Shown here: piece after piece, positions 1 to 34,464 of the stretch
How positions within the stretch are numbered: the stretch's first letter is position 1
How the letters are laid out: each line of letters opens with the position of its first letter
Source of the DNA: Oscillospiraceae bacterium
GTDB taxonomy: Bacteria; Bacillota; Clostridia; Saccharofermentanales; Saccharofermentanaceae
Reading direction: 5' to 3'
Assembly (NCBI GenBank): GCA_902801755.1
Contig: CADCJM010000036.1
Coordinates: 1-34,464, forward strand
DNA: 34,464 nucleotides
Translations under genes and position numbers: made by a program
Notes under the pieces: generated by a model
What the model saw: only the letters and a program-made list of their open reading frames with translations
Database searches by the model: none
Told to the model about the DNA's origin: nothing

Positions 1-2813
<2,813 letters not shown>

Positions 2814-2839
<26 letters not shown>

Positions 2840-3593
2840 GAATACACGTGAGATCGCAGAGAAGCTCGCTGAAGCTCTTAAGGCTGAGGGTTCTGATTCT
2901 GCTAAGAAGGCTCTCGATTATGAGGACTTCTTCATGAAGAGATCACAGTGGATCATCGGTGGTGACGGATGGGCTTACGATATCGGTTACGGCGGACTTG
3001 ACCACGTTCTCGCTACAGGTGAGGATGTCAACGTTCTCGTTCTCGATACAGAGGTTTACTCCAACACAGGCGGACAGGCTTCCAAGTCCACACCTCAGGG
3101 TGCTGTTGCTCAGTTCGCTGCAGGCGGTAAGCACGTTAAGAAGAAGGATCTCGGTATGATGGCTATGAGCTACGGCTACGTATACGTTGCTCAGGTTGCT
3201 ATGGGATCTGACAAGAACCAGCTCATCAAGGCATTCACAGAAGCAGAAGCTTACCATGGACCTTCCCTCGTTATCTGCTATGCTCCTTGTATCAACCACG
3301 GTATCAAGGGCGGCCTCAAGGTAGCTCAGAACAGAGAAAAGGCAGCTGTTGAGTGCGGTTACTGGCACCTCTTCAGATTCAATCCTTCCCTCGCTGCAGA
3401 AGGCAAGAATCCTTTCACACTCGATTCCAAGGAGCCTACAGCTGACTTCTTCGACTTCCTCAAGGCAGAAGTTCGTTACAACTCTCTCTACAAGAAGTAC
3501 GATGCAGAAGTTGTTGACGGCCTCTTCCAGAGATGCTATCAGGATTCCAGAGACCGTTATGCTTCTTATGTTAAGAAGGCTAACGAGGCTTGA
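2814..3593 (+). CDS. nifJ: Pyruvate:ferredoxin oxidoreductase, C-terminal part (frame break)
   Basis: This is the last piece of the oxidoreductase. Family sequence resumes with WIDGYNSAENTREIAEKL from 2814; no start codon is needed if the gene is intact in the cell. It carries the thiamine diphosphate and magnesium binding stretch GDGWAYDIGYGG and VYSNTGGQASKSTPQGA, followed by CYAPCINHGI, which holds the last ligand of the proximal [4Fe-4S] cluster. The C-terminus (DRYASYVKKANEA) looks complete. The three pieces together span about 1134 codons, somewhat shorter than the roughly 1170-1180 residues I recall for the family, which fits two small internal losses. A strong terminator follows at 3621-3657, so the gene is probably transcribed alone. 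Confidence 0.93.
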
Positions 3594-3620
3594 TTCTTAA
3601 GAATTAACTAAAAGTCCTGC

Positions 3621-3657
3621 GGGGCTGTCTCAAGAAGTTGAGGCAGCCCCGTTTTTT
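3621..3657 (+). terminator. Rho-independent terminator after the oxidoreductase
   Basis: A 13-base stem (3621-3633 with 3638-3650, one G-T wobble) closes a GAAG loop and is followed by a T run at 3652-3657. It lies 27 bases after the stop codon. Confidence 0.93.
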
Positions 3658-3712
3658 GTCCCCAAAATCGAAAAGTTTGCCTTAAGCTTTACCCATTAGG
3701 GGCCTTAATCCA

Positions 3713-3721
3713 TGCTATAAT
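3713..3721 (+). promoter_or_regulatory. Extended -10 promoter for the dnaD operon
   Basis: TGCTATAAT is a perfect -10 hexamer with the TGn extension. No good -35 is seen 17 bases upstream, which is usual for extended -10 promoters. It lies 34 bases before the ATG at 3756 and just after the preceding terminator. Confidence 0.6.
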
Positions 3722-3755
3722 TAGCAAAGCAAATTAAGGAGTTTCCGCTTACGGT

Positions 3756-4802
3756 ATGAAGAACGGCAATGAAGAGATATCCAGACTGCAGATAAATGAC
3801 AGTCTTTTGCCAGATATATTCCTTATAAGATACGCACAGGACCTGAGCAGGAATGCTCTGCTCGTATACCTGTGGCTTAACATGACCGGAAATAAGGAGA
3901 GTTTTGACGAGGATACCGTAAAGAAGTTCAAGATAATCCCTGATGAAGAGATCGGAAAGGCATTGGCTGATCTTATGGAATCAGGACTTATCAGCCGCAA
4001 GGATAAGACTTACTATTTCGATGATATAAAGAAAAGGGAAGTGGAAGAGTACATTCAGGCTCAAAATGCCAGAGGCACAGATCCTGATGCTGTCCTTAAC
4101 AGTGACGAGAAGGAGAGGACGATGCTCGCTGACTCCATCTCCAAGACTTTCTATCAGGGCGAGCTGCCATATATCTTCTACAGACTTATCGATAAGTGCC
4201 TTTACGAGTATAAGTTTGACAGCATCGTGTGCTACAAGCTTTTCGAGGAGGGTTACGACCAGTCCATTCACAGATCGAACGTTCTCATGGAGAACATGGC
4301 CGGCAAATGGTATAAGAACGGCTATACGGATATCAAGAGCCTGGAAAAGCAGCTTGAGATCAACAAGCGTACCAAGAGGCTGATCAAGCTTTGCGGAAGC
4401 CTTTTGAGAAAGAGACTCAATGCCCTTGATATTGAGAGAGTTACCAAGTGGGCTGAAGACCTTGGTGCTACGGAAGAGCTTGTTAACCTTGCATTCAAAG
4501 AGAATGAATACAGAAGCAACCTGACATTGAAGAACGTTGGTGATACGCTTGCAAAGTGGCACGACCAGGGCATTAAGACTGCAGAGGAAGCGGCCAGGTT
4601 CAGCGAGGAAGAGCATAAAGAGAATAAGCGCAAGGCTACAAGAAGGAAGGCAAATCCCGGTTCTGCCTGGGCTACAGGTGAAGAGGCCGGCATAGTTAAC
4701 AAGGGTGCATCTGAGACGGGAGCACCTGATAAGGAAAAGGCTTCTGAGGACGCAGACGACAGTGACGGTCCTGACGATATCCTCAATATGTTTGGAGATT
4801 AA
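3756..4802 (+). CDS. DnaD-like replication initiation protein
   Basis: A 348-residue protein of the DnaD/DnaB_2 type, which in Firmicutes helps load the replicative helicase at origins or stalled forks. The N-terminal about 100 residues look like a winged-helix domain (SRNALLVYLWLNMTG, IPDEEIGKALADLMESGLI, YYFDD). Two DnaB_2-like helical units follow, one near residues 125-195 (ISKTFYQGELPYIF to MAGKWYKNGYTDIKSLE) and one near 210-285 (ALDIERVTKWAEDLG to DTLAKWHDQGIKTAEEA); the W..G...  signature is visible in both. The tail is lysine-rich and then acidic and disordered. AAGGAG sits at 3735-3740. The stop is one base before the ATG of the DnaC-like gene, and this pairing is standard in Clostridia, which supports the call. 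Confidence 0.88.
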   Translation: MKNGNEEISRLQINDSLLPDIFLIRYAQDLSRNALLVYLWLNMTGNKESFDEDTVKKFKIIPDEEIGKALADLMESGLISRKDKTYYFDDIKKREVEEYIQAQNARGTDPDAVLNSDEKERTMLADSISKTFYQGELPYIFYRLIDKCLYEYKFDSIVCYKLFEEGYDQSIHRSNVLMENMAGKWYKNGYTDIKSLEKQLEINKRTKRLIKLCGSLLRKRLNALDIERVTKWAEDLGATEELVNLAFKENEYRSNLTLKNVGDTLAKWHDQGIKTAEEAARFSEEEHKENKRKATRRKANPGSAWATGEEAGIVNKGASETGAPDKEKASEDADDSDGPDDILNMFGD

Positions 4803-4803
4803 G

Positions 4804-4980
4804 ATGAAGACGATTAAAGAACTTATAAGAGAGAGCCTTACCGAAGTCGCTGCCACCAAGGATATCAGGAGGCAGGACAGCATTAAGCGCGTTTATAAGC
4901 AGTTCCCTGAACTGAAGGATATAGATGATCAGATCCTCTGGTCAAGCGTTTTGATATTGCCGAAGAAGAACTTTTCGTAA
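4804..4980 (+). CDS. DnaC-like helicase loader, N-terminal part (frame break)
   Basis: This is the first about 47 codons of an AAA+ helicase loader. It starts at ATG 4804, one base after the DnaD-like stop. The helical sequence ESLTEVAATKDIRRQDSIK is usual for the N-terminus of clostridial DnaC-like proteins. From about 4944 the family sequence is in the next frame, and this frame runs on only to a stop at 4980. Adding one A to the AA at 4944-4945 joins the two frames as LWSKRFDIAEEELF and gives a protein of about 281 residues. Confidence 0.85.
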   Translation: MKTIKELIRESLTEVAATKDIRRQDSIKRVYKQFPELKDIDDQILWSSVLILPKKNFS

Positions 4981-5648
4981 AGCGCGATAAGATCATTGCC
5001 AGGAATAATATCGATCCTGAGTTTGATATTGAGAAGTGTCTTTGCGGGAAGTGCAATGATACAGGCTTTTATGTAAACAGCAAGGGCTTTCTTAAGGTAT
5101 GCCCGTGCAGAAGCAAAGAACTTGAAGAATGTTATGACAACAGCGGAATGGCTGACTATTCTTCTTATAAGATCGAGAATTACAGAGCTGATTATTTAGG
5201 TGACGCAAAGAAGCGCGAGAAGATCAGAAGCGAACTTTTAAGATTCATGTCCGGCCAGAATGAGGCTGATGAATCACCTTTATGCATTTTCTCCGCAGCA
5301 CCCCAGACGGGAAAGACCTTCCTTGCTATTGTGGTTTGCAAGACAGCCATTAATCTCGGCAAGAGCGCATACTACGCTAAATGCGAGGATCTGGCAGCTA
5401 TCGGCACAGATACATTGGAAGATATCAAGCACATTGATTTCCTCATAATCGACGATTTTGCCGACAGTGTAACCCTTTATAACAATGTGGGTTCCGTTTT
5501 GAATTCCATATTGGAGACAAGAGCCGCATCAAAGCTTCCGACAGTTCTTGTTACGCCTTTCCCGGCCGCTGAGCTTATAAAGAAGTGCGACATGAGGATC
5601 AGCGGCAAGCTTCAGTCTGCAAAGACGATATCTTCGGAAGGAAGGTAA
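4944..5648 (+). CDS. DnaC-like helicase loader, zinc finger and ATPase part (frame break)
   Basis: This is the rest of the helicase loader, read from 4944 in the new frame; an ATG at 5148 is internal. A four-cysteine zinc finger (CLCGKCNDTGF then VCPCR, 5037-5108) precedes the AAA+ domain. The Walker A motif is AAPQTGKT, which fits [AG]xxxxGKT although the usual GxxGxGKT glycines are partly replaced. Walker B is FLIIDDF. Near the C-terminus RISGKLQ may be a sensor region. The product is expected to load the DnaB-type helicase together with the DnaD-like protein encoded just upstream. The acpS start codon is 11 bases after the stop, so the genes are probably co-transcribed. Confidence 0.87.
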   Translation, partial: KRFDIAEEELFVKRDKIIARNNIDPEFDIEKCLCGKCNDTGFYVNSKGFLKVCPCRSKELEECYDNSGMADYSSYKIENYRADYLGDAKKREKIRSELLRFMSGQNEADESPLCIFSAAPQTGKTFLAIVVCKTAINLGKSAYYAKCEDLAAIGTDTLEDIKHIDFLIIDDFADSVTLYNNVGSVLNSILETRAASKLPTVLVTPFPAAELIKKCDMRISGKLQSAKTISSEGR

Positions 5649-5659
5649 GATCACTTCCG

Positions 5660-6058
5660 ATGAAAGTACGCTGCGGAATCGACATCGTAGATATCACAAG
5701 GTTTGTAAAGAATCTGGAAGACGGCAACACGGCTTTTTTTGTTAAGTGCTTTACAGAAGACGAGATCGCTTATTGCAATTCATCCAAAGACCTTAAGAAG
5801 AAGGCAGAGCGCTTTGCGGCCAGATGGGCTGCAAAAGAAGCTGTCGGCAAGGCTCTTGGCACGGGGCTTTTGAGCGAAGGTGTCGGCATGCACGATATTG
5901 AAGTGGTAAAAGACCAGCGTGGCACACCCGGAATAAAGCTTTATGGCGGTGCGCTCTCACATGCCGATGATATAGGTATGAGTTCTGTCTCGATAAGTCT
6001 GTCACATGACGGCGGAATGGCAGCGGCTTACTGCGTGATGCTGGTGGAGAAGGATTGA
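5660..6058 (+). CDS. acpS: Holo-[acyl-carrier-protein] synthase
   Basis: AcpS transfers 4'-phosphopantetheine from CoA to a serine of apo-acyl carrier protein, activating it for fatty acid synthesis. The 132-residue product matches the family length. GIDIVDI near residue 6 carries the magnesium-binding aspartate, FFVKCFTEDEIAYC follows, and ERFAARWAAKEAVGKALGTG near residue 50 is the second signature with the catalytic glutamate. VSISLSHDGGMAAAY near residue 110 is the usual C-terminal strand pattern. ATG 5660 is preferred because the sequence from there begins as the family does; upstream in-frame residues overlap the DnaC-like gene. The stop overlaps the next start by one base (TGATG), indicating coupled translation. 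Confidence 0.95.
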   Translation: MKVRCGIDIVDITRFVKNLEDGNTAFFVKCFTEDEIAYCNSSKDLKKKAERFAARWAAKEAVGKALGTGLLSEGVGMHDIEVVKDQRGTPGIKLYGGALSHADDIGMSSVSISLSHDGGMAAAYCVMLVEKD

Positions 6059-6435
6059 TGAAGAGACGCGAGAAGACAACAGAATCAGGCGGGATCTTCA
6101 AGATTTTCGAGCCCAAGAAAAAGCCTCAGGTAGGCGGCGAACTGCCCACCAAGACCATCAGGCACTTAGAGCGCCCTGTAAACCTGCCTTTCCTTAAGGA
6201 TATGGATGAGGATAAGGAACAGTACGGAAGTGCTGAGGACATGGAGGAGAAGTGGGGCCTTTCTGAGAAGCAGGCCAATCTGGGCGGTGTAAAAAAGCGA
6301 AAGATCGTAAGCCTTGCGGTCGCGATTGCGGCTTTTATCCTTCTCATTGTAGGCGTCTTCTCTTCTACATTCTCCCTAGAGTATTGCCTGACCTCTTCAA
6401 AGGTACCAACATCGAACTCTTCGTTGAGCCTGTAA
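6058..6435 (+). CDS. Membrane-anchored SH3/NlpC-like protein, N-terminal part (frame break)
   Basis: This is the cytoplasmic tail and membrane anchor of a larger wall-facing protein. It starts at ATG 6058 overlapping the acpS stop. About 80 mostly charged residues are followed by a hydrophobic segment starting KIVSLAVAIAAFILLIVG (6301-6354). The family-like frame is lost at 6358-6360. Adding one T to the TT at 6358-6359 continues the helix as VGVFLFYILPRVLPDLF and joins this piece to the extracellular part. The residues after 6360 in this frame are out of frame and stop at 6435. Confidence 0.75.
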   Translation: MKRREKTTESGGIFKIFEPKKKPQVGGELPTKTIRHLERPVNLPFLKDMDEDKEQYGSAEDMEEKWGLSEKQANLGGVKKRKIVSLAVAIAAFILLIVGVFSSTFSLEYCLTSSKVPTSNSSLSL

Positions 6436-7316
6436 TTAATCTCGAATTCGAAGATGAAAGCTACAGGGTAGTAAAGGAGAGCACGGTAGCCCTCATGACC
6501 GAACCGGATCCTGCATCAGCCAGGATCGCCGAGGTCCTTTTCAACGAGCCTGTAAAATACGTATCTTCAGCTAAGAACGGATACTGCAAGATCGAGACAT
6601 TAGACGGTCTTACCGGCTTTGTAAAGGAGTCAAGTATTGTTAAGGACACCAAGTCCATAGAGCCGGACTTGCATCAGTACAAGCTTATAGTATCTGACCC
6701 TTCAAAGAACATCATGACGCACGCGAGCAACGGTACCTTGATCAAGAAGGTAATGATGTACACTGTGCTCTATGCTGATATTAAGAGAGAAGGCGTTTAT
6801 CAGGTAGCTCTCCCGGGCGGCGATTCAGGCTGGATCGGTTCATCCGGTGTTATCGAGCTGTCGACAAGAGAAGAGTCTGAAGAGGTATCGAGCCGTTATT
6901 TTGTCAGCTCGGTGCTGACGTTCGTTAACAGCAGATATATCCAGAACGGAATGTCCATTGACGGTGCTTCAGTAAACGGCGTTGTATACGTCTGCGCTGC
7001 AGTAAACGGTATCAAGATCCCAAGAACGATGGAAGAACAGGCCAAGGCGGGAACAGAGATCGTTCCTGAACCGGACGCCGTTACAGGTAAGATCATGATC
7101 GACCAGATCCTGCCGGGTGACATTATCTTTTTATCGAACCCCAAAGATCCGAGCGACAAGAAGATCTATGAGATGGCTGTCTGTACCGATACCGGAACGC
7201 TCTTCATGATATCGCCTTCGAGGACTACGGTAAGGCTCCGTAATTTCTCTTCGGGTGACGCAATATGCGAAAGAATCATAACGATAAGACGCTTATTCAA
7301 CAGTAAGGTAATATAA
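6360..7316 (+). CDS. SH3-like and degenerate NlpC/P60-like extracellular domains (frame break)
   Basis: This is the extracellular part of the membrane protein that begins at 6058, giving about 419 residues in all when one base is restored. After the membrane helix there is an SH3-like stretch (residues YRVVKESTVALMTEPD to GLTGFVKESSIV), a second similar stretch ending near GDSGWIGSSGVIELS, and a C-terminal domain with the NlpC/P60 pattern (FVNSRYIQNGMS, SVNGVVYVCAAVNGIKIPRT, ILPGDIIFLSNP). That family cuts peptidoglycan stem peptides, but the positions of the catalytic cysteine and histidine appear changed, so this one may only bind wall or partners. A gene caller may start it at TTG 6384. 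Function is not established. Confidence 0.7.
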   Translation, partial: LFYILPRVLPDLFKGTNIELFVEPVINLEFEDESYRVVKESTVALMTEPDPASARIAEVLFNEPVKYVSSAKNGYCKIETLDGLTGFVKESSIVKDTKSIEPDLHQYKLIVSDPSKNIMTHASNGTLIKKVMMYTVLYADIKREGVYQVALPGGDSGWIGSSGVIELSTREESEEVSSRYFVSSVLTFVNSRYIQNGMSIDGASVNGVVYVCAAVNGIKIPRTMEEQAKAGTEIVPEPDAVTGKIMIDQILPGDIIFLSNPKDPSDKKIYEMAVCTDTGTLFMISPSRTTVRLRNFSSGDAICERIITIRRLFNSKVI

Positions 7317-7339
7317 CCAGAAAATAAGCGAAAAACTTG

Positions 7340-7368
7340 TTGCACTCTTAATTAGGTTGTGGTATTAT
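7340..7368 (+). promoter_or_regulatory. Sigma-A promoter of rpmB
   Basis: TTGCAC at 7340-7345, a 17-base spacer and TATTAT at 7363-7368. It lies in the gap between the preceding gene and rpmB, 35 bases before the start codon. Confidence 0.8.
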
Positions 7369-7403
7369 TCATAGGCATTTGAATTCTAACAGGAGGTGTT
7401 TGC

Positions 7404-7601
7404 ATGGCTAAGTGTGAAGTTTGCCAGAAAGATATGTTCTTCGGCAGAAAGATTAGAATCACGCGTTCACAGATTTCAAGACGCGCGCTTACTACGCAGC
7501 AGGCTAACGTACACAGAGTTAAGGTTGTTGTTGACGGCACCCCCAAGTCAATGAACGTTTGCACACGTTGCCTTCGTTCCGGCAAAGTCGAAAGAGCGTA
7601 A
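7404..7601 (+). CDS. rpmB: 50S ribosomal protein L28, zinc-binding form
   Basis: L28 is a small protein of the large ribosomal subunit. The 65-residue product begins MAKCEVCQKD and ends CTRCLRSGKVERA. The two CxxC pairs (residues 4-7 and near 53-56) form the zinc ribbon of the C+ version of L28. AGGAGGTG sits at 7391-7398. The gene is flanked by its own promoter and its own terminator and is therefore a single-gene unit. Confidence 0.97.
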   Translation: MAKCEVCQKDMFFGRKIRITRSQISRRALTTQQANVHRVKVVVDGTPKSMNVCTRCLRSGKVERA

Positions 7602-7625
7602 GGTTCTAAGCTGATTTAGTATCCG

Positions 7626-7660
7626 AGAGGTTGTCTCATATGAGGCAACCTCTTTTTTTT
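7626..7660 (+). terminator. Rho-independent terminator of rpmB
   Basis: An AGAGGTTGTCTC stem at 7626-7637 pairs with 7642-7653 (one wobble) and is followed by a run of eight T at 7653-7660. Confidence 0.9.
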
Positions 7661-7686
7661 GTTCCCGGTTCTCGAAAACTCACTGC

Positions 7687-7717
7687 AAAAAAAGAGACTG
7701 CCATCTGACAGCCTCTT
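7687..7717 (-). terminator. Rho-independent terminator of serS
   Basis: Read on the minus strand, AGAGGCTGTC and GGCAGTCTCT form a stem with an AGAT loop followed by a run of seven T (A run at 7687-7693 on the plus strand). It is 23 bases past the serS stop and faces the rpmB terminator. Confidence 0.85.
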
Positions 7718-7740
7718 GATAATTAATTTTGTTATAAGAA

Positions 7741-9027
7741 TTACTTCTTAACTTCGATTACGGACTTGCCGCCCATGTAAGGTCTCAAAGCCTCAGGGAT
7801 CCTGATGGAGCCGTCTTCGTTGAGGTTGTTCTCTAAGAAGGCGATGAGCATTCTCGGAGGAGCAACGCATGTGTTGTTAAGAGTGTGGGCAAGGTATGTG
7901 CCCTCAGGTCCTCTGATCCTGATCTTGAGACGTCTTGCCTGAGCGTCGCCTAAGTTGGAGCAGGAGCCGACTTCGAAATACTTCTTCTGTCTGGGAGACC
8001 ATGCCTCAACGTCACAGGACTTAACCTTAAGGTCAGCAAGGTCGCCGGAGCAGCACTCGAGTGTTCTTACGGGGATATCGAGTGAACGGAAGTAATCAAC
8101 CGTGTTCTGCCAGAGCTTGTTGTACCATGTCATGGAATCTTCAGGCTTGCAGACGACGATCATCTCCTGCTTTTCGAACTGGTGGATCCTGTAAACACCA
8201 CGCTCCTCGATGCCGTGAGCACCGACTTCCTTACGGAAGCAGGGGGAGTAGGATGTAAGTGTCTGGGGAAGCTTGTCCTCGTCTGTGATCGTATCGATGA
8301 ACTTACCGATCATGGAGTGCTCGGAAGTACCGATGAGGTAGAGATCCTCACCCTCGATCTTGTACATCATGTTCTCCATCTCTGCAAAGCTCATAACGCC
8401 CGTAACAACGGAAGATCTGATCATGTAAGGCGGAATGTAATATGTGAATCCGCGGTCGATCATGAAGTCACGTGCATAAGAGAGGCATGCGGAGTGAAGT
8501 CTTGCGATGTCGCCCTTTAAGTAATAGAAGCCGTTGCCGGATGTTTCTCTTGCCTGGTCGAGTTCGATGCCGTCAAGCTTTTCCATGATATCAACGTGAT
8601 AGGGGACTTCGAAATCAGGAACGAAGGGCTCGCCGAACTTCTCGATCTCAACATTCTCGGAATCGTCCTTGCCGATCGGAACGGAAGGATCGATGATGTT
8701 AGGGATAACGAGCATGATCTTTCTGATCTGTTCTTCAAGCTCAGTCTCCTTGGCAGAGAGCGCTTCGAGCTCGTCAGCCATATCTGTGACCTGCTTCTTT
8801 ACTGCTTCAGCTTCGTCCTTCTTGCCCTGAGCCATGAGAGCGCCGATCTGCTTGCTGACCTTGTTGCGGTTAGCTCTTAAAGCTTCAGCGCGTGTCTTGC
8901 TTTCACGGAACTCCTTATCAAGTTCAATGACCTGGTCTACCAGGGGAAGCTTCTCGTCCTGGAACTTGTTCTTGATGTTCTGTTTGACGATGTCCGGATT
9001 GGTACGTAAGAATTTAATATCAAGCAT
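7741..9027 (-). CDS. serS: Seryl-tRNA synthetase
   Basis: This enzyme charges tRNA-Ser with serine using ATP in the cytoplasm. The 428-residue product has the usual two-part layout: MLDIKFLRTNPDIVKQN and the long coiled-coil arm in residues 1-110 (KALRANRNKVSKQIG-like stretch), then the class II core. Motif 2 is seen in CFRKEVGAHGIEERGVYRIHQF and motif 3 in NNTCVAPPRMLIAFLENN. EVGSCSNLGDAQARRLKIR and IPEALRPYMGG are further family landmarks. The start codon is preceded by GAGGTGAC. The upstream glycoside hydrolase-like gene on the same strand ends 55 bases away, so read-through is possible. No T-box leader is visible. Confidence 0.97.
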   Translation of the reverse strand: MLDIKFLRTNPDIVKQNIKNKFQDEKLPLVDQVIELDKEFRESKTRAEALRANRNKVSKQIGALMAQGKKDEAEAVKKQVTDMADELEALSAKETELEEQIRKIMLVIPNIIDPSVPIGKDDSENVEIEKFGEPFVPDFEVPYHVDIMEKLDGIELDQARETSGNGFYYLKGDIARLHSACLSYARDFMIDRGFTYYIPPYMIRSSVVTGVMSFAEMENMMYKIEGEDLYLIGTSEHSMIGKFIDTITDEDKLPQTLTSYSPCFRKEVGAHGIEERGVYRIHQFEKQEMIVVCKPEDSMTWYNKLWQNTVDYFRSLDIPVRTLECCSGDLADLKVKSCDVEAWSPRQKKYFEVGSCSNLGDAQARRLKIRIRGPEGTYLAHTLNNTCVAPPRMLIAFLENNLNEDGSIRIPEALRPYMGGKSVIEVKK

Positions 9028-9082
9028 GTTGTCACCTCTTAAATAAATAACCTACATATTTTATTCTTAGAAGCCGTCAGTT

Positions 9083-10432
9083 TCAATCTGTCTGAACTGA
9101 CATATTTCCGTCGTAGTTGCCCGCCGGATAGTTGAATTTAGGATCCCACAGGATGAATTCGGTTATTCCGGCGTCATGGATAGCCTTGATCTGGGAGTTG
9201 ATCTCCCTGTAGCCGTATTCCATGTAATTGCCCTTGCCGATATAAGATGCCGTGAATGCCTGTAAGTACGGCCTCATGGTCGTGAATCCCGGCTGGACAT
9301 ATATAGAACGGCATTCGTGCAGTACGCTGTAGACGATGAGATAAGGCTCCTTATCCGGTGTCTTGAAGACATGGCCTCCGAGCATCGTTCCCAAAGCATA
9401 GTGCGAAGGATATAACATCGGGCAGCAGGAATCGATCTCAGTCATGCCTAAAGTAGTGAAATCCTGACCGATAATGCCTGCATCAAGCGGAGACGTTAAT
9501 ACGATACCGAAGATATCTGCAGAGACGGGAATGCCGTGTGTGTCCTGGATCTTGATCCTTGCTTCCTGAAGGAATCTGTTTACGGCCTCAGCCTTTGTGG
9601 GAGTCTGGCCTTCTTCACCATAGTAAGGCTTTGCCTTGTTCTTGGTGGAGCCTGCGGGGAAACGGACGTAGTCGAACTGGATCTCATCGACGCCGTGCTC
9701 AACGCCCTCTAGTGCGATATCGATCAGATAATCCCAGTTCTCGGAATTATAAGGGCTTAAGAAGGGGTTGTTGCCTTCGTTGCTGAAACGTACAACATTG
9801 CCGGAAGCGTCGGTGATAGCTCTTTTAGGGAAGTGCTCAGCGGCCAGTGAATCGTTGAAGCAAACAACACGTCCGATAACTCTTACGCCGTTGTCGTGGC
9901 ACTTCTTGATTACCTTGTCGATGTCATAAGCATCCCATACATATCCGATCTCTCTGGCTGTCTCGTTCTTTGTCTTGAAGGGAATACCGTATTCCTGCTT
10001 GAGATTGATTACAACTGAATTCATCTCGCTGTTCTTGCAAAGCTCGATAGCCTTATCAAGATTGGAACAGGTTCCTATATAAAGGCCTTTTACTTCAAAG
10101 TGCTCAGGCTTCTTTACGTCTTCTTCCGCGATCTCCGGCAGCGGGCGCCAGTAGCTCTCGGCGAGTTCTGATGAGACTAACTGCTCTGTGTGATAGACGA
10201 TGGGATCAGTAACTGTTGTGCTCTCTGAACTGATAGTAACCAGAATAGGAAGATTGCCGGTCGTCTCGCCTGTGTTGACATGACTGATGATCTTGGTGAT
10301 GCCCAGTGTCACCAGAACGACAGCAAGGATCGCTGCCACGGAAAGCAGGATCGTAAGCAATCTTCTGAGTTTTGCCAGCTCAAGACTGTCCGGATTATTA
10401 TGGTTATTATTCAAATCATTATTATTTAACAT
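9083..10432 (-). CDS. Putative glycoside hydrolase, DUF4015 type, membrane anchored
   Basis: A protein of about 449 residues with an asparagine-rich cytoplasmic start, one membrane segment near residues 27-50 (LLTILLSVAAILAVVLVTLG), a linker and a C-terminal TIM-barrel-like domain. The barrel shows VKGLYIGTCSNLDKAIELC, VVINLKQEYGIPF, IGRVVCFND, GVDEIQFDYVRFP and FILWDPKFNY, which matches the DUF4015 family of putative extracellular carbohydrate-active proteins. FDYVRFP with its aspartate is the best candidate active-site strand. The substrate is unknown. I chose ATG 10432 over GTG 10477 because a sigma-A -10 lies six bases before it; no ribosome binding site is visible at either codon. Confidence 0.8.
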   Translation of the reverse strand: MLNNNDLNNNHNNPDSLELAKLRRLLTILLSVAAILAVVLVTLGITKIISHVNTGETTGNLPILVTISSESTTVTDPIVYHTEQLVSSELAESYWRPLPEIAEEDVKKPEHFEVKGLYIGTCSNLDKAIELCKNSEMNSVVINLKQEYGIPFKTKNETAREIGYVWDAYDIDKVIKKCHDNGVRVIGRVVCFNDSLAAEHFPKRAITDASGNVVRFSNEGNNPFLSPYNSENWDYLIDIALEGVEHGVDEIQFDYVRFPAGSTKNKAKPYYGEEGQTPTKAEAVNRFLQEARIKIQDTHGIPVSADIFGIVLTSPLDAGIIGQDFTTLGMTEIDSCCPMLYPSHYALGTMLGGHVFKTPDKEPYLIVYSVLHECRSIYVQPGFTTMRPYLQAFTASYIGKGNYMEYGYREINSQIKAIHDAGITEFILWDPKFNYPAGNYDGNMSVQTD

Positions 10433-10438
10433 AGGACA

Positions 10439-10467
10439 ATTATACAGACCTGCCTCAAAAAGAACAA
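10439..10467 (-). promoter_or_regulatory. Sigma-A promoter, possibly giving a leaderless message
   Basis: On the minus strand TTGTTC (10467-10462), a 17-base spacer and TATAAT (10444-10439). The -10 ends six bases before the ATG at 10432, so transcription would begin at about the start codon itself. Confidence 0.55.
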
Positions 10468-10542
10468 ATAACTCCACGCAAAGCCTGGTGACGTGTGATA
10501 AAATCGGGTTATAAACATTTGATTTATTAGGGTTGGCAGGAT

Positions 10543-10968
10543 ATGATCGTTCGGAATTGTTCAGGCGGAATCGTATTTAGCGGGGATAAGGTCCTCCTTG
10601 TCTGCAACGACAAGCATGAATGGGGATTCCCCAAAGGCGCCGTCAAGGGAACAGCAGATCTGTCACTTTCTGATTTTGCCAGAGAAAGAGTCCATATAGA
10701 GACTAATGTCGAAGCGAGAGTCATCGCTCCGTGCGGAAAGACCAATTACGAATTCTATTCGATCTCCAGAAGGAAGCCTGTACATAACAACATCTCCTGG
10801 TTTGTCATGGAGGCAAAGAGCGATGCATGCGAGGCTTTTCCCGAATCAGGCACGATCGACTGCAAGTTCGTTGGAGTGGGACAGGCGCTTGATGATATCA
10901 CATACAGCCAGGATAAATCCCTTCTTATGATGGCTTATCAGAAGTACAGGGAGAGCATTAAGGATTGA
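10543..10968 (+). CDS. Nudix-like protein with a degenerate Nudix box
   Basis: A 141-residue protein with the shape of a Nudix domain. NCSGGIVFSGDKVLLVCND and EWGFPKGAVKGTADL are typical of dinucleoside-polyphosphate hydrolases of this fold. The catalytic helix that should read REUxEExGU instead reads ARERVHIETNVEA, so at least two of the metal-binding glutamates appear to be missing. The protein may therefore not hydrolyse nucleotides and could bind a ligand or partner instead. The start codon follows a weak GCAGGA. The stop overlaps the TTG start of the yigZ gene by four bases, so the two are translationally coupled. Confidence 0.75.
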   Translation: MIVRNCSGGIVFSGDKVLLVCNDKHEWGFPKGAVKGTADLSLSDFARERVHIETNVEARVIAPCGKTNYEFYSISRRKPVHNNISWFVMEAKSDACEAFPESGTIDCKFVGVGQALDDITYSQDKSLLMMAYQKYRESIKD

Positions 10969-11606
10969 GCCCTAACGTTACGCTGAGCAAGACAGGTGAT
11001 TCCAGGATCGAAGTTAAGAAGTCGGTCTTTATAGGCAGGAGCTTTCATATATCATCTCCGGAAGAGGCGGCAGAATATCTGGCGCAGGAACGCAAGAAGT
11101 ATCCTGACGCAAGGCACCTTTGTTATGCCTGGGTGACCGGAGGAGAGAATTCCAGACAGAAATCGAGTGACGACGGCGAGCCGCAGGGGACAGCAGGGCA
11201 GCCGCTTTTAGAGCTCCTTACTTCAAACGGCTTTACAGATTCAATGATCTGCGTAACAAGATATTTCGGAGGGACACTCCTTGGAACGGGCGGTCTTAGA
11301 AGAGCTTATTCCGACAGCGGAAGACTCGCACTTGAAGCAGGCGAACCGGTAACGCTTATTCCGGCGCTTAAATGGAGAAGGAATGTTTCTTATCCTGCTT
11401 TCGAGATGTTATCCAGGAAGGCTTTATCTTCCGGATGGACTGTCGAAAACATCGAATACGGGCAGGATGTAGCCTTTGATATCCTTGTTCCGCAGGAAGC
11501 CGAAAATGATATCAGGAGGTATTGCCTGGACTTAACAGGAGGAGAGCTGGTTTTAGATGCCCCGGATAAGCTCCTTATGAAAGGTACCAGGGTATCGGTC
11601 TCCTGA
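10965..11606 (+). CDS. yigZ: YigZ/IMPACT family protein
   Basis: A 213-residue member of the UPF0029 (YigZ, IMPACT) family. The N-terminal domain shows the conserved run ARHLCYAWV, SSDDGEPQGTAGQPLLELL and VTRYFGGTLLGTGGLRRAY, and the C-terminal half is the usual ferredoxin-like DUF1949 region. Eukaryotic relatives regulate translation through GCN1; the bacterial role is not settled. The TTG start at 10965 overlaps the preceding stop in TTGA and is the only start that keeps the full domain. Confidence 0.93.
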   Translation: MSPNVTLSKTGDSRIEVKKSVFIGRSFHISSPEEAAEYLAQERKKYPDARHLCYAWVTGGENSRQKSSDDGEPQGTAGQPLLELLTSNGFTDSMICVTRYFGGTLLGTGGLRRAYSDSGRLALEAGEPVTLIPALKWRRNVSYPAFEMLSRKALSSGWTVENIEYGQDVAFDILVPQEAENDIRRYCLDLTGGELVLDAPDKLLMKGTRVSVS

Positions 11607-11690
11607 CTTGCGAATTGATTTAAAATCGCCCAAAATATGTGAAGCAAACGGGATAGACTTATTAGGAAACATTATCCAGAGGAAAAGATC

Positions 11691-12965
11691 ATGGAAAACG
11701 AGAACAACGAGCAGATAAAAAGACCAGAAGGAGGTTCTGCACCTTCCAAAAAGGAAAAGATGTACCGCCAGGCATTGATCCTAATGTCAGTGCTCCTTTT
11801 GGCGTGCGTGATGTTTTCGGGCTTTCAGACTTTCTATATCTTCAGGATGAACAGCGGCCTTGAGGGTACGCTTACATATAAGAATTACTATAACAAACAG
11901 ATCGAGGAACGGACTGAGGAAGAATATGTAGATCCGATAGAGGCGATCGAGAATTCTAAAAATGCGGCTGCCACGGAACTTCCTGATCCCTGGTTTTCTC
12001 TGGAGGATGCAGCATCTGTTAACAAGAAGAAGCTCTCCACAGTCGAGATAGTAAAGCTCGTAAGCCCCGCGACCGTATCGCTCAGTGTGGTCGGTGTCGA
12101 TGACGGGAAGGAGACCAAGCTCGGCTCCGGCACAGGCTTTATCATCACCGAAGACGGATATATAGTTACGAACCAGCATGTAGTCGTTCTGGCAGACAGG
12201 GCTGTAAGCACTTATTATGTTACGGTTATTCTTCCTGATGAGAAGCAGCCTGTAAGGGCCAAGGTCATAGGAAGTGATGCGCAGACAGACATTGCTGTTC
12301 TTAAGGTCGATACAGAAAGAAAGCTCCCCTGCGTTACTCTCGGCAATTCCGATAATCTCCAGGCAGGTGAACTTGCAGTTGCCATCGGCAATGCCATGGG
12401 CACATTAGATGATACTGTCACGGTCGGAGTCATTTCGGCGCCTTCAAGAGAGATCAACAGAAACGGTTATTATGTTGACATCATCCAGACTGATGCTGCG
12501 ATCAATCCCGGCAACAGCGGAGGCCCGCTTATCAATTCCTTCGGTGAAGTAATAGGCATCACCAATGCGAAGATCATATCCTCCACATCAGAGAATCTGG
12601 GATTTGCGATCAGGATCAATTCCGTAAAGAAGATCATCGAGGACATAATAAACTACGGCAAGGTAGTCGGCCGCCCTTATCTTGGAGTATCCGTTACCTA
12701 TGTATCAGATGATGCATATTTCGGAGCACAGGGCGGAGTATATGTTGCCCAGATGGTTCCCGGCGGTCCTGCCGAAAAGGCCGGATTAAAGATCGGTGAT
12801 ATCATACTGAAGCTCGACGGTGTTGAAATAAAGGAGACCGGTGATATTATTAAGGTGCGCGATTCGCATAAGGTCGGCGATGTGATCGAGGTCATTATCG
12901 TGCGTGACGGCAAGGAGCTGACGAGAAGCATCGAGATCGGTGACAGTGCCGACGCCAATGAATAA
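11691..12965 (+). CDS. htrA: HtrA-like serine protease with PDZ domain
   Basis: A 424-residue membrane-anchored protease that handles misfolded proteins outside the membrane. The cytoplasmic start is followed by one membrane segment near residues 27-48 (ALILMSVLLLACVMFSGF), a linker and a trypsin-like domain. The catalytic triad is visible: His in TNQHVV, Asp in DAQTDIAVLKV and Ser in NPGNSGGPL. The loop GSGTGFIITEDGYIV precedes the histidine. A single PDZ domain follows (GGVYVAQMVPGGPAEKAGLKIGDIILKLDGVEI). GAGGAAAAG sits just before the ATG. A small membrane protein gene follows 25 bases downstream on the same strand. Confidence 0.95.
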   Translation: MENENNEQIKRPEGGSAPSKKEKMYRQALILMSVLLLACVMFSGFQTFYIFRMNSGLEGTLTYKNYYNKQIEERTEEEYVDPIEAIENSKNAAATELPDPWFSLEDAASVNKKKLSTVEIVKLVSPATVSLSVVGVDDGKETKLGSGTGFIITEDGYIVTNQHVVVLADRAVSTYYVTVILPDEKQPVRAKVIGSDAQTDIAVLKVDTERKLPCVTLGNSDNLQAGELAVAIGNAMGTLDDTVTVGVISAPSREINRNGYYVDIIQTDAAINPGNSGGPLINSFGEVIGITNAKIISSTSENLGFAIRINSVKKIIEDIINYGKVVGRPYLGVSVTYVSDDAYFGAQGGVYVAQMVPGGPAEKAGLKIGDIILKLDGVEIKETGDIIKVRDSHKVGDVIEVIIVRDGKELTRSIEIGDSADANE

Positions 12966-12990
12966 AATATCTGAATAAGGAAGTACTTAT

Positions 12991-13122
12991 ATGAGAACAG
13001 ACGGCAAAAAAACAGGAACCAAGATCATGGCTTGGATATTGATCGGAGCTATGCTCCTGACGTTTGTTTTCGCGATCGTAGTCGTACTTATCCAGCAGCT
13101 CAGCATGAGCGGCGTTCAGTAA
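12991..13122 (+). CDS. Small single-pass membrane protein, 43 residues
   Basis: A 43-residue reading frame with AAGGAAG about nine bases before the ATG. It has a basic start (MRTDGKKTGTK), a hydrophobic span from about residue 12 to 34 (IMAWILIGAMLLTFVFAIVV) and a short polar tail QQLSMSGVQ. By the positive-inside rule the N-terminus faces the cytoplasm. It lies 25 bases after the HtrA-like gene and is probably co-transcribed. I do not recognise a family; a modulator of the protease is only a guess. It ends 23 bases before the stop of the convergent minus-strand gene, with no clear terminator between them. Confidence 0.6.
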   Translation: MRTDGKKTGTKIMAWILIGAMLLTFVFAIVVVLIQQLSMSGVQ

Positions 13123-13145
13123 TCATCAGCAATTACAATTAACTA

Positions 13146-14894
13146 TCAGGGTACGTCCTTTATCTGGGCTAATCCGTCGTTATTGAACTTCCAGATGTAT
13201 TCTCCGGCCTTTGACTGGATGAATTGCTGGAGGTTATTCATGCTCAGGAAGCTGTTGACCATGTCATACCACTCAGGGTTAGGCGATTCTGATATGAAGT
13301 AAATGACGTAGAATGTGCCGTCGATCTCGATCAGGGTCTTATCGCCAAGCTGCCTGTCTTCTGCGAAGATCCATTCAGCAAGGGCAGACTGGTATTTTGC
13401 CTTGTAGATCTGGCTGTCATGAAGCACGGACAGCTGACCGGCAAGGATATAGTCGTTGTAAAGGTTCTCAACTTCGTTGCAGCTGTCAGCATCGTCGATA
13501 AAGTCGTAGATCTCCTGGGACAGTGCCTGTGTTGCCGCGATATCAGGTTTGATATCGTCGCCTTCACCGGTCTGGACGTTGGCAGCGATGATGTAGCAGT
13601 TGCGGAGCTGTTCGGACATACGCACTCTTGATACGAAGACCAAGATGATAGGGAAGCCGTCTTCGTCGTGAAGGATTACGGAGTCGCCGTCCTTTCTTGT
13701 CTCGTCAAAGAGCCAGTCCCTGAAATCGTCATGGGAAATGTCCTCATAACGGCAGTTGGGAACAAGAGTGGAATCCTGCTGTTCAAGAGTCTTCTTTTCG
13801 ACGCCTGAGAAGTAGGGAGCTGCGCAGGATTCGAACTTGGAAGGATCTCTGTCCATTGCGTCGATGATCTTCTGGCATCTGAGGTTGGCCGTATCGATAA
13901 ATGACTTGTCTCTCTGTTCGAAAGTCATTCTGAGGATCTTATAGCTTACGAGATCGTAGATATTTCTGGACTGGTTGTATGCTTCTTCGGCCTGCTCATC
14001 AGATGCTGAGAGCTGGACGAGCTTCTCACCGTCCGCGTAGTCTTCCGTGAAGTACTTCTTGGCAAGCGTGTTGATGATGCACTGCTCGTCTACCTGGCTT
14101 CCGAAAACGCCCTTGATGTAAGTATCGAGAGGAACGCCGAGTTCATCAGCCTTGCCCTTGAGCCAGTTGATGTAGGCGTTGGCACGGTCGTAGTGGGGCT
14201 TCTCGATCTGATAGCCCTGTGAAGTGGCGTCGTCGTAGAGGATCTCCATCTTCTGGAGGTCCTGAGCCGTTACGAATCTGAAGTATTCTCTGTAATTTGC
14301 GAAATTCTCGTCATCGAGGTAAGGGGAGGAGAGCTTTTCTTCTGCGTCTGCAGCGAAAAGATCGACACCTTCGCTCAAGAGCTCGTAATGATACATAAAG
14401 CTGAATTCCGCGCTCGAAATATCCCTGTCCTTGATCGTCAAAGGACTGATAAAGGATTTGTCCATGCCCGAATCAAGGAAGAGAGTCATGACTGCTATAG
14501 CCGCTACAATGACAACGCCAAGTATAACGAAGGCGAATCCGGCATTGCGCTTGAAGTTCGGATCGTCAAAAGCGGACTCATTCTTATCAAGATTGATCTC
14601 TGTCGGGATCTCTTCGGATGTAAAGTCTTCAGCTCTGCTGTCTTTGGTCTCAGGCAAAGCGGGAATGACCGGTGCTGCGGAAAGCTCCTGTGACTTACCG
14701 GTAAGAAGTTCAGGATCGATCTCTGCAAGGTCATTTAATGTTACACTCTTTTTGGGTGCTTCTACAGGTCCTTCCATAAAGTCTTCGGTAGGCGTGCCTT
14801 CCCCGGACTCAAGGACTTCGGAATTTATAAGCTCCCCGTTAAGCTCAGGCTTACGGGCTTTATTGTCATTGTTCTTGTTGCGTTTACCCTTCAT
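13146..14894 (-). CDS. Membrane-anchored protein with two parvulin-like modules
   Basis: A 582-residue protein counted from ATG 14894, which has AAAGGGGAAA before it; an upstream in-frame start at 14930 has none. The first about 115 residues are polar and acidic. A membrane segment (AGFAFVILGVVIVAAIAVMTLFL) follows near residues 118-140, then a long helical extracellular region resembling the SurA/PrsA N-domain. Two divergent parvulin-like units can be picked out by the pattern FRDWLFDETRKDGDSVIL...IILVFVSR and LAEWIFAEDRQLGDKTLIE...YVIYFISE. This suggests a foldase or chaperone for exported proteins; prolyl isomerase activity is not assured. It diverges from the YfhO gene and shares the intergenic region at 14895-15015. 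Confidence 0.65.
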   Translation of the reverse strand: MKGKRNKNNDNKARKPELNGELINSEVLESGEGTPTEDFMEGPVEAPKKSVTLNDLAEIDPELLTGKSQELSAAPVIPALPETKDSRAEDFTSEEIPTEINLDKNESAFDDPNFKRNAGFAFVILGVVIVAAIAVMTLFLDSGMDKSFISPLTIKDRDISSAEFSFMYHYELLSEGVDLFAADAEEKLSSPYLDDENFANYREYFRFVTAQDLQKMEILYDDATSQGYQIEKPHYDRANAYINWLKGKADELGVPLDTYIKGVFGSQVDEQCIINTLAKKYFTEDYADGEKLVQLSASDEQAEEAYNQSRNIYDLVSYKILRMTFEQRDKSFIDTANLRCQKIIDAMDRDPSKFESCAAPYFSGVEKKTLEQQDSTLVPNCRYEDISHDDFRDWLFDETRKDGDSVILHDEDGFPIILVFVSRVRMSEQLRNCYIIAANVQTGEGDDIKPDIAATQALSQEIYDFIDDADSCNEVENLYNDYILAGQLSVLHDSQIYKAKYQSALAEWIFAEDRQLGDKTLIEIDGTFYVIYFISESPNPEWYDMVNSFLSMNNLQQFIQSKAGEYIWKFNNDGLAQIKDVP

Positions 14895-14933
14895 ATTTTC
14901 CCCTTTAAATAAGATACAGGTTAGTGTCACTTT

Positions 14934-14961
14934 AACATAAAAGAAGAAACAACACGGTCAA
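14934..14961 (-). promoter_or_regulatory. Sigma-A promoter of the parvulin-like gene
   Basis: On the minus strand TTGACC (14961-14956), a 16-base spacer and TATGTT (14939-14934). It lies 40 bases before the start at 14894 in the gap between divergent genes. Confidence 0.6.
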
Positions 14962-14962
14962 T

Positions 14963-14991
14963 TTGTGCTATTATTAACACGTTTGTAATCT
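14963..14991 (+). promoter_or_regulatory. Weak sigma-A-like promoter before the YfhO genes
   Basis: TTGTGC at 14963-14968, a 17-base spacer and TAATCT at 14986-14991. Both hexamers are imperfect, and it is listed because it is the best candidate for the plus strand in this divergent gap. Confidence 0.4.
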
Positions 14992-15015
14992 AAAAATAAT
15001 AAATAAAGGGTATAT

Positions 15016-17910
15016 ATGTGGGGAAAACCTAGTTCAATATTGAAAGAAAAACGAGGCACTTTCAGCCGTCTGAAAGCTAACTGGCCTCAGTTCCTTTTAG
15101 CATTCCTGTTTCCGACGCTTACAGTTCTTGCGGCTTTTGCGGTTACCGGATGCTTCCCGTTCGGCGAAAGAACGATCCTTACAGTTGACCTTTATCACCA
15201 GTATTGCCCTTTCCTCGTTGCTTTCAGAGACAAGGTCATGTCAGGTGAATCGCTCTTTTACAGCTGGAATGACGGTTTGGGACAGGAATACTACGCGGCT
15301 TATGCCAACTATGCGGCAAGCCCGCTTAATATATTCTCATTGTTCTTTACAGCTAAGACCATGCCGGTCTTCATCGAATTCGTCACATGCCTCCGCGCCG
15401 GCCTTGCTTCAGTATTCATGCTCCTTTTCTTATCTTCCAACGATAACAGAAGGATCGACAATATTACCGTAATATTCAGCTCATCTTATGCTCTTTGCGG
15501 CTGGTTCATCTCATTTTTCTGGAACATCATGTGGTGCGATGCCGTAGTAATGCTCCCGCTTATTGCTTTAGGACTCCGCAGTCTTCTTGTGGAACGCAGA
15601 TGTACTCTTTACATAATCACTCTTGCGATTTCTATCATCAGCAATTACTATGCGGGCTATTTCCTCTGCCTTTTCATGGTGCTCTTTGCACCTTCCTACT
15701 ATATCTGCCTCTTTTCACGCGAAAAGCCCAAGGGCGATCCCGGCAGGCTTTGCTTTAAGACATTTATCGGGGCAGCATTCCGTTTTGCAGTCTCGAGCAT
15801 TATTGCAGCAGGAGTATCGGCTGCACTGACTGTTCCCACATATCTGATCCTTAAGAACTGTTCTGCCACAGGCGACAAGCTTAAGGTCGATTACGCGCTG
15901 CAGAACAATCTTTTCGATTTCCTGGGAAGACTTATGGTATCTGCCAACCCGAATATCAGAGACGGCATGGCAAATGTATACAGCGGCATCGTAATAGCGC
16001 TCCTGCTGCCTTTGTTCTTCCTGCTCCCTAAAAGGACCGGTATCAAGTTAAAGCACAAGATCGTGTTCGGACTTCTTATTCTGATCATGTATCTGAGCTT
16101 TACAAACCGTACTCTCAACTTCATCTGGCACGGAATGCACTTCCCGAACCAGATCCCTTACAGAGAGTCATTTATAATGAGTTTTCTTCTTGTTTTTGTA
16201 GCATTCCTTACTATAAGAAGAATAAGGAGTCTCGGTGTTAAGTACATTACAGGTTCAGTGCTCAGCATGGCAGCCTTCCTTGTGCTTTACGAGAAGTTCG
16301 GCACAGGCAACGAGGGCTATCTTCAGATCGGCACTACCCTTTTATTCCTCATTATCCAGGGTGCAGCGCTTCATACTGTAAGCAATATCCACACCAAAAA
16401 GTCCGGTTTCTTCTGCGAGACCCTTCTTACTGTTACGATGATGGTCGAGATGTTTGCAGCTTCCCTTATCACCATAGGTGTTGTCTGCATGCATGAGGGA
16501 TTTACGAGCTACAAGCCTTACGGTAGAAATTATTCCGAGGTCCATGCTTATGCAGAGAAAACCGAGGGTTCCGAAGGGCACATGAACTTTGAGCGTTCAG
16601 AACTCTTCCCGAACAATATCTGCGATCTCCAGTCTCTTTATAACGTTAAGGGCCTTTCGATATTCTCTTCAACAGCAAGAGAGAGCTTCGTAAAGTACAC
16701 GAGGAACTACGGTTTCCATAACAACAATATCAACGGACTCAGAAATGCCGGCCTTACACGTGTTACGGCAACTCTTTTTAATGTCAGAAATCTCATCGAG
16801 ATTGACAAGACACAGGCAGTTCCCGATCTTTTCGAGAAGGAATATACAGACAACACCATTACTTCATGGGCTAACAAAGATGCCTTAAGCGTCGGTTTTA
16901 TGACCGGCACGGGAGTCATTGACTATGCTCCTGATTACGATAACGATCTTGATGTTTTCTCCAAGACCAACGAATGGGTCAAGAGCATGGGTGCCGGAGA
17001 TGTTTATAAACCGGTCGTCATGAATGTTGAAGGCACACCCGGATTTGCCTCTTCCGCCACACAGGGCAAGGTCTTGAATCTTACCTCCTCGAGCAATATG
17101 CAGAGCGATGAATACTCATTCAACGTAACGGTCGACAATGCTGATATCGGATCAGATGTTTACATTTATGCCAATTCCAAAAAGGGCGGAACAGTCAACA
17201 TCAAATGCGGTGATAAGACCAGAAGATTCGAGATAAGAAGCTACCAGATCATCACAGCGGGCGTCTTTGACGGAACACCCATTAATATCAATGTCAAGTA
17301 CTCCGAGAATCCCGGTTCGGCGCTTGTTGTTTACGGATACCAGCTCGACAGGACAGGATATGAACAGATGCTCGAAAAGTTCTCTGACGAGCAGCTCCAG
17401 GTGTCAGAATACGATGCCACATCCCTTTCCGGACATGTTGATGTCAGGGAAGACGGACTGCTGTTCCTCTCGATTCCCTATGCTGAAGGCTGGTCTGTGG
17501 AGATCGACGGCGAAAAGGGTGAGATCACTCCTGTCCAGGACGCTTTCATGGGCATAAAGCTCCAGAAGGGAAGCCACGATATTAAGCTTAAGTACACCCC
17601 GGCAGGCTTTAAGGCAGGCTGCATCATAAGCGTAGTCTCAATTGCGGTTATCGCTGCATATATCACGATCTCTTCTGTTGCAGGAAGAAAGAAAGCTTCA
17701 AATGCGCCTGCTGCAGAGACAATAGCGGAGGGAGCTCCTGCTGAAACTATCGAAGAAGTTCCCGTTCCTTATGTGGCTGAGGCGGGTGAGAATACTGAAG
17801 AAGACTTTGAAGACGCACTGACAGGCCTTCCTTCAGAAGATGGTGACAACCCCGTAAATGATGGCGGAGACGCTAATACCGAGAGCAAACCGGAGGCGGA
17901 TAATGAATAA
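15016..17910 (+). CDS. YfhO-family membrane protein
   Basis: A 964-residue polytopic membrane protein of the YfhO family, whose Gram-positive members are tied to glycosylation of cell-wall polymers. The N-terminal half has many membrane helices with the family signature LTVDLYHQYCPFLVAFRD and YSWNDGLGQEYYAAYANYA between helices 1 and 2. A large extracellular part with beta-rich segments runs from about residue 500 to 860 and ends in the VDIREDGLLFLSIPYAEGWSVEIDG-like stretch. A last helix (AGCIISVVSIAVIAAYITI) near 875-895 precedes an acidic, alanine- and glutamate-rich tail. The stop overlaps the ATG of the next gene, a shorter member of the same family, so the two are coupled. Confidence 0.88.
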   Translation: MWGKPSSILKEKRGTFSRLKANWPQFLLAFLFPTLTVLAAFAVTGCFPFGERTILTVDLYHQYCPFLVAFRDKVMSGESLFYSWNDGLGQEYYAAYANYAASPLNIFSLFFTAKTMPVFIEFVTCLRAGLASVFMLLFLSSNDNRRIDNITVIFSSSYALCGWFISFFWNIMWCDAVVMLPLIALGLRSLLVERRCTLYIITLAISIISNYYAGYFLCLFMVLFAPSYYICLFSREKPKGDPGRLCFKTFIGAAFRFAVSSIIAAGVSAALTVPTYLILKNCSATGDKLKVDYALQNNLFDFLGRLMVSANPNIRDGMANVYSGIVIALLLPLFFLLPKRTGIKLKHKIVFGLLILIMYLSFTNRTLNFIWHGMHFPNQIPYRESFIMSFLLVFVAFLTIRRIRSLGVKYITGSVLSMAAFLVLYEKFGTGNEGYLQIGTTLLFLIIQGAALHTVSNIHTKKSGFFCETLLTVTMMVEMFAASLITIGVVCMHEGFTSYKPYGRNYSEVHAYAEKTEGSEGHMNFERSELFPNNICDLQSLYNVKGLSIFSSTARESFVKYTRNYGFHNNNINGLRNAGLTRVTATLFNVRNLIEIDKTQAVPDLFEKEYTDNTITSWANKDALSVGFMTGTGVIDYAPDYDNDLDVFSKTNEWVKSMGAGDVYKPVVMNVEGTPGFASSATQGKVLNLTSSSNMQSDEYSFNVTVDNADIGSDVYIYANSKKGGTVNIKCGDKTRRFEIRSYQIITAGVFDGTPININVKYSENPGSALVVYGYQLDRTGYEQMLEKFSDEQLQVSEYDATSLSGHVDVREDGLLFLSIPYAEGWSVEIDGEKGEITPVQDAFMGIKLQKGSHDIKLKYTPAGFKAGCIISVVSIAVIAAYITISSVAGRKKASNAPAAETIAEGAPAETIEEVPVPYVAEAGENTEEDFEDALTGLPSEDGDNPVNDGGDANTESKPEADNE

Positions 17911-19150
17911 CACCAAAGGAAGACTTAAAGATTACCGGGGCGAACTGTTCTGCTTTCTGGCAGCTGTCCTGATAGCATTCATTGCTCTTAATGCCGGACG
18001 TTATATTGAGCCCGGAAAGATACTTCCGACCGGACTTTCGATGCGTTCGGACAAGCTCAACGAGAATATTCTGGGCGGTATCAATAATGCTTTGGATGAT
18101 ATCAGCCTTATCAGGAACGGAAGTGCAGACCAGAATCTCTGGAGGATGCTTACATTCATCCATCTGGATATTTTCTTCTATCTGGCTTTGCTGATCCCCC
18201 GGGCTGCCAAAACGGTCCTCATGGCAGGATACTATATAAAGTTCGGTCTTTGCTGCTCGGCAATGTATTACTTCCTTGCCAAGCACATTAAGATCTCTAA
18301 GCTTGCCGCATCTCTTCTGGCGGTCATGTTCGCATTCTCTTCGCATATCATATTCAATGCACAGTTTTCTGCGGTAATGAACATGGCAATCTTTATGCCG
18401 GTGCTTTTATCTTCAATAGATTCATATTATAAGACCAGATCATGGAAGTCTTTTGCCTTTATCTGGCTGGCATCATTTGCTGTCGGTGCATCCGGCGGTT
18501 ACGGACTTCTCACGGGAATACCTGCAGCGGTTTTTATCAGCTTATTAATGGCTGTTGGTCTTTATGAGAGCATGAAGATGGCGATTAACTCCTGGTTCAA
18601 GGTCCTCGGAGGATTTGTGGCAGGTGTTGTCACGACAGCCGCTTTTGCTTTGCCCGGTCTTATGTTGATGAAGGTTGACGTCAATATTGCCGAGAGCGTT
18701 AAGAATGCAAAAGTCTCATTTACTGTAATGGATCTTATAAGGGCAACGTTTATGCTCCGTTCCGGAAGCATCTCAACGGGTAATGTCACATCTTTTTATA
18801 TAGGTATCCTTACGATAGCTGCTTTAGTGGCATTCATTATTAATGAAGAGATACCGCTGAGGCTCAAAGTGACTGCTGCAGTCATGGTCTCTGTTTTCCA
18901 CATTGTCTGCTGCTCGACATTTGTAAACGAGACAGTCAGCATTTTCGGCACCTCGCCAATACTTACTTCTTCAAGACTTATCTGTCTTGAGATCCTGCTT
19001 TTCTTTATTGCAGGAATCGGTATTAAAAACATTACCGGTCTTGGAAGAGGCGGATTTATTGCAGTCTGTCTTATTCCTCTGGCATTCCTGATCCTTTCCA
19101 ACAACGCTTCTGCCGCCACTTCACTTTCGAGTGTTATTCAGCCATCTTGA
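17903..19150 (+). CDS. Second YfhO-like membrane protein, N-terminal part (frame break)
   Basis: This is the membrane half of a second, shorter YfhO-like protein. ATG 17903 follows GGAGGCGG at 17892-17899 and overlaps the preceding stop. About ten hydrophobic segments are visible, starting with LFCFLAAVLIAFIALNAG and ending with GFIAVCLIPLAFLILS. The family-typical loop after helix 1 is present but divergent (GRYIEPGKILPTGLSMRSDK). The frame is lost near 19134; adding one T to the TT at 19134-19135 continues as SSVYSAILIYGIAKDRL. The whole protein would then be about 748 residues. I infer the family from layout and tandem position more than from strong sequence motifs. Confidence 0.7.
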   Translation: MNNTKGRLKDYRGELFCFLAAVLIAFIALNAGRYIEPGKILPTGLSMRSDKLNENILGGINNALDDISLIRNGSADQNLWRMLTFIHLDIFFYLALLIPRAAKTVLMAGYYIKFGLCCSAMYYFLAKHIKISKLAASLLAVMFAFSSHIIFNAQFSAVMNMAIFMPVLLSSIDSYYKTRSWKSFAFIWLASFAVGASGGYGLLTGIPAAVFISLLMAVGLYESMKMAINSWFKVLGGFVAGVVTTAAFALPGLMLMKVDVNIAESVKNAKVSFTVMDLIRATFMLRSGSISTGNVTSFYIGILTIAALVAFIINEEIPLRLKVTAAVMVSVFHIVCCSTFVNETVSIFGTSPILTSSRLICLEILLFFIAGIGIKNITGLGRGGFIAVCLIPLAFLILSNNASAATSLSSVIQPS

Positions 19151-20148
19151 TCTATGGCATTGCAAAGGACAGGCTCTCGGGCAAAGCCAAGGCCGTTGTG
19201 CTCATTCTCGGGTTCATTTTCGTAGGGATCAATGCCTCATTTATAATGTTTAATAATTCGATCACGAAAATGTCCACCGAAGAGTATTTCCAGCCTGAAT
19301 TTGGCGATGAAGAGGCCCAGGTCCTTATATATGACGATGAGTTTGAGCTCGCTGCTTTGAACGGCAGCAAGTTCCTGATCGTTCCTGAAGACATTGATCT
19401 TTATGAACGCGGCAGTTACCCGATCGACGATGTTAATTTCCTGTCAGAGAAGATCTCAGGAACTAATCTATTTGAAGAGATCTATATAACTCCTTCAGCT
19501 GATGCTGATGTTCACCAGAAGGATCCTGACAGATTCATTCTTGATGCCGGCACGAATTATCTGCCTTTCAGTCCGTTCAGGATCAGTCCGGACGAGCGCA
19601 TTTTCCTGTACTGCACGGCTATGTGCGGCGCCGCAGTCGAGATCGAGACTGACAATGACGCCGGCACAAGGGTATTTACAGGACCGTTCCTTACAGAACT
19701 CGATCCGGAATCGGGTGAGGTCAAGCTGAACTTCGAGATCGAGTCTGACGGTGAAGAAGTCTGCTATATCGCCCTGTTTAAGCTTAACAGGGATGCATAC
19801 AGTGAACTTATCGCCTTTTCCGGCGACGCGGTATCTTCCAGATTTAAGATCGATACCAGGGGCAAAACGGGGGACTGCACTGTAATCCTTCCTTATTCTT
19901 ACGACGATACCAAGGTAAAGGTCAACGGCAGCTACTGCAAAACGTTCGAATATGCCGGAAAACTCTGTGCCGCATTTAATGGCAATGGCGGCGAAATGGA
20001 AGTCACAGTCGACCGGAAATCTGACGGAATCGTGCCCGGAATCGCACTTAGTGCTCTTGCAGCTCTGAGCCTTGTCGCAATTCCCATATCCCAAAGGTAT
20101 AATGAAAAGAAGAGAAGATGTACCGAAGGGAACAATAATAATGCTTAG
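19135..20148 (+). CDS. Second YfhO-like membrane protein, C-terminal part (frame break)
   Basis: This is the C-terminal half of the protein that begins at 17903. It opens with a membrane helix (AVVLILGFIFVGINASFIMF), then an extracellular domain of about 250 residues that looks beta-rich and acidic, with TDNDAGTRVFTGPFL and DDTKVKVNGSYCKTFEYAG resembling the sugar-binding-like C-terminal domain of YfhO proteins. A final helix (GIALSALAALSLVAIPIS) is followed by a basic tail. A gene caller would probably start at TTG 19147, which overlaps the previous stop, but no ribosome binding site is visible there. The stop overlaps the exonuclease start by eight bases. Confidence 0.7.
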   Translation, partial: YSAILIYGIAKDRLSGKAKAVVLILGFIFVGINASFIMFNNSITKMSTEEYFQPEFGDEEAQVLIYDDEFELAALNGSKFLIVPEDIDLYERGSYPIDDVNFLSEKISGTNLFEEIYITPSADADVHQKDPDRFILDAGTNYLPFSPFRISPDERIFLYCTAMCGAAVEIETDNDAGTRVFTGPFLTELDPESGEVKLNFEIESDGEEVCYIALFKLNRDAYSELIAFSGDAVSSRFKIDTRGKTGDCTVILPYSYDDTKVKVNGSYCKTFEYAGKLCAAFNGNGGEMEVTVDRKSDGIVPGIALSALAALSLVAIPISQRYNEKKRRCTEGNNNNA

Positions 20149-21130
20149 CAAGAAGATCATAGACGGCACCGAGTTCGTGGTGTTCGATATGGAATGGAAT
20201 CAGCCGATGCCGGGAAAAGAATACCCTTTTGATGTCAGCAGACTCACCGGCGAGATCATTGAGATTGGTGCTTTCAAGTATGTATACGACAATGGTGAAC
20301 TGTTATACAGGGATTCTTTCTCTGTGGATATCGCACCCGTTAAATATACCAAGCTCCATTATCATGTTAAAAAAGTAACTCACAAAAAGAATGCCGACCT
20401 GCTGAAGGGTGAACCCTTTCAGGAGGCTTATAAGAAATTCAGGAACTTTTGCGGTGACGCTATCCTTGTAGGGTGGGGGAGCTCTGATCCGTCCATGCTG
20501 AAGATGAATCTTGAGTTCTTTGAGATGGACTCCAAGTTAAATCTTTTCTTCCTGGACCTCCAGCCTATCTTCTCACTTTTCGCAGGCCTTCAGGGAACGC
20601 AGAGAAGCGTGGAGGCAGCCGTTGATTTCTATAATATTGATAAGAACGAGATCTTCCACAGCGCTACTGCAGATGCTCATTATACGGGAGCGGTTTTTGA
20701 AGAGATCTTTAAGCATAACAAGCCTTCGGAAGTAATATCTGCGATCTCCAGCTCATCGATCGATCCTGATATTCCTTCAGATTTCAGTTTTGTCGGCCCT
20801 GAGTGCCTAGACGCTGTAAGCGCTTTTGCAACATCTAAAAATTTCATGGCGAACTGTCCGCTCTGCAACAGCAAGCTATCAGTAAAGATACCAAGTTTCA
20901 GGATCCGCAAATCCCAGTATGCATTGCTCGAGTGCAGGGAACACGGCGAACTGTTCTCCAGGACCAGAGTCAAGAAGAACAGGGCAGGAAATCACTATGC
21001 AGCATCGGTTATGCGCTTTGCCACCCAGAATGATTATTGGTTAGTAGCTTCTAAAAAAGAAGAATTTGATAAATACGGCGAAAAGGGCAAACCGGCCGAG
21101 AAAACAGAGGAAGAGGAAAGCGAAACATAG
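20141..21130 (+). CDS. DEDDh-type 3'-5' exonuclease family protein
   Basis: A 329-residue protein whose first about 190 residues form an RNase T/DnaQ-like exonuclease domain. FVVFDMEWNQ carries the first acidic pair, EIIEIGAFK and LVGWGSSDPSML give motif II, and HSATADAHYTGAVFEE gives the histidine and last aspartate of motif III. Such enzymes trim DNA or RNA from the 3' end with two metal ions. The C-terminal part adds a possible zinc-binding unit, CPLCNSKL and ALLECREHGELF. ATG 20141 follows GAAGGGA at about nine bases and overlaps the preceding stop; an upstream start at 20072 would run far into the YfhO-like gene. The substrate is unknown. Confidence 0.85.
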   Translation: MLSKKIIDGTEFVVFDMEWNQPMPGKEYPFDVSRLTGEIIEIGAFKYVYDNGELLYRDSFSVDIAPVKYTKLHYHVKKVTHKKNADLLKGEPFQEAYKKFRNFCGDAILVGWGSSDPSMLKMNLEFFEMDSKLNLFFLDLQPIFSLFAGLQGTQRSVEAAVDFYNIDKNEIFHSATADAHYTGAVFEEIFKHNKPSEVISAISSSSIDPDIPSDFSFVGPECLDAVSAFATSKNFMANCPLCNSKLSVKIPSFRIRKSQYALLECREHGELFSRTRVKKNRAGNHYAASVMRFATQNDYWLVASKKEEFDKYGEKGKPAEKTEEEESET

Positions 21131-21158
21131 TTTGTAAACAAAATGTTAACAAACTATG
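21126..21158 (+). repeat. AT-rich inverted repeat
   Basis: Arms of 14 bases at 21126-21139 and 21145-21158 match with one mismatch around a five-base centre. The repeat overlaps the exonuclease stop codon. It is followed by an A run rather than a T run, so it does not look like a plus-strand terminator. Confidence 0.7.
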
Positions 21159-21189
21159 TAAAAAAAGTTAGCAAAATTCGAATTTTCTG

Positions 21190-21218
21190 TTGAAATTTGA
21201 ATTCATATGCCTTAAAAT
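21190..21218 (+). promoter_or_regulatory. Sigma-A promoter of the PilX-like gene
   Basis: TTGAAA at 21190-21195, a 17-base spacer and TAAAAT at 21213-21218. The message would have an untranslated leader of about 85 bases that contains a GCGGG/CCCGC hairpin at about 21243-21258. Confidence 0.8.
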
Positions 21219-21310
21219 AGGCTCAGATAATAAGGCGAATTGTGCGGGGTATTCCCGCCAAATGCAGTTAAATATGTAACTTCAGACCATAAAGAAGGAA
21301 GGTGCTTCTT

Positions 21311-23482
21311 ATGATTAAAAGATTGAATAAAGCTAAGAAGAACAAGCAGGGTGCTATCCTTGTAATCGTTGTTCTCATCCTGGCACTTGCAATGATCTTC
21401 ATTGCATCAGCTATGATGCTCACCCAGTCTACAAGGCGCCGTTTGTATTCACAGACGATCGCAAGCCAGGCAAGACTTACGGTTACATCAGCTTCCGAAG
21501 TTTTCCTGGAAGCACTTAAAACACAGGAAATCACCGATGCCCAGCTCGAGAAGATCATGAACAAGACTCATGGTACGGGCGCTACAAAGGTTAAGATGGT
21601 TGTTCCCGGCGTTCCTGGTATGTCTGAAGCTAATGACAACTGCACATGGCTTGATATTTATACGAGTGCATCAACTCCCGATTACGTTTACTGCGATTTC
21701 ACAACAGTCATCGGTTCTAGCACCGAGAACGTTCAGGTAGTTCTTAAGGCTGAAGAAGATGAGCCCGCTTACGGTTCACAGTTCAAGAACCAGGTAGAAG
21801 TAGCCGGCGGCGTTGGTATCGGCGAATTGAGATTTACTAAGGGTGTCGGCATGTGGGATGCATCAAAGATTTCTGCGCCTAATGACAACACTATCGTTTT
21901 GAGAGGCAACTACAAGGGTCAGACATCTGATACACGTTATTTCTCTGATGTAGTCTTCGGTCAGGATTCCTCCAACATTCAGCTGGGTGGTGGTGAGAAT
22001 TTCTACGGAAAGATGATCTTCCTCCAGGGCGCACAGATGAACTGCCGTTCAAGCGCTAATGTTTATGGTGATATTTATCTTATGGGTACTGACAAGAGCG
22101 CAGGATTAGCACTTAAGGATTCCAGCCAGGCTGGTCTTTGGGATAACCTCGCTGGTAAGAATAACAACTTCATCTTCGCAGGAAGAAAAGTTCAGAACGA
22201 TAATAACGATACTAATAAGAAGATCTACGAAGCTCTTACTAAGAACAATTCTCATAAGATCTATTTTGTTAATAGTAGCGGCGAGAGCTTAGGTGCCAGC
22301 CCTGACATAGCAAAAGGTAAGGCTTCAGGTTCTTTCTCTTACACGATCACAAACTATGCTGCTACATCGGGTTTGAGCAACGAAAACAAGAAGAACGTTA
22401 AGAGATATCTTTCCTGGAACTATGGTTCTTCCAATGCGTTCCCGTCTGCTTCAACAGTATTTAAGAAGCTCTGTCCTGATGGTAAGGTTGCTACTGCAGC
22501 TGCTGACATGACACTTTCTTATGCAACATACAGCCATGACGGTTCCAAGTCTTTTGCAGCAGGCGCAACCATTCCTGCAGGCACTAAGTATATAGTCAAC
22601 CCGGTAACAACGAGCTATCCTTCTTACAGAAAGGATGGAAGCGGCAAGCCTGAGAAGACTCTTAACCTCAGCAGTATTTCTTCATCCCAGTATCTTGCGC
22701 CCGGTTATTACTATGTAACTGGCAACGGTACAAGTGTTACCGGTGGTGGTGAATCCTACAGAAGCAACCCGATCGTTCTTACTATTGACGGATCAAGAGG
22801 TGATGAATACCGCTTCTATTTCGCAGCTAACCACAACTTCCTCCTCAGAGGTTTTATATTTGCAGTATATAATGCTGATTCAAATAAGCCGGTTCTCTTC
22901 GTTCTTGAGAATGGTGCCAAGATCCAGGTGTCACACAACAACGATGGTCTCGGTGGCGGATCCGCTCTCTGCTCTGCAGGATTCCTTTCTGTATCAACAA
23001 GACCCGGATGCGACACTTCAGCTAACATGATCAATTATGTTCATACCAAAACATACAACGATGAGAAGGTAACCATCGTTAACAATGCTTATAAGGATTT
23101 TAATGGAAACAAGGTTGGATCTACTTACTCCAAGTACTATGACAACATCGTTAAGCCTGCCATGTTCATCTATGGTGTTGGCAACAACGTTATCTGCCTC
23201 GGTAAGAGCGTAACGATTGAAGCTTATATCGGTCTCTATGGCGGTTCCTGCTTCGGACCTATCGACGGTTCCGGTGACAGCCAGCAGATCTACGGAAGAA
23301 TCGAGTGCGAGGAATTCCACACATATAAGCAGGAAGGAACATTTGCTATTGCAGGTTATGATAACCCGGTAGGTGATTTCGCAATGCCTTATTGCCCGCA
23401 GCCTACATCTGAGGACACGATGCCTAAGCAGAGAATCGCTAAGTCCAAGTATTCTGTAGCAGACATTACTTACTACTACTAA
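21311..23482 (+). CDS. PilX-like type IV pilus-associated surface protein
   Basis: A 723-residue protein with a basic start and a prepilin-like hydrophobic helix (QGAILVIVVLILALAMIFIA, residues 14-33) of the PilX kind. The helix is followed by TQSTRRRLYSQTIASQARL and a long, mostly polar region rich in Asn, Ser, Gly and Tyr. Stretches such as NFYGKMIFLQGAQMNCRS and ANVYGDIYLMG suggest beta-helix or other repeated beta structure. Near the C-terminus GKSVTIEAYIGLYGG resembles the end of PilX-like adhesive domains. It is likely a pilus-tip or minor pilus protein made for the type IV pilus encoded from 26857. GAAGGAAGG precedes the ATG, and the gene has its own promoter and terminator. A substrate or receptor cannot be inferred. 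Confidence 0.7.
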   Translation: MIKRLNKAKKNKQGAILVIVVLILALAMIFIASAMMLTQSTRRRLYSQTIASQARLTVTSASEVFLEALKTQEITDAQLEKIMNKTHGTGATKVKMVVPGVPGMSEANDNCTWLDIYTSASTPDYVYCDFTTVIGSSTENVQVVLKAEEDEPAYGSQFKNQVEVAGGVGIGELRFTKGVGMWDASKISAPNDNTIVLRGNYKGQTSDTRYFSDVVFGQDSSNIQLGGGENFYGKMIFLQGAQMNCRSSANVYGDIYLMGTDKSAGLALKDSSQAGLWDNLAGKNNNFIFAGRKVQNDNNDTNKKIYEALTKNNSHKIYFVNSSGESLGASPDIAKGKASGSFSYTITNYAATSGLSNENKKNVKRYLSWNYGSSNAFPSASTVFKKLCPDGKVATAAADMTLSYATYSHDGSKSFAAGATIPAGTKYIVNPVTTSYPSYRKDGSGKPEKTLNLSSISSSQYLAPGYYYVTGNGTSVTGGGESYRSNPIVLTIDGSRGDEYRFYFAANHNFLLRGFIFAVYNADSNKPVLFVLENGAKIQVSHNNDGLGGGSALCSAGFLSVSTRPGCDTSANMINYVHTKTYNDEKVTIVNNAYKDFNGNKVGSTYSKYYDNIVKPAMFIYGVGNNVICLGKSVTIEAYIGLYGGSCFGPIDGSGDSQQIYGRIECEEFHTYKQEGTFAIAGYDNPVGDFAMPYCPQPTSEDTMPKQRIAKSKYSVADITYYY

Positions 23483-23522
23483 TACTGTTCTAACCTGACA
23501 GTGGTTTAATTCAAAAGTTAAA

Positions 23523-23558
23523 GGGGTTGCTCCAAAAGGAGCAACCCCTGTTATTTTG
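23523..23558 (+). terminator. Rho-independent terminator of the PilX-like gene
   Basis: A perfect 11-base stem (23523-23533 with 23538-23548) with an AAAA loop is followed by TGTTATTTT. On the minus strand it is followed by TTTAACTTTT, so it may also stop transcription of the convergent DsrE-like operon. Confidence 0.9.
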
Positions 23559-23595
23559 CAGCTTTATTAAATACAAAGTGAATGGTGATAAGGAA

Positions 23596-24042
23596 TTATT
23601 CCAGAACTAATAGATTTGGAAGATAAGTTATATCTTCAGCGATCGATCTGGCGGATTGTTCAACTATCTTGGAATTGCCGGAGTAAGATACTTCATAGTA
23701 TGAGATGCTTTCAGATGCAGCAATGATCATCTCCGACTTTTCGATCAGTCGGAGCATGCTTTCGTGAAGAGGATTTGATCCATCGAGAAGCCTGGTTCCT
23801 TTATCAGTCAGATATACGATTACTGAACTGAAAGATGATTCACTGAGGCTTGCAAGGAAACCGGCAAGGAGTTCGCGGCCGTGATCCGAGTCGGATGAAT
23901 AGAAATCATGCTTAATAAGCACATATTTTGTGGACGTCTCCTCATCAGTCTTTTCCTGCATTACCTCAAGCAGAGAAACATCTGACAGCTGTTCCAACTG
24001 CGCCCCCTGATAATCAAGACTGCTTCTTTGATTGCTGTTCAT
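23596..24042 (-). CDS. DsrE/YedF C-terminal-like protein
   Basis: A 148-residue protein counted from ATG 24042, which has GGGAGGG before it. After a variable start of about 35 residues the sequence resembles the DsrE-like domain of YedF: KYVLIKHDFYSSDSDHGREL, LAGFLASLSE, VIVYLTDKGTRLLDGSNPL, SMLRLIEKSEMIIAASESISYYEV. YedF proteins belong to sulfur or selenium handling, but here the usual cysteine pair of the CGTC-like loop reads AASES and the TusA-like first domain is absent. The role is therefore open. It overlaps the preceding DUF6062-like gene by 29 bases and is the last gene of the minus-strand operon. Confidence 0.6.
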   Translation of the reverse strand: MNSNQRSSLDYQGAQLEQLSDVSLLEVMQEKTDEETSTKYVLIKHDFYSSDSDHGRELLAGFLASLSESSFSSVIVYLTDKGTRLLDGSNPLHESMLRLIEKSEMIIAASESISYYEVSYSGNSKIVEQSARSIAEDITYLPNLLVLE

Positions 24043-24775
24043 CAAAATCCCTCCCGTCGGAAGATAAGAAACGCATGGAGCGCTGGATAGAATTCTTGCT
24101 GGTTCCCCATGGCTTGTCAGTATTCCTGTAATCGAATTTAAGTGTGAAATACTCGACGTCCGAGATAAGCGCATCAAAGGTGGCTGTGTTGTTGGCATAA
24201 AGAGCCTCAACAAAGTCAGCCGCATCGTTCTGCGAGAGTTTTGCAGCCTGCCTTAAAAGCAAAGCAGTGTGAGGCAGACAATGGAATTCAGCATTTATAA
24301 ACTTGTCTTTGAAGTCCTTGTCGTGCGAAAACATCCAGCAGATGACTTCAACATAGTGTCCCATAGCATCGTTAAGATTGTCACAAATCGGGCAGAGGCT
24401 GATCCTTTTCTCGAGAAGGTCAGCAACATTGTTGAGCTTCTGTTTGTAATCGGGATTTCTGCCTTTTAAAAGACCTGCTTTGGCCGGAATTGCGGACTGG
24501 AGCCTTGGATTCAGATCCTCATTGAAATCCTTAAGATGAGTATGCATAACAAGACCTAAGCCAAGTCTGTTGGTAACTGCTTTATTGAGTTTTCCCATGT
24601 GAACAGGGCAAAAGCCTGTCTTGTTGGTTATCTTACGGGTATCAGGCTCCATCAACGATGGCCCCAAATAATATTCGAGATAGTTATTCTCTGCTTTTTC
24701 GCGAAGCCTGCATATCGGGCAACCGCCGTGTTCGTTATATGCATCGTTGACGGGAATCATGTAGATCTTTTCCAT
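24014..24775 (-). CDS. DUF6062-like zinc-binding protein
   Basis: A 253-residue protein of the uncharacterised DUF6062 type found in Clostridia. Likely metal-binding pairs are GGCPICR near residue 18, GFCPVHMGKL near 55, LCPICDNL near 128 and HCLPHTALLLRQ near 166; their spacing suggests two zinc sites shared across an alpha-helical protein. The tail is polar and basic. ATG 24775 shares one base with the TAA of the upstream P-loop gene (TAATG), so the pair is translationally coupled. The function is unknown; the order yebC, P-loop/Asp23, this gene and the DsrE-like gene is the only clue. Confidence 0.7.
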   Translation of the reverse strand: MEKIYMIPVNDAYNEHGGCPICRLREKAENNYLEYYLGPSLMEPDTRKITNKTGFCPVHMGKLNKAVTNRLGLGLVMHTHLKDFNEDLNPRLQSAIPAKAGLLKGRNPDYKQKLNNVADLLEKRISLCPICDNLNDAMGHYVEVICWMFSHDKDFKDKFINAEFHCLPHTALLLRQAAKLSQNDAADFVEALYANNTATFDALISDVEYFTLKFDYRNTDKPWGTSKNSIQRSMRFLSSDGRDFDEQQSKKQS

Positions 24776-25851
24776 TAATTATCCTCCGGTGACAATGGTT
24801 TAGGTAAATGCATTAGACGGTTTGCTCTGACATTTACACCATTCATAGTTATAGAAGTGAATTCCTCGACAGCGTTTCCAACTTTCTGCTGGGCTGTCTC
24901 CAGAACTTTCTGGGCATCATAGCCATAGTAAAGTGCAAGATCAAGGCTGATCATAACGCCGAAAGTCTGCTTTTCGGTCTTAAACGAAGTAACTTCCGCA
25001 AACCCTGGCACGTCCCTTAATACTATCTTGATCAGATCGAGGATCGCTTCGTCTGAAATAGAATATGACCCAAGGGAAGAGAAGGTTGGTCTTACGACGG
25101 TCCTGTCAGAATCCGGAGCCAAAGGAGTAACACCCCGTTCACGGTCAAATCTCTGTCTGAGTTTGCTGAATGGATCAGAGAAATAGCCGGAGAACTCGTG
25201 CTTGATCTCCATGCTGGGGACAGGGATCGTATGCATACCTTCGGTAACGCGGGTGGTACGTGCCAGACGTCTTTCCTCCTCGGTGGAAACGTCTTCGATC
25301 CTGATAAGCATTGAAGGCTGGTTAAGCCAGAGGTTGTCACAGATCTTGCTGAGCATGGAATCTGATGTGCCCAGTATCATAAGAGCTCTGGGCATAGATT
25401 CGATCAGGGCGCGGCGCATCATAGAAGATCTTGTGGGATCTACAAATATGGCCTGCCTGACAAATTCCATCTTGGTCGGAGCCTTCTTGGCAGAAGTACC
25501 GGCAACGATGCGGCTTCCGTTGATCAGAAGTCCGTCATCGATGATGTAGTAGATGTTGTTGTCTCTGGCAACCTTTATCGCTCGGGTGCTTTTACCTGTA
25601 CCCGAAGCACCGACGAAAGCTATGACCGCGATGTTTGATAACACTTCGCGTGTCAATTGTTCGCTCGAAAGTATAAGCTCCGCATTACGTTCGAAGCTTT
25701 GTGCAGGGTCGGAATATGTATTCTGGTTAGCCGGATTAGACCTGTCGAATCTTTTAAGAGTTCCACGAAATTCAGACAACAAAGTCTTTCGCGCTGCGGG
25801 AGCGCTCTGCGCCTGAATCTGCTCTTGTTTTAATTCGTCATGGTTGTCCAA
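24775..25851 (-). CDS. P-loop ATPase-like protein with C-terminal Asp23 domain
   Basis: A 358-residue protein that appears to join two modules. Residues 75-260 hold a nucleotide-binding fold with Walker A GASGTGKST, the segment NNIYYIIDDGLLI and ALMILGTSDSMLSKI. Residues about 270-350 look like an Asp23/Gls24 (YloU-type) domain: SISDEAILDLIKIVLRDVPG, VMISLDLALYYGYDAQKV, VEEFTSITMNGVNVRANRL. The first about 70 residues are polar. The start is TTG 25851, with AAGGA eight bases before it that overlaps the yebC stop region; the gap to yebC is 11 bases. The substrate of the P-loop domain is unknown; a kinase or regulatory ATPase are both possible. Confidence 0.75.
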   Translation of the reverse strand: MDNHDELKQEQIQAQSAPAARKTLLSEFRGTLKRFDRSNPANQNTYSDPAQSFERNAELILSSEQLTREVLSNIAVIAFVGASGTGKSTRAIKVARDNNIYYIIDDGLLINGSRIVAGTSAKKAPTKMEFVRQAIFVDPTRSSMMRRALIESMPRALMILGTSDSMLSKICDNLWLNQPSMLIRIEDVSTEEERRLARTTRVTEGMHTIPVPSMEIKHEFSGYFSDPFSKLRQRFDRERGVTPLAPDSDRTVVRPTFSSLGSYSISDEAILDLIKIVLRDVPGFAEVTSFKTEKQTFGVMISLDLALYYGYDAQKVLETAQQKVGNAVEEFTSITMNGVNVRANRLMHLPKPLSPEDN

Positions 25852-25862
25852 TTCTAATGTCC

Positions 25863-26588
25863 TTAACCGTTCCAGTTATGGAAGACTTCCTGGATATCCT
25901 CGTTCTCATCCATCATATCAAGCATCTTCTCGAGCTGGGCAACCGCTTCGGGATCTGTAACCTCGGCAGTAGTAATTGCTACAGGACCGAGAGTTGAGTC
26001 TGCGATTACATAGTTCTTAGCTTCGAGAGCTTCACGGACCGCATAATAATCAGTTGTGGATGTTGAGATGATGTAGTATTCGTCATCTGAATCAAAATCA
26101 GAGGCACCGCAGTCAAGCGCATCGCCCATGACCTGATCCTCATCCTCATACTCTTCCTTGGAGATAAGGATCGTTCCCTTCTCGTTGAAGAGGAAGGAGA
26201 CGGAACCGTCAACTCCTAAATTGCCGCCGTTCTTGTCGAAGATGTGTCTGAGATCTGCAGCAGTACGGTTGCGGTTGTTGGTCAAAGTCTTGACCATGAT
26301 GGCAACGCCTGCAGGACCATAACCTTCGTATGTGATCTCTTCATAATCGTCACCTTCACCGGCTTCGGCAGCCTTCTTGATGGCGCGGTTTATATTGTCA
26401 TTAGGCATATTGGCAGCCTTTGCCTTAGCTACTACAACTTTAAGTCTTGAATTGCCATCAGGGTCAGGACCTCCGGCCTTAACTGCTACAGCTATCTCTT
26501 TGGCGATCTTTGTAAATACAGCTCCCTTAGCTGCATCTGATGCCTCTTTTTTTCTTCTGATGTTGCTCCACTTAGAATGACCTGACAT
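25863..26588 (-). CDS. yebC: YebC/PmpR family protein
   Basis: A 241-residue member of the YebC/TACO1 family, which has been described as DNA-binding regulators and, more recently, as factors that help ribosomes through difficult sequences such as proline runs. The start MSGHSKWSNIRRKKEASDAAKG is the family hallmark, followed by NINRAIKKAAEAGEG, EITYEGYGPAGVAIMV and DLRHIFDKNGGNLG. ATG 26588 is preferred over the ATG two codons upstream because GGAGGA lies six bases before it and the family begins MSGHSKW. It is the first gene of the minus-strand operon and has a clear promoter. Confidence 0.96.
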   Translation of the reverse strand: MSGHSKWSNIRRKKEASDAAKGAVFTKIAKEIAVAVKAGGPDPDGNSRLKVVVAKAKAANMPNDNINRAIKKAAEAGEGDDYEEITYEGYGPAGVAIMVKTLTNNRNRTAADLRHIFDKNGGNLGVDGSVSFLFNEKGTILISKEEYEDEDQVMGDALDCGASDFDSDDEYYIISTSTTDYYAVREALEAKNYVIADSTLGPVAITTAEVTDPEAVAQLEKMLDMMDENEDIQEVFHNWNG

Positions 26589-26628
26589 TAACATTCCTCC
26601 AAATGTATTCTTATTAATATAATCAAAT

Positions 26629-26657
26629 ATTATACAATCTTTTTATGCATATACCAA
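26629..26657 (-). promoter_or_regulatory. Sigma-A promoter of the yebC operon
   Basis: On the minus strand TTGGTA (26657-26652), a 17-base spacer and a perfect TATAAT (26634-26629), 40 bases before the yebC start. Confidence 0.8.
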
Positions 26658-26738
26658 ACTGCAAATGAGAGTTAAGGTCTGTCACCCCTCCGACATAAGA
26701 TTGTCAAATATATTTTTTGTGCAGTTTGTCTTTTAAAC

Positions 26739-26767
26739 TTGTTATTTACTCAATTCTGTTGTATAGT
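26739..26767 (+). promoter_or_regulatory. Sigma-A promoter of the type IV pilus operon
   Basis: TTGTTA at 26739-26744, a 17-base spacer and TATAGT at 26762-26767. It leaves an untranslated leader of about 80 bases before pilB, in which I see no recognisable riboswitch. Confidence 0.75.
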
Positions 26768-26856
26768 TCTAACATCTATGCTTGGGCGAAGTGCGCCTGT
26801 TTGTTTTGTGTGCATTACTTGAGTGTATATTCTTTTAGAATTATCGGGAGGGTTCG

Positions 26857-28521
26857 ATGAAGAGATTAGGTGATATTCTGGTCGAGAGCGGATTCTTAAA
26901 TGCTACCGAACTTGCAGAAGTACTTAGTATTCAGAAGGAAACCGGCAAACGTCTTGGTGAAGTTATCGTTGAGAGCGGTTTGATGTCGGAATTCGACATT
27001 TTGAGGGCGGTTTCCAGTCAGTATAATTATCCGATCATTGACCTGTCAGGTATTGATGTGGATCCCAAGGCAACAGCTCTTTTGACACAGAAGTTCTGTG
27101 AAGAGAACGTTGTATTCCCGATTGGCTTTGATGGTGACACGCTTGTAGTTGCTATCGATGACCCGATGAATATTACAATTGAAGATGAGCTTCAGTTCCA
27201 GACCGGATACCAGATATCCCTGATGCTCGCTACACACACTTCAATTATTGATGCAATTAAAGTCCATTACGGAAGAGAGAACGCCAACAAGGCTGCTGAA
27301 GAGCTCGGTACGAGCCTTGCAAATGACAGCCTTGATGATGATAACGAACTTTCCGAAGCAGTTAACAGTGCCCCGGTAGTTAAGCTCGTTAACTCAATGA
27401 TTGAATATGCTATCCGTTCAGGCTCATCCGATATCCATATCGAACCTCTCGAAGACCGAGTCAGAGTTCGTATCAGAATCGACGGTGTCATGCAGGAAGT
27501 AATGAGCAACCCTATTTCCGCAAAAGACGCTATCACAACAAGAATCAAGATCCTTGGCGGTATGAACATCGCCGAGAAGCGTATTCCTCAGGACGGCCGT
27601 ATTACGACAGTTATCAACGGTGAGGACGTGGACATGCGTGTATCCATCCTTCCCTGCGTTACAGGTGAGAAGACCGTTATCCGTATCCTTGCCAAGAATG
27701 ACGCTAACTTAAACAGAAAGTATCTTGGTATCAGCGATCGTAACAATGAGATGATCGACAAGATGATCAAGATCCCTCAGGGAATCGTCCTTATCTCAGG
27801 ACCTACAGGTTCAGGTAAGACAACGACCCTTTATACACTCCTTTCAGAGAAGAACACGGATGAAGTTAATATCATCACAGTTGAGGACCCTGTAGAAATC
27901 AGGATCCCTGGATTGAATCAGGTACAGGTTAATGCAAAGGCCGGAATGACATTCGCAAGCGGCCTCAGATCCATCCTCCGTCAGGACCCTGATATCATCC
28001 TCGTCGGTGAGATCCGTGACGGTGAGACTGCTGAGATCGCTATGAGAGCTGCTATCACCGGACACCTTGTATTCAGTACTATCCACACGAACGATGCGGT
28101 ATCTTCCATCAACCGTCTTATCGACATGGGCCTCGAGCCTTACATGGTATCGTCGGCATTGGTTGGTGTTGTATCCCAGCGTCTTGTTCGCCGTATCTGC
28201 ACTAACTGCAGAGAATCCTATGAACCTGAAGCTTACGACAGAGAGTACTTAAGACTCGATCCGGGCCAGAAGCTCTATCGTGGTAAGGGTTGTACAGAAT
28301 GTAATGAAAAGGGATACAAGGGACGTATTGCTATCCATGAGATCGTAATCGTTACCATGAAGATGAAGGCTTTGCTTGAGAAGAGAGCAAGCGAAGACGA
28401 GATGCGCGCACTCGCTGTCACTGAAGGCACACAGATGCTTCAGGATTCCGCAAGAGACCTCGTACTTGAAGGTATTACGACGGTCAGCGAGCTCAACAGA
28501 GTAGCTTACACGATTGACTGA
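26857..28521 (+). CDS. pilB: Type IV pilus extension ATPase PilB
   Basis: A 554-residue GspE/PilB-type hexameric ATPase that powers pilus assembly from the cytoplasmic face. Residues 1-150 form the MshEN-like N-terminal domain (GDILVESGFLNATELAEVL, GEVIVESGLMSEFDIL). The ATPase core shows Walker A GPTGSGKTTTLYT, the Asp box VEDPVEIRIPG, Walker B ILVGEIRDGETAEIA and the His box HLVFSTIHTNDA. Two CxxC pairs (CTNCRESY and CTECNEKGYKG) form the zinc-binding unit typical of PilB. GGGAGGG precedes the ATG. The gene opens the cluster pilB, pilT, pilC, pilM, pilN, pilO, with a 17-base gap to pilT. Confidence 0.96.
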   Translation: MKRLGDILVESGFLNATELAEVLSIQKETGKRLGEVIVESGLMSEFDILRAVSSQYNYPIIDLSGIDVDPKATALLTQKFCEENVVFPIGFDGDTLVVAIDDPMNITIEDELQFQTGYQISLMLATHTSIIDAIKVHYGRENANKAAEELGTSLANDSLDDDNELSEAVNSAPVVKLVNSMIEYAIRSGSSDIHIEPLEDRVRVRIRIDGVMQEVMSNPISAKDAITTRIKILGGMNIAEKRIPQDGRITTVINGEDVDMRVSILPCVTGEKTVIRILAKNDANLNRKYLGISDRNNEMIDKMIKIPQGIVLISGPTGSGKTTTLYTLLSEKNTDEVNIITVEDPVEIRIPGLNQVQVNAKAGMTFASGLRSILRQDPDIILVGEIRDGETAEIAMRAAITGHLVFSTIHTNDAVSSINRLIDMGLEPYMVSSALVGVVSQRLVRRICTNCRESYEPEAYDREYLRLDPGQKLYRGKGCTECNEKGYKGRIAIHEIVIVTMKMKALLEKRASEDEMRALAVTEGTQMLQDSARDLVLEGITTVSELNRVAYTID

Positions 28522-28538
28522 TAAGGAGGTTTTTTAAC

Positions 28539-29651
28539 GTGGAAGGATTTAGTTTATCGATCGAATCGATTTTGGCTGAATCGGTAAAGATGGGAGCATC
28601 CGATACCCATATTACAGTCGGATTGCCGCCTATGATTCGTGTTGACGGTATGTTGATGCCGTTAGGTAATCAGCCGCTTACAGCTGCAGATACTGAGTAT
28701 CTTTGCAAGTCAATGATCGACAAATCAAGACAGCAGTATCTGAATGAGAGAGGTGAGATCGACTTCTCTTACATTGTTGAGAACTTCAGCCGTTTCAGAT
28801 GTAACGTATTCAAGCAGCGTGGTACTTATGCACTTGCTGCAAGAACGATTACAAATGAGATCCCTACATGTGAGCAGCTGGGTCTCCCTAATATCTTCAA
28901 GGAACTGGTTATGAGACCTAGAGGACTTATCCTTGTTACAGGTCCTACGGGTTCCGGTAAGTCAACAACACTGGCAGCTATGATCGGCCATGTTAACATG
29001 AGCAAGAAGTGCCACATCTTAACTCTTGAGGAACCTATCGAGTATCTCCATATGCACGGAGAAGCTATGATCAACCAGAGAGAGATTCACGAGGATACAC
29101 TTTCATTCGCTAACGCTCTTAGAGCTGCTCTCCGTGAGGACCCGGATATAATCCTCGTAGGAGAAATGCGTGACCTCGATACAATTTCCACTGCTATTAC
29201 CGCAGCCGAGACAGGACACCTCGTTCTTTCAACACTCCATACGTCTTCAGCTGCTGATACAGTTAACCGTATCATCGACGTTTACCCGCCGCATCAGCAG
29301 GATCAGATCAGAGTTCAGCTCGCTACATGTCTTGTTGCCGTTATCTGTCAGACACTCGTACAGAGAATCGGCGGAGGCAGATGTGCTGCTTTCGAGATCA
29401 TGATCTCAAACGATGCTATTAAGAACAATATCCGTGAAGGTAAGACATACCAGATCGACTCTACGATCGCTACGAGCCTTCAGCAGGGTATGTGCCCTCT
29501 CGATTTCTATCTTGCAGAGCTTGTTAAGCGTAATATGATCACAAGAGATACTGCTCTCCAGAGATGCAGAATCCCTGAGGATCTTAAGCGTTTCATCAAT
29601 AACGCAGGTCAGACGAACAGCCCGTTGTTCGGTGATCTCGAGTTCGCCTGA
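28539..29651 (+). CDS. pilT: Type IV pilus retraction ATPase PilT
   Basis: A 370-residue PilT-type ATPase that drives pilus retraction and twitching. It starts with GTG at 28539 after a strong AAGGAGG. The N-terminal PAS-like part (GASDTHITVGLPPMIRVDG) is followed by Walker A GPTGSGKSTTLA, the Asp box LEEPIEYLH, Walker B ILVGEMRDLDTISTA and the His box HLVLSTLHTSSAADTVNR. The end of the core reads DQIRVQLATCLVAVICQTLVQ. Unlike PilB it lacks the MshEN domain and the cysteine pairs, which separates the two. Having both ATPases argues for a dynamic, retractable pilus rather than a competence pseudopilus. Confidence 0.95.
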   Translation: MEGFSLSIESILAESVKMGASDTHITVGLPPMIRVDGMLMPLGNQPLTAADTEYLCKSMIDKSRQQYLNERGEIDFSYIVENFSRFRCNVFKQRGTYALAARTITNEIPTCEQLGLPNIFKELVMRPRGLILVTGPTGSGKSTTLAAMIGHVNMSKKCHILTLEEPIEYLHMHGEAMINQREIHEDTLSFANALRAALREDPDIILVGEMRDLDTISTAITAAETGHLVLSTLHTSSAADTVNRIIDVYPPHQQDQIRVQLATCLVAVICQTLVQRIGGGRCAAFEIMISNDAIKNNIREGKTYQIDSTIATSLQQGMCPLDFYLAELVKRNMITRDTALQRCRIPEDLKRFINNAGQTNSPLFGDLEFA

Positions 29652-29696
29652 TAAAGGCACAAATAAAGAATTCTGATAAGAGGAGGGTTATATTAG

Positions 29697-30905
29697 ATGG
29701 CTAATTTCAGATATCAAGTTATCGATGCAAACGGTAAAATGTCTGAAGGCATAGTCGAAGCTACTTCTATTGGAGAAGCATCAAGAAAGCTCAAATCCGA
29801 TGGCAAATACATTGCCAGCTTATCCTTAGACAAGGGTAAGGGCATTATGAACATGGAGGTCGGAAGCCCTAAGCTTAAGACCCAGGATCTTGTTATCATC
29901 TCCAGACAGCTTGCTTCACTTTTGTCTGCAGGTATTACCGTTGTAAGATCACTCGATATGCTTTATCAGCAGCTTGAATCCAAGAAGGCTAAGAAGTGTG
30001 TCGGTGAAATCTATGAATCTGTTCAGAGTGGTCGTTCCCTTTCTGAAGCATTTAAGGAACAGAGGGGCGTTATTCCGAACATCATGATCAGTATGATCGC
30101 AGCAGGAGAAGAATCCGGACGTCTCGATGAGGTTATGGAAAGACTTGCTGAGCACTTCGCTAAGGAAGCTAAGCTCAAGAACAAGATCTCTTCTGCGATG
30201 GTATATCCTAAGATCCTTGCAGGTCTTACAGCAGCCGTAAGTATCGGTTTGCTTACATTCCTTGTCCCTAAGATCGGTGATACGATCAAGGACCTCGGCG
30301 GTGAATTGCCGAAATTGACAAAGGCTTTGCTTAGTATTTCCCATTCACTCACTCATTTCTGGTACATTTATCTCGCAGGTTTAGGCCTTATCATTTACGG
30401 CTTCACGCTTTGGAAGAACTCCGAGAAGGGTTCAGAGACCTGGTCCAAGATCATGCTCAAGATGCCTGTAGTCGGAAAAGCAACTCGAATGAATGCTTCA
30501 GCCAGATTTACCAGAACAGTATCCACGCTTCTTAAGTCAGGTATCTCTGTACTCCAGGCTGTTGAGATCACAGAGAAATCACTTGACAACGTTATACTTC
30601 AGAAGAAGCTTGCTCAGGCTCGTATCGAGATCAGAAAGGGTACATCTCTTTCAAGATCTATCAGAGATATCACTGAGTTTCCTCCGATGATCTATGCAAT
30701 GGTTTCCATCGGTGAGGAATCAGGTACTTTGGATACGATTTTGCAGAAAGCTGCTGACTACTTTGAAGATGAGGCTGACGCAGCTACAGCAAAGATGGTT
30801 TCCGCTTTGGAGCCTGTCATGATCATCATCATGGCTATCATCGTCGGTGTAGTTGTAGGCGGTATCGCAATGCCTATCTTCACAATGGCTCAGTGGATTA
30901 TCTAA
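29697..30905 (+). CDS. pilC: Type IV pilus inner-membrane platform protein PilC
   Basis: A 402-residue GspF/PilC-type membrane protein that couples the ATPases to pilin addition and removal. It starts FRYQVIDANGKMSEG, as is usual for the family. Two cytoplasmic helical domains of the T2SSF kind are present: one starts SRQLASLLSAGITVVRSLDML and the second NASARFTRTVSTLLKSGISV. Membrane segments are near residues 170-190 (YPKILAGLTAAVSIGLLTFL), 222-240 (WYIYLAGLGLIIYGFTLW) and 372-395 (VMIIIMAIIVGVVVGGIAMP). AGAGGAGG precedes the ATG. The gap from pilT is 45 bases. Confidence 0.95.
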   Translation: MANFRYQVIDANGKMSEGIVEATSIGEASRKLKSDGKYIASLSLDKGKGIMNMEVGSPKLKTQDLVIISRQLASLLSAGITVVRSLDMLYQQLESKKAKKCVGEIYESVQSGRSLSEAFKEQRGVIPNIMISMIAAGEESGRLDEVMERLAEHFAKEAKLKNKISSAMVYPKILAGLTAAVSIGLLTFLVPKIGDTIKDLGGELPKLTKALLSISHSLTHFWYIYLAGLGLIIYGFTLWKNSEKGSETWSKIMLKMPVVGKATRMNASARFTRTVSTLLKSGISVLQAVEITEKSLDNVILQKKLAQARIEIRKGTSLSRSIRDITEFPPMIYAMVSIGEESGTLDTILQKAADYFEDEADAATAKMVSALEPVMIIIMAIIVGVVVGGIAMPIFTMAQWII

Positions 30906-30935
30906 TTCCCGCAAGGTTTTGAAAGGAGAAAATAA

Positions 30936-32048
30936 ATGGATTTTTCATTAGGAAGAGGATCAAATGAACTGGTAATCGATTGCTCCAGCTCAGATCTCAA
31001 AGTCGCTGTGGGAAGTTATAATCCCAAGTCAGGCACTATTACAATTGATAAAATGGGCGTTGTACCTCTCGAAGGTGACGCCATTAACGATGGTGCAGTT
31101 GCAGATTCTTTCGGAATCGTAATGGCACTTAAGCATGCTCTTGCAAGACTCGACATCAGAATGAAGAGCTGCATCCTTACAACTGAAGGCGCTTTCGTAC
31201 ACAGCAGAGACCTTGAACTTCCTGTAGTTAAGGAAGAACAGCTCAAGGACATGGTTAAGTACGAGATCCTCGGTCAGGGTTCCAACAGAGATATGTCTAT
31301 CGACTATCTCGTATACGGCACAACAAAGGATGCTGAGACAAACGCTGATAAGATCCAGGTCAGAGCAACAGCTATTCCTACAGACGTAATCAAGGATTAC
31401 CGTGAATTCCTTAAGAACATGGATCTCACACCTGTAGCCCTTGATGTTAACCCTAACGCTGTAAGAAAGCTTTTCGAGCAGGGAATCATCAACGGCAACG
31501 TTAACATCAAGCAGGCTACGATCCTTCTGATCGAGCTCTCCAGCAAGACAACAACAGTTACCGTTCTTGATAAGGGTTTCCCGGTACTCTCAAGAAGACT
31601 CCAGTTCGGTCACGGAAATATCAGACAGGTTGCTGATTCCGTAAAGAAGCTGCAGAGCGGCAGCCAGCAGTCCTCTTTGGCCAGAAGACTTAACATCACC
31701 ACATCGGAAGCTGAATCCAGCGTACCGATCGAGGATATCGATGTATGGAACGAGACAGTTGCCGAGACACCGGCTCTCCAGAGTGCTGTTAACGCATACT
31801 TCAAGAGCCTTGTTGATGCAGTATCCCGTACCGCTCAGTTCTCAATCGCTAAGTATCACATTGATGCTATCAGCACTTGCTTCCTCTATGGTTCAGGTGC
31901 AGGCTACAAGAAGATAGACAAAGAACTTGCGCGTCAGCTTGGAACGCAGGTCGAGATTCTCAAGGCTCTTAGCACTGTTAATGGTCCTAAGGATTTTGTA
32001 CTCGGTCAGTTCGTAAATTGTTGTGGCGCTTTGATTCGTCACGATTAA
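30936..32048 (+). CDS. pilM: Type IV pilus assembly protein PilM
   Basis: A 370-residue actin-like ATPase-fold protein of the PilM family that forms a cytoplasmic ring bound to the tail of PilN. LVIDCSSSDLKVAVG near residue 13 is the phosphate-1-like motif, LELPVVKEEQLKDMVKYEI near 93 matches the family, and ATILLIELSSKTTTVTVLD near 192 and CFLYGSGAGYKKIDKEL near 314 correspond to the later nucleotide-binding strands. GAAAGGAGA precedes the ATG. The gap to pilN is 15 bases. Confidence 0.92.
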   Translation: MDFSLGRGSNELVIDCSSSDLKVAVGSYNPKSGTITIDKMGVVPLEGDAINDGAVADSFGIVMALKHALARLDIRMKSCILTTEGAFVHSRDLELPVVKEEQLKDMVKYEILGQGSNRDMSIDYLVYGTTKDAETNADKIQVRATAIPTDVIKDYREFLKNMDLTPVALDVNPNAVRKLFEQGIINGNVNIKQATILLIELSSKTTTVTVLDKGFPVLSRRLQFGHGNIRQVADSVKKLQSGSQQSSLARRLNITTSEAESSVPIEDIDVWNETVAETPALQSAVNAYFKSLVDAVSRTAQFSIAKYHIDAISTCFLYGSGAGYKKIDKELARQLGTQVEILKALSTVNGPKDFVLGQFVNCCGALIRHD

Positions 32049-32063
32049 GGAGGGGTACACTTT

Positions 32064-33008
32064 ATGGCTAAGTCTAGCGGAGTAAGTAAAAAATTATTGG
32101 CGAAGAAGGATATGAACTTCTTTGCCGAATTTACGGCTAATGCTGCAAAGGCTGCAAGAATGCTCGGATACGGTGTTGCTGCCGGCGTCCTGGTAGTATT
32201 TGTAGTACTTGCATTTATCGTCGCATTCTTTATTAGAAATACTATTATCAAGGGTCAGATCAGGGATATGGAGAACCTCCTTGCAAGCGAGGCTTATGCA
32301 TCCCTTGAAGCTGAATATGAAAGATTGAAAGAACAGCTCAATGAAATGTCAAATTACAACTACGCTCTTACACAGATGCGTAAGACCGTAGATGAGATTG
32401 ACGCTGCACCTACAGATCTTCCTGATGTTATTGCTAAGTGCATTCCGAGCGATTCTTATATCTCACACTATTTGATCACAAGCTCACAGCTCGATCTTGA
32501 GGGTTATACTTTCGTATATTTCAGCCCTGCAGAAATGATCTACCTGTTGAATCAGAAGAATGTATTCACAGCAAGGCCTTCTATCCAGATAGAGCGTGCT
32601 GAAGCTGAGTCTTCCGGTGAGGAATATGATCCTAAGACAAAGACAACAACTGTTGATGTTATAAACACATACTACAAGTTTACTATTTCCGGAATGTTGG
32701 TCAGCAATGCACACATCAATATTATCCGTTATGAGGATATTGCTGATTCAACTAAGGTCCTTGGTATGGTTGAAAGCAGAAGTGTTAAGGCAGGCGATTC
32801 TTATGATATCGATATTACCAACTTCACATATGCCGGTGTTGAGTATAAGCTCACAAAGATCTACGTTGATGATGTTATCGTTGACGAAGCAAGCTTTGCC
32901 GAGATAGTTGCAAATGGCAAATTTACTGATGTCGCTCGCAAGAACGCTGAAGTCAAGTTGTACTATGCACCTGTAACCGCTCAAGCAGCACCTGCCGCTC
33001 AGGGTTAA
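32064..33008 (+). CDS. pilN: Type IV pilus assembly protein PilN-like
   Basis: A 314-residue single-pass membrane protein in the PilN position. A basic cytoplasmic start (about 35 residues) is followed by the membrane helix YGVAAGVLVVFVVLAFIVAF, a coiled-coil stretch (IRDMENLLASEAYASLEAEY) and an extracellular domain. The start MAKSSGVSKKLLAKKDMNFF is not the canonical short PilN tail INLLP, so the link to PilM is inferred from position. It is longer than typical PilN, and the C-terminus ends in Ala/Pro-rich QAAPAAQG. AAGGAGGGG precedes the ATG. Confidence 0.75.
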   Translation: MAKSSGVSKKLLAKKDMNFFAEFTANAAKAARMLGYGVAAGVLVVFVVLAFIVAFFIRNTIIKGQIRDMENLLASEAYASLEAEYERLKEQLNEMSNYNYALTQMRKTVDEIDAAPTDLPDVIAKCIPSDSYISHYLITSSQLDLEGYTFVYFSPAEMIYLLNQKNVFTARPSIQIERAEAESSGEEYDPKTKTTTVDVINTYYKFTISGMLVSNAHINIIRYEDIADSTKVLGMVESRSVKAGDSYDIDITNFTYAGVEYKLTKIYVDDVIVDEASFAEIVANGKFTDVARKNAEVKLYYAPVTAQAAPAAQG

Positions 33009-33029
33009 TCGGAAAGGAGGAAAAAGTCA

Positions 33030-34037
33030 ATGAATAATCTTACAGCAAGAGAAAAGGGCTTTATGTATGTAATCACTTTGTTGATTATCGTTGTCCTTGG
33101 TTATTTCTTTGGAATCAGAACACTTAATAATAAATACGAAGATTATAAGAAGCAGTTAGCAGCTCTCGAACAGAGAAAAGCTCATCTCGATCAGATCAGA
33201 CAGAATAACGCCAGCATGGCTACTGAGATCCAGACTCTCATTGAAGCAAATAAGCAGCTGGAGTTATCCTTCATCGATAAGGTTGAGTCCGAGACTATTA
33301 CGGAATATGTCCTTAAGTTATTTGAAAAAGAGGGCTGCCCTTACCTTACTACTGTCACAGCATTGGATACAGGTATGCCTACTATTACATATCCTGACGG
33401 AACAAATTCACCTGACGGACTTGTTTGCCTTAAGCTCCTCGTCAAATATGTATCTACAGACGGTTATACTGTTCCCGGATATAACCTCAACCCTAACTTC
33501 ACAATCAGCGCAACTGAGAATCCTGCTGCACAGGCTTTGAAGATGAAGGATCAGATGGGCAATCCGGACTATGCACCAAGAACAGGCTATGATCAGTTCA
33601 TCTCAGCAGTTAAGAAGATCAACGCTGCAAATGAAAGCTGCATCAAGGTAAATTCTGTAGAAGTTACAACAGTAAATGCTTATATGGAGCTTTCGGCTGA
33701 GATCAGCTTCTATGGCACTAGCCTCAGAAACAGACTTTCTGTTGATAACAGCACAGATGATTACACAAAGTGGAGTGGTCCTTCCAATACCGAAATCAAA
33801 TGTGATGGTGGATTCATCGGATTCCCTTACATTTGTGATAACCCGCTGAGCTTGTGGTATGGCGTTGAGAACGTAAGCATCGATCATAAGGCTCATAAGC
33901 CGTTCGCTACATACTGGGCTAACTACCTGTTCAACCAGAACTATGAGAAGAGCGGTAGAAATATGAGAAAGATGCTTAATTTCGGTGCAGCTCCTACACC
34001 TGCACCGGAAAAGACCCAGGACACCAAAAAGAACTAA
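33030..34037 (+). CDS. pilO: Type IV pilus assembly protein PilO-like
   Basis: A 335-residue single-pass membrane protein in the PilO position, expected to pair with the PilN-like protein. The short start is followed by the membrane helix MYVITLLIIVVLGYFFGI at residues 11-28, then a coiled coil (YEDYKKQLAALEQRKAHLDQ) and an extracellular ferredoxin-like domain with a long C-terminal extension. The tail is proline-rich (APTPAPEKTQ). Sequence conservation is low, as is normal for this family, and the call rests on layout and gene order. AAAGGAGGAA precedes the ATG. Confidence 0.75.
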   Translation: MNNLTAREKGFMYVITLLIIVVLGYFFGIRTLNNKYEDYKKQLAALEQRKAHLDQIRQNNASMATEIQTLIEANKQLELSFIDKVESETITEYVLKLFEKEGCPYLTTVTALDTGMPTITYPDGTNSPDGLVCLKLLVKYVSTDGYTVPGYNLNPNFTISATENPAAQALKMKDQMGNPDYAPRTGYDQFISAVKKINAANESCIKVNSVEVTTVNAYMELSAEISFYGTSLRNRLSVDNSTDDYTKWSGPSNTEIKCDGGFIGFPYICDNPLSLWYGVENVSIDHKAHKPFATYWANYLFNQNYEKSGRNMRKMLNFGAAPTPAPEKTQDTKKN

Positions 34038-34072
34038 TTGTGACAAAATTTTGAAAAACTTTGAAAAAAGTG

Positions 34073-34101
34073 TTGCAATTGTTCAAAATAGTCTGTATAA
34101 T
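34073..34101 (+). promoter_or_regulatory. Strong sigma-A promoter of the pilin gene
   Basis: TTGCAA at 34073-34078, a 17-base spacer and a perfect TATAAT at 34096-34101. It gives the pilin gene its own high-level transcript, separate from the pilus assembly genes. Confidence 0.88.
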
Positions 34102-34139
34102 CAGGCTACAAACTCAAAAACTTACAGGAGGAATCTAAA

Positions 34140-34343
34140 ATGAAGAAGATTCAGAAGTCAAAGAAGGGTTTCACCCTCGTAGAAATGGTACTCGTTATTG
34201 CTATCATCGTTATCCTTGCAGCAGTTCTCGTTCTTGGTATCGGTGCTTACCTCAACAAGGCTAAGGCAGCAGCTTCTTCCGTAGTTGAGCACAACAGCTC
34301 TGTTGAGACAGTCAACAGCGAGATCAACGCAGTTCTCGGCTAA
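34140..34343 (+). CDS. Short type IV pilin
   Basis: A 67-residue prepilin. The basic leader MKKIQKSKKG ends in the glycine before the prepilin peptidase cut, and the mature protein starts FTLVEMVLVIAI with the conserved Glu at position 5. The mature length is only 57 residues: a hydrophobic helix, AYLNKAKAAASS, and a short polar helix. There is no C-terminal globular domain. AGGAGG at 34126-34131 and the strong promoter suggest high expression, which fits a major pilin. It could also be a minor pilin; the window ends before the next genes. Confidence 0.9.
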   Translation: MKKIQKSKKGFTLVEMVLVIAIIVILAAVLVLGIGAYLNKAKAAASSVVEHNSSVETVNSEINAVLG

Positions 34344-34383
34344 TAGCCAATCCAGAACTGATTGCTGATTAAAAAGCAATAAT

Positions 34384-34417
34384 AATAGCGGAGAACTTCG
34401 GTTCTCCGCTATTTTTT
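34384..34417 (+). terminator. Rho-independent terminator of the pilin gene
   Basis: A perfect 13-base stem (34384-34396 with 34401-34413) closed by a UUCG tetraloop is followed by a T run to 34417. The remaining 47 bases of the window hold AT-rich sequence with no gene. Confidence 0.95.
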
Positions 34418-34464
34418 GTATTTGTTAATGAATTATGAAAAATTTTAACAAATTATTAACTTTC

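Follow-up and report, generated by a model that had tools for sequence, protein, structure and literature searches.

Gene content and organization of the locus

The window, a 34,464-nt stretch of DNA from an Oscillospiraceae bacterium of the order Saccharofermentanales (contig CADCJM010000036.1), contains four closely packed genes encoding a YebC/TACO1 family protein, a fusion of a P-loop domain with an Asp23 domain (hereafter the fusion), a DUF6062 protein and a DsrE/YedF-C-like protein (Table 1). The fusion gene uses TTG as its start codon and is separated from yebC by 11 bases, the fusion and DUF6062 genes overlap by 1 base (TAATG), and the DUF6062 and DsrE-like genes overlap by 29 bases. 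The open reading frames, the gap and the overlaps given in the initial annotation agree with these coordinates. Shine-Dalgarno-like sites precede all four genes: yebC and DUF6062 have GGAGG, the fusion has AAGGA and the DsrE-like gene has GGGAGG. The predicted promoter, which ends about 40 bases 5' of the yebC ATG, is the sole site in the region with 10 of 12 consensus matches, and corresponds to the strong promoter initially placed before yebC. Other terminator-like matches within the operon are weak, in keeping with the earlier statement that no terminator lies inside it. A 12-bp hairpin is common to the 3' end of the operon and the convergent plus-strand gene, and could serve as a terminator for both.

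Table 1. Positions of the operon genes, their main protein features and the flanking signals in the window.
Feature	Position	Strand	Basis
yebC (YebC/TACO1 family)	26588-25863	-	Pfam PF01709 and PF20772; NCBIfam PRK00110 and TIGR01033, above cut-off
P-loop/Asp23 fusion gene, 358 aa	25851-24775	-	Pfam Asp23 above cut-off; conservation in 59 members; AlphaFold2 model
Fusion, Walker A GASGTGKS	residues 81-88
Fusion, invariant IDD	residues 104-106
Fusion, Asp23 domain	residues ~264-350
DUF6062 gene, 253 aa	24775-24014	-	Pfam PF19538, 8.6e-78
DUF6062, CxxC...CxxH units	C19 C22 C56 H59; C128 C131 C166 H169
DsrE/YedF-C-like gene, 148 aa, Cys-free	24042-23596	-	TIGR03527 8e-6, below cut-off; alignment of relatives
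Promoter-like site TTGGTA-17-TATAAT before yebC	26657..26629	-	10/12 consensus matches, best in the region
Terminator-like hairpin, 12 bp, bidirectional	23522-23549	both	

The names initially given to yebC, Asp23 and DUF6062 are confirmed by Pfam, while the similarity of the last protein to the YedF model is weak and partial (25.8 bits to TIGR03527, whose cut-off is 110). None of the four operon proteins matches PADLOC anti-phage defence models at an E value of 0.01, and a reading of the operon as a defence system was set aside for lack of such a match.

Other genes were also predicted from the window. A DUF4015 putative glycosyl hydrolase is encoded at 9083-10477. DUF4015 genes also lie two genes upstream of yebC at another locus (L037), and the cluster recurs at two more (L044 and L048). 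A long and a short membrane protein of the YfhO type are encoded next to each other at 15016-19150. At 26857-30905, and divergent from the operon, lies a cluster that resembles type II secretion/type IV pilus genes (T2SSE ATPase, T2SSF).

The P-loop/Asp23 fusion protein

Among 59 diverse members of the fusion family, the Walker A motif (G81..G86 K87 S88) is conserved at 95-100%, and IDDG, AGxSAK, LGTS..M, R...G.H.IPVP..E.K..FSG and RPTxS..G are shared ahead of the Asp23 domain. Besides the near-invariant Walker A, the invariant motifs are IDD, SAK, GTS and RPxxS. The invariant D105 and D106 are candidate catalytic acids. Strand 156-161 ends in GTS, not in Asp, and a classical Walker B was not recognized in the 59-member alignment or in the model. 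Judging by these motifs, we infer that the fusion binds or hydrolyses ATP. With its Walker A removed, the P-loop domain gave no convincing match by sequence in the PDB and Pfam.

The Asp23 domain (PF03780) scores 32 bits (E 1.8e-7), above its cut-off of 28, and was matched in all 21 members scanned (E 0.1 or better). In the AlphaFold2 model, the P-loop core and the Asp23 domain are fairly confident (block pLDDT mostly above 82), while the pTM of 0.48 leaves the arrangement of the two domains uncertain. The Foldseek and VIA matches of the fusion fell on the Asp23 part, so they describe that domain and not the P-loop fold. The Asp23 part of the model is similar to the cytoplasmic domain that serves as a dimer domain in cation-efflux proteins (MamM, Z 11.6, rmsd 1.7 over 77 residues). 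The resemblance of the model suggests a previously unremarked fold relation between Asp23 and the regulatory domains of metal transporters.

The Asp23/Gls24 (DUF322) family includes Asp23 of S. aureus and YqhY and YloU of B. subtilis, and the roles known for its members concern the envelope or lipid synthesis (PMC5437119). The fusion shares their C-terminal domain above the Pfam cut-off, but its Asp23 domain does not stand alone, since it is fused to a P-loop domain that known Asp23/Gls24 proteins do not have. No tie of the fusion to envelope or acetyl-CoA carboxylase genes was seen here.

The DUF6062, YebC and DsrE-like proteins

The DUF6062 protein is a full-length member of PF19538 (261.5 bits against a cut-off of 27), a family without known function, on which our literature search found no paper. 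Comparison by hhalign shows that the two halves of the protein are homologous (probability 95%; score 46.9, while 200 column shuffles reached 29.0 at most). One CxxC...CxxH set lies in each half, and both sets are complete in 19 of 20 sequences, the ligands in the window being CCCHCCCH. By this profile comparison, which is our own addition to the description of the family, DUF6062 consists of an internally duplicated CxxC...CxxH unit, and two putative zinc sites are the obvious reading. The DUF6062 model is all-helical with a mean pLDDT of 76, from a shallow alignment of just 5 sequences, and with that alignment it showed no convincing relative among solved folds. Clostridia vary in this protein: in some it is short and divergent (about 205-240 aa), and in some it is present twice.

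DUF6062 was also detected in viral sequences. Two viral contigs with nearly identical surroundings (L127 and L128) have a DUF6062 match with a serine-recombinase-like ORF a few kb away, and this DUF6062 is probably host flank at a prophage end. Three unannotated human faecal phage records carry DUF6062 with 30-34% identity.

YebC of the window is a full-length member of the YebC/TACO1 translation factors (Pfam match 3e-54, with both Pfam domains and the NCBIfam equivalog over their cut-offs), and nothing notable sets it apart. YebC proteins are polyproline translation factors that relieve polyproline stalling (PMC11990639, PMC12234827).

Within the genus, identity to the DsrE-like protein of the window ranges from 27 to 60% (median 46%), against medians of 88% for YebC, 84% for the fusion and 76% for DUF6062. 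These identities show that the DsrE-like gene is changing far more rapidly than the other three. The protein of the window contains no Cys; many of the more remote relatives retain the Cys of a C.ESL motif, which has been lost in the clade of the window and is missing from many close relatives. Because the Cys is absent from this protein and many close relatives, sulfur-carrier chemistry of the kind seen in YedF/DsrE-like sulfur-relay proteins is unlikely.

Distribution of the fusion

The fusion is single-copy in the genome of the window and was detected in 55 of 58 genomes of its family, 140 of 148 genomes of its order and, after removal of two bare Asp23 matches, 107 of 196 genomes of the class. 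It is single-copy in most genomes of the order and in about half of those of the class. A profile search of the phylum sample retrieved it at full length in about 68 of 149 genomes, by our own count of matches above 200 bits, and most other genomes there match only via stand-alone Asp23 proteins. Carriers include Halanaerobium kushneri, a Negativicutes MAG and a Treponema MAG. One further candidate, a 663-aa ORF at L117, was judged to be a spurious 5' extension. The viral contigs searched contain no relative of the fusion, and a phage origin was rejected accordingly.

The only annotated record found is a Monoglobus pectinilyticus plasmid record (NZ_OY725741), in which a protein of the same family (40% identity across 78% of the window protein) is labelled 'Asp23/Gls24 family envelope stress response protein', an annotation by its Asp23 part only, and has rex adjacent to it. 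No paper on the P-loop/Asp23 fusion was found in the literature. The initial annotation regarded the fusion as unusual; its wide occurrence in the order and class rules out that it is rare, and it forms a common single-copy family there and in the phylum sample.

Gene neighbourhood of the fusion

A survey of the order covered 56 loci from 55 genomes (one genome was entered twice), of which 36 are from the genus of the window, and hence not independent, and 20 were picked to span four families. yebC lies immediately upstream of the fusion at all 56 loci. DUF6062 directly follows the fusion at 46 loci and is 1.1 kb away at another; it was not found at the loci of one family (f2). The DsrE-like gene follows at 44 loci. 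The recurrence of the four-gene order at 44 of 56 loci is not expected by chance, and the four genes are a genuine operon. No DsrE-like gene was seen outside this order, and all four genes were seen together only in part of it. The neighbourhood survey proposed in the initial annotation recovered the complete set at most of the loci compared in the order and at none of those compared outside it.

In other orders, 40 loci were compared, about eight of which were picked for an adjacent DUF6062, so that the counts do not come from an unbiased random sample. Only one lineage among them has yebC adjoining the fusion (L081, family f16). The commonest neighbour is an OGG-type 8-oxoguanine glycosylase gene, within 3 kb at about 25 of the 40 loci, followed by Rex (12), GroES and GroEL (8) and YtxC (7); IMPDH is also found there. 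The OGG gene at times overlaps the fusion by 11-26 bases (among L072-L111; for example, L073, L084, L085 and L093). An OGG query gave no match in the genome of the window, which is 89% complete, in a search that had no positive control. No envelope or lipid gene stood out among the recurrent neighbours.

DUF6062 is the widest partner gene of the fusion. Among 196 genomes of the class, 72 carry both genes and 59 carry neither, whereas DUF6062 occurs alone in 30 and the fusion alone in 35 (odds ratio 4.0, p 4e-6, a p value that is too small because the genomes are related). When the genomes were collapsed by hand to about 69 families, the odds ratio was 3.3 (p 0.03), and 3.9 (p 0.008) with weak DUF6062 matches dropped. 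The two genes are at most 1 kb apart in 22 of the 72 genomes that hold both. Five of these close pairs are in the family of the window and 17 in eight families outside the order, where three arrangements occur (fusion followed by DUF6062, DUF6062 followed by the fusion, and convergent). Against a pairing, the genes are not adjacent or are distant in the other 50 genomes, many of them split over contigs, and 65 class genomes carry just one of the two. Adjacency that is kept despite changed gene order is the strongest sign that the fusion and DUF6062 are a working pair.

Possible roles of the module

We tentatively favour, at slightly under even confidence, a housekeeping operon in which a P-loop/Asp23 switch or assembly protein and the zinc protein DUF6062 are placed behind yebC. 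The fusion would be a cytosolic nucleotide-binding switch acting through its P-loop domain, would assemble via its C-terminal Asp23 domain, and would work with DUF6062, which is predicted to be helical and to have two CCCH sites of the zinc type. This pair sits behind yebC in the order of the window and would be co-transcribed with it, and the fast-evolving Cys-less DsrE-like protein would have been added at the operon end. Assembly through Asp23, zinc binding and a physical partnership of the fusion with DUF6062 may all be part of this scheme, and its role would presumably lie in housekeeping or in coping with stress.

A serious rival is that the genes are merely co-transcribed without a shared function, as unrelated housekeeping genes under one promoter, with the pairing elsewhere reflecting inherited rex-ogg-groESL synteny. 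This is possible, if somewhat doubtful. Outside the order, the fusion lies amid Rex, OGG, GroES/GroEL and IMPDH genes, a mixed housekeeping block, and yebC and the DsrE-like gene are only local partners. However, the fusion and DUF6062 tend toward the same genomes, and they stay adjacent while order and orientation vary by family, which is unexpected under simple inherited synteny. An unlikely alternative makes the fusion an HprK/PEPCK-like kinase of a protein or metabolite, regulated by Asp23, with DUF6062 as partner or substrate. By eye, its GxSGTGKS...IDDG...hairpin...AGxSAK segment, in which Asp-Asp and a predicted hairpin come after Walker A, resembles GLSGTGKT...GDDEHGW...EGGCYAK of ATP-type PEPCK (PF01293) and GESGVGKS...ADDAVEI...VG of HPr kinase (PF07475). 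The model has short strands after Asp-Asp, as a hairpin would give, and 3 of 21 members match the PEPCK model weakly. But the fusion has no Pfam match to either family, profile comparison with PEPCK recovers Walker A only, and the HprK profile, from a set that held wrong ORFs, aligns over the Walker A to Asp-Asp stretch only (35% probability). Nothing aligns in hhalign once Walker A is removed, homology was not recovered by profile past that stretch, and a normal HprK is present in the genome of the window and most relatives. Equally improbable is a bolder reading, a new class of P-loop kinase or switch that would be widespread in anaerobic Firmicutes, controlled by Asp23, acting via a redox-labile double-zinc DUF6062, and associated through gene position with Rex and 8-oxoguanine repair.

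The initial annotation supposed that the four proteins act in one process, perhaps linking translation or envelope state to an ATPase. The first part gains support for the fusion and DUF6062, paired in nine families; the link to yebC, and with it to translation, is confined to the order plus one lineage. Nothing found here beyond the Asp23 name points to the envelope. A translation-linked module, with the fusion and DUF6062 acting with YebC on stalled ribosomes, draws on the constant position of yebC in the order and the relief of polyproline stalling by YebC (PMC11990639, PMC12234827). A BipA gene near the fusion (L126) and an RF3 gene near yebC (L038) also agree with it. It is nevertheless very improbable: the fusion is apart from yebC in nearly all other sampled lineages, and yebC is widespread in bacteria that lack the fusion. 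The most likely reading is a switch or assembly protein that depends on ATP, has a housekeeping role and works with a zinc protein, and this is favoured over an envelope-translation system. The locus had also been named the best candidate in the window for an undescribed system; its core is common across Clostridia and is better described as a good unknown than as a new kind of system.

The fusion occurs as a single-copy gene in about half of the sampled Clostridia, with no paper found on it and a P-loop domain that matches no family model past Walker A. Its partner, reduced to a double CCCH unit, would offer a direct first test of function. The label 'envelope stress response protein' can conceal a predicted nucleotide-binding protein.
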